From Candidatus Coatesiibacteriota bacterium (GTDB taxonomy: Bacteria > RBG-13-66-14 > B26-G2 > JAUVZD01), in assembly GCA_030602715.1 (NCBI GenBank), contig JAUVZD010000001.1, positions 248,001 to 312,000 on the forward strand: 64,000 nucleotides of DNA. Reading direction: 5' to 3'. This document shows, in pieces, positions 1 through 64,000 of this stretch. Every line of letters begins with the position of its first letter. Position 1 is the first letter of the stretch. Made by a program: the position numbers and the translations under genes. The notes below the pieces were generated by a model. That model searched no databases. It had not been told where the DNA came from and worked only from the letters and a program-made list of their open reading frames with translations.

Positions 1-1466
1 GCCCCAATATACTCCTTTTCCCCCTCTTCCTCCTCTTTGCCGCCCTCATCTACAAAACCCCAAAAAAACTACTCCACAGATTGAGATGGGTGGTTCCGCT
101 GGCTGTTGGAGCGATATTAATTATATTACCAGTGACCATCCACAATTATTACCTGAGCGGTGAATTCATCCCGGTCTCCACCCACGGGGGCATAAACTTC
201 TTTGTGGGCAACAACCCCGAAGCCACCGGAGCCTTCCACGCACCCAAGGACCTCTCCGCAACCCCCCTGGAACTGAACTGGGCTGAGTCCCGGCGTATTG
301 CCGAGGAGGATATGGGGAAAAAGCTCACGCCGAATCAGGTCTCCGCTTATTGGTTCGGGGAGGGCATTGATTTCATCCGCAAAAACCCCACCGATTTCCT
401 CCGTCTGGTCTGGCGCAAGGCGGTGCTGATCTCCAACCACTACGAGCTGGGGCTCAACGAGAATTTCTACTTCCACCGCAACCAGAGCCTGGTCCTCCGC
501 CTGCCCCTGCTCAACTGGGGTCTTCTCTTCGCCTTCGGCATAATCGGGCTTCTGGTCAGTCTAAAGCGTAAGGGAAATACTCCGGTTCTCTTCGCCCTCA
601 TCCTCACCACCATCCTCACCCTGTTACTCTTCATAGTCAACGACCGCTATCGGCTGACCATGGTGGTCCCCCTGGCAATCTTTGGGGCTTATCTACCGGT
701 CTGGCTGGTGGAGAGTTTCAGACGACGAAAGTTCCTGCGAGCGGGTTTGGTAACGGGCGGTTTAATCTGCCTGCTCATACTCTGCAACATCAATGTCTTC
801 GGGCTTTTCCCGGGCAAGAATTTCGCCCCCATCCACTTCCGGCTGGGAAAATACTTATTAGAGAGCGGCAACTACGAGCAGGCGGCACACCACCTGAATC
901 AGGTTGCCAATCTCCGCCCGGATGACAGCAACGCCCACATGCTCCTGGGCATCTCCTACATAAAGTTAAATGAGCCGGATAAAGCCTACGACAAGTTGAT
1001 GAAGGCTTGTTCACTGGCTCCGCAGGACCCCAAGCCCTTCTATAACCTGTCGCTGCTACTGGTAAATTATGGGCATAAGGAGGAGGCGGTGCCCTACTTA
1101 GAGCACTGTTTCAACATTGCACCGGAATATCTGCCGGCATCCTTTGCCTACATCGGTTTGCTAATTGAGCTGGCAAGGCTCCCACAGGCAGAAGCCGCCG
1201 CCCGGGAGCTTCTGGAGAAAGACCCGCAAAGCGAAAACCTCAACTATCGCCTGGGATATATCCTCTACCTGCAGGAAAAGGATGAGCAGGCTCTGGACTA
1301 TCTACAATCTGCGGGGGATTTCTTTGACGCCCATCATATCATCGGGGAGATATACCTGCGGGCGGGAATGTCCCCGGAGGCGCTAATTGAGCTGGAGAAG
1401 GAGCGGGAGCTCCACCCTGACAACCCACTGGTATATGAACCTCTAAACAAGCTCCTAAATGAGTAA
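1..1466 (+). CDS. GT39/ArnT-like membrane glycosyltransferase with C-terminal TPRs (5' partial)
   Basis: The reading frame is open back to base 3, so the true start lies left of the window. The part seen begins inside hydrophobic segments. It has at least five transmembrane stretches, then a tail of about 215 residues made of TPR-like repeats (for example the run around bases 840-1460 with AxxxLNQ and PDDSNAHMLLG patterns). The loop around bases 140-240 (HNYYLSGEFIPVSTHGGINF, GNNPEATG) is typical of GT39/PMT/ArnT-type membrane proteins, which move sugars from polyprenyl phosphates onto acceptors at the outer face of the inner membrane. The catalytic N-terminal half is outside the window, so activity cannot be judged. 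A terminator follows the stop codon. Confidence 0.7.
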   Translation, partial: PNILLFPLFLLFAALIYKTPKKLLHRLRWVVPLAVGAILIILPVTIHNYYLSGEFIPVSTHGGINFFVGNNPEATGAFHAPKDLSATPLELNWAESRRIAEEDMGKKLTPNQVSAYWFGEGIDFIRKNPTDFLRLVWRKAVLISNHYELGLNENFYFHRNQSLVLRLPLLNWGLLFAFGIIGLLVSLKRKGNTPVLFALILTTILTLLLFIVNDRYRLTMVVPLAIFGAYLPVWLVESFRRRKFLRAGLVTGGLICLLILCNINVFGLFPGKNFAPIHFRLGKYLLESGNYEQAAHHLNQVANLRPDDSNAHMLLGISYIKLNEPDKAYDKLMKACSLAPQDPKPFYNLSLLLVNYGHKEEAVPYLEHCFNIAPEYLPASFAYIGLLIELARLPQAEAAARELLEKDPQSENLNYRLGYILYLQEKDEQALDYLQSAGDFFDAHHIIGEIYLRAGMSPEALIELEKERELHPDNPLVYEPLNKLLNE

Positions 1467-1492
1467 ATGAGCAAGTTTATAAAAGACCGCCG

Positions 1493-1523
1493 AGCCCCGG
1501 GCAAATTTCGCACCGGGCTTTTT
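1493..1523 (+). terminator. Intrinsic terminator after the GT39-TPR gene
   Basis: The stem AGCCC(C)GG at 1493-1500 pairs with CCGGGCT at 1513-1519 with one bulged C. It is followed by a T run and lies 27 bases after the stop codon. Confidence 0.75.
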
Positions 1524-1587
1524 GATATCGCTTGGCTTCCTGGAGGACATTATAGCTGGCTTGAAGAGATTGAAGTGTGGAGAGTCG

Positions 1588-1625
1588 GAAAAAATAATCA
1601 GGCGGCGGTTTCACCGCCACCTGAT
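1588..1625 (-). terminator. Intrinsic terminator of thiC
   Basis: Read on the minus strand, a long stem (ATCAGG...CCTGAT with a GGCGGT/ACCGCC core) is followed by a T-rich stretch, 25 bases past the thiC stop. It faces the plus-strand terminator at 1493-1523, as expected between convergent genes. Confidence 0.75.
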
Positions 1626-1649
1626 GATAATCTTTGCACTGAAGGTGTA

Positions 1650-2936
1650 TTATTTGCCCTTCCCCCTGGCCACCTTCATGGCACACAACCTGGAGCACAT
1701 AGAGCAGGTCTGCTCATCCTCCAGCGGACAGCGCTCCCTCACCTTGTGGATTATATCCATGTCTATGGCAAGTTCAGCCTGCGCCTTCCAGTCAAAGTTG
1801 TAGCGTGCCGAGCTCATCTTTGCATCCCATTGGTCCGCAGCGGGTATTCCCCGGGCGATGTCTGCGGCGTGACCGGCTATGCGGGCGGATACCACCCCGA
1901 TATGGACATCCTCCACCAGAGGCAGTCCCAGATGCTCCGCCGGAGTTACATAACAGAGGAAATCGGCGCCTGCCCAGGCGGCAAGAGCCCCGCCGATGGC
2001 TGAGGTGATGTGGTCGTAACCGGGAGCGACATCGGTCACCAGAGGACCGAGGACATAAAACGGCGCTCCATCGCAGATACGCTTTTCCAGAACTACATTG
2101 GCTTCCACCTGGTGCAGGGGGATATGACCGGGACCCTCCACCATCACCTGAACTCCTGCACTCCGGCTCCGCTTAACCAGGTCCCCGAGGACCGATAGCT
2201 CGGCAATCTGGGGGATGTCGGTGGCGTCGGCTATGGAACCGGGGCGCAGACCGTCGCCCAGAGAGAGGGTCATATCGTATTTGCGAGCGATGTCCAAAAG
2301 GATGTCAAACCGGGTGAAGAGGGGATTGTCCTTCTTGTTGGCTCGCATCCATTCTATAAGAAATGCTCCACCCCTGCTGACCACTCCGGTCAATCTATCG
2401 CCGATGTTCTCTATGCTCTTTTGAGTTACGCCACAATGGACGGTGATGAAATCCACACCCTCCTCACCGTGCCCTTCAATAATCGCAAAAAGCTCCTCGG
2501 GGGTCATGTCCCCTATCTCCCGTCCCTCCTCCATCAAGCGGCAAACCGCCTCATATATGGGCACCGTGCCCAACATCACCGGACAGTTGCCACGAATTTT
2601 TCGGCGAATTTCGCCTATGTCGCCGGAGGTGGATAGGTCCATCACCGAATCGGTGCCGGCAGCCAGGGCGGTGGAGAGTTTCTCCAGCTCATAGTCCACA
2701 TCGCAGAAGTCACGGGATGTGCCTATGTTGGCATTGACCTTGGTCAGCAATCCCTCGCCGATGGCAAGCGGACGAAAATCCCTCACCAGGGAGGGAGTTT
2801 TGACATTGACCGGCAAAACCGCTACCCCCCGCTCAATAAGCAAGCGTAGATTCTCAGCGGGTATGTTCTCGTGTTCAGCGGCTTGCTCCATCTGAGGGGA
2901 GAGCTTCCCTTTACAAGCCATCTCCAACTGGGTCAT
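1650..2936 (-). CDS. thiC: Phosphomethylpyrimidine synthase ThiC
   Basis: ThiC converts aminoimidazole ribotide to hydroxymethylpyrimidine phosphate in thiamine synthesis, as a radical-SAM enzyme. Family landmarks seen are NANIGTS near the N-terminus, DLSTSGDI, a central LGDGLRPGSIADATD, VMVEGPGH, GPLVTDVAPGYDHI, and a C-terminal cysteine cluster at about residues 411-418 (CSMCSRLC, spacing C-x2-C-x3-C) that would bind the 4Fe-4S cluster. At 428 residues it is the short form found in many anaerobes. I chose ATG at 2936 because GAGGTGG lies five bases upstream; a TTG at 2966 is also in frame. It stands alone: no other thi gene is nearby. Confidence 0.96.
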   Translation of the reverse strand: MTQLEMACKGKLSPQMEQAAEHENIPAENLRLLIERGVAVLPVNVKTPSLVRDFRPLAIGEGLLTKVNANIGTSRDFCDVDYELEKLSTALAAGTDSVMDLSTSGDIGEIRRKIRGNCPVMLGTVPIYEAVCRLMEEGREIGDMTPEELFAIIEGHGEEGVDFITVHCGVTQKSIENIGDRLTGVVSRGGAFLIEWMRANKKDNPLFTRFDILLDIARKYDMTLSLGDGLRPGSIADATDIPQIAELSVLGDLVKRSRSAGVQVMVEGPGHIPLHQVEANVVLEKRICDGAPFYVLGPLVTDVAPGYDHITSAIGGALAAWAGADFLCYVTPAEHLGLPLVEDVHIGVVSARIAGHAADIARGIPAADQWDAKMSSARYNFDWKAQAELAIDMDIIHKVRERCPLEDEQTCSMCSRLCAMKVARGKGK

Positions 2937-2974
2937 GACTACCACCTCTCTGCCATATAAAAACAAAGTATTAG

Positions 2975-3003
2975 AGTATAGCCTATAACATCCAAACTTT
3001 CAA
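2975..3003 (-). promoter_or_regulatory. thiC promoter
   Basis: On the minus strand TTGAAA (3003-2998) and TATACT (2980-2975) are 17 bases apart. The predicted leader to the ATG at 2936 is only about 30 nt, too short for a TPP riboswitch. Confidence 0.65.
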
Positions 3004-3016
3004 CAAAATAAGGGAA

Positions 3017-3064
3017 AATAAAAAGGGCGCCGAAGCGCACTTACTAAGGATGCTTAAGACGCCC
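3017..3064 (-). terminator. Terminator of the M23 peptidase gene
   Basis: The outer stem GGGCG/CGCCC (3064-3060 with 3029-3025), with a possible inner CTTA/TAAG stem, is followed by a run of T (minus strand). It lies 22 bases after the gene's stop. Confidence 0.6.
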
Positions 3065-3086
3065 GATCTTTTCAAACCGTCCACCC

Positions 3087-3944
3087 TCATTCAATCATCA
3101 TAAAGGGCATGGGGTCTATGTGCTGACCGTTATAACGCACCTCGTAATGTAGATGGGTGCCGGTGGAGTGACCGGTGGAGCCCATGAGGGCGATGGCTTC
3201 TCCCCGTTCCACCTTCTGTCCCACCTGAACCAGGATGGTCTTGTTGTGGGCGTAGGCGGTGATGAAGCCATAGCCGTGGTCTATCTCCACGGTCAAGCCG
3301 TAACCCTCTTTCATCCCGGCGAAGATGACCTCCCCGTCACCAGCCGCCCAGATGGGCTGACCCCGGTCGCCGACTATGTCCACCCCACGATGCATCTGTA
3401 TGGTGCCGGTGAAGGGGGAGACGGTATTCCCGAAGCCACGCATTATCCATCCCCTGGTGGGCTTCAGGGTGGGCAGGCAACTAGCCATCTCCTTGTCCTG
3501 GGCAAGGATTTTCTTAATCCTTTGCAGGTTCTCCTCAATAACCTTTGCCATTACAAGCATGGCATCTACTTCCTCTATCTCATAATAGGTCTTATTACCA
3601 ACCTCCGGCTCAATCCCATCCTTTGGCAGCTCATCAAGGCGATGCATCTGGTAGAGCTCCTGCTGTTTTTTCTCCATCTCGCCTAGCTTCTCTTCCATCT
3701 CAGGGATGATATTTTCCATCACCTCAATCTTTCGTTCCTTCTCCTTACTGGTCTCCTCCAGGAAGGGGATGCGCCCGACATCTATGACATCTCGGGTATA
3801 GATGTATCCTAAAAAGACAATCCCAGCGATGATAGCCAGGATTAAGGTGACAAACAATATGAAGACGAAGAACGGGAAATTGAAATTTCGCACCCGTCCA
3901 TCCTGGTGGGGAACGACCACCAAATTTAATCTTCTCTTGGACAA
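3087..3944 (-). CDS. M23-family peptidase (LytM/EnvC type), membrane anchored
   Basis: This is a likely peptidoglycan endopeptidase, or an amidase activator if degenerate. It has one transmembrane segment (about residues 24-48), a charged coiled coil (about 62-150) and a C-terminal M23 domain (about 165-285). Metal-site residues are intact: H185 and D189 in MHRGVD, and H264-x-H266 in THLHYEV, with H233 in YAHN. It should therefore be an active zinc enzyme facing the periplasm. The start is TTG at 3944, with AGGGAG upstream and a promoter at 3972-4000. It has its own promoter and terminator and so looks monocistronic. Confidence 0.92.
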   Translation of the reverse strand: MSKRRLNLVVVPHQDGRVRNFNFPFFVFILFVTLILAIIAGIVFLGYIYTRDVIDVGRIPFLEETSKEKERKIEVMENIIPEMEEKLGEMEKKQQELYQMHRLDELPKDGIEPEVGNKTYYEIEEVDAMLVMAKVIEENLQRIKKILAQDKEMASCLPTLKPTRGWIMRGFGNTVSPFTGTIQMHRGVDIVGDRGQPIWAAGDGEVIFAGMKEGYGLTVEIDHGYGFITAYAHNKTILVQVGQKVERGEAIALMGSTGHSTGTHLHYEVRYNGQHIDPMPFMMIE

Positions 3945-3971
3945 TATCCCACACTCCCTGAAAAGGTTTAT

Positions 3972-4000
3972 AAGTTAACAAAAAGCGCCCCTTTTTTCAA
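3972..4000 (-). promoter_or_regulatory. Promoter of the M23 peptidase gene
   Basis: On the minus strand TTGAAA (4000-3995) and TAACTT (3977-3972) are 17 bases apart, about 28 bases before the TTG start. Confidence 0.5.
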
Positions 4001-4027
4001 GCAAATTCCACCGTTTCTGAAAAACTC

Positions 4028-4056
4028 TTGACACCCCAAATGGTGGGTGCTATATT
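4028..4056 (+). promoter_or_regulatory. hisC operon promoter
   Basis: A perfect -35 TTGACA (4028-4033), a 17-base spacer and TATATT (4051-4056). It is one of the strongest promoter matches in the window and is divergent from the M23 gene promoter. Confidence 0.7.
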
Positions 4057-4128
4057 GACTTATTATCTAACACCGTGAGAAAACGAGCGCATTTTCGTAA
4101 TTTCTCACTCAATGTGAAAGGAAAGGCC

Positions 4129-5220
4129 ATGGGGAAGCCCCGAAAAGAGATAGAGAAGATTGACACCTATAAACACGGCAAATCCATAAAAGAACTCCAG
4201 CGTGAGTTGGGTATCTCTGAGGTGCTAAAACTTGCTTCCAACGAAAATCCCCTGGGCATCTCCCCTCGCGCAAGAGCCGCTTTCCTGAAATGTGTGGACG
4301 AACTCCACCTCTACCCTGAGGTGGCAAGCTACGAACTGGTGAGAAAGCTCTCCCAGGTGACCGGGTTCCCCACCGAGCAGATAATCACCGGCGCCGGGGC
4401 GACCGAACTGATTGAGATGTTAGCCCTGACATACCTGGACCCGAAAAGCGAGATGCTCACCGCGGATATTACTTTCATCATGTATAGGATCTCCACCACC
4501 ATGATGGGGGCAAAAAATGTCCTGGTTCCGCTCAAGGACTATCGCTACGACATGGAAGCTATGGCTCGGGTAGTGAGCGACAGGACTAAAATCGTCTTCA
4601 TCGCCAATCCCAACAACCCCACGGGCACCATCATTCACAAAAAAGAGCTGGATGAATTTCTGGATAAGGTAAGCGATGAGGTAATTGTGGTAATGGATGA
4701 GGCATATTTTGATTTTGTGGACGACGACGAATATCCCAGCGCCCTTGATTATATCCGCTCCGGAAAAAATATGGTCTGCCTGCGCACTTTCTCTAAAAAC
4801 TACGGCATGGCTGGCTTGCGGGTGGGTTATGCTATTGCCCCAAAGGGGATCATTGAACAACTCTACAAGGTTAAGAAGCCCTTCAACGTCTCCAGGGCGT
4901 CACAGGCGACAGCCATCGCCGCCCTGGATGACGAGGAATTTCTCAGGCGGTCGGTAGAATTAACCCATCAGGAGAAGGAATTCCTGTATCAAGAGTATGA
5001 GCGCCTGGGGTTGAAACATGTTCCCACTCAGACCAACTTCATCATACTTGATATGGCTGACGGGGATAGAGCCAACAACCTCTCACAGGAACTTCTCAAA
5101 AAGGGAGTCATCGCCAGACCTATGGCTGGTGCCTGGGGTGCGCCGCACATGATGCGCATATCCATCGGCGAACACAACCAGAACGTCACCCTCATCCGCA
5201 CACTTGAGGGCATCCTGTAG
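4129..5220 (+). CDS. hisC: Histidinol-phosphate aminotransferase HisC
   Basis: A fold-type I PLP aminotransferase that converts imidazole-acetol phosphate to histidinol phosphate with glutamate. Landmarks are LASNENPLG near the N-terminus, NPNNPTG in the middle, DEAYFDF, and FSKNYGMAGLRVGY carrying the PLP lysine at about K223. The ATG at 4129 is preferred because AAAGGAAAGG stands just before it; the frame also opens from a GTG at 4075. At 363 residues it has the usual family length. The related aromatic aminotransferase role (phenylalanine/tyrosine) cannot be excluded because no other his gene is nearby. The stop codon abuts the ATG of the SDR gene. Confidence 0.9.
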   Translation: MGKPRKEIEKIDTYKHGKSIKELQRELGISEVLKLASNENPLGISPRARAAFLKCVDELHLYPEVASYELVRKLSQVTGFPTEQIITGAGATELIEMLALTYLDPKSEMLTADITFIMYRISTTMMGAKNVLVPLKDYRYDMEAMARVVSDRTKIVFIANPNNPTGTIIHKKELDEFLDKVSDEVIVVMDEAYFDFVDDDEYPSALDYIRSGKNMVCLRTFSKNYGMAGLRVGYAIAPKGIIEQLYKVKKPFNVSRASQATAIAALDDEEFLRRSVELTHQEKEFLYQEYERLGLKHVPTQTNFIILDMADGDRANNLSQELLKKGVIARPMAGAWGAPHMMRISIGEHNQNVTLIRTLEGIL

Positions 5221-6252
5221 ATGAAGACCATCAAAAGCCCAATATTTCTTACCGGAGCCTCCGGCTTTCTCGGTGGAGCTCTGGCAAAAAGACTCCACCG
5301 ACTGCGTTTTCCCTTGCGACTCCTGCTTCGCAGAAAGGCTCGCTCCCCCCTCCCGCCGGGTGAGGGGGTGGAGATTGTCCGAGGAGATATCACCGACCCG
5401 GGAAGCTATCGCTCCGCACTCCAGAACTGTGAGGTGGTCTTCCACTGCGCCGCTCTGGTGCGCAATTGGATTCCCGACAGGATGGATTTCTATCGGATAA
5501 ATGTAGATGCCTTATCCGCTCTTATCCACACCGCGGTTGATTCAGGCGTGAAAAAGTTCATCTATACCTCATCCTTCATAGCTCTAGGGGCGAGCAATGG
5601 TGAAGCCCTGAGCGAGAACTCCCCCCTACCCACATACCGAGCGTATAACGAATATGAGGACAGCAAGCGCAAAGCGAGGGCTGTCGCCCGCCGGCTTTCT
5701 CGTCTGGAGTTTCCCCTGGTAACCTGCATACCGGGGGTCATCTACGGTCCCGGCGCCCTGACCGCCGGCAACCACCTGATGAACCTAATCCGCAGGCGTC
5801 TTGCCGGCAAAGACGCCCTTCTGCCCAGAATGGCTGACAAACTATGGAACTTCTCCTATATTGACGATGTCGTTGAGGGGCACATACTTGCTATGCGGAG
5901 GGGAGAGAGAGGAGAGGAATACATCCTGGGGGGAGAGAACGCCACTATTGACAGATTCTTCAGCCTGCTTGCCGAAAAGACCGGATGTGCGAAACCCTGC
6001 CTTGGGGTGCCATTTATAGTGGCGAAAATCCGTGCCGCCCTCTTTGACCGGTGGTATTATCCCCTGCTAAAAGGCGAAGAACCGCAGATAACCACCGGCG
6101 TGCTGGGCATCTATTCCCGCAACTGGGCAATATCCTCCCGAAAAGCCGAGACTGAGCTGGGTTATAGACGCCGGGGGCTTGATGAGGGGCTAAGCGCCAC
6201 CCTTCGCTGGATGGATGCTCAGGGATTGGTCCCGGTCAATAAAACCCTATAA
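5221..6252 (+). CDS. Extended SDR NAD-dependent epimerase/reductase
   Basis: A Rossmann-fold oxidoreductase of the extended short-chain dehydrogenase class. The NAD(P) site is TGASGFLGG at residues 11-19, and D60 lies in VRGDITD. A catalytic YxxxK appears as YEDSK around residue 143, after the SSFIALG strand. It resembles the dihydroflavonol-4-reductase / hopanoid-associated sugar epimerase (HpnA) group. The substrate is unknown. The ATG directly follows the hisC stop, so the two are translationally coupled. Confidence 0.82.
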   Translation: MKTIKSPIFLTGASGFLGGALAKRLHRLRFPLRLLLRRKARSPLPPGEGVEIVRGDITDPGSYRSALQNCEVVFHCAALVRNWIPDRMDFYRINVDALSALIHTAVDSGVKKFIYTSSFIALGASNGEALSENSPLPTYRAYNEYEDSKRKARAVARRLSRLEFPLVTCIPGVIYGPGALTAGNHLMNLIRRRLAGKDALLPRMADKLWNFSYIDDVVEGHILAMRRGERGEEYILGGENATIDRFFSLLAEKTGCAKPCLGVPFIVAKIRAALFDRWYYPLLKGEEPQITTGVLGIYSRNWAISSRKAETELGYRRRGLDEGLSATLRWMDAQGLVPVNKTL

Positions 6253-6263
6253 GGAGGGAAAAA

Positions 6264-6866
6264 TTGAAGACCAGAATCGTTCAAATTGCGGTATTCATTA
6301 CCTGCATTGCTCCATTGACCCCAAATGCATCCGCCGCCGACCTAATCTTCAGCGACGATTTCTCAAGTAGCCATCTGGACGATAGATGGCAGGTCTATCC
6401 CGCCGCTGATTATGATGAGCCCAAAGATATAGTCCTATCCGACGGATGGCTTATCCTCGGCGAATACGGCGACACCGCGGTCTATCTTGACCTGGAGTTG
6501 AAAAATTTTACCCTGGATTTTGACTTCTCCATGTTGAGCGAGAGCTATGGTATAGATTTCTCCGTCCATCCCCGCTACAACCACGACGAGAACGAGTGGA
6601 ATGAATCTGTCATCTGGCTATATCTGGACAAGGATGTGGTCAACTGCTACCAGGGAGAATGGACGGTGGAGGATTACGGTGATTACGAGGTCGCCCCTTA
6701 CAAAACCTATCACTTCACCGTGAAATGCAAAAGTGACGATGTGAAGGTGTGGCTGGACAACCAACTGGTCCTCTCCGCCCCCATCTATGTGAAAGAAGGA
6801 GGCATCCTCTTTGAGACCTATGGGGGGGCTACCCTGGGTATAGACAATGTGGAAGTGGTGAAGTAG
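6264..6866 (+). CDS. Secreted LamG/DUF1080-like carbohydrate-binding protein
   Basis: A 200-residue protein with a cleavable signal peptide (about residues 1-24, ending ASA-A). A single beta-rich domain opens with DLIFSDDFSSSHLDDRWQVY, a pattern seen in concanavalin-like laminin-G/DUF1080 domains of polysaccharide-acting proteins, and ends with LGIDNVEVV. No catalytic residues can be assigned, so it is best regarded as a binding module. It starts at TTG 6264, decided by AAGGAGGG five bases upstream. It is the last gene of the hisC-SDR unit. Confidence 0.55.
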   Translation: MKTRIVQIAVFITCIAPLTPNASAADLIFSDDFSSSHLDDRWQVYPAADYDEPKDIVLSDGWLILGEYGDTAVYLDLELKNFTLDFDFSMLSESYGIDFSVHPRYNHDENEWNESVIWLYLDKDVVNCYQGEWTVEDYGDYEVAPYKTYHFTVKCKSDDVKVWLDNQLVLSAPIYVKEGGILFETYGGATLGIDNVEVVK

Positions 6867-6896
6867 AAACTTGAGTCACCGCCGATTAAACTAACC

Positions 6897-6925
6897 TTGC
6901 CTCAAGACCAACTTAATAGTATCTT
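6897..6925 (+). promoter_or_regulatory. Promoter of the DUF92 gene
   Basis: TTGCCT (6897-6902), a 17-base spacer and TATCTT (6920-6925). The ATG is at 6935, so a transcript started 6-8 bases after the -10 would have almost no leader. Confidence 0.5.
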
Positions 6926-6934
6926 ATTACCCCT

Positions 6935-7654
6935 ATGGAACAATTCCTGCAACCTTTACTCATCGGGCTGGCAATCAACCTGATATTGGGCACCGCCGCC
7001 CTTCTCCTTCGGCTGGTATCCTGGAGCGGATATTTCGGTGGACTGCTCATCGGCATCGCCACCTTTACCTTCGCCGGGGTCGGTCCCTACATAATACTCT
7101 GCACCTTCTTCGCCCTGGGCACCGCCTTCTCCAAGCTCGGCATTTCCACCAAACGGGCTCGGGGTAGCCATCAAGAGGGTGGCAGGGGCGGAAGGCACGC
7201 CCTGGCAAACTGCATGGTGGGTGTCTCTTGCGGCGTGGTCAGCGCCTTCATCCCTCATCCCGAACTAGCCCTGTTGGCGCTCACCGCCGCCTTCGCCACC
7301 GCCCTCTCCGATACCACCTCCAATGAACTGGGACAACTCCTCGGTAAACACCCCATCCTCCCCACCACATTCAAGCCGGTCCCCCCGGGAACCAACGGTG
7401 CGGTCTCGGTTGAGGGCACCCTTCTGGGAGTGGTGGCATCTCTGGTCATCGCCAGCATAGGGCTGGTCTTCGGCATTATCAACTGGTGGGGCTTCCTGGC
7501 GGTGGCAATTGCCGCTTTTCTGGGAACCACCGTGGAGAGCATCCTGAGCGCAAGCCCGATAAGAGGGCTGGATAATAATGAGTTGCTTAATTTCGTAAAC
7601 ACCCTTCTCGGCGCCCTATTTGCGGTTGGAATATATCTAATTTTGACTATCTAA
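6935..7654 (+). CDS. DUF92 membrane protein (TMEM19/VTE6-like)
   Basis: A 239-residue polytopic inner-membrane protein of the DUF92 family. Family marks are SGYFGG, FFALGTAFSKLG, the central FATALSDTTSNELGQLLGK and an SVEGTLLG segment. The plant member VTE6 is a phytyl-phosphate kinase, making phytyl diphosphate for prenyltransferases. A prenyl-phosphate kinase role here is an inference strengthened by the UbiA prenyltransferase immediately downstream. There is no convincing ribosome-binding site, in keeping with the very short predicted leader. Confidence 0.85.
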   Translation: MEQFLQPLLIGLAINLILGTAALLLRLVSWSGYFGGLLIGIATFTFAGVGPYIILCTFFALGTAFSKLGISTKRARGSHQEGGRGGRHALANCMVGVSCGVVSAFIPHPELALLALTAAFATALSDTTSNELGQLLGKHPILPTTFKPVPPGTNGAVSVEGTLLGVVASLVIASIGLVFGIINWWGFLAVAIAAFLGTTVESILSASPIRGLDNNELLNFVNTLLGALFAVGIYLILTI

Positions 7655-7666
7655 GCCTCCAAGTTA

Positions 7667-7686
7667 GCGAGGATTTGTGTCCTCGC
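7667..7686 (+). other. Stem-loop between the DUF92 and ubiA-like genes
   Basis: GCGAGGA (7667-7673) pairs with TCCTCGC (7680-7686). No T run follows, so it is a weak terminator at best, or an RNA-stability element. Confidence 0.35.
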
Positions 7687-7718
7687 CTTCCATTCAACTC
7701 TTTAATTAAAGGTGCATT

Positions 7719-8639
7719 ATGGGCAACTTGAAAGATTTCATCCAGCTCACCCGACCCTTCACCCTTGCCGCTCCTCTGGTCGGCTTCATGGCCTTCGGTA
7801 TGGTTGCCTGGGGCTCAGACCTAACCCTTCCCTTCACCTGGCAGGTGCTCTGGCCCATCCTGGTAGCCGCAATATCCGCCACCATACTGAACGCCGCCTC
7901 CAACATCCTCAACCAGTATTTTGACCAGGAGATAGACCGCATCAACAAACCCGACCGCCCTCTGCCCTCCGGCAAGGTGGTGGTGAAAGATGCCATCATC
8001 TTTATGTTTATTCTATACGCTTTAGCTATAGGGCTGGCCTGGCTGGTTCCCAACAAGCAGTATCTGGCTATCGTCATGCTCACCGTCTTCGTAACCTACG
8101 CCTACTCCGGTCCCCCCTTCCGCACCAAGCGCTTCGGTCTACTTGCCAACCTGACCATGGCTATCCCCCGAGGGGGGCTTCTGGTGGTTGCCGCCTGGAG
8201 TGCGGTGCGCAGTGTATATATGCCCGAGCCCTGGATATTAGGGGGGGTCTTCTTCCTCTTCATCCTCGGCGCCTCCACCACCAAGGATTTCTCCGACATA
8301 GAGGGCGACAGAGCCGGTGGTTGCCGCACCCTGCCGATAATATTGGGGGTGAAGCAGGCGGCAATTGCCATAACCCCCTCCTTCATCATCCCCTTCATCC
8401 TGCTCTCGGTCCTCTCACTCCTGGGTCTTTTAAGCGGTAGTATGTGGCTGCTCACCTCCATAGGCATAATCCTGGCCCTGTGGGGAGCGTATATCTCCTA
8501 TCTGCTCCTGCGCCGTCCGGAGGAACTCTGTCTGGAGGAAAATCACATCTCCTGGAAGCACATGTATCTGCTGATGGTGTTCGCTCAACTCAGCATCTGT
8601 AGCGCCTATCTCCTCCCCAAACTGACCGGCTTGGGCTAG
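7719..8639 (+). CDS. UbiA-family prenyltransferase
   Basis: An integral membrane aromatic or lipid prenyltransferase with about eight or nine transmembrane helices in 306 residues. Both Asp-rich motifs are intact: NQYFDQEID at about residues 66-74 and DFSDIEGD at about 191-198. The pattern DQEIDRINKPDRPLPSG is shared with chlorophyll synthase and archaeal digeranylgeranylglyceryl-phosphate synthase groups. The acceptor cannot be told from sequence. Adjacent DUF92 could supply prenyl diphosphate from prenyl phosphate. AAAGGTG precedes the ATG. Confidence 0.9.
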   Translation: MGNLKDFIQLTRPFTLAAPLVGFMAFGMVAWGSDLTLPFTWQVLWPILVAAISATILNAASNILNQYFDQEIDRINKPDRPLPSGKVVVKDAIIFMFILYALAIGLAWLVPNKQYLAIVMLTVFVTYAYSGPPFRTKRFGLLANLTMAIPRGGLLVVAAWSAVRSVYMPEPWILGGVFFLFILGASTTKDFSDIEGDRAGGCRTLPIILGVKQAAIAITPSFIIPFILLSVLSLLGLLSGSMWLLTSIGIILALWGAYISYLLLRRPEELCLEENHISWKHMYLLMVFAQLSICSAYLLPKLTGLG

Positions 8640-8649
8640 AAGAACAGCC

Positions 8650-9081
8650 ATGGATGAACCGAACGCAGGAATCTTCTTCACCAGAAAGAAAACCGACCCC
8701 GGACCGCTCTGGGATAAAGGCAGGCTGTGGATGATGGAGGCACAGAGCGCCCACAGTTGTGGTGAGGTGCAACGAGCTCTTTATTCCGTTCCAAGAGCCG
8801 GTGAATACCTGCTCAAGGCATACATAGCCCACCGGGGATTTAAGCCTCCCGCCGGCGCAGAGCTGGAGTCCTCTCTCATCCCTCTAATGCGGGGTGCGAC
8901 CAGAGAGGAGCAAGAGCGGCTTACCCGAGCGAGGGAAGCCTGCCGCCGTCTGTTCCAGCTGAGATGGCGGGGGGTGTATGAGGACGATAAAAAATTAGCT
9001 CAAGAGCTAAAAAGCGCCTTTGAGGATTTAGAGGTTATCTACCAATTTGTGAGCGAGTTTTATTCTCCGGAGCAGGGCTAA
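8650..9081 (+). CDS. HEPN-like helical protein
   Basis: A 143-residue all-alpha protein. The segment after LWDKGRLWMMEAQSA, with ALYSVPRAGEYLLKAYIA and then a basic/polar stretch, follows the HEPN pattern (helix, helix with Lys-Ala for binding, loop). The catalytic RxxxxH motif of RNase-type HEPN toxins is not evident, and no nucleotidyltransferase (MNT) partner is adjacent, so a toxin role is unsupported. It lies 10 bases after the UbiA-like gene and 8 before a lipoprotein, suggesting one transcript. The family call is tentative. Confidence 0.45.
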   Translation: MDEPNAGIFFTRKKTDPGPLWDKGRLWMMEAQSAHSCGEVQRALYSVPRAGEYLLKAYIAHRGFKPPAGAELESSLIPLMRGATREEQERLTRAREACRRLFQLRWRGVYEDDKKLAQELKSAFEDLEVIYQFVSEFYSPEQG

Positions 9082-9089
9082 GGCAAAGC

Positions 9090-9866
9090 ATGAAGCGAGC
9101 GACAATCATCATAATAGCCTTTATACTTGTGGCATGTTCCTCAACCCTCGCCGGGAAAGCTCTCCCGGTCGCGGTGACCGGGGTTATGGAGAACACTTTT
9201 TCCTACACAGTGCAGGCTGATGATGCGGCAATGATTGGAGAGTCGGTGAAGGTGGAAGGCATCTATCGCACCTACGGCAAGGCGGGGGTGATTATCTGTG
9301 GAAAATATGGTGAGGGGCGCTGGGCGAATACTTATTATTACATCTCCCCTGAAGACTCAGGGGACCATCTCCAGCGGTTGGCGGACCACACCCTGGTTCT
9401 GGCGGAGTTGAAGGTCGTTGATGTAGAATATTATGGCTACAGCTATCTCGTTGAGATTATCTCCCTGAAGGACTGCAAATCCGGAGGGGAACCCTACGGG
9501 GATGTCTTCTCCATTATGGGCATCATCTTTGAACGGTGGGCGGAAATACAGGATATTGACCTGGCATCCATCTCCAGTGATATTGCAATTGAATATATGA
9601 AGGGTTATCGTCTGCCAGAAGTAGACAGTTACAATGAATGGACTGCGGAGCTAACCGGCGTTGATGGAGGCAGTGACGTCTTGCTCTATTGTGTGCAGGG
9701 AATGTATCTCCCGCCCCAGGATAATCCCCAATTGATGAGAAACCTGGAAATTTTCGTCCTGCTTCCCTTTTATTATAGTCAAGATGATGCGGATACATTT
9801 GAATATATATTGGACGATGAACCCGCAGAAATTATGGTGACCATTCGCGGTCAACTTCTGGAGTGA
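9090..9866 (+). CDS. Predicted lipoprotein of unknown function
   Basis: A 258-residue protein with a short lipoprotein signal: basic MKR, hydrophobic stretch, lipobox LVAC with Cys at about residue 16. The mature part is beta-rich (VKVEGIYRTYGKAGVIICGKY, then alternating hydrophobic strands), with a middle helical region around IFERWAEIQDID. The early part vaguely resembles an OB-fold in its strand pattern. I recognise no family. Ribosome binding probably uses AAGG just before the ATG. Confidence 0.6.
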   Translation: MKRATIIIIAFILVACSSTLAGKALPVAVTGVMENTFSYTVQADDAAMIGESVKVEGIYRTYGKAGVIICGKYGEGRWANTYYYISPEDSGDHLQRLADHTLVLAELKVVDVEYYGYSYLVEIISLKDCKSGGEPYGDVFSIMGIIFERWAEIQDIDLASISSDIAIEYMKGYRLPEVDSYNEWTAELTGVDGGSDVLLYCVQGMYLPPQDNPQLMRNLEIFVLLPFYYSQDDADTFEYILDDEPAEIMVTIRGQLLE

Positions 9867-9877
9867 ACACGACTCCC

Positions 9878-9906
9878 TTGACTAATATCCTGATTTAGAC
9901 TATAAT
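9878..9906 (+). promoter_or_regulatory. Promoter of the bactofilin-like gene
   Basis: TTGACT (9878-9883), a 17-base spacer and a consensus TATAAT (9901-9906). The start ATG is at 9941 with GGAGG upstream. Confidence 0.75.
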
Positions 9907-9940
9907 TGCTACTTGACATTCAAAGATTGGAGGTAATGCT

Positions 9941-11020
9941 ATGAAAAAGAAAAAAGCCTCTACCAGTTTTTTTGCCATAATCATTTTGCTTTTCCTCTCC
10001 TCCGCCGTCTGGGGCGGTGGAGCGATGAACTTCGGGCCCAGCGTTGAGGTGCTGTCGGGAGAGATAATAAAGGGAGATTACTTCTGCGCCGGGGCAAGCG
10101 TGGTCATAGACGGCACCATCACCGGCGACCTCAAAGCCTACGGCGCCTCGGTGGTGATAACCGGTGATGTGGGCGGAGATGTGGAGATCGCTGCCGCCAG
10201 TATCGTGGTGATGGGCACCGTCGGCGGGGACCTGGACCTGAGTGGCGGAGCGATCCTGATAGATTCTAATGTGAAAGGAGACCTGTCCGCCTCCGCCGGA
10301 AGCATAAAGTGCGCCGGCAATATCGCCGGCGACGCCACCCTGGGAGCGGGCAAAATTGAACTCTCCGCTACGGTCGGCGGAGACGCACACTGTGGCGGCG
10401 AAGTCAACATTATATCTGGTGCCGAGATTATGGGCAATCTCTACTACTACCCCGAAGATCGGCTGACGGTTGAGGAAGGGGCGCTCGTCCACAGCGACAC
10501 CATCCTTGAGGCACCCGAGGAGGAAAAATTCAACATTGTGGGCTTCATCGTCCAGAAGGTGTGGTTCTGGGCAGCACTCTTCCTCATTGGACTCGCCCTC
10601 TTTCTCTACAAGGGAAAGACCTATCGCCAGACCGTTGCGGGCATCGCCGAGGCGCCGCTCAAAGCCCTGCTCTTCGGTCTGCTTTTCTTCATAGTCTTGC
10701 CTCTGGCGGGCGTCATTCTTATTATCACCGTCGTCGGCATCCCCCTGGGAATCATCCTCCTATTGACTTTCATCATCCTCCTTCTGGTCTCCATGGTGCT
10801 GACCTCCACCTTCGTCGGAGAGAGAATTTTAATGCTCATCACCAAAAAGAAGGCTGAAGAGACCAGACTGCTCCTTTCCCTGCTTGTGGGGAGCTTCGTC
10901 TTCGTCCTGCTCTCCTGCATCCCCTTCATCGCCTGGCTCTTCTATCTTACGGTCTTCCTCTTCGGCATCGGGGCGGTATGGAATATGTATCTGAAGGAGC
11001 GAAAGGAGTCGGGGGGCTAG
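9941..11020 (+). CDS. Polymer-forming (bactofilin-like) repeat protein with C-terminal membrane domain
   Basis: A signal peptide (about residues 1-25) is followed by a right-handed beta-helix-like repeat (about 40-185) with recurring GDL/GGDV/GGDL turns (for example TITGDLKAYGASVVITGDVG). The C-terminal half has about four transmembrane helices (about 205-345), including a PLAGVILIITVVGIPLGI segment. Beta-helix proteins fused to such membrane tails are often annotated as polymer-forming cytoskeletal proteins, but here the repeat is exported rather than cytoplasmic. A structural or envelope role is inferred. It is a single gene with its own promoter. Confidence 0.75.
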   Translation: MKKKKASTSFFAIIILLFLSSAVWGGGAMNFGPSVEVLSGEIIKGDYFCAGASVVIDGTITGDLKAYGASVVITGDVGGDVEIAAASIVVMGTVGGDLDLSGGAILIDSNVKGDLSASAGSIKCAGNIAGDATLGAGKIELSATVGGDAHCGGEVNIISGAEIMGNLYYYPEDRLTVEEGALVHSDTILEAPEEEKFNIVGFIVQKVWFWAALFLIGLALFLYKGKTYRQTVAGIAEAPLKALLFGLLFFIVLPLAGVILIITVVGIPLGIILLLTFIILLLVSMVLTSTFVGERILMLITKKKAEETRLLLSLLVGSFVFVLLSCIPFIAWLFYLTVFLFGIGAVWNMYLKERKESGG

Positions 11021-11118
11021 TTCCGAATATCCGCAAAGGGGAGCGCACTGACAGCAGATATCTGTAATTATTAAAAGATTGTCCTCTTCAATTTTGAGAT
11101 AAAATTCCTGGAGGAAAG

Positions 11119-13182
11119 ATGGTTAGGAAATCCATTTCCCTGCTGGTGGCGATGAGCTTTCTCACTGCCTGCGCCTGCTTAGCCTACGACCAGATAGATT
11201 CCATCGTCATGGTGCAGGCAACGCCTGAGGACCACGCCCTTTTGCGCAGTCTGCAAGCGGAGATTGACGCCGTGCGCCCCGACGGATGGGTGGTGCTCTA
11301 CATCCCTCAGGAGAACCTGTCCCTTCTAACCCAGGCCGGCTTCATCTACCAAGTGCTCTACCAGGACAGTCGGGATACCTGCAACTGGATAGTCCCCACT
11401 CCGGGACTTGAAGCCAGCGACACCCACAAGATAGACTTCACCAGCTACCACGACCACGATGAGCTGGTCGCCGCCCTGGAGGAACTGCACGCCAACTATC
11501 CGGAGATAACCGAGCTATACTATCTGGGGGATAGCGTTGAGGGACGTTCCATTGATGTATTGGTCATCACCGACAACCCCTCAACCGAGGAGATAGAGCC
11601 GGAGATTCGCCTGCTGGGTGCACTGCACGGCAACGAGAGAATCAGCGTGGAGGTGCCGTTATACTTCGCCGACTATCTCTGCTCCCATTACAACAAGGAT
11701 AAGCGGGTGCAGGACATCGTCAACAACAACGAGATCTGGGTCTGCCCCATGGTCAACCCCGACGGCGTGGAGCACGGCTGGCGGAGAAACGCCAACAATG
11801 TTGACCTCAACCGCAACTTCAGCTACATGTGGGATCCTTCCGAAGAACCCTATTGCGGTCCTTATCCCTTCTCCGAGCCGGAGACCCAGGTGGTGCGGGA
11901 GTTCTCCGACAACGGCTACACTTATCCCAACACCTTCGTCATCTCCCACTCCTTCCACTCCGGAGCCGAATGCATCAACTTTGTATGGAACTACGGCGAT
12001 GCGGAACACCCCAGCGGAACCGACCACCCCACACCGGACGACGATGTCATTGAAGATGTAGCCTACGGCTACTGGGACGCCTACACCGGACCCAAATCAG
12101 ACCCCTGGACTTACGGCTTCGGGGTAACCAACGGCTGTGACTGGTATGCCACCTGGGGCGATACCAACGACTGGAGCTACGGGGAACGAAGCGACAACGA
12201 CTACACTATAGAGATATCCAACAACTACTCCCCTCCTCCATCAATGATTCTGACCTACTGCGGATATAATCTGGAATCCATGCTCTACACCTGCGAGGTG
12301 CCCCTGACAGTGGGCATCATGGGCGTGGTCCTGTCCGGCTATACGGAGGAGCCACTCTTGGCAAATATAGATGTGGACGACCGAGACTGGCCCTGGTATA
12401 CCGATCCCCAGATGGGCGACTTCTATCGCCAGCTCCTGCCCGGCACCTACGATGTAACCGTGTCCTCAGAGGGCTTTGCATCGGCTTACTTTGACGATGT
12501 GGTGGTCAATGAGGGCACCATCACCAACCTGAGTTATATGTGGCTGAGCTATTATTCAGATATAGAATTGGTGGAGTTCCTCGCTAAGCCCCATTCGGAG
12601 GGCATCAGTCTCTCGTGGCGGGTGACAGACGATGAGGAGGCAATCGGCTACAACCTCTACCGCTCTCAGGTGGAACAGGCACCGACCGGCGTAGATTCCT
12701 ATAACACCACCCCTTTATCACCAAATCATGTATTCGGCTGGCAGAAGCTAAACGACGCCCCCATCATCGGTCAGAATCCCTACTCTTTTCTTGACAACGA
12801 GGTGCAGGCAGGCTTGCGCTACTCCTACAAGCTGGAAGCGATATGTGAACAGGAGCTGGTCTCACTGGGCACGGCTTCCGGAACCGCCGGCAAGCCCGGC
12901 TCCTTCGCCTTGAGCCAGAACTACCCCAACCCGGCAACATCTGCGACCACTATCAACTTCACCCTGAGCAACCCCTCCCCCGCAGAGACCACTCTGGCGG
13001 TCTATGACCTGAGCGGAAGACTGGTAACCACCCTGGTTGACGACCTGCTGGATGGCGGGGATTATCAGGCTTGCTGGGACCTGAGGAGTGACGACGGCGA
13101 GAAGGTGTCAAGCGGGGTCTACGTCTATCGCCTGACCAGCGGCACAGAGCAGGAGAGCCATCGTATGGTCGTGGTTCGCTAA
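11119..13182 (+). CDS. Secreted M14 zinc carboxypeptidase with T9SS-like C-terminal domain
   Basis: A 687-residue exported peptidase. After a signal peptide (1-22) comes an M14 domain with zinc ligands in LHGNERIS (H and E) and a later His in VISHSFHSG, substrate-binding NRNFSYMW, and the catalytic Glu in YTIEISNNY. Then follow a carboxypeptidase regulatory-like beta sandwich (about 395-470), a fibronectin-like segment, and a terminal domain beginning FALSQNYPNPATSATTINF and ending in a basic MVVVR. That ending is the type A sorting domain of the type IX secretion system, or a FlgD-like Ig domain. GGAGG precedes the ATG. Confidence 0.9.
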   Translation: MVRKSISLLVAMSFLTACACLAYDQIDSIVMVQATPEDHALLRSLQAEIDAVRPDGWVVLYIPQENLSLLTQAGFIYQVLYQDSRDTCNWIVPTPGLEASDTHKIDFTSYHDHDELVAALEELHANYPEITELYYLGDSVEGRSIDVLVITDNPSTEEIEPEIRLLGALHGNERISVEVPLYFADYLCSHYNKDKRVQDIVNNNEIWVCPMVNPDGVEHGWRRNANNVDLNRNFSYMWDPSEEPYCGPYPFSEPETQVVREFSDNGYTYPNTFVISHSFHSGAECINFVWNYGDAEHPSGTDHPTPDDDVIEDVAYGYWDAYTGPKSDPWTYGFGVTNGCDWYATWGDTNDWSYGERSDNDYTIEISNNYSPPPSMILTYCGYNLESMLYTCEVPLTVGIMGVVLSGYTEEPLLANIDVDDRDWPWYTDPQMGDFYRQLLPGTYDVTVSSEGFASAYFDDVVVNEGTITNLSYMWLSYYSDIELVEFLAKPHSEGISLSWRVTDDEEAIGYNLYRSQVEQAPTGVDSYNTTPLSPNHVFGWQKLNDAPIIGQNPYSFLDNEVQAGLRYSYKLEAICEQELVSLGTASGTAGKPGSFALSQNYPNPATSATTINFTLSNPSPAETTLAVYDLSGRLVTTLVDDLLDGGDYQACWDLRSDDGEKVSSGVYVYRLTSGTEQESHRMVVVR

Positions 13183-13210
13183 ACTTTCAAAAAACGCAGC
13201 ATAAAAAAGA

Positions 13211-13237
13211 GCCGGGCGTAACTTGCCCGGCTTTTTT
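13211..13237 (+). terminator. Terminator of the M14 peptidase gene
   Basis: The perfect stem GCCGGGC (13211-13217) / GCCCGGC (13225-13231) is followed directly by six T. Confidence 0.9.
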
Positions 13238-13313
13238 GGTTATTCTTCCTCCACATAATATTTTTATACACTCAAACAAGCACTCTGTCAAGCATATAAT
13301 TGTAAAATTGCCC

Positions 13314-13342
13314 TTGATTTTCGGGCGCATCTGCTCTAGTAT
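13314..13342 (+). promoter_or_regulatory. Promoter of the zinc-ribbon gene
   Basis: TTGATT (13314-13319), a 17-base spacer and TAGTAT (13337-13342), followed by AAGGAGG before the ATG at 13371. Confidence 0.5.
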
Positions 13343-13370
13343 AAAATCACGACTTTTCAAAAGGAGGCTC

Positions 13371-13538
13371 ATGTCCACTACCGACTACATCTGTCCTCAT
13401 TGTGGGCACAGATTTCAGCTGAACAATTCCGCCCTCAAAGGGAAAGGGGAGATCACCTGCCCCATCTGCAAAAAATGCCCGCTCATCCCCGCTGAAGAGG
13501 CTGACCAAGCGCAGGATGATGGGGACAAAGAGGGCTGA
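13371..13538 (+). CDS. Small zinc-ribbon protein
   Basis: A 55-residue protein with CPHC (C8, C11) and CPIC-KKC (C30, C33, C36), giving a four-cysteine zinc site like those of MJ0042 or FmdB-type ribbons. The tail is acidic. The start is set by AAAAGGAGG seven bases before the ATG; a longer frame from 13236 runs through the upstream promoter and terminator and is not credible. The function is unknown; small ribbons of this kind often bind nucleic acid or proteins. Confidence 0.65.
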   Translation: MSTTDYICPHCGHRFQLNNSALKGKGEITCPICKKCPLIPAEEADQAQDDGDKEG

Positions 13539-13640
13539 AACCGTTTCTAAAAAAAGAGGGGGTAGCTTGCGTCTAGCAATAAATATACAACTTATGCTCT
13601 CATCTTCCTGTTTTATCTCTTATGGTTGTTCTCCTCAATT

Positions 13641-13665
13641 AAAAAAGGGGCGGAAATACCGCCCC
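13641..13665 (-). terminator. Terminator of the pyr operon / MGMT-like gene
   Basis: On the minus strand GGGGCGG (13665-13659) pairs with CCGCCCC (13653-13647), followed by six T. It lies 21 bases past the MGMT-like stop and is the first clear terminator downstream of pyrB2, apart from the leader attenuator. Confidence 0.88.
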
Positions 13666-13685
13666 TCAAGATTCATCCTTTTCCC

Positions 13686-14138
13686 TTAAAAACCGTGCAG
13701 GTGTCGTTTGAAGCCCTCCACCTTCGGGGATTCCTTCCCCTCCCCCGGTTGGATATTGTATCCTTCCTTTTCCAGCCGCCTTCTCTGGCTCTCAACCCCA
13801 CCGGGGAACTTATCATAGAGGCTTCCGTCGTCCTTTACCACCCGCCAGTAGGGTGAGATGTTCCCCCTTCCGGAACTCATATCCTCTTCTGCGGTCTCAC
13901 TCACCATTTTCAGAAAAAGACCGGTGGTCATAGGGCAGGTGAAATCGGCTTCAAAGTCCTTCGCCAACCGTTCCTTTATCTGACCGATTGTGGCCAGCTC
14001 CCCATCGGGAATATCACGCACCAGACCGTCAATCAGGAGCGGTGTGGGGATGAACATCTTTCCCCTGCCTTTTTTATCATCAATCACTTTGGGCTCCCTC
14101 TTCAACTCAAACTTCTCTCGCCAGCTTTTCTTCTCCAT
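13686..14138 (-). CDS. MGMT-family (alkyltransferase-like) protein lacking the acceptor Cys
   Basis: A 150-residue protein. The core matches the DNA-binding domain of O6-alkylguanine-DNA alkyltransferase: IPDGELATIGQI (winged-helix entry), CPMTTG, then ISPYWRVVKDDGSLYDKFPGG and a final QRRRLEKEG helix. Where active MGMT has PCHRV with the acceptor cysteine, this protein has SPYWRV, so it cannot accept alkyl groups that way. Alkyltransferase-like proteins with such a change bind damaged guanine and flag it for repair. Whether this branch does so is not known. It lies 72 bases after pyrF with no terminator between, so it may be read with the pyr genes. Confidence 0.7.
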   Translation of the reverse strand: MEKKSWREKFELKREPKVIDDKKGRGKMFIPTPLLIDGLVRDIPDGELATIGQIKERLAKDFEADFTCPMTTGLFLKMVSETAEEDMSSGRGNISPYWRVVKDDGSLYDKFPGGVESQRRRLEKEGYNIQPGEGKESPKVEGFKRHLHGF

Positions 14139-14210
14139 AACTCCCTCCTAACTTGAGGTTTTAAGATAACTTCAACTACTTCACTGATAAATCCCAATCT
14201 CCCAATTTTG

Positions 14211-15161
14211 CTAAATCTTCCCCGATACTTTCAGGGCATCATTTATCTCATTGCGAGCGCGCTCCGCCGCCTTTGCCGCCGACTCGCCTATTTCCCCCCT
14301 GTCCTTCTCGTAGGCGTAGATTATTCCCCTCGCTGAGTTGACCACAGCTCCCAGCCCACCTTTATGGAATGCCGACACCACTTCTTCCCCACCCGCTCCC
14401 TGGGCGCCGAAGCCGGGCAGAAGCAGTATCCCCCGGGGGATAAGCTCCCGCACCCTCCTGACCGCATCCGGCTCGGTAGCCCCCACCACCGCCCCGACCA
14501 CACTATAGCCCCTTTCACCGACATAATCCCTCCCCCAATCATCCACCAGCCGGGCGATGTGCTCGTAGAACAATCCGCCCACGGAAAGCTCCATCTCCTG
14601 AACCTGACCCGCCAGAGGATTTGAGGTGCGCACCAGGATGAAGACCCCCCGCAACCCCGCAGGCGTTGCCTCAAGAAACGGTTTGAGGACATCTTCACCC
14701 ATATAGGGATTTAGAGTTACCGCATCCACAGCCAGAGGGGCTGGCTTCTCGGGACTTCCGAAGTAAGCACGAGAATATGCCCTGCTGGTTGCGCCGATAT
14801 CCCCCCGCTTGGCGTCCAGAATTACCACCAAGCCCATCTCCACCGCTTTATAGATGGTCATCTGCAGGGCGAAGAGCCCCGCCGGTCCCAAGCGTTCGTA
14901 GTAGGCTATCTGCGGTTTTACCCCCACTACAAAGGGTGCCACCGCCTCAATGATTATCCCGTTGAAGATGGCAACCGCCTCCCCGGCAACGGCGAAACCG
15001 TCCTGCTCCAGAACCAGCTTTTTCCCGTCAACACCTGAAAGTCCACAACCTTCCAGAAAGTCCCAGGGAAAGCGGGTTGGGTCCGGGTCAAGACCGACAA
15101 TCAACCGACTCTCCTTCTCCTCCACCAACCGCATCAATCGGTCGGCGAAATGCTCGCTCAT
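14211..15161 (-). CDS. pyrF: Orotidine 5'-phosphate decarboxylase PyrF
   Basis: The last step of UMP synthesis. The catalytic signature DAKRGDIGATSRAYSRAYF lies near residues 116-134, with GLDPDPTRFP at the N-terminus, VTLNPYMG, LVRTSNP and the phosphate loop LLPGFGAQGAGGE. Its 316 residues and the RGDIGATS form mark the longer type-2 (mycobacterial-type) subfamily. The ATG overlaps the pyrB-fusion stop by four bases (ATGA), indicating translational coupling. Confidence 0.96.
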   Translation of the reverse strand: MSEHFADRLMRLVEEKESRLIVGLDPDPTRFPWDFLEGCGLSGVDGKKLVLEQDGFAVAGEAVAIFNGIIIEAVAPFVVGVKPQIAYYERLGPAGLFALQMTIYKAVEMGLVVILDAKRGDIGATSRAYSRAYFGSPEKPAPLAVDAVTLNPYMGEDVLKPFLEATPAGLRGVFILVRTSNPLAGQVQEMELSVGGLFYEHIARLVDDWGRDYVGERGYSVVGAVVGATEPDAVRRVRELIPRGILLLPGFGAQGAGGEEVVSAFHKGGLGAVVNSARGIIYAYEKDRGEIGESAAKAAERARNEINDALKVSGKI

Positions 15162-16240
15162 CCCCCTCCTTCCTCAAAGAGCTCTCTGGTAAGATTGAGC
15201 GGGCGACCACAATAATAACAGTTTCCACGTTCATCCGCAAGGTCAAAGAGGTATTTTTCCGAGGTTCTTATACAGCGAGGGTTCTCACAGTTAACATCAA
15301 TCTGCCGGCCTTCTTCCAGCGGGGGCAGTTCCCCCTCCACCAAGCCAAGTAGAAGGGATATTATTGCCATACGCATAGGCACCCCGAAGAAGGCTTGCTG
15401 GAAATATTTAGCCCGGGGGTCGTGGTCCACATCGTAGGCTATCTCGTCCACCCGGGGCAGGGGGTGGAGAACGATGAGCTCCGGCGAAGCTTTCTGTAAA
15501 AGAGCGGTATCAACCACATAACTCCCCTTGACCTGTTCGTATTCCGCCGGGTCCCGGAAGCGTTCCTTCTGAATTCGGGTTACATAGAGCACATCCACCT
15601 CACCCACCACCTGAGCCAGATCACCGCCCTCCACCAGCCAGTCAGGGGGGAGTTTATCCACCACATAGTCAGGCATCTCCAGTCCCGGTGGAGAGACGCA
15701 GACCAGGGTGGCATCAAAGTTTGCCAGTGCGTAGGCAAGGGAGTGGACCGTGCGACCGTGTTTCAGGTCGCCAACTGCAGCTACTTTTATGCCATCCAGA
15801 CCGTCCTTTTCCTCCACGATGGTCAGCAGATCCAACATAGTCTGGGTAGGATGCTCGTGACCCCCGTCGCCGGCATTTATTATAGGCACCTCCGAATACA
15901 TAGCCATAGCTTTGGCAGCGCCCTCATTGGGATGGCGCATGGCGATTATGTCGCTGTAAGAGCAGAGCATGCGGACGGCGTCGGCAAGCACCTCGCCCTT
16001 GGTCGCCGAGGTAGCGCTCAGGTCGCCAAAGGATATCACCCGCCCACGCAGGCGGTTCATGGCGCTGGCAAAGGAAAGCCGGGTGCGGGTGGAGGGCTCA
16101 TAGAAGACGGTAGAGAGTATCCGCCCCTCTGCCAGGTCGGTTCCTCTGCGGGCGAACTCCATCATCCCTTGAGCCACCTCAATCAAGCCCCAGATATGCT
16201 CCCGCTTTAATCCCTCAATGCCCAGAAAATGCACGCTCAT
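15158..16240 (-). CDS. pyrB: Aspartate carbamoyltransferase fused to a PyrI-type zinc domain
   Basis: The committed step of pyrimidine synthesis. Residues about 1-305 are a PyrB chain with every active-site element I can check: STRTR at 50-54, K81 in the 80s loop (TKGEVL), MRH, HEHPTQT, LKHGR, TRIQ, and LHPLPRVDE. After a short linker the last 45 residues repeat the zinc module of the regulatory chain PyrI: C318-x4-C323 and C341-x2-C344. The N-terminal allosteric nucleotide-binding domain of PyrI is missing. The zinc module of PyrI contacts the catalytic chain in E. coli, so the fusion may stabilise oligomers without CTP/ATP control. It overlaps pyrC by 26 bases upstream and pyrF by 4 downstream. 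Confidence 0.93.
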   Translation of the reverse strand: MSVHFLGIEGLKREHIWGLIEVAQGMMEFARRGTDLAEGRILSTVFYEPSTRTRLSFASAMNRLRGRVISFGDLSATSATKGEVLADAVRMLCSYSDIIAMRHPNEGAAKAMAMYSEVPIINAGDGGHEHPTQTMLDLLTIVEEKDGLDGIKVAAVGDLKHGRTVHSLAYALANFDATLVCVSPPGLEMPDYVVDKLPPDWLVEGGDLAQVVGEVDVLYVTRIQKERFRDPAEYEQVKGSYVVDTALLQKASPELIVLHPLPRVDEIAYDVDHDPRAKYFQQAFFGVPMRMAIISLLLGLVEGELPPLEEGRQIDVNCENPRCIRTSEKYLFDLADERGNCYYCGRPLNLTRELFEEGGG

Positions 16241-17522
16241 CTACCAATCTCCCCTCGGTAACAACCATCTTCCCACCCACAAAGACATACTCCGCCCTCC
16301 CGTGCAGTTTCTCGCCGATAAATGGCGAATTTCGCCCTTTGGATAGAAACTCGCCAACAACCACCTCGGCGCTGGGGTCAATTACGGTGATGTCGGCATC
16401 GCAACCCTCCTGCAAGCTCCCCTTGCCGGAAAGCTCCAATCTCCTGGCCGGGTTGCAGGTTATCTTGGCGAGCGCCTCCATCATGGTCAGATGACCCGCT
16501 TCCACCAGGTTGGTGATGACCAGAGGTAAAGTGGTCTCCAGCCCGATAATGCCGAAAGCCGCCTCCTGAAAGGAGATATCCTTCTCCTCCAATGTGTGCG
16601 GTGCGTGGTCGCTGGCTATGATGCTAACCGTCCCCTCCCTGAGAGCAGATACCACCATCCGTCTGTCCTCCTCGGAGCGCAAGGGAGGGTTCATCTTGGC
16701 CGAGGTATCGTAATCCCAGGTCGCCTCCTCTGTCAGGCTGAAGTAATGGGGTGCGGTCTCGCAGGAGACATCCACCCTCCGCTCCTGAGCTGACTTTACC
16801 GCATGCAGGGAGCCAGCGGTTGATGCGTGGGCGATGTGTAGTCTTCCCCCGGTCTGTTCGGCAAGCAGACAGTCGCGGGCGACCATGGTTGTCTCCGATT
16901 CCACCGGGATACCCTCCAGCCCCAAAACGGTTGAGGTGTAGCCCTCGGTTACCGAACCGTGACCGGTCAGAGCCATGTCCTCAGCGTGGGATACCACCAG
17001 CAGACCGACGGAGGCGGCATACTCCAGAGCGGAGCGCATCATCTGCGCATCGGAGACGCAGGAGCCGTCGTCGGACAGCGCCACCACCCCGGCAAGAGCC
17101 AGACTGCCGAAGCCGGTCAGACCCTGACCCAGAAGACCCTTGGTCACCGCCCCCACCGGAAATACATTGACCAATCCCTGACGAAACGCCCTGCTGAAGA
17201 CAAAACCGACCACCGAGGGCTCATCCATAATCAAGCCGGTGTTTGCCTTACAGACCAGGGAGGTGAAGCCCCCGATGGCTGCGGCACGGGTGCCGCTGGC
17301 GATGGTCTCCTTGTCCTCCCGACCGGGCTCACGCAGGTGAACATGCATATCTATCAAGCCGGGGACGACCAGAAGGTTGCCAACATCCACCACCTCTGCG
17401 CCCATCGGCTGTAGGTCGGCGCCCAAAGCCTCCACCTTCCCTCGTTGCAGAAGTATATCGCCGACCTCATCCGTGCCGGTGGCTGGGTCCATCAGCCTGC
17501 CGTTTTTAAGCAGGTAGTCCAT
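16215..17522 (-). CDS. pyrC: Dihydroorotase PyrC (catalytically intact)
   Basis: This enzyme cyclises carbamoyl aspartate to dihydroorotate. It is an amidohydrolase of 435 residues with all metal and acid residues present: H60-x-H62 in HVHLREPG, D152 in SDDGS, H179 in VSHAED, H232 in HIAHAST, and the catalytic Asp D305 in ASDHAPH. Compare the paralogue pyrC2 at 18554-19906, where four of these positions are changed. The stop overlaps the start of the pyrB fusion gene. Confidence 0.95.
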   Translation of the reverse strand: MDYLLKNGRLMDPATGTDEVGDILLQRGKVEALGADLQPMGAEVVDVGNLLVVPGLIDMHVHLREPGREDKETIASGTRAAAIGGFTSLVCKANTGLIMDEPSVVGFVFSRAFRQGLVNVFPVGAVTKGLLGQGLTGFGSLALAGVVALSDDGSCVSDAQMMRSALEYAASVGLLVVSHAEDMALTGHGSVTEGYTSTVLGLEGIPVESETTMVARDCLLAEQTGGRLHIAHASTAGSLHAVKSAQERRVDVSCETAPHYFSLTEEATWDYDTSAKMNPPLRSEEDRRMVVSALREGTVSIIASDHAPHTLEEKDISFQEAAFGIIGLETTLPLVITNLVEAGHLTMMEALAKITCNPARRLELSGKGSLQEGCDADITVIDPSAEVVVGEFLSKGRNSPFIGEKLHGRAEYVFVGGKMVVTEGRLVDERAFSGH

Positions 17523-17554
17523 ATTTCATAAAACCATCGCTTCAAAGCCTTCCA

Positions 17555-18499
17555 TTAGAAGGTCTTCATCATGGGGATGCCGGTTGCCGGGTTGGTGGGC
17601 ACATAATAGACCGTCTGGGCGTTCAGATTAGAGAGCTTCTCCATCCATTTCCACTGTAGATAGGCAGATGACAGGGTGGCGGAGACGACTCGCTGATATT
17701 CGGCGATGCCGCCGGCTTCTATGACTTTACGCTCCGCCTCCAACTCCTCCTTCTGCTTGACATAGACCATCTTCTCCGCCTCCTGCTGCCAGGTCAACTT
17801 GGATTCTATGGAATCCTTAAGTTTGACCGGCAGGTCTATATTGCGCACCTCCACGGAGATGCACTCGGCACCATCTGTGGGAAATTGCTTGGCGAGAATA
17901 TCGTAGAGTTTGTCCCCCACGTCTTCCCGCTTGTGGGCATACATCTCCTCGCTGGTAAGGGTGGCTATCACCTCCCGCAGTCCCGCCCGGCTCTTGGGGC
18001 GGATGTAGTTATACTCAAAATCCTCCTGACTGCGAAAGGAGCGGTTTTGAATTATCCAGGGACCCTTACCCGGAGGGATGCGGTAATAGATGGTGATGTC
18101 CAGCCAGACAGTCAGCCCATCGGAGGTTATTGTCGGAACCGAATCCCCCTTGCCCTCCACATCGTAGCTCTCCACAGCCATAGTATAGGGCAGGGTCTTG
18201 TTTGAGACCAAGAGCACCTCGGCAAGGGGATTCTTGAAGTTCAACCCCGAGGGCAATGAATCCTTACCGACAGCACCGAACAGCACCGTCACCCCCTCAA
18301 AACCAGGGGGCACTGCAACCAGCGACCACAGAAGCCATATCAGAAAAAATAAACCGATACCGCCCACTATACCCGCCAGCGCCATCTGTTTACGGGTTTT
18401 ACGAACTACACCTTCTGCAATCTTGCTGGTCCGCCTCAAGAAGAGTCCCACCAAGAAAGCGACAATTCCCACCACACTTAGAAAGATTAACACACTCAT
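17555..18499 (-). CDS. SPFH/Band 7 (prohibitin-like) membrane protein
   Basis: A 314-residue protein with two N-terminal hydrophobic segments (about residues 1-20 and 40-62) followed by an SPFH domain (VPPGFEGVTVLFGAVG onward, about 65-230) and a charged helical stretch rich in KQKEELEAERKV. SPFH proteins form membrane-bound rings or scaffolds. It sits between the two dihydroorotase genes, 54 bases after pyrC2 and 32 before pyrC, on the same strand and with no terminator seen, so it is likely co-transcribed. A link to pyrimidine enzymes is unproven. AAGGGG lies ahead of the ATG. Confidence 0.85.
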   Translation of the reverse strand: MSVLIFLSVVGIVAFLVGLFLRRTSKIAEGVVRKTRKQMALAGIVGGIGLFFLIWLLWSLVAVPPGFEGVTVLFGAVGKDSLPSGLNFKNPLAEVLLVSNKTLPYTMAVESYDVEGKGDSVPTITSDGLTVWLDITIYYRIPPGKGPWIIQNRSFRSQEDFEYNYIRPKSRAGLREVIATLTSEEMYAHKREDVGDKLYDILAKQFPTDGAECISVEVRNIDLPVKLKDSIESKLTWQQEAEKMVYVKQKEELEAERKVIEAGGIAEYQRVVSATLSSAYLQWKWMEKLSNLNAQTVYYVPTNPATGIPMMKTF

Positions 18500-18553
18500 T
18501 GTCTATCCCCTTTCAATCTTTGTTGGAAAAAATCTCGGTTAGAACAAACTAGG

Positions 18554-19906
18554 TCATGGAAAAACTAACTCCCCGTTGCGGAAGACGATTCTCCCCCCCA
18601 CCATAGTCAGAAGCACCTTCCCCTTAACCGACCTTCCGCCAAAGGGGGTGTTCTTACCCTTGGAGAAGAATTCCTGTGGGTCAATGATATATTCCAACTC
18701 CGGGTCAAATATGATTACATCCGCCGGGCACTTCTCTCTCACTCGCCCGCCGGGCAGGTGGAGAATCTCTGCAGGGATTATGGTCATACGGGAGAGCAGG
18801 TCTCCCAGGGACATCTTACCGTTGTGGTAAAGATAGGTCAAGGATAACGGTAGAAGGGTCTCCAAGCCACAGATTCCAGCTTTTGCAGACTGAAATTCTG
18901 TATCTTTATCCACCACGGTCAAGGGTTGGTGGCTGGAGGTTATCACCCCGATGGTGCCTTCGGCGAGACCCTCTTGCACCGCTGCCAGGTCCCGCTCGGA
19001 GCGCAAGGGGGGTTCTACTTTCATAAAAGTGTCAAACTCCCGGCAATCAATGTCGGTCAATATAAAGTAATGAGGTGAGGTCTCCGCAGTAACCGCCACG
19101 CCCATCTCCCTTGCCTGGCGCACCAAATCCACCGAACCGACCGTGGTCAACGGTCCCAGGTGGATGGGGTGTGCGGTCATCCGGGCAAGTATTAAGTCCC
19201 GCACCACCATGACCTCCTCGGCAATGTTGGGCACCCCGGGCAGACCCATAATAGTGCTCACATATCCCTCATTGACCACCCCGTCTCCGGCGAGCGAGCT
19301 GTCCTGGCAGAAGGAGAGCACCGGCAGGTTGTAGATGGCGGCATACTCCAGCGCCCGCCTCATCAGGCTGGAGTCCATAACCGACCGGTAGTCGTCTGAG
19401 GCGGCAACCACCCCATTTTTTGCCAAATCCCCCATCTCCGCCAACTCCTCGCCGGCAAGCCTGCGGGTCAACGCTCCCACCGGGAGCAATCTGGACAAGC
19501 CCAACTGCTGGGATTTGGCGATGAGATACTCCACCACCGCCTGGTTGTCTATGACCAGGTCGGTGTGGGAACGGACGGCGATGGAGGTGATTCCTCCAGC
19601 TACCGCGGAAGAACAGCCACTGCGAATGGTCTCCCGGTCGTTCCGTGCGGGCTCACTTATGTGCACATGGAGGTCAATAAGTCCGGGGCAGAGCACCTTC
19701 TCGCCAACCTCAATCACTTCCGCTTTGGCAGGAACCTTCAGGTCCTTTCCCACCCGGCGGATAATCCCGTCTTCCACCAACAGGTCAGCCACCTGGTCAA
19801 AGCCACTCTGGGGGTCTATAATCCTCCCCCTTCTGAAAAAGACCGTCGGCTGGGGTCTTGCCTGCTCGGCGAAGGCGAACATACCTCTTCCCTCACCCGC
19901 CATCAC
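18554..19906 (-). CDS. Pseudo-dihydroorotase (PyrC homologue lacking active-site residues)
   Basis: A 450-residue homologue of PyrC with the same fold landmarks (GLIDLHVH, ETSPHYF, PPLRSE, GLETLLPL). Compared with the intact pyrC of this operon it keeps H80-x-H82 but has Ser84 for the Arg of HLREPG, Cys200 for a zinc His (SFCQDS for SHAED), Pro252 for the second zinc His, Ser325 for the catalytic Asp and Leu329 for the following His. It should be inactive as a dihydroorotase. Inactive PyrC' chains are known to assemble with PyrB in Pseudomonas-type class A carbamoyltransferases. It overlaps the pyrB2 stop by four bases. Confidence 0.88.
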   Translation of the reverse strand: MMAGEGRGMFAFAEQARPQPTVFFRRGRIIDPQSGFDQVADLLVEDGIIRRVGKDLKVPAKAEVIEVGEKVLCPGLIDLHVHISEPARNDRETIRSGCSSAVAGGITSIAVRSHTDLVIDNQAVVEYLIAKSQQLGLSRLLPVGALTRRLAGEELAEMGDLAKNGVVAASDDYRSVMDSSLMRRALEYAAIYNLPVLSFCQDSSLAGDGVVNEGYVSTIMGLPGVPNIAEEVMVVRDLILARMTAHPIHLGPLTTVGSVDLVRQAREMGVAVTAETSPHYFILTDIDCREFDTFMKVEPPLRSERDLAAVQEGLAEGTIGVITSSHQPLTVVDKDTEFQSAKAGICGLETLLPLSLTYLYHNGKMSLGDLLSRMTIIPAEILHLPGGRVREKCPADVIIFDPELEYIIDPQEFFSKGKNTPFGGRSVKGKVLLTMVGGRIVFRNGELVFP

Positions 19907-20826
19907 TTCTTACCTCCGGCAAGAAGATAGAGCACAGCCATATTGACCGCCACCCCGTTGGTAACCTGCTCAATTATCACCGAATAGGCTCCATCAGCCA
20001 CTTGAGGTGAAATTTCCACCCCCCGGTTCATGGAACCGGAGTGCATAACCAGGACATCCTTCTTGGCACTTGCAAGGCGCTCCTCGGTCAAACAGTAGAA
20101 GCGAGAATATTCCCTAAGGGAAGGCAAAAGAGCCCGATTCTCCTCGGTCATCTCCACCCGTGATAGGATGATGACATCCACCCCCTCCAAGCCCTCCTCC
20201 ATACTAAAGCTGATATCCACCCCCAACCTTTCTAGGCCCGGAGGGATGAGCGTCCTGGGACCGATGAGCACCACATCGGCGCCCATGGTCTTCAGCCCCC
20301 AGATGTTGGATTTGGCGGAACGGCTGTGCAGAATGTCCCCGATTATAGCCACCCGCAGACCCTCAATGTAGCCCTTTTTCTCTTTGGTGGTGTAGAGGTC
20401 AACCAGAGCCTGAGTCGGGTGTTCGTGACTGCCGTCGCCGGCATTTATGACCGAGGATTTGATCTGTCGGGCTAACTGGTGGGGTGCGCCAGCCATAGAG
20501 TGCCGCACCACGATGAAGTCCACGGTCATAGCTTCTATGGTCTTCGCCAGGTCGGTGAGCGTCTCCCCGGAGGCGGCGGAGCTTATCAGGGCCGGGATGT
20601 TAATGACATCAGCGGAGAGACGTCTGGCGGCAAGCTCAAAGGAGATGCGGGTGCGGGTTGAGGGTTCAAAGAAGAGATTGGCTACGGTCTTACCCCGCAG
20701 GACCGGAACCTTTTTAATTGGGCGGGTGGCAATCTCCATAAATGACTTGGCGGAGGTGATGACCGAGTTGATCTCCTCAAAGGTGAGGTGCTGCATCCCC
20801 AACAGGTCTTTGGATTTCAGGCTCAT
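19903..20826 (-). CDS. Aspartate carbamoyltransferase paralogue with altered active site (PyrB2)
   Basis: A 307-residue PyrB homologue of the Bacillus/Pseudomonas type. It has STRTR (56-60), VVRHS, GSHEHPTQ, LHSRSAKSN and MNRGVEI. However, the 80s loop reads SSAASGETL, so the Lys equivalent to E. coli K84 is Ser86. E225 replaces the Gln of R-x-Q, and S263/S265 replace both prolines of the conserved HPxP loop. Such changes should abolish or greatly alter carbamoyl transfer. It is the first enzyme gene of the operon and is coupled to the leader ORF by an ATGA overlap and to pyrC2 by another. It could be a scaffold/regulatory pseudoenzyme, or a carbamoyltransferase of different specificity. Confidence 0.88.
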   Translation of the reverse strand: MSLKSKDLLGMQHLTFEEINSVITSAKSFMEIATRPIKKVPVLRGKTVANLFFEPSTRTRISFELAARRLSADVINIPALISSAASGETLTDLAKTIEAMTVDFIVVRHSMAGAPHQLARQIKSSVINAGDGSHEHPTQALVDLYTTKEKKGYIEGLRVAIIGDILHSRSAKSNIWGLKTMGADVVLIGPRTLIPPGLERLGVDISFSMEEGLEGVDVIILSRVEMTEENRALLPSLREYSRFYCLTEERLASAKKDVLVMHSGSMNRGVEISPQVADGAYSVIIEQVTNGVAVNMAVLYLLAGGKK

Positions 20827-20954
20827 CTATTTTTCACATCCCGTGTAAATGTAGATAAAAAAAACGGCTCCTGGCCCTCAAAACTGGTGAAGGCTAGAGC
20901 CGTATCGGTCGCTGTGCGCTGGACCGAGAGATGCGGTCCTCCCGGTGGCATCAT
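20823..20954 (-). CDS. pyrL-like leader peptide ORF (43 codons)
   Basis: A short ORF beginning ATGATG with GAGAGGAG upstream. It reads MMPPGGPHLS at its start and contains EPFFLSTF where it crosses the T8 tract, and its TGA overlaps the pyrB2 ATG. It runs straight through the attenuator at 20857-20903. The E. coli pyrBI leader peptide is 44 codons, also spans the attenuator and also has a run of Phe over the U tract. The arrangement suggests that a ribosome closely following RNA polymerase prevents termination. No database support was available to me. Confidence 0.6.
   Translation of the reverse strand: MMPPGGPHLSVQRTATDTALAFTSFEGQEPFFLSTFTRDVKNR
20857..20903 (-). terminator. Attenuator in the pyr operon leader
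   Basis: ACGGCTC (20903-20897) pairs with GAGCCGT (20870-20864), immediately followed by eight T, 31 bases before the pyrB2 ATG. A second hairpin upstream, GGACCG/CGGTCC (20939-20934 with 20926-20921), may act as a pause structure. Confidence 0.8.
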
Positions 20955-21005
20955 CTTCTCCTCTCAGAGACGGCAAGAGCGATGCAAACGAGCTAAATTA
21001 CCAGA

Positions 21006-21034
21006 TTTATAATATAAAATGGTTAAAAAATCAA
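21006..21034 (-). promoter_or_regulatory. pyr operon promoter
   Basis: On the minus strand TTGATT (21034-21029), 17 bases, TATAAA (21011-21006). The predicted leader before the leader ORF is about 45 nt. Confidence 0.65.
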
Positions 21035-21122
21035 GGGTTATTTTGTGATAAAGGTGATATTTTCTTCCCAAATGCTCTTTATATCAGTCCCTGAAAACCC
21101 CAGATGAATCCCTTGCATACCT

Positions 21123-22025
21123 TCAACCATCAACGCCGAGCAAGAAATCCACTATCCGCTCCTTATATTCCTCGTTTTTGATGTCCATCAGTTCACGCCT
21201 AACTATAAGGTGCCCCGCCCGGGGCACCCTCCATATCTCGGCTCCACCTGGGGCTAGGGAATAAAGCTCCTCCCCATGAGCCGGCGAGACCATAAAGTCG
21301 TCCTGTCCGTGAATTATCAGCATGGGGACGGGGAGGTCGGCGATGTAATCTCTGGGCTCAATATCACCAACCGCAACCCCGGTCTGCAGATGGAAGACCG
21401 CCCGGAGAAGCGGCGAAAAAAGCCCCAACGGCAAACCCATCCCGGCGACAGCACCGTCCAAAACCAGCCCCACATCGGCGAAGGAACTGTTGAGCACCAC
21501 TCCCTTCAAAGCTACCATCTCCCCGGCGCTCATTATGGTAGTCGCCGCCCCCATAGAGAGACCGATAATGAAATAGCCATCGTGTCCAAAACAGCCCCCG
21601 CCCTCCAGGTAGCGGGTCAAACCCAGGAGGTCCTTTCGCTCGTTTGCACCAAATGTGAGGTGGGCGAAGAACCCCTGGCCCACGCCACGATAGTCAAAGA
21701 CTATGCAGGAATAGCCCGCCTGATGGAGAAAGGCGGCATGCCCCAACATACGCTCTTTACTGTCCCGAAACCCCCCGGCGATGATAACCAAGCCTTTACC
21801 TTCCGATACTGGCACATACCAGCCTAGAAGGGGAACGCCGTCGGTGGATTTGAAGTGAAGCTCCTCGTAATCCAGCTTGTAGTCCTGGGGGGTTACTTCG
21901 TAAGCGGGAGACGGCGGATGGGTGAAGAGATAAATCACCAGAAAGCTCCCCACCCAGAGAAGGACGAAGAGGGAGGGGACGACTATCAATATGGCGCAAA
22001 GAACCTTTTTCATAATTGAAACCAT
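21123..22025 (-). CDS. Membrane-anchored alpha/beta hydrolase
   Basis: An N-terminal transmembrane anchor is followed by an alpha/beta-hydrolase domain facing the periplasm: oxyanion region IAGGFRDSK, IVFDYRGVGQG, nucleophile elbow GLSMGA, acid in HGQDDFMV and catalytic His in RAGHLIVR. It resembles the BEM46/YqkD group of serine hydrolases. The substrate is unknown. Start choice is uncertain: ATG 22025, ATG 22013 and an upstream TTG 22052 are in frame, and none has a clear ribosome-binding site. It follows the GT2 gene by 17 bases. Confidence 0.85.
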   Translation of the reverse strand: MVSIMKKVLCAILIVVPSLFVLLWVGSFLVIYLFTHPPSPAYEVTPQDYKLDYEELHFKSTDGVPLLGWYVPVSEGKGLVIIAGGFRDSKERMLGHAAFLHQAGYSCIVFDYRGVGQGFFAHLTFGANERKDLLGLTRYLEGGGCFGHDGYFIIGLSMGAATTIMSAGEMVALKGVVLNSSFADVGLVLDGAVAGMGLPLGLFSPLLRAVFHLQTGVAVGDIEPRDYIADLPVPMLIIHGQDDFMVSPAHGEELYSLAPGGAEIWRVPRAGHLIVRRELMDIKNEEYKERIVDFLLGVDG

Positions 22026-22042
22026 ACTGGTTTCAGCGAAGC

Positions 22043-22792
22043 TTAATGGCAATTATAATTTTTCTTGAGGGGTCCCCCCCTCTGATACCGCCACCACAGG
22101 CGCAGAACGGAGGTGAAGGCGTTTACAATCTCCGCCCGGCTGAGGTTTGATTCACCCCGCTTGCGATTGACAAAGATGGTGGGCACCTCCCCTATCCTTA
22201 AACCCCGACGATGGAGCTGAACAGCTATCTCGGAAAGGACGACATAGCCGGAGGCGTCTATGGCTGAGAAGTCAACCGCTTGCAGGGCGCATCTGCGAAA
22301 ACAACGAAAACCGTTAGTATAATCTTTGATGGGTATCCCCAACAGTGCCCGGGCGTAGAGGTTAGCCAGCTTGGAGAAGAGGCGGCGCAGGCAGGGCCAG
22401 TTGACGATACGAGAGCTCGCCAGGTAGCGAGAGCCGATGACCATATCATACTCGGAGGTTTTCTCTATCAGCCTGGGGAGTTCGGCGGGGTGGTGGGAGA
22501 AGTCGGCGTCCATCTCGCAGATGAGCTCCGCACCGGCGGACAAAGCCCGCTTAAAACCCACAATGGTCGCCCCGCCCCGCCCCTCCTTCCCCCGACGGTG
22601 GATGACCTCCAGATGGGGATACTCTCCCCATAGATTATCAGCCAATCTGCCGGTTCCGTCCGGCGAGTTATCATCAACGATTATCAGGTGCAGATTGGGA
22701 ACTGCCTCATACAACTCGGCGACCATTCGTTCAATATTATCCGCCTCGTTGTAGGTGGGGATTATGAGGGCTATTCTCTTAACACCTGCCAT
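22043..22792 (-). CDS. GT2 polyprenyl/dolichyl-phosphate mannose synthase-like glycosyltransferase
   Basis: A GT-A glycosyltransferase of the Dpm1 type. It has LIIPTYNEADNIE at the start, VDDNSPDGT for nucleotide binding, the metal motif EMDADFSHHP, a GSRY segment and the acceptor-loop NRKRGESNLS. No C-terminal membrane domain is present, as in bacterial polyprenyl-monophosphomannose synthases of the short type. I prefer ATG 22792 (AGGGGAG upstream); a GTG at 22822 overlaps the stop of the preceding gene. It probably supplies a lipid-linked sugar to surface glycans together with its two neighbours. Confidence 0.9.
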   Translation of the reverse strand: MAGVKRIALIIPTYNEADNIERMVAELYEAVPNLHLIIVDDNSPDGTGRLADNLWGEYPHLEVIHRRGKEGRGGATIVGFKRALSAGAELICEMDADFSHHPAELPRLIEKTSEYDMVIGSRYLASSRIVNWPCLRRLFSKLANLYARALLGIPIKDYTNGFRCFRRCALQAVDFSAIDASGYVVLSEIAVQLHRRGLRIGEVPTIFVNRKRGESNLSRAEIVNAFTSVLRLWWRYQRGGPLKKNYNCH

Positions 22793-22818
22793 TCCAACAT
22801 CTTCTCCCCTGCCCACCT

Positions 22819-24027
22819 TCACTCACCAAACTTTTTAAAGAATTCTGCAAAAGTAGCAACTATGTAATCCAGGTCCTCACCGCTGAGGTTTTGGTGAACG
22901 CCTATATACAAACCCCTGCGACCCACCGCCTCAGCGTTGGGGAACTCCCCTTTCTTATGACCCAGATACTCAAAAGCCGGCTGTTGGGTGGGGATGGAGC
23001 CGAATGCGGGACGAGTCTCTATTCGAGAGTGCTCAAGGTGTTTTACCAACTCCCTGCGGGTGAAGGGCGCTTCCTCCGACACCATAATTGGGTAGCAGAG
23101 GGGGCTTATCCACCCATCTTCACCTTCCTCAAATAGGTTTAGATAATCACAAAATTGCCCCAGCCCCTCATTGAGGAAGAAGAAGTTCTTACGTCTTGCC
23201 TGAACTATCTGGTCAAGTCGTTCTATCTGCTCCAGCCCGATAGCCGCCTCCAGATCGTTCATCTTGGCGGAGTAACCGATACGCAGGAAGCTGAAACGGG
23301 AATCCTCCAGGTCGCCACCTTGCTCAAAGCGAATTGAGCAGTAACCGCTGTCCACATTCAACTTGCAGACCGGGCAGGAGCAAGCCCGACCGTGAGCTCT
23401 GAGGGAACGGAGCACCTCAGCCTGCTTCTCATCTCCTGCCAGCACCGCCCCACCCTCGCCGGTGGTTATAATATGGGCGACATAGAAACTGAAAGCCCCC
23501 ATATCCCCCATAGTCCCCACCAATTTGCCCTTATACCTGGCTCCATGGGCTTCTGCGGCGTCCTCCACCACGAACAGATTATGCTTCCGAGCCAACTCCA
23601 GAAGTGGGTCCATATCACAGGGGCGCCCGAAAAGGTGCGTGGGAATCATACCCACAGTCTGGGGACCTATGGCCTGTGCCGCCGCCCGAGGGTCAATATT
23701 CCAGCTCTTTGGGTCCACATCCACAAATTCAGGCACATAACCTGCATGAATTATGGCATTGGCTACGGAGATAAAATTCAGCGCCGGGACCAACACCTCC
23801 CCCTGTGGTGGATAGCCCAGTTGGCGAAAGGAGGCTAAGGCGATGGTATCTGCGTCGGTGCCGGTGGATACCGCCACGCAGTAGGGCATGCGGTGGTATT
23901 CGGCAAAAGCTTTCTCAAACCGGCGCACATTGACTCCACCGGATATTCTCCCACGTTTCAGGGCATCCACGACCATGTTGATACCCTTCTCCCCGATATC
24001 CACCGTACCGACGGTTATCTTTCTCAT
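22819..24027 (-). CDS. DegT-family sugar dehydratase, RfbH/ColD-like (His in place of PLP Lys, Fe-S cysteines)
   Basis: A 402-residue DegT/DnrJ/StrS-fold protein. The usual PLP-binding Lys is replaced by H185 (FSFYVAHIITTGEGG), exactly as in RfbH (E1) and ColD, which remove the C3 hydroxyl of 4-keto-6-deoxy sugars using PMP rather than transaminating. A cysteine group follows: C216-x-C218-x2-C221-x8-C230 in the RSLRAHGRA region. This is the place where RfbH-type enzymes carry four cysteines for a 2Fe-2S cluster. Product: probably a 3-deoxy or 3,6-dideoxy nucleotide sugar. Other steps of that pathway are not in the window. Confidence 0.8.
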   Translation of the reverse strand: MRKITVGTVDIGEKGINMVVDALKRGRISGGVNVRRFEKAFAEYHRMPYCVAVSTGTDADTIALASFRQLGYPPQGEVLVPALNFISVANAIIHAGYVPEFVDVDPKSWNIDPRAAAQAIGPQTVGMIPTHLFGRPCDMDPLLELARKHNLFVVEDAAEAHGARYKGKLVGTMGDMGAFSFYVAHIITTGEGGAVLAGDEKQAEVLRSLRAHGRACSCPVCKLNVDSGYCSIRFEQGGDLEDSRFSFLRIGYSAKMNDLEAAIGLEQIERLDQIVQARRKNFFFLNEGLGQFCDYLNLFEEGEDGWISPLCYPIMVSEEAPFTRRELVKHLEHSRIETRPAFGSIPTQQPAFEYLGHKKGEFPNAEAVGRRGLYIGVHQNLSGEDLDYIVATFAEFFKKFGE

Positions 24028-24069
24028 AACCCTTTTCTCTCCGCTTGAAGCAGCGACGATATTTAGGCA

Positions 24070-24098
24070 AAATTAGCATACATCACCGACACTATCAA
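24070..24098 (-). promoter_or_regulatory. Promoter of the DegT-GT2-hydrolase operon
   Basis: On the minus strand TTGATA (24098-24093), 17 bases, TAATTT (24075-24070). It faces the folK promoter. Confidence 0.5.
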
Positions 24099-24131
24099 GT
24101 GTGTAAAAATAAATTCTAAAAAAGTTTGCAA

Positions 24132-24160
24132 TTGACTTATCTTCCACACTTTGATAGAAT
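24132..24160 (+). promoter_or_regulatory. folK-pan operon promoter
   Basis: TTGACT (24132-24137), 17 bases, TAGAAT (24155-24160). The folK ATG is only six bases after the -10 element, so the mRNA would be leaderless. Confidence 0.65.
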
Positions 24161-24166
24161 TCGCAG

Positions 24167-24724
24167 ATGGTTTACAACGACAGATTCAGTCACCGGGTAT
24201 TTCTTGGGTTGGGTTCAAATCTAGGAGAGCGTGAGAAGAACCTACGGTCCGCCCTCGCCCTGCTGACCAAAGACGGACTGATAGACCTGGTCCACTGTTC
24301 AACGATTTACCGCACCGAAGGGGTTAATTCCGGGCGTGGTGAGCCGGAGTATCTCAACCAGGTCATTGAGGTGAACACCGGCCTCCCCCCGCACCATCTT
24401 CTTAAGGTATGCCGGCGAGTGGAGGAAAGATTAGGGCGTCCCTCCAGACGGAAACGGAGCGGTCCCAGGGTTCTGGACATTGATATACTTTTTTATGACG
24501 ACATCATCGTAAATAACGAGGAGCTGGTAATTCCCCATCCCCGGGCGGCAAGAAGGCGCTTCGTGCTAGAGCCCCTGGCCGAGATCGCTCCCGACCTCTT
24601 ACACCCGGTAATGCAGATGCCGATAAGCAAGCTCCTCAAATCCACCGACGACAACGGCTGGATTAAGGAGTATGAGCGGAAAGATAAGGGGAAGAGCCCG
24701 GTAAAACCGAAGGCGAAAAAATGA
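24167..24724 (+). CDS. folK: 2-amino-4-hydroxy-6-hydroxymethyldihydropteridine pyrophosphokinase FolK
   Basis: This enzyme pyrophosphorylates hydroxymethyl-dihydropterin in folate synthesis. Motifs are FLGLGSNLGEREKNL near residue 12, YLNQV, the ATP/Mg site in RVLDIDILFYDD (DxD), and IPHPRAARRRFVLEPL. A lysine-rich tail of about 15 residues extends beyond the usual domain. There is no ribosome-binding site before the ATG. It overlaps panB by four bases, joining folate and pantothenate genes in one operon as in several bacteria. Confidence 0.95.
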   Translation: MVYNDRFSHRVFLGLGSNLGEREKNLRSALALLTKDGLIDLVHCSTIYRTEGVNSGRGEPEYLNQVIEVNTGLPPHHLLKVCRRVEERLGRPSRRKRSGPRVLDIDILFYDDIIVNNEELVIPHPRAARRRFVLEPLAEIAPDLLHPVMQMPISKLLKSTDDNGWIKEYERKDKGKSPVKPKAKK

Positions 24725-25578
24725 CCGATTTTGACAATCTGCCCAAGATATTCAACCACCACTTCTCGGCGATGAAGGCTGAGAACCACCCCATCACCGC
24801 CCTGACCGCCTACGATTATCCCACTGCGGAGCTTCTAGATGGCGTCGGTCTGGAGCTCATCCTGGTGGGGGATTCTCTGGGGATGGTGGTTCAGGGAAAG
24901 CCGACAACCATAGGGGTTACCCTGGAGGAGATGCTCTATCACTGTAATATGGTCAGTGGTGCGGTCAAGCGGGCGATGGTCTGCCTGGATATGCCCTTCA
25001 TGAGCTACCAGGCAAACCAGGATGAGGCGCTTTATAATGCCGGTCGCTGTCTCGCCGAAGGGGGCGCCGGCTCGGTGAAGGTGGAAGGTGCACACATAGA
25101 CCTCATCCGCAGGATGGTGGAGAACGGTATACCCGTCCTCGCCCACCTGGGCTGCACCCCGCAGAGTTACCACCAGCTCGGAGGTTACACTATAGTCGGA
25201 AAAGATGTCTCCCAGGCAAAACAGCTTCTATCCGATGGGTTGGCGGTGGAGGAAGCGGGGGCTTATGCGCTGGTCCTGGAGTGCGTCCCCACCGAAGTAG
25301 CCCAGACCATCACCGGAAAGCTATCCATCCCCACCATCGGAATCGGTGCCGGTCCCCACTGCGACGGTCAGATTCTGGTGCTCCATGATATCCTCGGGCT
25401 CTACCACAAGATACCCAGACACGTAAAAGTCTATAAGGACCTGAATGCGGTAATCCGCCGGGCGATTTCAGAATACAAGCAAGATGTTCGCCGGGGCGAT
25501 TTTCCCGGTGAGGATAACTACTACCGACTGGATAAAGCCACCCAAAAAGCGTGGCAGAAGGTTAAAAAGGCGAAGTGA
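24721..25578 (+). CDS. panB: Ketopantoate hydroxymethyltransferase PanB
   Basis: Transfers a hydroxymethyl group from methylene-tetrahydrofolate to ketoisovalerate, the first step of pantothenate synthesis. Signatures are TAYDYPTAELLDGVG, LVGDSLGMVVQG (Mg-binding Asp), the KVEGA segment, HLGCTPQ, catalytic Glu in LECVP, and GIGAGPHCDGQILV. Length 285, normal. It is coupled to folK by an ATGA overlap. Confidence 0.97.
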   Translation: MTDFDNLPKIFNHHFSAMKAENHPITALTAYDYPTAELLDGVGLELILVGDSLGMVVQGKPTTIGVTLEEMLYHCNMVSGAVKRAMVCLDMPFMSYQANQDEALYNAGRCLAEGGAGSVKVEGAHIDLIRRMVENGIPVLAHLGCTPQSYHQLGGYTIVGKDVSQAKQLLSDGLAVEEAGAYALVLECVPTEVAQTITGKLSIPTIGIGAGPHCDGQILVLHDILGLYHKIPRHVKVYKDLNAVIRRAISEYKQDVRRGDFPGEDNYYRLDKATQKAWQKVKKAK

Positions 25579-25590
25579 GGGAACAAATAG

Positions 25591-26469
25591 ATGGAGCTGG
25601 TAGTTGATGTAACGGAGATGCAAGCCCTTGCCGACAAAGCTCGCCTGGAGGGAGAACGCATCGCCCTGGTTCCCACCATGGGCGCACTCCACCAGGGGCA
25701 CATGTCGCTGGTGAAATTAGCCCGGGAACGGTGCGATTTCCTGGTGGTCTCCATCTATGTCAACCCCGCCCAGTTTGCTCCCGAAGAAGACCTGGACATC
25801 TATCCCCGCACCTTGGAGAAGGATGAGGAGAGCTGCCGTGGGGCAGGTGTGGATGTCATCTTCGCTCCCGAGGACAAGACGATGTATCCTGAGCGATACT
25901 CCACCTATGTCAATGTTGAGGGTTTGAGCGAGGTTTTGTGCGGAGCCAGCCGACCGACCCACTTTCGGGGAGTAAGCACCATTGTCGCCAAGCTGTTTAA
26001 CATCGTCAAACCGCATATAGCGGTCTTCGGTCAAAAGGATGCCCAGCAGGCTGTGGTCATCAAGCGGATGACCGCCGACTTGAACTGGGATATAGAGATA
26101 GCCGTTGCGCCCATCTTGCGGGAGGAGGACGGCTTGGCGATGAGCTCCCGCAATCGCCACCTATCAGCACAGGAGCGAAAGGGAGCGGTCCTGCTCCATC
26201 AAGCGCTCAGCGAGGCAAAGGCTTTGCTGGGTGAGGGGGAACGGTCCGCTGAAAAGTTGAAGAAAAGGATGAAAGAGATAATCTCCGCAAAGACACTGAA
26301 CCGCATTGATTATATATCTGTGGTGGAGGCGGATAGCCTGAGGGATGTATCAGAGATAAAAGGCGAAACCCTGCTTGCCCTGGCGGTTTACGCCGGGGAG
26401 ACGCGACTAATAGATAATATGCTCATCGGAGCTGACGATTTGAAATCCATTAATGAGGAAGGCAATTGA
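25591..26469 (+). CDS. panC: Pantothenate synthetase PanC
   Basis: ATP-dependent condensation of pantoate and beta-alanine. It shows PTMGALHQGHMSLV with the HxGH nucleotide site at residues 34-37, YVNPAQFAPEED, GQKDAQQ and the KMSKS-like EEDGLAMSSRN. Length 292, typical. It follows panB by 12 bases, and its end overlaps a possible upstream panD start. Confidence 0.97.
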   Translation: MELVVDVTEMQALADKARLEGERIALVPTMGALHQGHMSLVKLARERCDFLVVSIYVNPAQFAPEEDLDIYPRTLEKDEESCRGAGVDVIFAPEDKTMYPERYSTYVNVEGLSEVLCGASRPTHFRGVSTIVAKLFNIVKPHIAVFGQKDAQQAVVIKRMTADLNWDIEIAVAPILREEDGLAMSSRNRHLSAQERKGAVLLHQALSEAKALLGEGERSAEKLKKRMKEIISAKTLNRIDYISVVEADSLRDVSEIKGETLLALAVYAGETRLIDNMLIGADDLKSINEEGN

Positions 26470-26470
26470 G

Positions 26471-26818
26471 ATGCTTAGGAAATTCTGCCGTTCCAAGATA
26501 TACAACGCCAGGATTACCTTCAAACAGTTGGAATATGAGGGTAGTATTACAATTGACGCCCAGCTTATGGAGCTGGCGGAAATTGCCGAGGGGGAGATAG
26601 TCGCAGTGCTCAATATCAACAATGGGGCTCGCTTTGAGACCTATGTCATCAAAGGAGACAGGGGAAGCGGGGTTGTTGGACTAAACGGCGCCGCCGCCCG
26701 TCTCGGGGAGGTCGGCGATAAAGTGATCATATTCGCCTTCGGGTATCTTTCCCCTGAGGAGACCGAGGACTTCTCCATGCGCCGTCTCCATGTGGATGAT
26801 AATAACCGTCCCCAATAA
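26471..26818 (+). CDS. panD: Aspartate 1-decarboxylase PanD (pyruvoyl type)
   Basis: Makes beta-alanine from aspartate. The self-cleavage site is G24-S25 in LEYEGSITID, the same numbering as E. coli, if the start is ATG 26471 (GAGGAAGG upstream). An in-frame ATG at 26453 would add six residues overlapping panC. NNGARFETYVI and NGAAARLG are also family marks. With folK, panB and panC this completes the pantothenate branch from aspartate and ketoisovalerate, except for ketopantoate reductase. Confidence 0.95.
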   Translation: MLRKFCRSKIYNARITFKQLEYEGSITIDAQLMELAEIAEGEIVAVLNINNGARFETYVIKGDRGSGVVGLNGAAARLGEVGDKVIIFAFGYLSPEETEDFSMRRLHVDDNNRPQ

Positions 26819-26871
26819 AATAAACCCCTAAAAACAACCCATAAAATACCCCACCAAGGTCACCCCAGATT

Positions 26872-29454
26872 ATGTTTAATAGAACCATTATAACGATATT
26901 GATGATAATCACCGCGATTGGGGCGCTGTCCACCTCCAGCCGTGCCGAACTAACCGACAAACTATCGCTGGGGATCGATATGTTCGATCACCAGCTTTTC
27001 AATTTAGCCGCTCATCAGTTCCGGGAATACATCCACCAGAATCCCACCGCATCCGACCTGGACCTGGCGCAGTTCTATTTAGCCCACTGCGACCAATCCC
27101 TGGGCAACTATCACCAAGCCATTCAGGAATACCGTGACCTGCTCATCACCTACCCCGGCTCCTCCCTGGTTGATGCCGGCTGGCTGGAGCTCTCTCGTTG
27201 TTACATGAAGAAAGGCGATGAGGCAAGCGCCGAGGAGGCACTGCGAAAGGCGCTCAGCCTCCCGATGAAGAAAGAGGTCAACTTCGCCGCCCACTCCGAA
27301 CTGGGCACTCTGCTATATAACCAGAATCAATTTGAGCAGGCGGTCTCCGTCTATCTCCAGCTCATGGAGGCCACCCCAGACCTGAACAAGACCGCCTGGG
27401 AGAGATACCGCCTGGCTCAGGTCTATATCACCATGGAAGACTACCAGAAGGCAATAGTCCAACTGGAGTTGATAGACTCAAGTGAACCTCACCCACTGCT
27501 CAAGGCTCTAACCAACTATCATCTCGCCCACTGCCGGGCGGCTCTGGGGCAGTTGGAAGAAGCTTTAGGAATCCTTGATTACGACCAGCTTTTCCCGGAG
27601 GAGATGCTCTCTCATAAGCTATTCCTGCAAGCAAGCCTGCAGGTGGCGCTAAACGAATATCCGCAGGCTCTGGAGACCTTAAACGAGCTCATAGAGGCAG
27701 AGGATTCCATGCGGTCTCAGGTTCCCATCTTGCAAGACCCAACCATCACCACTGAGGACATCCGCATAATCTCCGCCTGGCTGGATTTTCAGCTGGGAGA
27801 CCACATCAGTGCCGAAGGCAAGCTGGCGGAGGTCTATTCCCAGGCGAAGGACGCCGAAACCCAAGCCCAAACTTTGTTTCTGATAGGATACCTCAGCTAC
27901 CAGAGGGAGAACTACCCCTTCGCCCTGGAATATTTCGCCAAGTTCGCCTCCGACTTCCCCCACCATCCCTATCTGGTGCAAGCGATATACTACCAGGGCT
28001 GGTGCCACTACAAAATGGGAGATTATGAGCAGGCCAGGGACATATTCTCCACCCTTCTCGCTCAAAATCCCCAGATTGAGGAGAGCCCCTACTTTGCCTT
28101 TCTGGTGGGGGAGTGCGGCTATAAGACCGAGCACTACCAGCGGGCTATGGAGGATTTTGAGCTCTTCACCCGCAACTACCCCCAAAGCAGTTTGTATCTA
28201 TACGGTTTTCTGCGCACCGCCGACTGCCTCTTTCAGCTGGGGGAGAACGAACAGGCGGTTGACCACTACCGTGACTTCATTGATAAATATCCCCAATCCG
28301 ACATCACCCCCCTGGCTTACTGGAATCTTGGCAGGGCATATAGCAATCTCGGTCAAACGGAGGAGATGCGCGATGTCTATATTGAGTTTATCACCAACTT
28401 CCCGGACCATGAACTTGCCGACGATTCCGCCCTGGCTATGGTGAGGTCGCTCTACCTGGAGGGAAAATACGAACTGTGCATCGGATGGGTTGACGACTTC
28501 ACAGACAGACTTCCTAAAAGCGACTTTGCTCCCAAGATGCTCTGGTATAAGGGAAAATCGCTCTACGACCTCACCCGCTATGATAGCGCCATGAAGGTTT
28601 TTGCCTATATACATAAGAACTACTCCGCCACCATAGTGGGGCAGGATGCGCTCTATTACACCTACCTCACCGACCAGAAATTGGGTAAATACTCCAATCC
28701 ACTTACCGCATCCGTTGCCTTCTTGAACGAACATCCCCAGAGCAGTCTGGCTCCAAAAGTCAAAATTTTAGTAGCCCAATACTACAGCGACGAACGAAAC
28801 TTCAGCTACGCCACCAAGTTGTTGAAGGAGATTCTCTCAGAGGAGGAGGATATTGGAATACTCTGTGAGGCTACCGAAAAACTGGCGGACATCTATAAAC
28901 GCCAGGGGATGGATATAGACGCAGCCGAGATTTACGTGTGGCTGGCGGAGCGCATGAAGAGATCGCCCTCCCGCTATGATTATCTGCTAAAGGCGGCGGG
29001 GCTCTATAACGAAGGTGGACTGGCGGAGGAAGCCATAGACATCTATCAGGTCTTTCTGGACGAAATACCCCACGATCCCCGAATAAGCACGGTCCTATAC
29101 AATCTGGGGTTAATTTATAAGGACCTGCGCATGTTTGAAAGCGCTCAGGTGATATTGGATAAGCTGGTGCGGGAGTGGCAAAGCAGTAAGGAGTATCTAT
29201 TGGGTTGTTTTCAGCTGGCTTTCGTATATCAATATCTAGCCGACCTTCCCAAAGCCATCAAATATCATAAGATAGTCATATATAACGGCGGGGCAGATCT
29301 GGCGGTTCAGTCTATGTATTGGGTTGGAAAATGTTATTACGATCTGCGAGAGTTTTCGGCGGCGGAGGAATGGTTGAAAAGGCTGGTAAGGGAATATCCC
29401 ACTCACACCGCTTGGGTGAATAAGGCAGATGCGCTACTGGAAAAAATGTACTGA
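26872..29454 (+). CDS. Large exported TPR protein
   Basis: An 860-residue protein with a signal peptide (about residues 1-25, ending SRA). It is then almost entirely TPR-type helical repeats (about 20, patterns such as ALxxYxxFxxxxPxxxxxxxAxYxxGxxYxxxGxYxxA), of the BamD/CpoB and Tol-Pal-associated style. It probably forms a periplasmic superhelical scaffold. Its last 26 bases overlap the start of the beta-barrel gene, so the two are probably made together; a role in handling that barrel is inferred. Confidence 0.85.
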   Translation: MFNRTIITILMIITAIGALSTSSRAELTDKLSLGIDMFDHQLFNLAAHQFREYIHQNPTASDLDLAQFYLAHCDQSLGNYHQAIQEYRDLLITYPGSSLVDAGWLELSRCYMKKGDEASAEEALRKALSLPMKKEVNFAAHSELGTLLYNQNQFEQAVSVYLQLMEATPDLNKTAWERYRLAQVYITMEDYQKAIVQLELIDSSEPHPLLKALTNYHLAHCRAALGQLEEALGILDYDQLFPEEMLSHKLFLQASLQVALNEYPQALETLNELIEAEDSMRSQVPILQDPTITTEDIRIISAWLDFQLGDHISAEGKLAEVYSQAKDAETQAQTLFLIGYLSYQRENYPFALEYFAKFASDFPHHPYLVQAIYYQGWCHYKMGDYEQARDIFSTLLAQNPQIEESPYFAFLVGECGYKTEHYQRAMEDFELFTRNYPQSSLYLYGFLRTADCLFQLGENEQAVDHYRDFIDKYPQSDITPLAYWNLGRAYSNLGQTEEMRDVYIEFITNFPDHELADDSALAMVRSLYLEGKYELCIGWVDDFTDRLPKSDFAPKMLWYKGKSLYDLTRYDSAMKVFAYIHKNYSATIVGQDALYYTYLTDQKLGKYSNPLTASVAFLNEHPQSSLAPKVKILVAQYYSDERNFSYATKLLKEILSEEEDIGILCEATEKLADIYKRQGMDIDAAEIYVWLAERMKRSPSRYDYLLKAAGLYNEGGLAEEAIDIYQVFLDEIPHDPRISTVLYNLGLIYKDLRMFESAQVILDKLVREWQSSKEYLLGCFQLAFVYQYLADLPKAIKYHKIVIYNGGADLAVQSMYWVGKCYYDLREFSAAEEWLKRLVREYPTHTAWVNKADALLEKMY

Positions 29455-31033
29455 TAGGAATAAGCTGGCGCTTTATTCTATTTTCGTCCTCTGTGCAATC
29501 CTATGCCCCAGCGCACAAAGTTGCGCCGACGACGACATAGATAAGAAGGCTGAGGAATCCCTCTTTGCGCCGGATCCTTTCACCGATGTCTATGAATTTT
29601 TGCAAAAAGCCTCTCCCCATAAGTCCGCCTTCCGGGTGGATAGAGTGGAGGAGCTGACCCAGCCGCCAGACGAGCAAGGTGCCGAAAACCACGAACGGCG
29701 AGGTTTCTATCACACCATAGAGGCTTGCGGGGGATTGGGGGAAAAGAATAGCCGTCAATTTGACGGCATCTACGGTATGGAGAGCAAAATACTCAACCAG
29801 GTCATCCTGGGGAAATATCTATCCCTAGGAAATAGTGGTGCGGAAGGATACCGAGAGAACATACATTTAAAATACGACCTGCTCTTTGACCTCACCTTCG
29901 GACGGCAGTTAAGCTGTGGCTTGGAGTATTTCCGCAACCGATACAGTTACCAATCACCCGAACACCCCGGCACCCCACCAGTTTATTTTTCAACACAAGC
30001 AACTGAACATAGATATTTTGATATCGGCGCCTTTACCGACCTGGGGAAGTATATCAAAATCTATTTTGACGGCTTTGCCGAATCTGACCACCTGGAAGAC
30101 GAGAGCTCCAGTTATAAACACCGCACCTTGGGCGGGGAGTTCTGCGGACAGTTCATCCTGCCAAATTGGGACTATCTAACCAAGGTGGAGTTGGATGTCT
30201 ATAGAGACTGGATGAGTGGAGCCGAAAGTAGGGCTACATTTATAAATATTTCTCTTGAAAACGAACTCCCCATAAAAGACCATCTCTTTCTCACCTTTGG
30301 AGGAAGGATTGACAGCTACCGCAATCTCATCACCCGGTTCTATCCCACCGCCGGCATCCACCTGCGTATCAACCCCAAGACCGGCTTCTACCTATATTAT
30401 CAGCCCCAACTGAGCCGACTTGATTTTCACCATCTCTTCATTGATGAGCGTTATTCCACGGTAAGCGAGCCGCTCAAGCCCACCCAGGAATACACCTCCA
30501 TCACCGCCGGCTTCAACTACAACTTCTCCCAGTTGATAGAGAGCAAAGTAGAGTTATACCGCAAGGATGTTCTGGATTACATATACTACACTGATTATGA
30601 TGGTCTCATCACTCCCGCCAATCTCCACCAAGCCACCATCTACGGCATAAAGATAAGCTACTCCTTTAGAGCCAGCGAACGTTTTAATCATTACGCCTCT
30701 CTCAACATAGAGGATATAATTGATGACGAGAACGCTTTCCAGGTTATCCCTTACCACCCCCGCATCACCTTTGACGCCGGAATTGAACTCTCCCCCCTAT
30801 CCTTATGGGAGTTGAGCATCGGGGGCAGATTTGTCGGTGACCGCCCCACCTCCTATCCGGAGACTACTCTGGACTCATATTTTATCCTCAACACCCAATC
30901 GGTTCTGTGGATAACCCCCTATCTCGGTTTTGACCTGCACCTGGACAACCTGCTCAACTCCCAGTATGAGGAAATATCCAACCTCACCCATCCCGGTCGC
31001 TTCATCTCCGCCGGCTTGCGGCTGAAAATATAG
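29429..31033 (+). CDS. TonB-receptor-like outer-membrane beta-barrel without plug
   Basis: 534 residues. A signal peptide (to about residue 35) is followed by about 60 residues of low-complexity linker. The rest is alternating amphipathic strands (for example YLYYQPQLSRLDF, KVELYRKDVLDYIYY, GIKISYSFRASERF) ending GRFISAGLRLKI with a typical outer-membrane C-terminal hydrophobic pattern. The strand pattern resembles the C-terminal barrel of TonB-dependent receptors, but no TonB box or plug domain is seen. The ligand is unknown. It overlaps the TPR gene. Confidence 0.75.
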   Translation: MRYWKKCTDRNKLALYSIFVLCAILCPSAQSCADDDIDKKAEESLFAPDPFTDVYEFLQKASPHKSAFRVDRVEELTQPPDEQGAENHERRGFYHTIEACGGLGEKNSRQFDGIYGMESKILNQVILGKYLSLGNSGAEGYRENIHLKYDLLFDLTFGRQLSCGLEYFRNRYSYQSPEHPGTPPVYFSTQATEHRYFDIGAFTDLGKYIKIYFDGFAESDHLEDESSSYKHRTLGGEFCGQFILPNWDYLTKVELDVYRDWMSGAESRATFINISLENELPIKDHLFLTFGGRIDSYRNLITRFYPTAGIHLRINPKTGFYLYYQPQLSRLDFHHLFIDERYSTVSEPLKPTQEYTSITAGFNYNFSQLIESKVELYRKDVLDYIYYTDYDGLITPANLHQATIYGIKISYSFRASERFNHYASLNIEDIIDDENAFQVIPYHPRITFDAGIELSPLSLWELSIGGRFVGDRPTSYPETTLDSYFILNTQSVLWITPYLGFDLHLDNLLNSQYEEISNLTHPGRFISAGLRLKI

Positions 31034-31050
31034 TTGTTTAAATACAACAT

Positions 31051-31072
31051 ATCTCTCGGCAAGCCGAGAGAT
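31051..31072. repeat. Perfect inverted repeat between convergent genes
   Basis: ATCTCTCGGC (31051-31060) and its complement (31063-31072) are separated by AA. There is no T tract on either side. It may act as a bidirectional transcript-end structure. Confidence 0.45.
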
Positions 31073-31103
31073 TCAGGGCTCCTCCCAAGCAATCCGTTCG
31101 CGG

Positions 31104-32972
31104 TCAAACCATATATCTCTCCCGCCACATCTGGAGAAAGAGCAGAATCCACAGACGATGATAATGGTCCCTCTTCCCCGACCTGTGCTCGGCGACCAAT
31201 CTTCGCACTCCCACCGGTTTCAGAATATCATCCTCCGTAAGTCTTTGCTCGCCGAGATACCGCTCCAGGACGGGCGCCAGTTCCCCCCTAAACCAATCTC
31301 CCAGAGGAACCGCGAAGCCCCTCTTGGGGCGCTCAAAGAGCTCCCTGGGTAGATAGCGTTGGAGCAGACGGCGCAGAAGCAGCTTAGTTTTATTCCCCCT
31401 GACTTTCCATTTCAGCGGAAGCCGAAAAGCGCTCTCCACCACCCGATGGTCCAAGAGGGGAACCCGCACCTCAAGTGAATGAGCCATACTAGCCCTATCC
31501 ACCTTGACCAGCAGGTCATCTACCAAATAACTGCTCAGGTCCAAAAGCATCGCCGCTTCCCGCGGGTCCCGTTCCTTCAGTGTGGCACGCATTCGCTCTT
31601 CATATTCCGCCCCGTTCCTCTCCCCCTCAACCAACCATTCCTCACGGAGTATGTCCCCCAAGAAGCGTCTGTCAAATATGGATATCGCTCGCAGGTAAGT
31701 CTCTGCCAGATCATCCTCATCCTCCAGTCGGCGCAGGCTCTCCCCCCAGGAATCCCGCAAAAGCCCCAGAACCACCCGCAAAGAGCTCATCAGAGGTGAC
31801 GGTAGGTTCCGAAATCTCGCCATCCTCCCCAGCCATCTGTAGCGGTCGTAGCCACAGAAGAGCTCGTCCCCTCCGTCGCCGGAGAGGGCAACGGTAACAT
31901 ACCCCCTGGTCATCTTGGAGAGCAAGAAGGTGGGTATCGCCGAAGGGTCACCGAAAGGCTCATCATAATAATCCATAAGCAACGGTATCGCTGACAACAG
32001 GTCCCGGGGACCGACATACTGCTCGGTATGCTCACAGCCGAGATGGTGGGCTACCCTTTTAGCAAAGGGCGCCTCATTGTAGGCGGGGTCCTCAAAGCCG
32101 ATGGTGAATGTCCTTGGAGGAGACCCTCCCTGCTCAGCCATCAGCGCCACCACCAGGCTGGAGTCTATCCCCCCGGAGAGGAAACTGCCCAGAGGGACAT
32201 CGCTCACCAAGCGATCCCTGACCGCCTGACGCAGAATCCGCAGAAACTCCTCCTCAACATCTGCATCGCTCCCCTCCCCCCACTTCACACCGGCTTCACC
32301 GATATGCCAATACCGCTCCTCCACCAACTCCTTTCCATCAAAGCGAAGGATGGAGCCGGGGGGAAGCTTGCGCACCGACTTGAAGATGGAATGCGGTGCG
32401 GGAACATACTGGAAACGAAGGTAAGCAAGCAGTGCCTGCGGTGAGAGTTCTTTGGAGAACCGGGGTAAGTCAATCAGGGATTTTATCTCCGAGCCGAAAG
32501 CTAGGAAACCGGGGTCGGACAGATAATATAACGGCTTTATTCCCAGCCGGTCTCGGACTAAGTATAACGACCCTTCATCCTCATCCCACAGGGCGAGGGC
32601 GAACATACCCACAAAACGGTTCACACAACCAATCCCCCACTGCATATAGGCTTTCAGAGCCACCTCGGTATCCGACCGACTCCGAAAACTATGCCCCAAC
32701 CCCTCAAGTTCCTCCCTGATCTCCCGGAAATTATAGACCTCGCCGTTATAAGTTATCGCCACACCACCGTCTGAGGAGAGCATGGGGGCGTTCCCGCTCG
32801 GTGATGTATCTATGACCGCCAGCCGAGCTTGAGCCAAACCCACGGTATGGTCATCGTTTAACCACACGCCTTCGTGGTCCGGTCCCCGGTGGCGGAGGGT
32901 GGAGACCATTTTCTCCAGCGTCCGCAGATCAATCCCACCCGAGAGGGAGAACATCCCCGCTATTCCGCACAT
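31104..32972 (-). CDS. asnB: Asparagine synthase (glutamine-hydrolysing) AsnB
   Basis: A 622-residue class II amidotransferase. The N-terminal nucleophile C2 (MCGIAGMF), the RHRGPD region, the ATP-pyrophosphatase loop SGGIDSS in the synthetase half and SGDGGDELFCGYDRY all mark the family. It could supply asparagine, or, as in several surface-polysaccharide clusters, amidate a sugar acid or peptide. Genes downstream of glgC and the transglycosylase-like gene share its strand with short gaps, so co-transcription is likely. Confidence 0.92.
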   Translation of the reverse strand: MCGIAGMFSLSGGIDLRTLEKMVSTLRHRGPDHEGVWLNDDHTVGLAQARLAVIDTSPSGNAPMLSSDGGVAITYNGEVYNFREIREELEGLGHSFRSRSDTEVALKAYMQWGIGCVNRFVGMFALALWDEDEGSLYLVRDRLGIKPLYYLSDPGFLAFGSEIKSLIDLPRFSKELSPQALLAYLRFQYVPAPHSIFKSVRKLPPGSILRFDGKELVEERYWHIGEAGVKWGEGSDADVEEEFLRILRQAVRDRLVSDVPLGSFLSGGIDSSLVVALMAEQGGSPPRTFTIGFEDPAYNEAPFAKRVAHHLGCEHTEQYVGPRDLLSAIPLLMDYYDEPFGDPSAIPTFLLSKMTRGYVTVALSGDGGDELFCGYDRYRWLGRMARFRNLPSPLMSSLRVVLGLLRDSWGESLRRLEDEDDLAETYLRAISIFDRRFLGDILREEWLVEGERNGAEYEERMRATLKERDPREAAMLLDLSSYLVDDLLVKVDRASMAHSLEVRVPLLDHRVVESAFRLPLKWKVRGNKTKLLLRRLLQRYLPRELFERPKRGFAVPLGDWFRGELAPVLERYLGEQRLTEDDILKPVGVRRLVAEHRSGKRDHYHRLWILLFLQMWRERYMV

Positions 32973-32987
32973 ACAATCACCCCATCC

Positions 32988-35552
32988 TCATTTTTTCTTT
33001 GGGGGCATGACCCCATCGGTGGGCTTCATTGGAATGCTATTGTTGTTGGTGGAGTTGGGTATAGTAATTTCCTCCTGTTCCAGCTCCTGCTCTTCCTCCT
33101 CCTTTGCCACCAGAAGCATGTAGAAAGTCTTGTTCTTGAATATCGCCTCCCGATCCCGCATCAGCCCGGGGAGATTGGCGGCGACATTGTGGCAGTAGCC
33201 GATGACTTCCCGGTCCAGCTTCATCAGCGCCGCCTCCTCCCAGCTTATCCCCTCCACCTTCTTGTGCCAATATGGTCCCAGCCACTTTATCAGCTTGTTA
33301 AAACGTTCCCTGCCCTCTACGGTTGACTCCAATGGAAATTTGTAATCCCCGATTATGTGAGCCACCAAATCCTCACGAAACTTTTTCAGATAGAGTTCCA
33401 TATCTCCGTCGCATTCGCCGAAGAACAGCTCCACAGACTCGTTTTCCTCCGTCTCGGGGTGGTCGTAGAGATAGATTATCATCACCCGGGTGGCTTCCGG
33501 ACCGGCGTTGTAGGAAGAGCCGGCCAGCTTCGCCCGCCTTAAAAGCCCCTTCTTGCTGGTGGCATCCAGCATTCCCCCCAGCTTCATCTCCTGGCGAAAT
33601 CGTTCATCAAAACGAGAGCCCCCGCAGTTATCAAACATCTCCTTCAAAAACTGCGCCGCCATCTCTATGTTACAACGGTTTATGTTGCGTAAAAAGTAGC
33701 GCTCCTTAAAAGTCCAATCACCCAGCCGCCTGGATACCAGTTCCTCGCCGTCCCAGAAGGTCATCACATAGTGGGTTGCGCCTATCACATCCGCGGTCAT
33801 CTGCATATAGCCGGTAGCCGAGCCCCGTCCCTTACCCGCCCGGTATATGCGCCCACTGCCGGAGATGTGTGCCAAGCCGGACTCCTGGTAGCCAACGGCT
33901 ATCAGCAGGCTGACGAAGGCGTCATCGGAGATATCGTAGATTACCCCCTCCTGCAGACCTCCGGATGAGGGCTGGGGGGTGTAGTTACGGCGGGAGTTGG
34001 CACGCCTGCCGATCTCCTCAAAGAGATGATAGAGGCTGTAATGGGGATTCTCGGCGTCATAGGCGGGCAGATTGTCCAGGTCCTTGAGGGTGATGGGCAC
34101 CGGCACCTTGGGCACATCAAAGGTGGTGTTGAGGATTGCCTCTAAGGTATCGCCGGCGATTATATAGGAGAGTTCTTCTTTCGTGGGCTCATAGTTATAT
34201 TCCGGAGGAAGGTTGTCAAAGCGGAGGAGTATCTCCCGCTCCTTTTTCGCATCCACGGAGAAAGTGGACTGATACCACTCCACCATCTCCGCCATATCAT
34301 CGTCATATACGCTGGTTATCTCCACCAGCTCCGGAAAATTCACTCCCTTACCCGCCTCATAAAACTCCCAGTAAGCCCCCCGGATTAAATTGAGTGTCCT
34401 CTGCAGGGAGCCGATGCAGGCGGGAGCCACCTCCCCGAAGGGCAACCAGGGACCACGAGTGCCGTAATATAGAAAGTCGTCGCCCTCACCCTTCTGCCGG
34501 GTGTAGATGCCGTCTATACCGTCGGGAAAGGACTGAATCTGCTTTATCCCCCGGCTGGTGTCATAGGGAAAGCCGACGCTGCCATCCCCGAGATGGCGAC
34601 CTATCAGTTTGGGGAAGGTGCCGGACATAGCATGGGTTACCGCTATCTCCATCTCCTGTCTGTCGGGGTTGGGTGGAAATGCCAGAAACTCCTCCCCCTC
34701 CCGTTCAAAGACCAGCAGCGCTGTATATTCCCCCGGCGGAAGAGGACGGGGCGAGCCGAATCTTCCCACATTGCCCCAGCCATACCAGACAAATTCACCC
34801 ACCGCTTCCTTGGACAGAGCGTGCGGGTAACCCTCCCGATAACCTATCTCCCCCCGACTGCTCACCTCAAAGACCAGCTCGCCGTCTGAATCGTAGACGC
34901 GCAGGTGGATATCATCCCTCCCGGCGGGCACCGGATCCAAGGTGTAGCCCACCACCACCTCCTGAGAGACATAGTCGGCATCCTGCACAATCCATGAGCG
35001 GAAATCAGCCTCCTCCAGGACGGCGTAGATTTTTCCGGAATTGTCCAGATACTGCACTCCCAATAGGGAGATAATTCCCCCTCCGTCCACCAGACTGACC
35101 TCCACGCTCTCCCCCCGACCGGGGATATAATAAATATATAGATGTTCCTGGGGATAAGCTATATCCGGCTCGTGAATCTCCCCCTGGATGGAGACGATGG
35201 GGTTCTTGATGTTGAACTGCTCCCCAAAGCCGGTGTATAGAGCATCGCTCTTTCCGTTCAAGGAGAAGGCTACTGTGCCCTTAACCACCAATTTGTAGAG
35301 ATGACCGCTTGACAAGGGGGAAGTGATCATCGGTAATCCGCTTCCCGGAACCGCCAGGTATCGCCCCGGCTCGCTTCCGACGGGGAGCAGAACCGCAAGA
35401 AAGATGACCAGCAAAGCGGAAATAAGACAGATCAGTGGTGGGAAGAAGGGGCGGCGGACATTGACAGCCTCCCGCAAGGAGGGGCGGGGAAGCGAGGGAG
35501 CGATCGGTGCGGAAAGCTCATTCCTTGCGTAAATCTCAGAGCTGATATTCAT
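32988..35552 (-). CDS. Membrane-anchored lytic-transglycosylase-like protein (SLT domain)
   Basis: 855 residues from ATG 35552, which lies just after the glgC stop; a longer frame from 35591 overlaps glgC. Layout: about 40 cytoplasmic residues, one transmembrane helix (LICLISALLVIFLAVLLPVG), a large beta-rich extracytoplasmic region (about 65-300), and a helical region. An SLT-type domain (about 540-690) has the catalytic Glu in YQESGLAH, then ATGYMQMTADV and SSYNAGPEATRV, which are the three landmarks of goose-type lytic transglycosylases. The tail is acidic and Asn/Pro-rich. Cleavage of peptidoglycan glycan strands is inferred. Confidence 0.65.
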   Translation of the reverse strand: MNISSEIYARNELSAPIAPSLPRPSLREAVNVRRPFFPPLICLISALLVIFLAVLLPVGSEPGRYLAVPGSGLPMITSPLSSGHLYKLVVKGTVAFSLNGKSDALYTGFGEQFNIKNPIVSIQGEIHEPDIAYPQEHLYIYYIPGRGESVEVSLVDGGGIISLLGVQYLDNSGKIYAVLEEADFRSWIVQDADYVSQEVVVGYTLDPVPAGRDDIHLRVYDSDGELVFEVSSRGEIGYREGYPHALSKEAVGEFVWYGWGNVGRFGSPRPLPPGEYTALLVFEREGEEFLAFPPNPDRQEMEIAVTHAMSGTFPKLIGRHLGDGSVGFPYDTSRGIKQIQSFPDGIDGIYTRQKGEGDDFLYYGTRGPWLPFGEVAPACIGSLQRTLNLIRGAYWEFYEAGKGVNFPELVEITSVYDDDMAEMVEWYQSTFSVDAKKEREILLRFDNLPPEYNYEPTKEELSYIIAGDTLEAILNTTFDVPKVPVPITLKDLDNLPAYDAENPHYSLYHLFEEIGRRANSRRNYTPQPSSGGLQEGVIYDISDDAFVSLLIAVGYQESGLAHISGSGRIYRAGKGRGSATGYMQMTADVIGATHYVMTFWDGEELVSRRLGDWTFKERYFLRNINRCNIEMAAQFLKEMFDNCGGSRFDERFRQEMKLGGMLDATSKKGLLRRAKLAGSSYNAGPEATRVMIIYLYDHPETEENESVELFFGECDGDMELYLKKFREDLVAHIIGDYKFPLESTVEGRERFNKLIKWLGPYWHKKVEGISWEEAALMKLDREVIGYCHNVAANLPGLMRDREAIFKNKTFYMLLVAKEEEEQELEQEEITIPNSTNNNSIPMKPTDGVMPPKKK

Positions 35553-35553
35553 A

Positions 35554-36858
35554 TCAGGGGTCTTCACCGGATACCGTCCTTTTGAGCACATTCTCCCCGC
35601 TTTTCAGAGTCCGCATCTGACCGTAATCCTCCTCGGCTATATCCGAGCCGATCAGACAGTTTCTCCCGATGACCATTTGGGGAGGAACCGCGCTGTTTTT
35701 GCCGATGACCGAGAGACCGGTGTTCAGCAGGTCGGGAAACTCCCTGTTGGGGATGTCGTCCGCCCCCAGCCCGATACGCACCCCCTCACCGAGGACCACC
35801 CTCTTGTCCATAATAACCCGGTCCAGAATACAGTCTCTCTGCACCAGGCAGTCGTCCATTATAATGGATGAGATTACCACGCTGTTCTGGTGGACGATGG
35901 TGCCGGGGAAGATGACCGAATCTACCACCCGCCCGTTGACGATACAGCCTGCGGACAACATACTGTTGTGAACGGAGGCATATTTCCCCAGTTTCACGGG
36001 CGGGGGTCCTGTGCTGGCGGTGAAGATGGGCCAATCCCTGTCGTAGAGGTTCAGCTTGGGCTCGGCGCCCAGGAGGTCCATATTAGCCTCCCAGTATGAT
36101 TGCAGGGTACCCACATCCCGCCAATACCCCTCGTAACGATAGGCATAGAGTTGAGCCCCCCTGCGCAACAGTATGGGGATAATATCTTTACCGAAGTCGT
36201 GGCTGGTTCGTTTTCGGCGGGCGTTTCGCTGTAGTGCATCCAGCAGGACTTTCTTCTTGAATAAATAGACCCCCATTGAAGCCAGGTTGCTCTCGGCTTT
36301 CCTGGGCTTCTCCTTAAAACCAGTTATCCGCCCCTTCTTATCGGTAAAAATTATTCCAAAACGGGAGACATCCTCCGGGGCAACCGGCAGAGCGGAGATG
36401 GTTAAGTCGGCATCGGTCTTTTTTGCGAAATGGTATAATAAACGGTAGTCCATTTTGTATATGTGGTCGCCGGACAGGACTAGGATATAATTGAAATGAC
36501 GGGTGGCGATGTAGCGCCGATTCTGGTAGATGGCGTCTGCGGTTCCCCGATACCAGCCACCGCCCTCGGACATCAACTGCGGCTGAAGGAGCTCCACGCC
36601 TCCGCGCCGGCGGTCCAGGTCCCAGGCTTTGCCGGTAGCGATGTGCTCCATAAGCGAGCGGGGGCGATACTGGGTGAGGACGGCGATGTTATCTATCTGG
36701 GAGTTTACGCAGTTGGACAGGCTGAAGTCAATTATGCGAAACTTCCCCCCAAATGGAACCGAGGGCTTTGCCCGCTTGTCGGATAGCACCGAAAGGCGCG
36801 CACCAACCCCTCCGGCAAGTATCACTGCCAGGACATCATCCACAGTTGAATACCTCAT
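35554..36858 (-). CDS. glgC: Glucose-1-phosphate adenylyltransferase GlgC
   Basis: Makes ADP-glucose for glycogen. It has the nucleotide loop LAGGVGARLSVLSDKRAKPSV, QYRPRSLMEH, GWYRGTADAIYQN, LSGDHIYKMDY, the glucose-1-P site GFKEKP and SMGVYLF, and a C-terminal left-handed beta-helix. I use ATG 36858 (GAAGGT upstream); a further 11 codons open upstream. At 434 residues it matches the bacterial enzyme. No glycogen synthase or branching enzyme is in the window. Confidence 0.95.
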   Translation of the reverse strand: MRYSTVDDVLAVILAGGVGARLSVLSDKRAKPSVPFGGKFRIIDFSLSNCVNSQIDNIAVLTQYRPRSLMEHIATGKAWDLDRRRGGVELLQPQLMSEGGGWYRGTADAIYQNRRYIATRHFNYILVLSGDHIYKMDYRLLYHFAKKTDADLTISALPVAPEDVSRFGIIFTDKKGRITGFKEKPRKAESNLASMGVYLFKKKVLLDALQRNARRKRTSHDFGKDIIPILLRRGAQLYAYRYEGYWRDVGTLQSYWEANMDLLGAEPKLNLYDRDWPIFTASTGPPPVKLGKYASVHNSMLSAGCIVNGRVVDSVIFPGTIVHQNSVVISSIIMDDCLVQRDCILDRVIMDKRVVLGEGVRIGLGADDIPNREFPDLLNTGLSVIGKNSAVPPQMVIGRNCLIGSDIAEEDYGQMRTLKSGENVLKRTVSGEDP

Positions 36859-36982
36859 AGATACCTTCGGGAAAATAGTAACATAAGCCAACCGGTTATA
36901 AAAGAGCTTCCCGGAAGATTCCAGCTCTCTTGGTTATATTCGCTTTTAACAAATGGGAAAGGGCTATCAACTATTTTTTTTC

Positions 36983-37011
36983 TTGATTTCTCGTATTTTG
37001 GAATATAAAAT
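36983..37011 (+). promoter_or_regulatory. Promoter before paralogue 1 of the five-gene array
   Basis: TTGATT (36983-36988), 17 bases, TAAAAT (37006-37011). A TATAAA begins two bases earlier. Confidence 0.5.
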
Positions 37012-37086
37012 ATTGATACAGATTTCATTAATGAAACTGTGATTCGTTCACCAACTACTTAAATTTCTTCCACCAATTCCCAGGTT

Positions 37087-37605
37087 ATGTGCATACGGAG
37101 CCGCTGCCACCGCATCACAATAATGTTCGCTTTCCTGGTAATCCTCTCTACCTTCTCGGTCGGTTGCGATTTTTTCTACAGAAAACAGAAAGCCATTGAC
37201 CACTATGACCGCATAAGTGAGATAGTCAACCGAGTAAACCAGAAAGTGATGCGATTGTATGCGCTCCATGATGCCCTGACCCAGAATAGTATCTCCCTGC
37301 AGGACGCCCGCTATGAGATAGCAAGCCTCCAGCAGGAATTCAGCGCCGACAAACAGGCATATCTGAACGAATCTCCACCCAAAGACCTTAGAGACGAATA
37401 CGCCCTCCTCGGTCAGTGGTTTGATGCGGTGGAAATATCCTTTACCAACTTCATCTATGTCATTGATACCGCAGGAACACAATATGAGGATAAATACTAC
37501 AACTACCTGATAGATGCCCTCAATCAACAGGAAGAACTCAACGTCCAATCATACAAAGCCTATCAAAACAAGCTGAGCGAGTTGGGCTTCTATGTTGATG
37601 ACTAA
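37087..37605 (+). CDS. Tandem paralogue 1: small helical lipoprotein, unknown family
   Basis: 172 residues. Basic start, hydrophobic stretch and lipobox FSVGC (Cys about residue 27) predict a lipoprotein. The mature part is helical and follows the array's shared core: HYDRISEIVNRV, LYALHDAL, a QDARYEIASLQQEF helix, a short PP loop, WFDAVEISF and a C-terminal YKAYQNKLSELGF helix. It is the most divergent of the five: the VPxDF box appears only as PPKDLRDE and it ends YVDD. I recognise no named family. Confidence 0.7.
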   Translation: MCIRSRCHRITIMFAFLVILSTFSVGCDFFYRKQKAIDHYDRISEIVNRVNQKVMRLYALHDALTQNSISLQDARYEIASLQQEFSADKQAYLNESPPKDLRDEYALLGQWFDAVEISFTNFIYVIDTAGTQYEDKYYNYLIDALNQQEELNVQSYKAYQNKLSELGFYVDD

Positions 37606-37682
37606 TCCCCTTAAAAGGACCATTTCCAATCACTAGAGTTTAACAGTCCTCTACAACTTCATAAATTTAGAAAGGAGAAAAC

Positions 37683-38180
37683 TTGAAGAAGGCACTACTA
37701 CTATGCACGGTGGCCGTCTCCATTCTGGCACTGATCGGTTGTTGGAAGAGCGCCTCCGACCAGGCGGAAGAACACTACGAGGCTCTGCGCCCCGTCATTG
37801 AAGGAGCCACCGAAGTTCTGGACGAGATGTATGCCATTGATGAGCAGTTGGGCACCGGCACAATCACCTCCCATGCCGCCCGCAATCGGGTCAACCAGCT
37901 GAAAGTAAAATTCCTATCCCTGAAGGGACAGCTCCCTTCAATCAAAGTGCCCAAGGACTTTGAGGATGAGTTCCAGCTGGTGAACAATTGGATGGACCAG
38001 GGCGAAAAGACCTTTGACTTTATGCTTGTGTCCATTGAGAAGGAGGCCGCCAGCATTGCGGAGTTTGACAGAGCCCTGAACGATTTCTATTCCGCTTGGG
38101 ACAAAGAGACCATGATGTATGATTTGATGGATGAAGCCTATAACAAGCAGATGACTGAGAAGGGCGTGGAACTCTACTAA
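37683..38180 (+). CDS. Tandem paralogue 2: small helical lipoprotein, unknown family
   Basis: 165 residues from a TTG start with AAAGGAG upstream. The lipobox LALIGC puts the lipidated Cys at about residue 20. Core: EEHYEALRPVIEGA, DEMYAIDEQLGTGT, VPKDFEDEF, WMDQGEKTFDFMLVSIEKE, ALNDFYSAWDKE, and terminal GVELY. The closest relative is paralogue 3 (38320), with which it shares nearly every landmark. It is predicted to form a four-helix bundle on the membrane. It may be transcribed with paralogue 1, since I see no good promoter in the 77-base gap, and it ends at a clear terminator. Confidence 0.75.
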   Translation: MKKALLLCTVAVSILALIGCWKSASDQAEEHYEALRPVIEGATEVLDEMYAIDEQLGTGTITSHAARNRVNQLKVKFLSLKGQLPSIKVPKDFEDEFQLVNNWMDQGEKTFDFMLVSIEKEAASIAEFDRALNDFYSAWDKETMMYDLMDEAYNKQMTEKGVELY

Positions 38181-38194
38181 TCTCAAAAAAGACC

Positions 38195-38222
38195 GAAAGC
38201 CCCCCTTCTTTGGGGGGCTTTC
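38195..38222 (+). terminator. Terminator after paralogue 2
   Basis: GAAAGCCCCCC (38195-38205) pairs perfectly with GGGGGGCTTTC (38212-38222). Confidence 0.75.
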
Positions 38223-38248
38223 CATTAAAACCGAATAATATAAAAACA

Positions 38249-38277
38249 TTGATTTCATCACTTAATCATATTATTGT
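38249..38277 (+). promoter_or_regulatory. Promoter before paralogue 3
   Basis: TTGATT (38249-38254), 17 bases, TATTGT (38272-38277). Confidence 0.45.
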
Positions 38278-38319
38278 GCTAAAGCAGGTCAAGAAAATTC
38301 CACTTTTAAAGGATGGGAT

Positions 38320-38847
38320 ATGAACAAGCTCACAACCTTCATCTCCGCCCTGGTCTTAACCATTATGGTGATAGTCGCAAGCCCACTCAAGGCGTCGGGC
38401 GAGGATGGTGGCAAGAGTCCAGCAGACCAAGCCAGGGAGCATTATGAGGTTCTAACCTCCATCGTTGAAGGAGCCATCGCCGCTCTTGACGGCATGTATG
38501 CCCTTGACGAAACGTTGGCTGATGGCACCGTTACTTTGGAATCAGCCAGATCCAAAACCATAGAGCTGAAGGAGGAGTTTCTGTCCCGGAGGGCGGAGCT
38601 TGATCACATTGATGTGCCAGAGGACTTTGTGGAAGTGTTCAACATGTTGCTCAACTGGATGAATCAAGCCGAAAAGACCTTTGACCTTATGCTGGTAACC
38701 ATTGAGAAAGAGACCGCCGAAGCTGAGGAGTTTGATAAAGCCCTGGACGATTTCTACTCCGCCTGGGATTTGGAAATTCAGATGTATGATGAGATGACCG
38801 AAGCCTATGTCCAGCAGATGGTTGAGTTTGGCTTGGACCTCTACTGA
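38320..38847 (+). CDS. Tandem paralogue 3: small secreted helical protein
   Basis: 175 residues. A signal peptide ending near SPLKASG lacks a lipobox Cys, so it is probably a soluble periplasmic protein. Core: REHYEVLTSIVEGA, GMYALDETLADGT, VPEDFVEVF, WMNQAEKTFDLMLVTIEKE, ALDDFYSAWDLE, terminal GLDLY. It is clearly paralogous to gene 2 at the protein level, with much codon-level divergence, so the duplication is not recent. GGATGGG lies before the ATG. Confidence 0.75.
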   Translation: MNKLTTFISALVLTIMVIVASPLKASGEDGGKSPADQAREHYEVLTSIVEGAIAALDGMYALDETLADGTVTLESARSKTIELKEEFLSRRAELDHIDVPEDFVEVFNMLLNWMNQAEKTFDLMLVTIEKETAEAEEFDKALDDFYSAWDLEIQMYDEMTEAYVQQMVEFGLDLY

Positions 38848-38921
38848 TGACCTTAGTGGACCTCAGCAATGACCCCCCTGAATACAATCTGAAAAAGTAT
38901 TTTGAAATATGCAAAAAAATA

Positions 38922-38950
38922 TTGATTAAGCTCCCGAATTGTAGTATTTT
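38922..38950 (+). promoter_or_regulatory. Promoter before paralogue 4
   Basis: TTGATT (38922-38927), a 17-base spacer ending GAATTGTAG, and TATTTT (38945-38950). The spacer end is identical to that at 39675-39703. Confidence 0.5.
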
Positions 38951-38995
38951 ATTTGCGATCTTTTCAAATTATCCTCATCACAGAAAGGATGCACT

Positions 38996-39583
38996 ATGAA
39001 GAAATTTATAATTATCTTTTCCGTCCTGCTACTGCTGGTCTCTCTATCGGGCTGTGAGAGGGTCAAGCAGATTTTCGGCAAAGGAGAGATTGAACTTGAC
39101 CCCGCCACTCAGGCAGAAGAACATTACAATCAGCTCAAACCACTGGTAGAGAACGCCGGTCAGTGCCTGGACTATCTCTATGAGCTTGACGAACAGCTGA
39201 GTGACGGCACAGTCGCTCTGGACTACGCCCTTCAGCGCACCAATGAGCTGAAACAGAACTACGCCATGCAGAGGGATACCCTCAAAACGGTCAAGGTGCC
39301 CGCCGATTTCCAGAACGAATGGAAGATGACTCAGCAGTGGTTTGACGAAGGATACAGACTATTTGACCTGATGGCAGACACAATCTATAAGGAAAAAGCC
39401 GGCGGGGGACCCCCCTTTGAGAAATCTATGGATGTCTTCTACGCCGCTCAGGACAGAGAGTTTCAATTCTACGAAAATATGACCGCCGCCTATGACGCCA
39501 AGATGGAATCGTATGGCTTCACAATGGAAGATACACCAGGGGGCGGTGACTTCCCCAAAGCCATACCCAAAGGTGGAAAGTAG
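38996..39583 (+). CDS. Tandem paralogue 4: small helical lipoprotein, unknown family
   Basis: 195 residues. Lipobox LSLSGC (Cys about residue 19). It has a longer linker before the core (GKGEIELDPATQ). Core: EEHYNQLKPLVENA, YLYELDEQLSDGT, VPADFQNEW, WFDEGYRLFDLMADTIYKE, MDVFYAAQDRE, and then a Gly/Pro/Lys-rich tail (about 20 residues) not found in the others. AGAAAGG lies ahead of the ATG. Confidence 0.72.
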   Translation: MKKFIIIFSVLLLLVSLSGCERVKQIFGKGEIELDPATQAEEHYNQLKPLVENAGQCLDYLYELDEQLSDGTVALDYALQRTNELKQNYAMQRDTLKTVKVPADFQNEWKMTQQWFDEGYRLFDLMADTIYKEKAGGGPPFEKSMDVFYAAQDREFQFYENMTAAYDAKMESYGFTMEDTPGGGDFPKAIPKGGK

Positions 39584-39616
39584 TAGAAGAGTAAAAGCGC
39601 CCATCAAAGCAACCAC

Positions 39617-39640
39617 GAGCCCCCTTTCTCGGGGGCTTTC
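39617..39640 (+). terminator. Terminator after paralogue 4
   Basis: AGCCCCC (39618-39624) pairs with GGGGGCT (39631-39637), followed by TTC. It resembles the terminator at 38195 in sequence (AGCCCCC...GGGGGCTTTC). Confidence 0.7.
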
Positions 39641-39674
39641 TGCGAAGTTCTTCATCCCAATATCGCTAAAAGGA

Positions 39675-39703
39675 TTGATTGGGCGACTGAATTGTAGTAA
39701 TCT
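39675..39703 (+). promoter_or_regulatory. Promoter before paralogue 5
   Basis: TTGATT (39675-39680), a 17-base spacer ending GAATTGTAG, and TAATCT (39698-39703). Confidence 0.5.
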
Positions 39704-39748
39704 ATCTGCACTCGCTCTTCAGTTGAAAAATAAGGACCGAACGAGCCA

Positions 39749-40273
39749 ATGACGGTCAAAGGTAATAAAAGGAAATTTGTCATCTGCCTGATGTTCCTGG
39801 CAGTGGCTTGGGCTTCATCGGTAAAAGCCCAGGAAGATGATGCGGTGGAGCTGATGGAGCGGATTACCGCCATCGCCACCCACTACGACCAGGTAACCCC
39901 CCTGGTGATGGACGCTGTGGAGTTGATGGCAGAGTTATATACATATGAGGAACTGCTCCACTCCGACCCTGCCATCGCCGGTCAATCGGTTAAAGAGATT
40001 AAGGACCGTTTGCAAACCCTGACCTCAGAGATTCATACTATAAGCCCGCCCCCGGAGGCTGAGGATACCTTCAACAAACTGCTCCTCTGGTTTGAGAACC
40101 TGGAGGAGGTTATTGACCTCTTTCTGGTGACCGCCTCGCCAGACTATTCGTCACCTGTGGAGTATCGTCTCTCCGCCTACCGGGAGTCCAAAGCCTGCGA
40201 GGCGAAGCTCTTCACCGAGGCTAAAGATGCGTATATCCAGCTCCTCGGCGATTACGGCATACCACTGGAATAA
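39749..40273 (+). CDS. Tandem paralogue 5: small secreted helical protein
   Basis: 174 residues with a signal peptide (cleavage near VKAQ) and no lipobox Cys. It is a divergent member: THYDQVTPLVMDAVELM at the first helix, YTYEELLHSDPA, PPPEAEDTF in place of the VPxDFxxEF box, WFENLEEVIDLFLVT, and a C-terminal AKDAYIQLLGDYGIPLE that keeps the G-xxL ending of the family. It is the last gene of the array and runs toward nadK on the other strand. Confidence 0.7.
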   Translation: MTVKGNKRKFVICLMFLAVAWASSVKAQEDDAVELMERITAIATHYDQVTPLVMDAVELMAELYTYEELLHSDPAIAGQSVKEIKDRLQTLTSEIHTISPPPEAEDTFNKLLLWFENLEEVIDLFLVTASPDYSSPVEYRLSAYRESKACEAKLFTEAKDAYIQLLGDYGIPLE

Positions 40274-40297
40274 TAAGCTCATCCGTTAAGATGTGGC

Positions 40298-40330
40298 AAA
40301 AAAGAAAAGGCTGGGGAGACCACCCCAGCC
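40298..40330 (-). terminator. Terminator of the dxs-tlyA-nadK operon
   Basis: GGCTGGGG/CCCCAGCC (40323-40330 with 40309-40316), followed on the minus strand by TTTTCTTTTTT. The hairpin may also serve paralogue 5 on the plus strand. Confidence 0.85.
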
Positions 40331-40355
40331 ATTTAATCAATCTATGGTTTTTCCC

Positions 40356-41222
40356 CTACACCTTATCCTCCCGCATATCCCTCCAGTCCATCCGTTCCCT
40401 GAGGATCTGGAAAATCTCCCAGCCCTTTACGCGCACCAGGGAGAAATCCACCTCGGCTCGCTTGACGGTCAGTTCCTCCTCCCAGGAAAAGGGCAGGCTG
40501 GTCTGTCCGTCCACAAAAACCCCCACATCCCCGCCGGTCATTATCTTGGCTTTTACGGTCAGCTCCTCCTCCGCAGGCAGGATGAAGGAGCGCACAAAGC
40601 TCGCCTGGGGGCATATGGGGGTGCAGAGAATGGCGGATACCGCCGGGTCCAGAATGGGACCCCCGGCGGAGAGCGAGTAGGCGGTGGAACCGGTGGGGGT
40701 GGCGATGATCAGTCCGTCTCCGGCAAAGGAGATGGGGCTCTTTCCCCGACGGCGGATGAGTATGTGAGCCGGTTGGGGGGTTCCCCCCCGGTGGATGACC
40801 ACCTCGTTTAGTGCTAACTCGGTCCTGCCCCCAAGCTCCATCTCCAGCATCATCCGTGGTTCAACGGTAAATTTTTCCGCTAAAATCTCCTCCATCGCCG
40901 GATAAAGCCCCTCAATATCCACTTCGGTCAGGAAACCCATTCCGCCCACGTTCACCGGAAAGACGGCCTTTCCCGCAGGAGCCACCGCCCCGGCGACGGA
41001 TAGCACGGTTCCATCCCCGCCGAAAGCCACCACCAAATCCGTCTGCCGGGCAACCTCCAACAGCTCTGTGGTATCCTGCGGGGAGAGGTCCCGGTCAGCT
41101 TCGCCAGCACCGAGGGCGGGGATATGGCAATCCACTCCCCTCTCCGAAAGCCATTCACAGAGCTCCTGAGCCGCCTCTCTGGCCCGGGGCTTGGTCTGGT
41201 TGGCAACTATTCCTATGCGCAT
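40356..41222 (-). CDS. nadK: NAD kinase NadK
   Basis: Phosphorylates NAD to NADP. It has FGGDGTVLSVAG (the GGDG catalytic box), VNVGGMGFLTE, LNEVVIHRG and TPTGSTAYSLSAGGPI. 288 residues. Together with tlyA and dxs upstream it recreates the widespread dxs-tlyA-nadK gene order. Confidence 0.97.
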   Translation of the reverse strand: MRIGIVANQTKPRAREAAQELCEWLSERGVDCHIPALGAGEADRDLSPQDTTELLEVARQTDLVVAFGGDGTVLSVAGAVAPAGKAVFPVNVGGMGFLTEVDIEGLYPAMEEILAEKFTVEPRMMLEMELGGRTELALNEVVIHRGGTPQPAHILIRRRGKSPISFAGDGLIIATPTGSTAYSLSAGGPILDPAVSAILCTPICPQASFVRSFILPAEEELTVKAKIMTGGDVGVFVDGQTSLPFSWEEELTVKRAEVDFSLVRVKGWEIFQILRERMDWRDMREDKV

Positions 41223-41284
41223 AGACGAACCTCTGAGTTGACCTCATTATTCTACAATTATAGTATACTTCCCCGCCTCAAAAG

Positions 41285-42118
41285 TCAATGTGATTTTTTT
41301 CTCATACTCTCCCCCCAGACCTGCTCCGAAAAAGCCTCACTGACAACCTCCTCCACCGTTGAGGAAATCTCCTCTGCACTCATCCCCTCCCCCCCCACCT
41401 GCAATAGGGCAAAGAACTCCCGATTCCCCTTGGGACCGGGCAGGGGACAGGTGACCACAGCTTGAGGCGCCAGCCCCCGCTCGCAGGCAAAGCCCAGCAC
41501 CAAAAGGAGCGCTTCGGCAACGAACTGCCCTTTGCGCACCACCCCGCCGTGGCTGACCTTCTTCCGCCCCACCTCAAACTGGGGCTTGATGAGCGCTAAT
41601 ACATGACCGCCCGGGGGGAGAATATCCACAAGCGGAGGCAGAATGAGGCGCAGGGAGATGAAGGAGACATCCACGGTGGCAAGCGAGGGCTTTTGTGGGA
41701 AATGCTCCGAAGTGAGGTAGCGGGCGTTTACCCCTTCCATCACCACCACCCTCTCATCTTCCCTCAGCTTCTCGTGGAGTAGTGCTCTGCCCACATCAAC
41801 CGCATAGACCAGAGCCGCACCACGAGAGAGGAGCAGGTCGGTGAATCCCCCGGTTGAAGCTCCGATGTCCACACAGATGCGCCCCTCTATGGTAAGCGGG
41901 GGAAGTTTCTCCAGAGACCAGGCGAGCTTATCCCCTCCTCGGGATACATACAGAGAGGGGGGAGCTTTGATTTCTATATCGGCATCAACGGGAAAGGTGC
42001 TCCCCGCCTTATCCGCACGCTTACCCTCCACCAGCACCTTCCCGGCCATAATCAGCGCCTGAGCCTTTGACCTGGTGGGGGCTAATCCCCGCTCAAGGAG
42101 CAGTCTATCCAATCTCAT
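41285..42118 (-). CDS. tlyA: TlyA-family rRNA 2'-O-methyltransferase (S4 + FtsJ-like)
   Basis: The N-terminal S4 RNA-binding domain (RLDRLLLERGLAPTRSKAQ) is joined to a Rossmann methyltransferase with SAM motif VDIGASTGGFTDLLL, YAVDVG, the VDVSFISL segment and KPQFEVGR, following the K-D-K-E pattern of 2'-O-ribose methyltransferases. TlyA modifies 16S and 23S rRNA cytidines. The start at 42118 fits the family's usual beginning; an ATG eight codons upstream (42142) is possible. It lies between dxs and nadK. Confidence 0.92.
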   Translation of the reverse strand: MRLDRLLLERGLAPTRSKAQALIMAGKVLVEGKRADKAGSTFPVDADIEIKAPPSLYVSRGGDKLAWSLEKLPPLTIEGRICVDIGASTGGFTDLLLSRGAALVYAVDVGRALLHEKLREDERVVVMEGVNARYLTSEHFPQKPSLATVDVSFISLRLILPPLVDILPPGGHVLALIKPQFEVGRKKVSHGGVVRKGQFVAEALLLVLGFACERGLAPQAVVTCPLPGPKGNREFFALLQVGGEGMSAEEISSTVEEVVSEAFSEQVWGESMRKKSH

Positions 42119-42164
42119 TTTTTCGCCTGCTGACAAACCCATTCTCCCGATAAAAGGCTCTCTC

Positions 42165-44045
42165 CTAATCCATTATCTCCTTAATCCTGTCGGAGATGCC
42201 CACCGCATCAAGACCCACCATTTTCAACAGCTCATCCACCTTTCCGTGAGGGATGAACTCATCGGGGATGCCGATGATGTGCACCCTGCATCTGTTCAGC
42301 AAGCCCCTCTCCGCCAGAAGCTCCAGCACCGCCGAGCCGAAACCGGCGGCGGATGTTCCTTCCTCCACGGTTACCAGATGCTCATACTTTCCGGCCAGGT
42401 CGGCAATCAGCTCCTCGTCCAGGGGTTTCACCCAGCGGGCGTTTACCACCGTGGGCTCTATCCCCTCGGAAGCCAACATCTCTACCGCTTCCAGCACAGC
42501 ACCGACCATCCTGCCCAGGGCGAGTATGGCAACTCCGCTTCCCTCCCTCAGCACCTCACCTTTTCCTATTGGTGTCGGTTCAGCCTTCCAGTCCACCTCC
42601 ACACCCTCGCCCAAGCCGCGGGGATAGCGGATGGCGAAGGGGGTCTTGAAATCGGCGCCGGCGTTGAGCATCGCCACCAGCTCGGCTTCATCCTTCGGCG
42701 CCCCCAAAACCAGATTGGGGATGTGGCGCAGATAGGCAAGGTCAAAAAGACCATGGTGGGTGGGTCCGTCCTCTCCGACCAGACCACCCCGGTCAACCGC
42801 CAGGAGCAGGGGCAGGTTCTGCAAACATATATCGTGGATGAGCATATCATAGGAACGTTGTAAGAAAGTGGAATAGACGGCAAATACGGGGTGATAACCG
42901 GCGGCGGACAGACCGGCGGAAAAGGTGGTGGCATGCCCCTCGGAGATGCCCACATCGTAGAAGCGGTCGGGGAATCTCTCCCCGAACTGATATGTTCCGG
43001 TCCCGTCGGGCATGGCTGCGGTTATGACCACCAGTTTGGGGTCCAGCTCCCCCCGCTCCTCCACCCAACGACCGAAAACACTGGTATAGGTCATCCCCTC
43101 TATCTTGGGGCACTCGCCGGTATTTTGATTGAACTTGCCCAAGCCGTGGAACTTGGTGGCGTCCTGCTCAGCCGGGGTAAATCCCTTCCCCTTCTTGGTA
43201 ACCACATGGAGCAAAACCGGACCCTTTAGACCCTTGATGCCCTCCAAAGTGTCCATTAACAAAGGGATATCGTGACCGTCAATGGGTCCCAGATAGCGGT
43301 AACCCAGCTCCTCAAAGAGCACCCCCCGCACCAGCATGTGCTTTAGCCCCTCCTCAAAGCGCCGAGCCAGGTTGAAGAGGGTTCCCCCGTAGGCAGGGAT
43401 ATTCTTGACCAGCTCCTGCATCTGGGAGCGGAAACGGTCGTAGCCGGGGGTGGTGATCAAACGACCGAGGTAGCGAGCCATTGCTCCGACATTGGGGGAG
43501 ATAGCCATCTCGTTGTCGTTCAAGACGACCAGTATATCCTTTCCCAGCTCCCCGCCTCTATCCAGACCCTCCAGCGCTAATCCGCCGGTAAGCGAGCCGT
43601 CGCCGATGACCGCCACCACATGATAGTCCTCACCAGCCAAATCCCGGGCGCAGACACAGCCCAGAGCCGAGGAGATGGAGGTGGAGGCATGTCCCACCCC
43701 GAAGGCATCGTGGACGCTCTCCTCCATACGAGGAAAACCGGATATTCCGCCCAGTTGGCGCAGTGTTGAAAAGCTCTGGCGGCGCCCGGTCAGTATCTTA
43801 TGGGTATAAGCTTGATGACCGACATCCCAGATGAGCTTGTCGGTGGGAGAATCAAAGACCCGGTGCAGGGCAATGCCCAGCTCCACAGCACCAAGGCTGG
43901 GGGCTAGATGACCGCCGGTCTTTGCCACCGTGGTGATGATGAAAGAGCGAAGCTCGGCGGCAAGGCGGGGCAGGTCCTCCGTTTTCAGCGCCTTCAGGTC
44001 AGAAGGACCTTCAATCCGGCTCAACAGGGGGTATTCGCTTCTCAT
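42165..44045 (-). CDS. dxs: 1-deoxy-D-xylulose-5-phosphate synthase Dxs
   Basis: The first step of the MEP isoprenoid pathway, TPP-dependent. It has DVGHQAYTHKILTGR, GHASTSISSALG, the TPP motif GDGSLTGGLALEGL...LNDNEMAI, DGHD, and in the second half FDVGISEGHATTFSAGL-like residues and EDGPTHHGLFDLAYLR. 626 residues, full length. AAGGAAGG precedes the ATG. It would feed the two UbiA-type enzymes in this window with prenyl precursors. Confidence 0.97.
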   Translation of the reverse strand: MRSEYPLLSRIEGPSDLKALKTEDLPRLAAELRSFIITTVAKTGGHLAPSLGAVELGIALHRVFDSPTDKLIWDVGHQAYTHKILTGRRQSFSTLRQLGGISGFPRMEESVHDAFGVGHASTSISSALGCVCARDLAGEDYHVVAVIGDGSLTGGLALEGLDRGGELGKDILVVLNDNEMAISPNVGAMARYLGRLITTPGYDRFRSQMQELVKNIPAYGGTLFNLARRFEEGLKHMLVRGVLFEELGYRYLGPIDGHDIPLLMDTLEGIKGLKGPVLLHVVTKKGKGFTPAEQDATKFHGLGKFNQNTGECPKIEGMTYTSVFGRWVEERGELDPKLVVITAAMPDGTGTYQFGERFPDRFYDVGISEGHATTFSAGLSAAGYHPVFAVYSTFLQRSYDMLIHDICLQNLPLLLAVDRGGLVGEDGPTHHGLFDLAYLRHIPNLVLGAPKDEAELVAMLNAGADFKTPFAIRYPRGLGEGVEVDWKAEPTPIGKGEVLREGSGVAILALGRMVGAVLEAVEMLASEGIEPTVVNARWVKPLDEELIADLAGKYEHLVTVEEGTSAAGFGSAVLELLAERGLLNRCRVHIIGIPDEFIPHGKVDELLKMVGLDAVGISDRIKEIMD

Positions 44046-44112
44046 CGGTTACCTTCCTTAAACAATTGGGATTTCAGCAAGGATTTTTCACCACACGATT
44101 TAAATAGACCAA

Positions 44113-44142
44113 CCCCCCAAAATTATAGATGTAAATGGGGGG
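44113..44142. other. GC stem-loop downstream of the repeat lipoprotein gene
   Basis: CCCCCC (44113-44118) pairs with GGGGGG (44137-44142) around an AT-rich loop. With no clear T run it may be a weak terminator for the gene at 44173-45033. Confidence 0.35.
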
Positions 44143-44172
44143 AGATTGGCGAACAAGCAGACATTCAAAAGA

Positions 44173-45033
44173 CTATTCTTCTTCCACCTCACCGCCTTCG
44201 GTCTCAATCGGGGTCTCATCCACGCTGACCTCGCCGCCCTCGGTCTCAATCGGAGTCTCATCCATGCTAAACTCGCCGTGGTAGGGGGTAATGGTATAGA
44301 CGATGCCCGGCGTCTTTGCTCCGCCGAATCCGCTTCCCTTCGCCGCCCGCTCCACATGTTCCCGGTCCATTCCCTGCCAGGTCTCCTCGCTTACCCCCTC
44401 GGTCTTGCGGATTAACATCTCCTGGATGGTGCTGTAGGTCAACTTGGTCCTGTGCGGACCGGTCCAGATTAAGGTGTAGATGGCCCTATGTGGGGTTTCC
44501 TCCATTACCCGCAAAAGCTCACCCGCCTGTTGAACTGAGTCAAATAGATGTCCCTTCTCGCCGAGATGGACCACATGCTCCTCGTTGATGATATAATCCT
44601 TGCCCTTATCCTCCGCCAGCCCGGCGATGTCAAAGATTATAGATTCTCGGAAGCCGGGCTTGGTGATGCGCAGGCGAGCCAGGAGGTGGGAGATGTCCAC
44701 ATCCATCTTTTTGGCAAACTTTATGTCATCAAAGACATCTATCTGCACCATATCGTATTCAGCATATTTGTCCTTCTCAAAGTAGTCCAGCAGTCGCTGT
44801 AGTTCCTCGGCTTTTGTCCCGGCGGGAACGGAGATGGCCATCCTGATATATCTTATGTCTTTTTTGGCGTCATCGGAGCCGTAGGGATTCTCGGTTTTTA
44901 TCTGCCCGATGGCATACTCCACCGGCGGAGAGGTGCTGGTGGTGGTTACACTCCCCTGGTCCTCCCTCCGTCCACAGGACGAAAGCCCAAGTAGTGCGGA
45001 AATTATTAAAATCACACTCAGACGCACCAACAT
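44173..45033 (-). CDS. Predicted lipoprotein with C-terminal 14-residue repeats
   Basis: 286 residues from ATG 45033 (GAGGA upstream; TTG 45039 is also possible). Lipobox LGLSSC, then a Ser/Thr-rich linker, then a mixed alpha/beta domain of about 200 residues. That domain contains long helices (KAEELQRLLDYFEKDKYAEY) and a strand-rich section (RAIYTLIWTGPHRTKLTYS). The C-terminus carries two tandem copies of S(M/V)DETPIETEGGEV and an acidic end. I recognise no family. Confidence 0.6.
   Translation of the reverse strand: MLVRLSVILIISALLGLSSCGRREDQGSVTTTSTSPPVEYAIGQIKTENPYGSDDAKKDIRYIRMAISVPAGTKAEELQRLLDYFEKDKYAEYDMVQIDVFDDIKFAKKMDVDISHLLARLRITKPGFRESIIFDIAGLAEDKGKDYIINEEHVVHLGEKGHLFDSVQQAGELLRVMEETPHRAIYTLIWTGPHRTKLTYSTIQEMLIRKTEGVSEETWQGMDREHVERAAKGSGFGGAKTPGIVYTITPYHGEFSMDETPIETEGGEVSVDETPIETEGGEVEEE
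44186..44269 (-). repeat. Two tandem 42-bp coding repeats
   Basis: Units 44186-44227 and 44228-44269 differ at only a few bases and encode SVDETPIETEGGEV and SMDETPIETEGGEV. Confidence 0.85.
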
Positions 45034-45060
45034 CTCCAAATCCTCATAGCCAAACCAAAC

Positions 45061-45441
45061 TCAGTTCTTTTTAGCTTGCTCCATAGCGACCAACTTCCTG
45101 AGTAGGTCCCTATCCCTCTCGGAAACATCCAAGAAGTGGATAGCTATAGCGTATGGCATAGACGAGTCGTGTCCGTCTTCTGCACACCGCACCACTATCC
45201 CCTCGCAGATAATCTCCTGTGTCTTCCCCTTGGAGGGTTTGGGGAAAGATACCAGCAAGCGCAACTGCACAATGGTAAATACTTCAAAAGGGACCTCACA
45301 GTCGCAATATAGTCCACTCTCGCTGATATTGCGGGTGATTATGGTGTTTTCGGGGACCTTTTTCAACGGCTCGTGCAGTCCCCCACCCAGGCGGGCATCT
45401 ACTCTGGAAAATCTCCTTCTCTCCTTCTGGTTATCACCCAC
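45061..45441 (-). CDS. PilZ-domain protein
   Basis: 126 residues, a single PilZ domain that likely binds cyclic di-GMP. The RxxxR box is RRRFSR at about residues 8-13 and the second box is NISESGLYC (D/NxSxxG). GTG start with AGGTGG upstream, overlapping the end of the flippase-like gene by eight bases. It could report cyclic di-GMP levels set by the HD-GYP protein at 57369-59372, which is an inference. Confidence 0.85.
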   Translation of the reverse strand: MGDNQKERRRFSRVDARLGGGLHEPLKKVPENTIITRNISESGLYCDCEVPFEVFTIVQLRLLVSFPKPSKGKTQEIICEGIVVRCAEDGHDSSMPYAIAIHFLDVSERDRDLLRKLVAMEQAKKN

Positions 45442-46489
45442 CTATCTTCACCTCCTTGCTAATATCATAATCTGTAATCCGTCCCTCCTCCACCTCTTTA
45501 CGTTTGGTATAATCACTCAGTCTGACATTCCCCACCCACAGGAATATCAACCCCACAAAAATTATAGGTAAAATCTGCATCAAATGCAATATCAAAGCGA
45601 AGGAGAGCGCTTCCCCCATGGTGATAGCCGGGTTGGCGATATTGAGTGAGAAATAGGTGGAAAGCTCAAAGGTTCCGATGTAGCCCGGTGAGGAAGGGAT
45701 GGCGATGCCCAGACAGACCAGAGCCACCAGAAGAAATGAGGTGTATGCGGGAAAGCCAACGGAGAAATTGAAGCCCTGCATCACCAGCCAGGTGGACGTC
45801 ACCGAACACCCCCAGACCAACAGGGAGTAATAGACAGCCATTCCCAGATGCCTTCTGTTGCTGAAGACATTGAGCCCGTCGGCGAAGGATACCAAGATAC
45901 GTCCCACCCGGACTGCCAGGCGCATGTTGAAACGAGCCACCGCCCGCTTAATCCATCCGATAGTGCGGTCACTGAAGCGATAGAACATATAGATGAGAGA
46001 GGTGAGGACAATATAGCCGACAAAAAGCATAGCTATGACAATCACATTGCCGGATTTTTCCACCCCGATGGCTAACACGGTGCCCAGCCAGATGACCATC
46101 AGAGTAAAACCGTCAAGCAGGCGATTGATAACCGCGCTGGCAATCACCGAAGATTTTTTAATGCGCTCATCCCGAGCCAGCACCAGAGGTCCGATTATCT
46201 CCCCCACCCTCGCCGGCAGGATGCTGTTAGCCATAAAGCCGATCATGGTGGCTTTAAACAAAGGCATGAAGCGAATCCTCTTTATCCGCCTGAGCAGATA
46301 ACCCCAGCGCTTTGCCCTGGCCAGAAATCCAGCCATAAAAACCACCACCGCCGGTAATATCCACCAGTAATTTGCGGTGGTGAAAGCCTCACCCGCATTC
46401 ACCCAGTCCACAGTTACCACCAGCACCAGTATGGAACCGATGCTGATCAGTATGCCTAGGTAAAATTTTTTGGACCTGAGAAGGGGCAA
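45434..46489 (-). CDS. LPG-synthase/UPF0104-type flippase-like membrane protein
   Basis: 351 residues with about eight transmembrane helices. Family marks are FLARAKRWGYLLRR near residue 55, SILPARVGEIIGPLVL near 90, and PSSPGYIGTFE near 270. It matches the lysylphosphatidylglycerol synthase transmembrane (AglD/UPF0104) family, thought to move or modify lipids. The start is TTG 46489, set by GAGAGG five bases upstream. It sits beside the polyprenyl-phosphate sugar transferase gene, which suggests lipid-linked sugar traffic. Confidence 0.85.
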   Translation of the reverse strand: MPLLRSKKFYLGILISIGSILVLVVTVDWVNAGEAFTTANYWWILPAVVVFMAGFLARAKRWGYLLRRIKRIRFMPLFKATMIGFMANSILPARVGEIIGPLVLARDERIKKSSVIASAVINRLLDGFTLMVIWLGTVLAIGVEKSGNVIVIAMLFVGYIVLTSLIYMFYRFSDRTIGWIKRAVARFNMRLAVRVGRILVSFADGLNVFSNRRHLGMAVYYSLLVWGCSVTSTWLVMQGFNFSVGFPAYTSFLLVALVCLGIAIPSSPGYIGTFELSTYFSLNIANPAITMGEALSFALILHLMQILPIIFVGLIFLWVGNVRLSDYTKRKEVEEGRITDYDISKEVKIGG

Positions 46490-46572
46490 ACGAACCTCTC
46501 CGGGATTGCTCCGATTAATAAAGTATCATAACACAGAGCTACTCAAGATAAAAGTTTTTCCTTTCCAGGCGA

Positions 46573-47448
46573 CTAGTAAAGTATCCAAATGACCGCCAAT
46601 ATCCACAAAACTATGGCCGCCATCAAGGGTTTGTCCTTGAGCAGGATACGGCTGGGGGCTCCCCCTTCTTGGCGCACGTAGAGAAGATAGAGATAGCGGA
46701 AGATGCCGAAGACGACGAAGGGGATGGTATAGACCAGATTAGCGGTAGCCATCTTCTCTATAGTCCGCTCGGAGATGGTGTAGAGGGTATATGACATCAC
46801 TGTGGATGCGGTAACCACCGCTATCATACCATCTATAAATTGGGTGGAGTATTCCTTCAGGGCTTTGCGGTGTCTGCCCGCTTTTCCCTCCAGAAGCACA
46901 AGCTCGTGCCGCCTTTTGGCGATTGCCAGGAACAGGGACAGGAAGAAGGTGCATACTAAAAGCCAGGTGGAAAGCTCTACCGTAGGCACCAGTGCCTCCA
47001 CCCCGGCTATCGCCCGGAGCACAAAACTTATGGAGATGGTGATAACATCCAGGATGATGACCTTCTTGAGGACCAGCGAATAGGAGATATTGAGGACAAA
47101 ATATATAACCGCTACCAACCCAAAGGCGGGGGGCAGAACCAGGAAGGAGGCGCTCAGGCTGACCAGGGTGAGGATAATAAAGACCACGAAAGCCACGACC
47201 AGCGGTATCCTCCCCGAGGGAATGGGACGATGTCTTTTTCGGGGATGCGCCTTATCTGAATCCCTGTCAATAATATCGTTGAAGGTATAGACCGCACCCG
47301 AGAGCAGGCAGAAGACGATGAATCCAAGCACGGCGCTTACCAGATAAGCCCAGTTGAAGATGTTTTTGGAGAAGATGAGTGCGGCGAAGACAACCGCATT
47401 CTTGGTCCACTGGGTAGGACGCACCAGCTCCACAATCCCCTTAACCAT
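46573..47448 (-). CDS. UbiA-family, decaprenyl-phosphate phosphoribosyltransferase-like
   Basis: 291 residues, about nine transmembrane helices. VRPTQWTKNAVVFAALIF at the N-terminus and NDIIDRDSDKAHPRKRHRPI (first Asp-rich motif) are the signature of DPPR synthases, which transfer phosphoribose from PRPP onto polyprenyl phosphate. I chose ATG 47448 with AGGCGGAG upstream; the frame opens six codons earlier, overlapping the GHL10 gene. It is distinct from the UbiA at 7719. The oxidoreductases that convert the product to an arabinose donor are not seen here. Confidence 0.85.
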   Translation of the reverse strand: MVKGIVELVRPTQWTKNAVVFAALIFSKNIFNWAYLVSAVLGFIVFCLLSGAVYTFNDIIDRDSDKAHPRKRHRPIPSGRIPLVVAFVVFIILTLVSLSASFLVLPPAFGLVAVIYFVLNISYSLVLKKVIILDVITISISFVLRAIAGVEALVPTVELSTWLLVCTFFLSLFLAIAKRRHELVLLEGKAGRHRKALKEYSTQFIDGMIAVVTASTVMSYTLYTISERTIEKMATANLVYTIPFVVFGIFRYLYLLYVRQEGGAPSRILLKDKPLMAAIVLWILAVIWILY

Positions 47449-47462
47449 AGCCGCTCCGCCTA

Positions 47463-48842
47463 TCAACTCTGAGCCTCCTCCATCTCCTTGCGCAGTATGT
47501 TTATCCCCTCTATACTGGTCTCTTTCCCGATAAAAACATCGTAACCGCCCTCATCTCCACCGATGAAGACCGGGGCATCGGTCAGCCCCACCATCATCTT
47601 GGCGACCATAATGGCGTGACGATGGGGCACCGCCTCAACCGCCCGGAGGGAGTAAAGCTTTCCGGTGGAGGTGGAAAGCTCCACCACCGGATAGTAGTAT
47701 TCTATCGGCACCTGATAGATGGGTGGGGGAAGGTAGCGGTCAAAGAATTCCTCTCTAAAAAGCTCAAATCGCTTTCCTCCTTCATCAGCCAGCCCACCGT
47801 AGGCGAAGACCACCACCCCCGGGGATTCCAACTGAATACAGCGTTCCATTCTTTCCACCAACGACTGAGGCGTATCCCACCGCCCCCCACTCCGCTCCAG
47901 TATCCCCAACCCGACCACCACTCTGTTCTTGGGCGCTGCGGACAGGTCAACCTGGGCATATCCGCCCATCACATCTGCGGATTCAGCATAGCACATGGGG
48001 ATGACAAAATCCACCAACTCCTCATCTATCCACAGGGGCCAATCCTGAAAGACCTCCTCCCGTGATGTGCTCAGAGAGCCGAAGACCGCGACGGAGAGGG
48101 GAAGACCGGGGCTTGCCCAATCTATGCCCTGGCGAAGACGCTCTATCAGGTCGGTTATGCAGTCCTGCCGCCACTTGATGAAACCGTCGGGGTTATCCCC
48201 GGGACTTGTGTCGTAAATCTCCCTGAAGCGAGCCACCGAGATGGGACTGTAGCCGAAACCATGCTCATAGCGGATGTAGTCCAGATGGAAGCCGTCCAGG
48301 TCATAATTACTGATTATGTCCAAAAAGACCCCCGCCAGATACTCATTTACCCCCGGCACCCCGGCATCAAGCCAGTATTGGGAACTCCCGTCCCGGTAGG
48401 TGCCGTCTTTTTTACAGCTCAGCCAATCGGCGGGGTAATGATAATCGTCAAGCGTATCCCCCCTGCCGGTAGCGATATAGACCGTCACCCAGGCGTGCAG
48501 GTCCATCCCCAGACGATGAGCCTCACGGATAGCCAAATCCAGTGGGTCGTAGTCGTCTCCTCCGCCGGCGATGAAGGAGGAGCGTTTCTCCGGGTTGGTA
48601 AAGAGCTCATTGCTCTTGTTGGGGATGTAGAGGGCGTCGGAGCGATAGCGCACCTCAAGAAAGATGGTATTGAAGTTAGCCGCCCGAATCTGGTGGATGA
48701 CCTCCACCAAACGCTTTGGGGTGGGAAACTCCCAGGCGGGAAGCCAGACCCCGCGCATCTCCCCGATTATCTCCGAGCAAGGTGCCAAGGTAGGCCAGGC
48801 AAAAAACAGCAATAAGAATACAACTCCTCTAAGTCTCTTCAC
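47463..48842 (-). CDS. Secreted GHL10-family glycoside hydrolase-like protein
   Basis: 459 residues with a signal peptide (to about residue 23). A TIM-barrel-type domain of the DUF187/GHL10 (YngK-like) group begins EMRGVWLPAWEFPTP and contains LDGFHLDYIRYEHGFGYSP and DFVIPMCYAE. These proteins are predicted glycosidases, probably acting on cell-wall or exopolysaccharide sugars. Start GTG 48842 follows GGGGGGATGGG. The last 120 residues form a separate C-terminal part. Confidence 0.85.
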   Translation of the reverse strand: MKRLRGVVFLLLFFAWPTLAPCSEIIGEMRGVWLPAWEFPTPKRLVEVIHQIRAANFNTIFLEVRYRSDALYIPNKSNELFTNPEKRSSFIAGGGDDYDPLDLAIREAHRLGMDLHAWVTVYIATGRGDTLDDYHYPADWLSCKKDGTYRDGSSQYWLDAGVPGVNEYLAGVFLDIISNYDLDGFHLDYIRYEHGFGYSPISVARFREIYDTSPGDNPDGFIKWRQDCITDLIERLRQGIDWASPGLPLSVAVFGSLSTSREEVFQDWPLWIDEELVDFVIPMCYAESADVMGGYAQVDLSAAPKNRVVVGLGILERSGGRWDTPQSLVERMERCIQLESPGVVVFAYGGLADEGGKRFELFREEFFDRYLPPPIYQVPIEYYYPVVELSTSTGKLYSLRAVEAVPHRHAIMVAKMMVGLTDAPVFIGGDEGGYDVFIGKETSIEGINILRKEMEEAQS

Positions 48843-48853
48843 CCCATCCCCCC

Positions 48854-49867
48854 TCAGGTTCTCCTCTGGGGGTCAAATTCACCGTTCAACATCAAATGCC
48901 ACACCTCATCCACCTGTTTGGCAACATCCTGGGTGATAATATCCTTATTACTTTCGTCGCGCACAATGTTCACCCAGAAGCCGGCAAGCCCACATTCGTG
49001 AGGTCCACCGGGGAAGTTACCCTCAAGATAACCGCATAATGCTTCATAGGTTGCCCTGTCCAGCGCCCTGACCACGCTGGTCAGCACATAACCCACCTCC
49101 ACCCAGTTCTGGTTGGAGTCGGCTCCCACAGCCACCAACCCGGTCTCCGCAGCCGCCGCCAAAACCCCCTGACTTGCCCCCCCGCAGGGAGCAAATATCA
49201 CCTGACAGCCCCCTGCAAACATCTCCAAACCCAGCTCCTTTCCCGCATCCTCGTCTGCGCAGGCGCAGAAGCCGCCGGGAAGGACCTCCGCCCTTAGGGT
49301 TAACTCATCGTTGGAATATTGTAAGCCGTCTATAAAACCCCGCATTATATCCCGGCTGAAGTCGGTGTGGTCTGCGCCGATGAAGCCCACCTCTCCTTTC
49401 GCCAGCACATTGCCCACCACCACCCCACCCAGCACACCGGCGGCATAATTATCAAAGTTATAACTGGCTACATTGGGCAAATCCAGAAGGGAGTCAAAGA
49501 CCACAAAATTGACTTTGGGATGCTTAATTGCCGATTCGCCGACCTTCTGGTGGAGACCTCTGGGAGCTACTATTATCAGTTTTGCCCCCCTCTCAAGGCT
49601 AACAGTTATTGCTTCCTCGGCTTCCTTCCGGGTGGTCGGCTCCAACACATCTATGGTCAGGGCATACTCGTCTATCACCCTCTGGCACCCCACCCAGATG
49701 GCGGAGTTGTAGCTCTTGTCGTCCTTGCTTCCCGGCGCAAGGATTAACACTATCTCACTTTCACCCACCCCCCCCTTTAAGGGTTTTCCGCAGGAGACAA
49801 GGGCAGAGACTATCGCAGAGGATAGAAGAAGCGTCAGTGCAAAGAGACCTATCCTTCCTTTACACAT
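48854..49867 (-). CDS. BMP/PnrA-family substrate-binding lipoprotein
   Basis: About 337 residues from ATG 49867, which lies one base after the NlpC/P60 stop. Lipobox LVSC. Periplasmic-binding fold with LAPGSKDDKSYNSAIW, IIVAPRG, NFVVFDS, SYNFDNYAAGVLGG, VGFIGADHTDFSRDI, CGGASQGVLAAA and VGADSNQN, as in Bmp/PnrA purine-nucleoside-binding lipoproteins. The partner ABC permease and ATPase are not in the window. Confidence 0.85.
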   Translation of the reverse strand: MCKGRIGLFALTLLLSSAIVSALVSCGKPLKGGVGESEIVLILAPGSKDDKSYNSAIWVGCQRVIDEYALTIDVLEPTTRKEAEEAITVSLERGAKLIIVAPRGLHQKVGESAIKHPKVNFVVFDSLLDLPNVASYNFDNYAAGVLGGVVVGNVLAKGEVGFIGADHTDFSRDIMRGFIDGLQYSNDELTLRAEVLPGGFCACADEDAGKELGLEMFAGGCQVIFAPCGGASQGVLAAAAETGLVAVGADSNQNWVEVGYVLTSVVRALDRATYEALCGYLEGNFPGGPHECGLAGFWVNIVRDESNKDIITQDVAKQVDEVWHLMLNGEFDPQRRT

Positions 49868-49868
49868 C

Positions 49869-50852
49869 TTATTGTAAATAGGTTCCAAAGCCATATACCC
49901 TGTCTTTCCAGTAAGGAGCGTCAAATTTGGTGATGGTTACCCCGGCATCGGACGATTCCGCATGTATGAAGCTGTCCCCGCCGATGTAGATGCCCACATG
50001 GCTGGGACCGCTTGAGGTGGTGGAGAAGAAGACCAGATCCCCCGGTCTCAACAGGTCCCGGTTGATGTGGTTAGAGCCATCATACTGGTCATGACAACCC
50101 CGCAGAATGGATATTCCCACCTCACTGTAAACCTTCTGCACCAGCCCGGAGCAGTCCATCCCCTCCCGGCTCTGTCCACCATAAACATAGGGCACGCCCA
50201 GATAGCTTTTTGCCGATTCCACAATCTTCGCCCGAATTGTACCCGCAACCGCCCGGTCGTCCTTGACGGTTACATAAGAGGCGAGAATCCATCCCTCGGC
50301 GCCGTCGCTGGTGCGCACCGCAAGCCAGTCATCGGACGAGCCCAGAACCTGAATCTTGGTCCCCCGCTCAAGATAGGCGAGCGGAGCAGAATCCGCCGAG
50401 GGGTCGCCCATCAGGGGGAACTGACTCTGGGAATAATCCCCTTGGTCAGCGGGACTGTCCAGGGCTTCAATCTGCACCCTTATCTGTGAGGGGCTCCCGT
50501 CATATTTCTTGCGGTATATGCGATAGCGCACCTGACCTGAGCAGACCACAGCCAGCCGAGCCACCAGAGGGTTATACTTATACTGCCACAGGTTCAGCTC
50601 GGCGACCAGACCGCCCGACGCCAACTCCGTCACCTCGTCGGAAATAGTGGTGCCCAACATGTCAATATATATCGTGGGCGGGGATTCCTCGGTGCTAACC
50701 TTTATCCTCGGGGGATAAAGCTCGCTGGTGGAAATTACCAGCCAATCCCCCTCCAGGCTCACCCCGGTTATCTCTCCCCCTTCATCGCCTGCGGAGATGC
50801 CGACCCAAAGGTATATAGAAAATAAAAAAATGGCTGTGAAAGAGATTCGCAA
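49869..50852 (-). CDS. Secreted NlpC/P60 peptidoglycan hydrolase with AMIN-like and SH3 domains
   Basis: 327 residues. Signal peptide; an AMIN-like beta domain (about 28-130: DWLVISTSELYPPRIKV); an SH3b domain (about 150-197: LERGTKIQVLGSSDDWLAV); and a C-terminal NlpC/P60 cysteine peptidase with catalytic Cys in GMDCSGLVQ (about residue 233), His in PSHVGIYIG (about 282), and a polar third residue in FIHAESS. Likely cuts stem peptides. TTG start with GAGGGG upstream. First gene of the minus-strand envelope operon. Confidence 0.92.
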   Translation of the reverse strand: MRISFTAIFLFSIYLWVGISAGDEGGEITGVSLEGDWLVISTSELYPPRIKVSTEESPPTIYIDMLGTTISDEVTELASGGLVAELNLWQYKYNPLVARLAVVCSGQVRYRIYRKKYDGSPSQIRVQIEALDSPADQGDYSQSQFPLMGDPSADSAPLAYLERGTKIQVLGSSDDWLAVRTSDGAEGWILASYVTVKDDRAVAGTIRAKIVESAKSYLGVPYVYGGQSREGMDCSGLVQKVYSEVGISILRGCHDQYDGSNHINRDLLRPGDLVFFSTTSSGPSHVGIYIGGDSFIHAESSDAGVTITKFDAPYWKDRVYGFGTYLQ

Positions 50853-50973
50853 CTTAAAGCTTTCCCCTCAGATATTTTAGCCATATTACGATTTTTCATA
50901 TGGCAGGTCAAGGCTATATGATTTGGAGGTTCTACGCCAGACGGAGCCGATCATTGCGGATTATGTGATGACC

Positions 50974-51002
50974 TTGACACCCACTCAAGCATATGATACT
51001 CT
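50974..51002 (+). promoter_or_regulatory. Promoter of the DUF3352/FlgD/PorV operon
   Basis: A perfect TTGACA (50974-50979), 17 bases, TACTCT (50997-51002), followed by AGAGGAGG before the ATG at 51041. Confidence 0.65.
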
Positions 51003-51040
51003 TTTTATAAACAGTTGAGCAAGAGGAGGAAAATCCGAAT

Positions 51041-53182
51041 ATGAGGCAAAGGTTAATCCCTTTTAAGGAAAAGGGACGTGTTCTCTTAATATCCGGCATA
51101 GCTATCATCATCCTGTTTACGATACTTGCCAACCGAACCTCATTCTGTGCCCAGATGCAAGGGGAACTCCTCTCCCACCTGCCGGACGGCGGATTTCTAT
51201 ACATTGACATCGTCTCCCTTCCTAAGATGATTATCACCACCCTGGAACAGCCCCACATGATAATACTGCAGGAGGAGAGCGGCGATGAGAGCATCACCGA
51301 GTTGATAGACGCCGCCCTGGACGAAGTCCTCCCCGGGCTTTCTCTGGAGAAGCTATTGCTCCTCTTCCCCGCTGAGTTCTCCTGTGGGGCTTACTACGAA
51401 GAAGAGGATTTCCAATTTATAGTTGCGGTAGATATTGTAAGTGGTGATGAATTCAACCCCCTCCTCAAGCGGTTTCTGGCACTTGGAGAAGAGAAGGGGG
51501 GTATCAAAGTAAAAGAGAAGACCAAAGGTGATTTCCTCTTCTATGAGCTGAAGGGAGATGCAAATGTGGTATATCTTGCCTTTGACGACTCCGTTCTGCT
51601 GGTAAGCACAACCAAGGAGATGGTTGAAGGAGCGATGAAAAACTTCGCCGAAGCCAAGACCCCCCTAAACGACAATTCCGCCCTGACCAGCGCAAGAGAA
51701 AATCTCTCCGATGGGGCTGACTATTATCTCCTCTGCGACGGGCAAAAGCTGAGTGAGCTGATATTGGGAAAATTCCCTTCCGAGGAGGAAGGGGGCGAGG
51801 TGGAAGAAGCCCTCCTGTCCGGCCTGACGGAATGGCTGAACACCTTCCTGCAAGACCTGAGATGTATCTCCCTGAGCTTCCGCTTCCCTCCCCAGGAAGC
51901 CTCCGCAGTTGACCTGCTCACCCCCAGCGACGAGGTTTTCCTCCAGCTCCAGCCCGGCTCGGAAACCGCCGCCCAATTCGGAATGTTGCAGGGGAAAGAC
52001 CGTCCCAAATGGACGCCGCAAGTTGTCCCCGGCGAGACGGTGATGTTATCGTGCAGCACCGGCGAGGAGACTATCACCCCAAAATCCCAAAATTACCTCT
52101 CCTATCTCCTCTCCTTCCTCCCCTTCCCCCGAAGCGAAGCGGAGCTGATGAACGAGGTCCTTGAGCTGCTCCCCACCCCGCCGGAGCTCGCCTTTCTCTC
52201 GGATGAGGACCTGACCGCCGGTCTGGGGCAGGAGACAGCCACCGCCTATATGCCCGGTCCTGACCCATTAAGCTATCTGTTCTCGTTGACCGACAAAGCA
52301 GAAGCCAACAGGTTCTCCCTGCTCCTCTACTCGTTGAAGGAGCCGGGGGACTTTGAAGGGAAGTATCTTGCCCATCTGAACCAGTCGGAACTGGTGGAGG
52401 TGGAGACCGTCCCCTACCTGGGGAAAAATATCTACCACCTGACCCCCACCGAGTCGGCTTATAGGATAAACGAGGAGGCGGTTACCGACTGGATTAACAA
52501 GATAATGGGGGAGATGGGCACAGGCCTCTTTGAGAGGGACGAATGGGACGTGTCGGAGAAGGAGTTCGGCTGGAATATATATGGACAAATAAGTGAGCTG
52601 TTCCCCATCATGGAATCCTATGTCTTCTTCCTCTCGGACTTTATGGTTATAGCCTACGACCCCGATGTCGCCCAGAAGACCATCGCCCACTACATGGAAG
52701 GCGATGTCCTGGCTCAGAACCCCCAGTTTCAGAGATACCTGGCTCATGTTGATGAGGATAACTATTCCCTCTTCTATGTCTCCACCTTCTTCCCCCCAGA
52801 GCGCTACGACCTTCCCGACGACGAAGACCTGGAACAGATGACCACCATGAAAGAAAAACAGACCAAGCCGATAGATGACGACGGTGATGAGGCGCCCTTC
52901 ACCGAAGGCTATCAGTTTTCCTATCAACACCAGCCGACTGAGCTCACCGAAATATGGCAGATGTATTCCGGTGAAGGCTTCATCATCAGCACCACTCTGG
53001 GAGCAAACTCTCTAAAGATAGAGGGTTACCCCAAAGCCTTTGAGAAGCTCTTCATGTCCATCCTCCTCTCAGCCTTCTTCGCCGTCTCTGAGCTGGACGC
53101 TTTTGAGTTTGACATTGAAGAGAGCGAGGAATATGTCATTGAAGATGAACTCCCTCCAACAAATCCCCTCCACGAAGAATAG
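51041..53182 (+). CDS. Exported DUF3352-like protein
   Basis: 713 residues with an N-terminal hydrophobic anchor or signal (about 14-32). The mature protein is a repeated alpha/beta arrangement beginning LLSHLPDGGFLYIDI, with later segments such as VVYLAFDDSVLLVSTTKEMVEGAM and YVFFLSDFMVIAYDPDVAQKTI. This is the pattern of DUF3352 proteins (residues switching between a strand, a display phrase and a helix). The acidic linker after about residue 600 separates a last domain. The function is unknown. It is the first gene of a six-gene run extending to the HD-GYP fusion. Confidence 0.6.
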   Translation: MRQRLIPFKEKGRVLLISGIAIIILFTILANRTSFCAQMQGELLSHLPDGGFLYIDIVSLPKMIITTLEQPHMIILQEESGDESITELIDAALDEVLPGLSLEKLLLLFPAEFSCGAYYEEEDFQFIVAVDIVSGDEFNPLLKRFLALGEEKGGIKVKEKTKGDFLFYELKGDANVVYLAFDDSVLLVSTTKEMVEGAMKNFAEAKTPLNDNSALTSARENLSDGADYYLLCDGQKLSELILGKFPSEEEGGEVEEALLSGLTEWLNTFLQDLRCISLSFRFPPQEASAVDLLTPSDEVFLQLQPGSETAAQFGMLQGKDRPKWTPQVVPGETVMLSCSTGEETITPKSQNYLSYLLSFLPFPRSEAELMNEVLELLPTPPELAFLSDEDLTAGLGQETATAYMPGPDPLSYLFSLTDKAEANRFSLLLYSLKEPGDFEGKYLAHLNQSELVEVETVPYLGKNIYHLTPTESAYRINEEAVTDWINKIMGEMGTGLFERDEWDVSEKEFGWNIYGQISELFPIMESYVFFLSDFMVIAYDPDVAQKTIAHYMEGDVLAQNPQFQRYLAHVDEDNYSLFYVSTFFPPERYDLPDDEDLEQMTTMKEKQTKPIDDDGDEAPFTEGYQFSYQHQPTELTEIWQMYSGEGFIISTTLGANSLKIEGYPKAFEKLFMSILLSAFFAVSELDAFEFDIEESEEYVIEDELPPTNPLHEE

Positions 53183-53593
53183 ATGAGAGGAATCGCTAAA
53201 AAGATGAAGAGTGCTATAATAATAATCTTCTCCCTCCTGCTGGTTCCCGCAACCATCTGGGGACAGGAGATGGTGATAGATACATTTTACGCTTATCCCA
53301 ATCCCTTCTCCTGCGAAGACATCCTGAATATAGTGCTGAAATTCACCGGTCAGCCCCACACAGTTTCTGCAACCCTGCAGGTATTTGACCAGGTTGGTGA
53401 CCTGGTAACCACAATAGCCGAGGACCGGCAGGTTACTTCCAATACAAAAGTAAGAATCACCTGGGATGGATTGGACGAGAACGGCGAACGACCCAATCCG
53501 GGGGGCTACTTCATCCGACTGCAAATGGAAGCTGACACCGGGGAGAGGATAAGTGAGATCTACAAGGTGGTATATTTAGAGGTCAGCAAATGA
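53183..53593 (+). CDS. Secreted FlgD-like Ig-domain protein
   Basis: 136 residues, signal peptide and a single FlgD-type Ig fold: FYAYPNPFSCED, TLQVFDQVGDLVTTI, ITWDGLDENGERPNPGGYF and a closing strand IYKVVYLEV. Free-standing copies of this domain often adapt to T9SS or beta-barrel partners. The ATG directly follows the upstream stop (a second ATG at 53204 is possible), and the gene overlaps the PorV-TPR gene by four bases. Confidence 0.75.
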   Translation: MRGIAKKMKSAIIIIFSLLLVPATIWGQEMVIDTFYAYPNPFSCEDILNIVLKFTGQPHTVSATLQVFDQVGDLVTTIAEDRQVTSNTKVRITWDGLDENGERPNPGGYFIRLQMEADTGERISEIYKVVYLEVSK

Positions 53594-55272
53594 AGCCCCA
53601 ATCCACAATAACCCTCCTCCTCCTGTGTATCAGCTTGGCGCTCCCCTCACAGTCATCCGCTTATGTGGGCGGGCAAAGCGACCTATTCTACGGCGCTAGT
53701 GGGGGGCGCCCCACCGCCATGGGCGGTGCCTACATCGCCCTCTCCGACGACAGCGTGGGCTTCAATTATAATCCTGCGGGGATAGCCTTCATCACCCAAC
53801 ATCATATAAACTTTTCCTACTCACTGCGCTTCACGGAGGGAAGTGATTTTCAGGAGTTCTCCTATGCCGGACCGATACCACCCATAATCAACCTGGGCGC
53901 ATCTCTGGAGAGGCTTTCCTTCGGGGAGGTGGAGTGGCGCAATCCCGGTGGTAAGCTGGTGGGAAGTTACACCAGCTCAAATATCCGTTTCTCCTTCGGC
54001 GGGGCAAGGGCGTTTTTTGGCATCTTCTCCCTGGGTGGAAAGGTCTCCTACGAGAAATTTAGTGCCGCAGATCAGGAAGATTCACACCCGGACATCAGTA
54101 TAGGCTTCCAGTTGCGCCCCGGGGCAGACCCGGAGGAGGGCAGAAGGGGAAACTTCTGCCTGGCTGGCGTCCTTTACGGCACCAACCCCCTGCAGGGGAG
54201 CTTCGGCGCCTCCTTCACTTATGATATAGCAACCCTCAGCGGTCAGGTGGACGCCATCACCGAAGGAATTTATCACCTCCGCTTCGGCGGGGAGCTCTCA
54301 CTCATAGATTCCTTTGCCATCCGTGCTGGGTTGGACGACTCAAGTCCCACCTTCGGTATAGGCGTGAAGGCAGGCGGTATCTCCATTGATTACTCCTACG
54401 CTTACAAGGAGCTGGGGACCATTCACACCGCAACGCTGGGTTTCGTCTTCGGTCCTGACCTAACCAGTATCGCCCTCAGGAAGAAACGGATTAAACTGTT
54501 GTTGCAGGAGGGGAAATACCATCTGCAAGTGAAAAATTATACCCTGGCAATAGAGCGCTTTGAGAACGTCCTCTCCTGGGATGAGGAGAACTACGAAGCC
54601 AGGGAGCTGTTGCAGAAAGCCCGTTTGGAGATGCTCCTTGAGGAGAGAGGGGGACTTCTGGAAGCCGGGGAGTATGAGCGGGCTCTGGAGCTCCTCCATC
54701 AGGCGAAAGACCTGGACCCGCAGAACAAGCGCATAGACGGTCACATTGAGGCAACGCTGGAGGCTATCCGCAAACGGGAGTGGGCATACATTGAGCAAGA
54801 ACATATCTGGGAGCTTTACGCACAAGCCAGTGAACAGGTCAGAAAGCTCAACCTGTATAGAGCGGTTGGAATTTTAGAGGAGATACTTGAGCTTGACCCC
54901 GACAACTCATTCATCAAAGACCGCTTAAAGGAAGTGCGGCTGAAGATTACGCCAGTCGCTGTAGTGCCCACGGTGGAGATTACCGCAGACATAATCTCCA
55001 CCTATGAAGCGGGAGTGGCGGCGATAGACTCCGGTCGGCTGAACGAAGGCATAAGCCTTCTGGAGGGGGTATATTCCCAGGTGGGCGGATATGAGAGCAC
55101 GGTCAGCAAACTCAACGACGGCTACTTCTATCTGGGCATGGACAGCTACAGCCGAGGTCGCCTGAGGGAGGCTATCGGCTACTGGCAGAGGATTCTGGCT
55201 CTGGACCCGGGGGACGCCCAGGCAACTAAACTGATAGACAAAGCCCAGAAGGAATTAGCGGGGATGGAATAG
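53590..55272 (+). CDS. PorV/UPF0164-like barrel fused to TPRs
   Basis: 560 residues. After a signal peptide the N-terminal half is a PorV/PorQ-type outer-membrane barrel: GGRPTAMGGAYIALSDDSVGFNYNPAGIA is the family hallmark (here residues 38-66), followed by amphipathic strands up to about 295. The C-terminal half is TPR-like helical repeats with a DPDN/DPGD rhythm. PorV is a T9SS outer-membrane shuttle component; the TPR fusion would hang in the periplasm. It overlaps the FlgD-like gene (ATGA). Confidence 0.82.
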   Translation: MKPQSTITLLLLCISLALPSQSSAYVGGQSDLFYGASGGRPTAMGGAYIALSDDSVGFNYNPAGIAFITQHHINFSYSLRFTEGSDFQEFSYAGPIPPIINLGASLERLSFGEVEWRNPGGKLVGSYTSSNIRFSFGGARAFFGIFSLGGKVSYEKFSAADQEDSHPDISIGFQLRPGADPEEGRRGNFCLAGVLYGTNPLQGSFGASFTYDIATLSGQVDAITEGIYHLRFGGELSLIDSFAIRAGLDDSSPTFGIGVKAGGISIDYSYAYKELGTIHTATLGFVFGPDLTSIALRKKRIKLLLQEGKYHLQVKNYTLAIERFENVLSWDEENYEARELLQKARLEMLLEERGGLLEAGEYERALELLHQAKDLDPQNKRIDGHIEATLEAIRKREWAYIEQEHIWELYAQASEQVRKLNLYRAVGILEEILELDPDNSFIKDRLKEVRLKITPVAVVPTVEITADIISTYEAGVAAIDSGRLNEGISLLEGVYSQVGGYESTVSKLNDGYFYLGMDSYSRGRLREAIGYWQRILALDPGDAQATKLIDKAQKELAGME

Positions 55273-55275
55273 AAG

Positions 55276-56868
55276 ATGGCGGAGCCGAAAAATACAATCG
55301 CTTTGGTGAACGAGAAAGATAAGCCCAAAGAACGCTATATTTCTCTACGCTTACAGATTGCCGCCGCAACCGTCTTGCTAATAGTGGCGACAACCATCAC
55401 TCTGGGCACTTTCTCCCTGCGCCATGAACGCCAAGCACTCCACCGCGAGTTCATCGCCCGCATTCTTGCCCAGACCCGCTCAGTGGCGGGGACCAGCTCC
55501 GGCTCCATTCTGCTGGATATAGCGGAAACATATACCCAGCCCCTTGCCCTCAGTACTCTGGAGGAGAACGAGGATTGCATTGATATCACCATCGTGAACA
55601 AGGAGAATATTATCTACGGGGCAAAAGAGACTTTTCTTCTGGGCAAACCCTACCAACCGGAGCAGGACCTGGCTGCTATTGGGGGGGATTTCGGACAACT
55701 CAGCGGTGAGACCGTCGCCGAGAAAGGAGACCTGATATATATCAGTGTCCCCATAAGAAAGGGGGAGATGGGAACGATAGGTTACGTCTATGCTTCCTAC
55801 AGCAGTGCCAACCTAACCCATATGCTCACCCTGGCCCGAAACAACCTGATAATTATCTCCCTGATCGTCCTGGTGGTGGGAATATTCGCCGCTTATTTTG
55901 TCTCCATGATGCTGGTAAGTCCGGTGCGCAAGCTGGCAAATGCCGCCCGCCAGGTGGGGATGGGAAACTTTGATGTTACCGTGGAGGCAAAAACACGCAA
56001 CGAACTGGGGCAGTTAGCGAACACCTTCAACCGTATGGCAGAGAGTCTGAAAGAAGCCCAGAAGATGATTTTGGAGAAGAACCGCATGGAGCAGGAGCTG
56101 ACCATCGCCCGCCAACTGCAGAAGAGCTTCCTGCCCAGCATATTCCCCCACTTGCAGGGGGTGGATATCTATGCCCGTTGCCGCACCGCTCAGGCGGTAG
56201 GCGGAGACTACTACGATTTCCTGGAGCTGGATGAGGACAACATCGGGCTATTGATAGCGGATATCTCCGGCAAGGGTTTATCCGGTCTCATAATCATGAG
56301 CATGGTGCGCAATGTTCTCCGCTCGCAAGCCCGCAGGTATCAGTCGCCACGTCGGGCGTTGATAGAGACCAACACCCTGCTCACCCCGGACTTTCAAAAG
56401 GGGCGCTTCGTCACCGCCTTCCTGGGGACCTACCACCGCCCCACCCGACTGCTCACCTACGCCAATGCCGGACACACTCCCCTGCTCTACTACCGTGCCG
56501 ATGACAACATCGTTGCCATGCTGGAGAAATCGGGGCGACCTATAGGTCTCTTCTCCAGCGAGGTCTTTGAAGAGCGCCTGGAGGAAGGACAGCTGGAGCT
56601 TTCGGAGAACGACCTCATCTTACTCTTCACCGACGGGATAACCGAGGCGATTAACAACGCCGGTCAACTATACGGCGAAAGCCGTCTATTGAAGCTCATC
56701 CCCCACCTCAAGGACCTTGATGCAAAAAGCATAGTGGAGGAGGTCTTCAACAATGTACACCGCTTCCGGGGCAAAGGCGGCACCTTAAGCGACGACATAA
56801 CTATTATGGTTATGAGAACCACAGCCCAAAGTGAGCTGGAAAAGCTCTATACAGCCCAGGAGATATAA
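55276..56868 (+). CDS. Membrane RsbU-like PP2C phosphatase with HAMP domain
   Basis: 530 residues. Transmembrane helices at about 24-46 and 180-206 flank an extracytoplasmic sensor region. A HAMP domain (about 205-258) and a helical linker lead to a SpoIIE/RsbU-type PP2C domain (about 300-525) with metal Asp residues in GGDYYDF, ADISGKG, LFTDGITEA and SDDITIMV. It should dephosphorylate a STAS-domain protein when its sensor is triggered. The likely substrate is the STAS domain two genes downstream. Confidence 0.93.
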   Translation: MAEPKNTIALVNEKDKPKERYISLRLQIAAATVLLIVATTITLGTFSLRHERQALHREFIARILAQTRSVAGTSSGSILLDIAETYTQPLALSTLEENEDCIDITIVNKENIIYGAKETFLLGKPYQPEQDLAAIGGDFGQLSGETVAEKGDLIYISVPIRKGEMGTIGYVYASYSSANLTHMLTLARNNLIIISLIVLVVGIFAAYFVSMMLVSPVRKLANAARQVGMGNFDVTVEAKTRNELGQLANTFNRMAESLKEAQKMILEKNRMEQELTIARQLQKSFLPSIFPHLQGVDIYARCRTAQAVGGDYYDFLELDEDNIGLLIADISGKGLSGLIIMSMVRNVLRSQARRYQSPRRALIETNTLLTPDFQKGRFVTAFLGTYHRPTRLLTYANAGHTPLLYYRADDNIVAMLEKSGRPIGLFSSEVFEERLEEGQLELSENDLILLFTDGITEAINNAGQLYGESRLLKLIPHLKDLDAKSIVEEVFNNVHRFRGKGGTLSDDITIMVMRTTAQSELEKLYTAQEI

Positions 56869-56892
56869 AAGCATATGCGGAGGATATAGTAA

Positions 56893-57360
56893 ATGCCAAG
56901 GGACAATAAGAATATTCAGGAATACTCAATTCGGATAGGAAGCAACCCCAAATCGCTGGGACATGCCCGAGACTTCGTGATTCAATTGCTAAAAGAAAGC
57001 GGTTTTTCCAACGACGAGATAAGCATTCTGGAGCTGGTGACCTATGAGGCTTGTGCCAACTCCATAGAACACGCTTACAGCAATCAACCGGATTTCTATG
57101 TAGATTTGAATATCCAGATTCGCGGGCGGGAGGTGTTCATCAAAATTGAGGATAGCGGTCAGGAATTCCAACCCGGGGATATCCACCCGCTGGACATCGG
57201 CGATCGCATAGACCGCCGTGCCAGCAGGGGTATGGGCTTGCCGTTGATGAAGACTTTGATGGATGAGGTGACAATTGAACGCACATTTGACAACCATAAT
57301 CGCATTACCATGAGAAAGGATTTCTCCAAAAAAAAGAAAGCGCCTAAAGGAAAAACTTAG
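56893..57360 (+). CDS. RsbW-like serine kinase / anti-sigma factor ATPase
   Basis: 155 residues of GHKL ATPase fold: N-box EACANSIEHAY (about 52-62), G1 EDSGQEF, G2 RGMGLPLMKTL. RsbW-type proteins phosphorylate a Ser on a STAS partner and hold a target protein (often a sigma factor) when that partner is phosphorylated. The gene lies between the phosphatase and the STAS-containing fusion, giving a complete partner-switching trio. Confidence 0.92.
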   Translation: MPRDNKNIQEYSIRIGSNPKSLGHARDFVIQLLKESGFSNDEISILELVTYEACANSIEHAYSNQPDFYVDLNIQIRGREVFIKIEDSGQEFQPGDIHPLDIGDRIDRRASRGMGLPLMKTLMDEVTIERTFDNHNRITMRKDFSKKKKAPKGKT

Positions 57361-57368
57361 GAGGAATA

Positions 57369-59372
57369 GTGAGAGAGCTGGATATATCTCTGAGTAAAAA
57401 AACGGAAGAGGGAATCTACACCTTTAAGCTGGCCGGGAGTTTGGGGGTAGAGGGCTCCCGGGGACTGACGAAATTGTTTGACGCCTGCCTTAAGGAGAAA
57501 GTCTATAGCATTATCATTGACCTCTCCCAGGTTGATTTCATCTCCAGCGCCGGGATGGGGGTATTCCTCTCCGTTGTCGGTGAACTGAGAGAACACAATG
57601 GGGATATTATCTTCATGGCTATGCCCGATAAAATCAGAAAGATATTCTCCTCCCTGGATGTTCTGGACTACTTTGAAAACTATAAGAGCGAGGATAAAGC
57701 CAGAACCGCTCTAAGGAAGAAGGGGAAAAAGACAACCGGGGAGTTAGCAAAAACAAAGAAAGCTTTAAGCAAATTAGACCATTTGCAGTTCATCTCCGAA
57801 TCTACCAAAAGTATCTCCCTGGAGAAGAAAAGCGTTCTGGTCATCCCCTCCATCATGGAATCGCTGATGAGCCACCTGGATGTGGAAGATTTACTCTTTG
57901 TACCCATCTCCATACCACTGCGCCAGGAGTTTGACTTCATCAGTCTGGGCCGGGGCAATCTGCGGGAGATAACCGTGGAGGAGACCCAGCAGTTAAGCTC
58001 TCTTTTAAAAAACTACCAGGCGCCGGTTCAGCTGTCCGAACTACCCGATGTCTATGAGGATATCTATGTAAAGCTGGCTCGTACCGGCTGTGAATTGGTA
58101 GTGCCCATCTTCTCCGAGGAGATCCTCTCCTCCCTGCTCTTTTTAGGGCAAAGGGGGTTGGGAGCCCGCTATCAAAAAGAAGACATGCTCATGCTCCAAA
58201 CCATAGCCGGAATGCTCGGCTCCGCCATTCAAAACCATCGTCTGCAGAAGCGCCTGGATGATGCAGTCTCCTCCGAAGAGCTGGAGAACGCCCATGTTCG
58301 CCTGGAGAGGAAGGTGCAAGAACTGGAGACCTTGTTCATCGTCAGCCAACAACTGGGCAGTTCCATGGAAGTTGATGAACTGCTCAACAACTTCCTGGTG
58401 GTAACTGTGGGGCAGATGGGCACCAACAAAGGGCTTATCTTCCTCACCGACGAGGGGGATTACAATCTGACCTGCAAAGCCTTCAAGGGTCAATTCGCCC
58501 GCATTCCCTTGGATGTCACCCTCCCCATAGACGGCAAGCTGGTCCAGTTGGTATCAAGCGCAAATCACCCCATTAAGGCGCACGACAAAGATGTCTTCAA
58601 CAAGTTGAGTTCCGACGAGCGTAAGTTCATCACCGACAACGACATCTCCCTTCTGGGAGCCATCAAATATAAAGGCGAGCTTCGGGGCTTGAACGCTGTA
58701 GGTTCCAAGGTGAGCAAGAAGGAGTATACTACCGAGGATTTTGACCTCTTCTCCATCCTCAATTTCCAGGCAGCCACCGCCCTGGAGAATGTCAAACTCT
58801 TTGACAAGCTGAAAAATGTTTACAGCGGGGTGATGAGGGCTCTGGTGACCGCACTGGAAGCGAAAGACCCCCACTACAAGGGACATACCGAACGGGTCAC
58901 CCGCCTATCCGCCCAGATGGGGGAAAAGTTGGGTTTCAATAATGAGAGACTGCGCAACCTCATCTTCGGCGCTGTATTGCACGATATCGGTAGAGTGGGG
59001 GTGCGGGAGTCCATCCTCAATAAGGTTGAACCCCTGACCGAAGAGGAGAAGGAGGAACTCATGCGCCATCCGGTCATCGGCACGGAGATACTCAAGGAGG
59101 TTGAATTCTTCAAGGGTTCATTGGCTATAGTCCGCAACCATCACGAGAACTACGACGGTAGCGGCTATCCCGATGGTCTCGCCGGTGAATCCATCCCCAT
59201 TGAAGTGCGCATCGTGACCCTAGCCAACGCCTACGAGGCGATGACCTCCACCCGCCGTTATCGGGGCGCATTGACCAATAAAGAGGCTATAGAGGAGATC
59301 CGCAGAAATGCAGGCACCCAGTTTGACCCCAACCTGGCAAAAATCTTCATCAACCTGATATCCAGCAAGTAA
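57369..59372 (+). CDS. STAS-GAF-GAF-HD-GYP fusion protein
   Basis: 667 residues from GTG (AGGAGG four bases upstream). N-terminal STAS domain (about 1-105) with the phosphorylatable serine context DFISSAGMGVFLS. Next come two GAF-like regions (about 140-300 and 320-480), the second preceded by a helical linker. A complete HD-GYP domain (about 495-667) has HTERVTRLS, HDIGR, and HHENYDGSGYPDGL, the residues of an active cyclic-di-GMP phosphodiesterase. A STAS anti-sigma antagonist fused to an HD-GYP is unusual. It would let the phosphatase/kinase pair upstream gate second-messenger breakdown. Confidence 0.9.
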   Translation: MRELDISLSKKTEEGIYTFKLAGSLGVEGSRGLTKLFDACLKEKVYSIIIDLSQVDFISSAGMGVFLSVVGELREHNGDIIFMAMPDKIRKIFSSLDVLDYFENYKSEDKARTALRKKGKKTTGELAKTKKALSKLDHLQFISESTKSISLEKKSVLVIPSIMESLMSHLDVEDLLFVPISIPLRQEFDFISLGRGNLREITVEETQQLSSLLKNYQAPVQLSELPDVYEDIYVKLARTGCELVVPIFSEEILSSLLFLGQRGLGARYQKEDMLMLQTIAGMLGSAIQNHRLQKRLDDAVSSEELENAHVRLERKVQELETLFIVSQQLGSSMEVDELLNNFLVVTVGQMGTNKGLIFLTDEGDYNLTCKAFKGQFARIPLDVTLPIDGKLVQLVSSANHPIKAHDKDVFNKLSSDERKFITDNDISLLGAIKYKGELRGLNAVGSKVSKKEYTTEDFDLFSILNFQAATALENVKLFDKLKNVYSGVMRALVTALEAKDPHYKGHTERVTRLSAQMGEKLGFNNERLRNLIFGAVLHDIGRVGVRESILNKVEPLTEEEKEELMRHPVIGTEILKEVEFFKGSLAIVRNHHENYDGSGYPDGLAGESIPIEVRIVTLANAYEAMTSTRRYRGALTNKEAIEEIRRNAGTQFDPNLAKIFINLISSK

Positions 59373-59440
59373 TCCATCAATTCAGAGTATTGTTGGATAA
59401 AAGATAAATCTCACCTCAATTCTTTTAAAGGGAGAAATAG

Positions 59441-60031
59441 ATGGGCACTCACAGATACTCCTGGATAGTAAAACTCTCGCTAGTAGTACTTATCGCAACG
59501 CTCACCTTCTGGGTGGGGGCATCGTTCAGCAAAGACGACGGACAAATATCCGACAAGACCAAGACCCGCATTCAGGAATTGCTGGAGGAGGGAAATCGTT
59601 TTGTCTTGGAGGGGGAATACCGTAAAGCGGAGGAGAAGTTCAAGAAGATTTTAGAGATAGACCCCGACAATCCCATGGCTCACAACAATCTGGGATTGAT
59701 GTATAAGGAGAAGGAACTTTACCACTCCGCCAAGGCGGAGTTTGAGCTGGCACTTGAGGTAATGCCAAACTATTATAAAGCGCTGAACAACCTGGGCAAC
59801 ACCTATTTCGCCATGGGACGCTACGGTTCAGCAAGGGATGCCTACCTCAAAGCCCTGGAGGTAAAACCCGATTTCTCCGAGGCTCACTGGAACCTTGCCC
59901 TCACCTACGAAAAGCTGGACAACAATCTTCTGGCATTGAAGGAGTGGCGCAGTTTCATCGCCAACAGCGACGGTTCAGCCAATGTTTCTCTGGCAAAAGA
60001 CCACATTGATAGAATACTTGAGGAGATGTAG
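59441..60031 (+). CDS. Membrane-anchored TPR protein
   Basis: 196 residues. N-terminal transmembrane anchor (about 9-28), then three clear TPR motifs (PDNPMAHNNLGLMYKEKELYHSAK; PNYYKALNNLGNTYFAMGRYGSA; PDFSEAHWNLALTYEKLD). Probably a periplasmic adaptor. Its stop abuts the ATG of the deacetylase. Confidence 0.88.
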   Translation: MGTHRYSWIVKLSLVVLIATLTFWVGASFSKDDGQISDKTKTRIQELLEEGNRFVLEGEYRKAEEKFKKILEIDPDNPMAHNNLGLMYKEKELYHSAKAEFELALEVMPNYYKALNNLGNTYFAMGRYGSARDAYLKALEVKPDFSEAHWNLALTYEKLDNNLLALKEWRSFIANSDGSANVSLAKDHIDRILEEM

Positions 60032-61279
60032 ATGCGCCGTTCTCTCATCACAACCGCCCTCCTGCTCCTCTCCCTGACCGCAGTAAGTGCGGGTCAGACT
60101 ATTGACACCATGGATGTCCTCTCCACAGCCGAGGAAGTGGTTGGATATGAGAAAATCTCCGACAGGTCTCCACGAGATGTCTTCGCCACCGCCGATGACG
60201 TGGCGGTCTTCTATAGCAACCCAGATGCGGTCATGGATACTATCGGCGTCTATGAGGATTTCATATACCGGAAATATGGTGTTGTTTCTGGAGATGAGGT
60301 AATCTACTCCCTGGGCGAGAAGGATGACCTTATGGAGGTCTATATCGCAGAGCTGAAAAACGCCGAGTCAGAGGAGCACCGCTGTGTCATCCTCACATAT
60401 CACCGTTTTGAGCCCTTCCCCCGAAACGCCTACGAGGTCTCCCCGGCGGTCTTTGACCAGCAGATGGCATACATCGCCGAGAACGGCTACACAGTAATAT
60501 CATTGGACCAACTCCTGGAGGCAATCTATCTTCAGGACCCTGACCTGCTACCGGAAAATTCGGTGGTCATCACCGTGGACGACGGCTTCCGTTGTTTCCT
60601 GACCCGGGCGGTGCCCATCCTTCAAAAATACGGCTTCACCGCCACCCTCTTCGTCTATACCGCATACGTCAATGCCGGTGGTCGCTCCCTCACCTGGGAC
60701 GAACTGCGCCTGGTAGAGAGTATGGGCTTCTCCGTTGAGTGCCACTCCTATACCCATCCCAACTTCAACAACTTTAAAAAATACGGCTCCATCAAAGGCT
60801 CCTACAACCAGTTCGCCTACCACGAACTGCTGGACTCAAAGAAGTTGATTGAGAAGAACCTGGAGAAAGAGGTCAAGTTCTTCTGCTGGCCCTATGGGGA
60901 GTTAAACGACTACGCCATGCACCTGGCAATCAAGTGCGGTTATGAGAGCACGGTGACGGTCAAGGGGGGAGCAGTGGGGCTCAAATCCAACCCCCTATAC
61001 CTCAATCGCTTCGGTGTCTATTCCAAGACTACTATGGAGACCTTTAAAAAGCGCCTGGAGGGAAAGATAGTCTATCAGTATGAAGAGGACAAAGGAACCT
61101 ACTTCAGTGATAAATATTACGGCATCACCACCCACTTCTACAAGTTCCCCGAAGAGCTACCACCAGCGGCGGACATAGACGCCTTGTGGGACGCCATCTT
61201 TGAGGAGGAAGAGATTGACCTATCGCCTGCGGAAGGGGAGGTGCCGCCGGGTTTTGAGGGTGAACTCATCCTTGAATAA
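60032..61279 (+). CDS. Secreted polysaccharide deacetylase (NodB domain)
   Basis: 415 residues with a signal peptide. NodB domain (about 120-335) begins CVILTYHRF. It has VITVDDGFRCF with the Asp-Asp pair (catalytic base and metal Asp) and HSYTHPN with metal His residues, then FFCWPYGE. Probably removes N-acetyl groups from a surface polymer or peptidoglycan. The N-terminal 110 residues are a separate alpha/beta region and the C-terminus is acidic. Translationally linked to the TPR gene. Confidence 0.9.
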   Translation: MRRSLITTALLLLSLTAVSAGQTIDTMDVLSTAEEVVGYEKISDRSPRDVFATADDVAVFYSNPDAVMDTIGVYEDFIYRKYGVVSGDEVIYSLGEKDDLMEVYIAELKNAESEEHRCVILTYHRFEPFPRNAYEVSPAVFDQQMAYIAENGYTVISLDQLLEAIYLQDPDLLPENSVVITVDDGFRCFLTRAVPILQKYGFTATLFVYTAYVNAGGRSLTWDELRLVESMGFSVECHSYTHPNFNNFKKYGSIKGSYNQFAYHELLDSKKLIEKNLEKEVKFFCWPYGELNDYAMHLAIKCGYESTVTVKGGAVGLKSNPLYLNRFGVYSKTTMETFKKRLEGKIVYQYEEDKGTYFSDKYYGITTHFYKFPEELPPAADIDALWDAIFEEEEIDLSPAEGEVPPGFEGELILE

Positions 61280-61313
61280 AAAGTGAGAATAGAATCCTCA
61301 CAGCAAAAAAGCC

Positions 61314-61337
61314 GGCGCCCCGAACTTCCGGGGCGCC
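61314..61337. terminator. Bidirectional terminator
   Basis: GGCGCCCC (61314-61321) pairs with GGGGCGCC (61330-61337). On the minus strand it is followed by GGC then six T, terminating the gene at 61368; it also ends the plus-strand deacetylase unit. Confidence 0.85.
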
Positions 61338-61367
61338 TTGTTGTATAAATTCAATGACCTCTCTTGC

Positions 61368-62012
61368 TTACTCCTCTTCCTTCTTCTCCGTCTTCTTGAA
61401 GGGCTCATAAACACCGCCTTCCCTCGGCGGCTGCAACATGTGCTTCAACATGGTATTGCCGGCGCGGATATCCTGGATAACGCTCAGGATTTCCCGCTGA
61501 AAGGTCTCCTCAAAGATCAGGAACCTGCCCAGCTGGATATCATCCAGCACCTCCCCCATTGAAACGAATATATCAGCTTCCTGCCCCACCAGACTGGCTT
61601 TGGTCGCCAGAAGCTCCTCCGTCTTGTCCTTCACTTCATCCACATCCGGTTCGGCGTTGTTCAATAAGTCCAGCAACTCCCTTATCGTACCCTCCCGCTC
61701 AATGAAATGCTCCTGGCGTACATCCTCCAATTGTCTGTATAATGGGAAGAATGTGGTTGACTGCTCCACGGAGAGCCCCAGCACTTCTGTCATACGCCAG
61801 ATCTTTATCGCCTCCAGCCGCTCCTCGGCATCCCTGACCTTCTCCTCAAATTCCGCCCCAAATCCAAGGTCATAGGCGCCCTCTGAAGCGCCCCAATAGC
61901 CCCAGTAAAACTCCTGGATGAAGGTGTCCTCCTGGGCAAATCCCACGGAGGCGATTAAGACCATAAAGGAAAGGGTGAGGAATGCAACCACAATCCGAGG
62001 GCGATTATCCAT
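61368..62012 (-). CDS. Spy/LTxxQ-like periplasmic protein
   Basis: 214 residues from ATG 62012 (GGAGG seven bases upstream). Signal peptide ending SVGFAQ. The mature part is alpha-helical: a helix with WRMTEVLGLSVEQSTTFFPLYRQLED resembles the LTxxQ motif of the CpxP/Spy stress-chaperone family. A charged helix and a Lys/Glu tail follow. With a sigma/anti-sigma pair just upstream it may belong to an envelope-stress regulon (inference). Confidence 0.6.
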   Translation of the reverse strand: MDNRPRIVVAFLTLSFMVLIASVGFAQEDTFIQEFYWGYWGASEGAYDLGFGAEFEEKVRDAEERLEAIKIWRMTEVLGLSVEQSTTFFPLYRQLEDVRQEHFIEREGTIRELLDLLNNAEPDVDEVKDKTEELLATKASLVGQEADIFVSMGEVLDDIQLGRFLIFEETFQREILSVIQDIRAGNTMLKHMLQPPREGGVYEPFKKTEKKEEE

Positions 62013-62098
62013 AGCCAACCTCCTGGAATTCCCGTTGTAAATCTACACAAATCAGGTACAATCTATGGGAAGAATAAAAGCTGGAATTTAATTTTTGC

Positions 62099-63178
62099 CT
62101 ACTCTCCCAAAATGGCAAATACTTTGGTTCTCTCCTCATGGCTCAGGCTGCCTATCACCACATATATTGACGAACCATTCCTTCTGTTGGTGAACTCCTC
62201 CAGGAGCACGTTCTCCAGATAGACCGCATCCTCAGGGGAGATTGATGAGGAGAAGGTAACATAGGTCCCTTCACCGCTGATCTCTGTGCCGGAAGTGACC
62301 ACATAGGGTAAACCGCTACGCACCACCATCTCATCAACCACCAAAGGCAACATCGTGCCCGATATCATCCTCGCAGTAACCGGCATAACCGGGTCCTTTA
62401 CCGCATAAAAATCGGTGATATCCCCATCGGATACCCGGAAGAACCCACCGGAAGAGGAGACGCTGTCCATCAGGTCCCTATCAAATGTTATCACGGGGGA
62501 GACATCCGTCTCCGGGACAGCCATCTCTGTGAAGGGAACCTCCTCCCGGGAATAACGCCCAAAAGTATACTCTAGCTCGTCAGAGACAACCCCTTCTGCG
62601 GGAGCGTGGTAAATATCAGCACCGCTCAATGCCCCAAGGGTTGTAGATACCGCCTCCTTCTCAGCGGTTAAAGTATGCGGCGGCTTAACGTGCACAAGGG
62701 TGGGAACCGGCGCCTCTTCCTCGGTAACCAGGCCGGGAGCCTCCTCCGTCTTGGGCTTTAACCCTTCAAAATCCCTCGTCTCCAGGGATGAAATATCAAG
62801 ACCCTCAGGCTCCTGCGTGTAAGAAAGAACATAGGGAAGAATGTAGAAGCCGGCAAGTCCCACCAGGATAATACCGGCTATTGTTGCCGCTGCAAGGAGC
62901 GTCCTGGGCTTCAAGAGGGGCTTCATTGACAGCACCCTGCCGGCACCCCTCCCCTCAGCTTTAGCCCTCTCTCTCACCCGGATGGCTAGAGTGGACATAA
63001 ACAGCACCCCGGCGGAAGCGACTTCCATATCGCCCACCATAGAGAGAAGCTCTCTACCCTGCCTCAAGTAATCACGGCAGAGGGGACATTCCCTCAGATG
63101 CTCCTGGACCGAAAGGGGAAGCTCCTCCTCACTGGTGAGGGTCTCGTCTATAAGATACTGTATTTTTTCACACTTCAT
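62099..63178 (-). CDS. Zinc-finger anti-sigma factor
   Basis: 359 residues from ATG 63178. The N-terminal cytoplasmic ZAS module has HLRECPLC (H-x3-C-x2-C) after an early Cys, one transmembrane helix (about 92-114), and a large extracytoplasmic domain ending in strand-rich sequence. Such proteins hold the ECF sigma factor until a signal triggers release. The ATG lies five bases after the sigma stop, so the two are coupled. Confidence 0.88.
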   Translation of the reverse strand: MKCEKIQYLIDETLTSEEELPLSVQEHLRECPLCRDYLRQGRELLSMVGDMEVASAGVLFMSTLAIRVRERAKAEGRGAGRVLSMKPLLKPRTLLAAATIAGIILVGLAGFYILPYVLSYTQEPEGLDISSLETRDFEGLKPKTEEAPGLVTEEEAPVPTLVHVKPPHTLTAEKEAVSTTLGALSGADIYHAPAEGVVSDELEYTFGRYSREEVPFTEMAVPETDVSPVITFDRDLMDSVSSSGGFFRVSDGDITDFYAVKDPVMPVTARMISGTMLPLVVDEMVVRSGLPYVVTSGTEISGEGTYVTFSSSISPEDAVYLENVLLEEFTNRRNGSSIYVVIGSLSHEERTKVFAILGE

Positions 63179-63183
63179 ATCAC

Positions 63184-63768
63184 TCACCAATCTGTTTCAC
63201 CCAAAGCGGCGACCGAGTCGCCCAGAATCTTGCGCAGTTTGCCCAAGGCAAATGCTCCACTGGCCTTCACCGAGCCTTCACTTATCCCCAGAGTTGAAGC
63301 GACCTCGGCGACGGAGAGCCCGTTAAGATGGCGCATTTGAAACACCTCTCGTTGCCTGCTGGGCAGGGAATCTATCGCCCGGCACAGTCGCTCATACACC
63401 TGCCTCGCCACCGCCCTCCTGAAAGGATTATCTATACTCTGGTGGAAATTGATGACCACTTCCAGGGAGACCTCCTGTTCCCGACGAATCACCTTACGCA
63501 ATCGATTCTTGGCGGTGTTGACCGCGATGCGTAGAAGCCAGGTCTTGAAACTGGATAATCCCTTGAAGGTATGGGCTTTGCGGTAAAGTTTGAAGAAGAC
63601 ATCCTCGGTAACTTCCTCGGCGGCTTCACGATTGCGCAGGATGGATATCACTGTGGCAAAGACCGCCTCCCTGTACTTTGCTACCAGTGCCTCAAAGGCG
63701 GTCTCATCACCACCTAAGAACTCCACAAGAAGTCTGTCATCGCCGACCCCGGGCGTGCGCCCCGCCAT
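63184..63768 (-). CDS. ECF-type RNA polymerase sigma factor
   Basis: 194 residues with sigma-70 region 2 (EFLGGDETAFEALVAKYREA and the RNREAAEEVTEDVFFKLYRKA helix) and region 4 (LPSRQREVFQMRHLNGLSVAEVAS then GISEGSVKA). Region 4's usual Ser/Val-rich recognition helix is intact. It is encoded with its own anti-sigma. Upstream I did not find a convincing autoregulated promoter. Confidence 0.93.
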   Translation of the reverse strand: MAGRTPGVGDDRLLVEFLGGDETAFEALVAKYREAVFATVISILRNREAAEEVTEDVFFKLYRKAHTFKGLSSFKTWLLRIAVNTAKNRLRKVIRREQEVSLEVVINFHQSIDNPFRRAVARQVYERLCRAIDSLPSRQREVFQMRHLNGLSVAEVASTLGISEGSVKASGAFALGKLRKILGDSVAALGETDW

Positions 63769-63864
63769 GAGGCCATCCTCTCGTTTAATTAGACCAAACT
63801 GCTATAGTCGGGGTTTAATCCCCCTACCCAAAAGAACCGCCTTGCTCTATCCCTGCCTTGACCG

Positions 63865-64000
63865 CTATCCCTGGTCCCCTTCTTCCCTTTCTTTGGACAT
63901 TTTTACCTTCTCAATCTCTTCTTCGGTATCTTTTATCTCCTTCTCCAGAGCCTTCACCTCGTCAAGCAGGCGAGACACCTCCGGGTCGGCTAAAACCCCC
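63865..64000 (-). CDS. C-terminal end of a coiled-coil protein (partial)
   Basis: The frame is open from the right edge to a TAG at 63867-63865. The 44 residues seen are charged and helical (ALEKEIKDTEEEIEKVKMSK), with a DPEVSRLLDEVK start, suggesting a coiled coil or a zinc-ribbon protein tail. The rest lies outside the window. About 96 bases of noncoding DNA separate it from the ECF sigma start. Confidence 0.5.
   Translation of the reverse strand, partial: GVLADPEVSRLLDEVKALEKEIKDTEEEIEKVKMSKEREEGDQG

Follow-up and report, generated by a model that had tools for sequence, protein, structure and literature searches.

Five tandem paralogous genes for exported, predicted four-helix-bundle proteins in Candidatus Coatesiibacteriota

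What is an uninterrupted run of five genes for small exported proteins doing among housekeeping genes, and does it constitute a system of its own? The question is raised by positions 37087–40273 of the window, the 64-kb stretch of DNA that was analysed as a whole. The original prediction described five plus-strand genes at this site, and the open reading frames match it exactly in coordinates and in length, with products of 172, 165, 175, 195 and 174 residues. In order, these are gene 1 (37087–37605), gene 2 (37683–38180, with a TTG start), gene 3 (38320–38847), gene 4 (38996–39583, whose product has a Gly/Pro-rich C-terminal tail) and gene 5 (39749–40273), all consecutive and all on the plus strand. 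The array is flanked by a divergently placed glgC and a convergent nadK, and its neighbours, tlyA included, are housekeeping genes. All the products are acidic, with pI values of 4.1–4.6. Both G+C content and codon use of the array genes lie close to the values of their neighbours and so give no strong sign of recent import; on composition, recent horizontal acquisition is unlikely.

Paralogy was computed on the mature proteins. All five are related, with local-alignment z values against shuffled sequences that run from 6.7 for genes 1 and 5, the weakest pair, to 68 for genes 2 and 3, the closest pair at 56% identity. Genes 2, 3 and 4 form a core trio (39–56% identity), gene 4 sharing 39–43% with each of the other two. 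Genes 1 and 5 are diverged members, at about 22–26% identity with the rest; gene 1 aligns to genes 2–4 with z of about 16, and gene 5 to the others at 22–26% identity with z of 6.7–19.6. By profile–profile comparison in hhalign, the trio matched the profile of genes 1 and 5 with a probability of 97.7 and an E-value of 1.7e-12 over 129 columns. Ten columns are invariant in the five-protein alignment (H, Y, Y, L, A, P, W, A, Y and G), the histidine being the sole usual catalytic or metal-ligand residue among them. A shared paralogous core had been claimed for the array, and these comparisons bear it out. A VP.DF-type loop, said to be weak in genes 1 and 5, is clear in genes 2, 3 and 4 and is indeed reduced in the two diverged members to the invariant proline. 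At the DNA level, genes 2 and 3 are 72% identical across 285 nt. For every pair tested dN was lower than dS, with values of 0.39 and 1.12, respectively, in the comparison of gene 2 with gene 3; the coding sequences therefore look constrained, although dS is saturated in most pairs. As judged from these alignments, the five genes are descended from one ancestor.

Export signals and lipoboxes were assessed by eye. All five proteins carry an export signal, and a lipobox cysteine occurs in products 1, 2 and 4 and is absent from 3 and 5, as originally described, with the qualification that the SVGC motif of gene 1 is weak; the LIGC of gene 2 and the LSGC of gene 4 are good. By eye, therefore, genes 1, 2 and 4 show the signal peptide ending in a lipobox cysteine that marks bacterial lipoproteins, and genes 3 and 5 have cysteine-free cleavage sites, LKA|S and VKA|Q. 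From these motifs we infer a probable lipid anchor in the envelope for products 1, 2 and 4, whereas products 3 and 5 would probably be unattached, either periplasmic or extracellular; this supports the proposed mixture of lipidated and soluble copies. Of the closest sisters, gene 2 has a lipobox and gene 3 has none, which would place the split in localisation after their duplication. Elsewhere in the window, a zinc carboxypeptidase of the M14 family (11119–13182, plus strand) has a Por secretion-type C-terminal tail, which suggests type IX-like secretion in this organism.

Tandem genes for anchored envelope proteins invite one of the two main rival explanations, namely that the products are surface or coat lipoproteins that face the environment and diversify by duplication. 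The arrangement is that of Borrelia burgdorferi lp54, where nine PFam54 genes for surface proteins stand in tandem as paralogues (PMC3303823). The parallel is one of arrangement only: the PFam54 genes are plasmid-borne, include some recent duplicates and truncated genes, and gave no sequence match to the array. The array, by contrast, is chromosomal and set among housekeeping genes, shows neither high-identity copies nor pseudogenes as signs of ongoing variation, and has two members without a lipobox. We consider this explanation unlikely.

The promoter pattern was likewise computed. A TTGATT-N17-TANNNT element lies upstream of genes 1, 3, 4 and 5, at −104, −71, −74 and −74 relative to the respective start codons. 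The plus-strand sites found by pattern match are TTGATT-N17-TAAAAT for gene 1 (36983–37011), TTGATT-N17-TATTGT for gene 3 (38249–38277), TTGATT-N17-TATTTT for gene 4 (38922–38950) and TTGATT-N17-TAATCT for gene 5 (39675–39703). Across 724 nt of intergenic sequence, four plus-strand sites were observed against 0.009 expected; the pattern occurs one further time in the window, for which as a whole about 0.5 sites are expected on the two strands together. Genome-wide the pattern occurs 61 times, against six for a reversed control, and it therefore looks like the ordinary housekeeping promoter of the organism and not a private switch. A private regulator acting through the TTGATT promoters was dropped on the same ground. 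The 51-nt promoter blocks of genes 4 and 5 (38906–38956 and 39659–39709) are 73% identical, whereas the two proteins share only 23%, and the promoters of both contain the 11-mer GAATTGTAGTA, which occurs in the 2.3-Mb genome only before these two genes. Their similarity points to shared control or to a copied promoter.

Gene 2 is preceded by a weaker promoter-like plus-strand site, TTAACA-N16-TAAATT (37640–37667), which has only 9 of 12 consensus matches and falls in the 77 nt after gene 1. Gene 2 may be read through from gene 1, the two being co-transcribed. A putative terminator with an 11-pair GC-rich stem and a T tract follows gene 2 (38195–38222, no strand assigned). After gene 4, a terminator-like plus-strand hairpin, read in the sequence as CCCCC..GGGGG followed by CTTT (39620–39640), is 81% like it. 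A third terminator hairpin (40309–40330) separates gene 5 from nadK, which runs towards it, and was called by the scan on the minus strand. The suggestion that each gene has separate promoter or terminator signals thus stands for the promoters of genes 1, 3, 4 and 5 and the terminators after genes 2, 4 and 5, but not for the promoter of gene 2, which is only weak.

Unrelated folds had been named beforehand as the outcome that would tell against a single family. The computed AlphaFold2 models for genes 1 and 3, built on alignments of five sequences, instead share one fold, a four-helix bundle, with mean pLDDT of 88.9 for gene 1 and 85.7 for gene 3, in which residues 34–169 are mostly above 90. 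The helices of the gene 3 model span residues 34–67, 73–96, 101–132 and 135–169, and the array products are predicted to fold as up-down-up-down bundles. Placed from these helix spans and not from coordinates, gene 3 residues H41, Y42, P100, A162, Y163 and G171 lie at the end of the bundle that holds both termini, and Y60, L66 and A76 lie at the far end. With six of the ten invariant residues near the terminal end, we infer that this end would be a shared contact surface; folding needs alone may also explain the clustering.

A Foldseek search of the PDB and of viral models returned no match with an E-value below 0.001. VIA-align gave Z values of up to 14 to many unrelated bundles, among them Rex1BD, designed ABLE proteins, the Tar, Tsr and PcaY_PP domains and the Staphylococcus aureus helical bundle 2ap3, and its notes describe such values as usual for unrelated helical bundles of common arrangement. 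Four-helix bundles are far too common for the fold to be informative about function. One could nevertheless suppose that the array proteins are distant members of the YkyA family (PF10368) or of the four-helix ligand-binding domains of chemoreceptors, and that they share the role known or guessed for those families. We followed up YkyA on the strength of the match to 2ap3, which we take to be a member of that family: against gene 3 it gave Z 12.7 at 2.6 Å over 135 residues with 4% identity, tied with unrelated bundles. Both YkyA and the array comprise small lipoproteins with predicted or solved long helical bundles; the YkyA proteins, however, occur in Bacilli, where each of the 11 searched genomes that proved positive has just one copy. 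PF10368 (cut-off 28.8 bits) listed no array protein at E-values up to 10, and its only match in the genome falls below the cut-off inside a 957-residue reading frame elsewhere. Against ten YkyA sequences, hhalign gave a probability of 4.7% over 24 columns, and 1 of 40 block-shuffled controls scored higher. Membership in YkyA was therefore rejected, on the absent Pfam match and a profile–profile score within the range of shuffled controls.

The chemoreceptor ligand-binding domains of Tar, Tsr and PcaY_PP share with the structure predicted for the array proteins an up-down-up-down arrangement of four helices, a similar length and a position outside the inner membrane. Their Z values of 12–13 (12.8 for PcaY_PP) are tied with those of designed bundles, which is the level expected for generic bundles. 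The array proteins differ in having neither a transmembrane nor a signalling part, the reading frames ending after the bundle, and Pfam sensor models matched none of them. Together with the Z values of 12.7 and 12.8, a match of gene 2 alone to the NCBIfam model Cbp1 (E = 0.0027, far below the cut-off of the model) is what speaks for kinship with either group; on the evidence above, we regard such kinship as very unlikely. Like Skp, Spy or CpxP, the products might bind unfolded proteins and so act as chaperones of the periplasm or buffer envelope stress, a role that would suit small, acidic, all-helical exported proteins in free and anchored copies. Spy is an open cradle and Skp a trimer. The compact predicted bundle resembles neither, there is no Pfam match to known chaperone families, and nothing in the housekeeping-type promoters points to control by stress, making this role highly improbable.

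We tentatively favour, at somewhat under even odds, a different explanation: the array would be a lineage-specific, tandem-duplicated envelope domain for binding or docking, present in anchored and free copies. The family would have expanded as a gene and its promoter were copied in tandem as one unit. All products would be exported and fold as four-helix bundles, with products 1, 2 and 4 anchored and 3 and 5 free. The bundle would serve as a non-enzymatic binding or docking domain, and the end that holds both termini, membrane-proximal in the lipidated copies, could be the contact surface that all share, while the rest diverged between copies.

No named family had been recognised for these proteins, and a single family accommodating all five would have told against the original prediction. 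Searched with all five, Pfam, NCBIfam, PADLOC and PHROGs yielded only sub-threshold matches with no common target, and none of these collections holds a fitting family. Sequence searches of solved structures returned chance matches only (a designed repeat, an apolipoprotein and NEDD4). For gene 3, no relative was found among 84,980 genomes, in a weak test that required exact 8-residue words. A viral scan with a three-row profile and a plasmid tblastn search gave no match, and no further copy was found elsewhere in the genome. By profile search, the family is absent from 13 other genomes of the same phylum, and in two genome sets that overlap, one of 386 and one of 385, it produced weak matches only. 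The best of the outside matches (genome G095) lies in a reading frame that by eye is MCE/MlaD-like coiled coil and was taken as chance, as was a match in genome G046. Two further reading frames of the window lack Pfam and NCBIfam matches: one of 713 residues (51041–53182, plus strand), and one of 867 residues (32988–35591, minus strand) with QESG, GYMQM and SYNAGP motifs, by eye a diverged member of the lytic transglycosylase-like proteins.

The nearest genome searched, G001, is the only order-level relative, and its NadK and GlgC are 43% and 54% identical to those of the window. The absence of relatives is thus a limited negative, as the nearest genome is only 43–54% identical in two housekeeping proteins. 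In G001 the gene directly after nadK is recN-like, and the array is absent beside nadK in this genome. The G001 contig that carries glgC stops 369 bases past that gene, inside a different lipoprotein gene. This gene (L051, 4414–4669), whose product has LVIVD-like repeats, begins a short way upstream of glgC and is truncated where the contig stops. In genomes of the same class, exported proteins surround paired glgC genes (L053, 3429–4283 and 5982–6932; L054, 3163–4155 and 7488–8357) and share at their C termini a SLGKVKALF-like tail that may be a sorting signal.

The other main rival is an orphan immunity array. Competitors would deliver toxins that act in the periplasm, every copy would protect against a different one of them, and new copies would arise by duplication and then diverge. 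The five genes are tandem, non-identical, diverged paralogues with envelope products, and in this they resemble known immunity strings, such as the tandem esaG, tsaI and tipC genes of Gram-positive type VII systems (PMC9484751). Those strings, however, belong to a Gram-positive type VII setting and encode different proteins, whereas the array has no recognised toxin locus: the nearby genes that were scanned included none recognisable as a toxin or secretion gene, PADLOC and PHROGs gave no match of note, and outside the gene 2/3 pair no recombination block of high identity was seen. We consider an immunity function improbable.

The idea of a system had also been raised, with the copies as subunits or as switchable variants. 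This step is not supported. Companion genes and machinery for variation were looked for and not found, nor were recombination blocks, and the array is surrounded by housekeeping genes. Quite unlikely, in our view, is a new exported binding system from a poorly known phylum that uses a single four-helix domain to recognise a family of related partners, be they toxins, phage proteins or ligands. Its anchored copies would act at the membrane and its free ones as decoys or carriers, with each copy tuned to a different partner.

Secreted orphan families in tandem copies are a frequent sight in bacteria that have been little sampled. The array is real and unnamed, but as a lineage-specific gene expansion it is of a common kind: an exported family without named relatives, from a phylum represented by only about 14 species among the genomes searched. 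It illustrates duplication followed by a split into anchored and free forms. Its relevance lies mainly in envelope evolution and in work on orphan families, and would be wider if the products do recognise partners.
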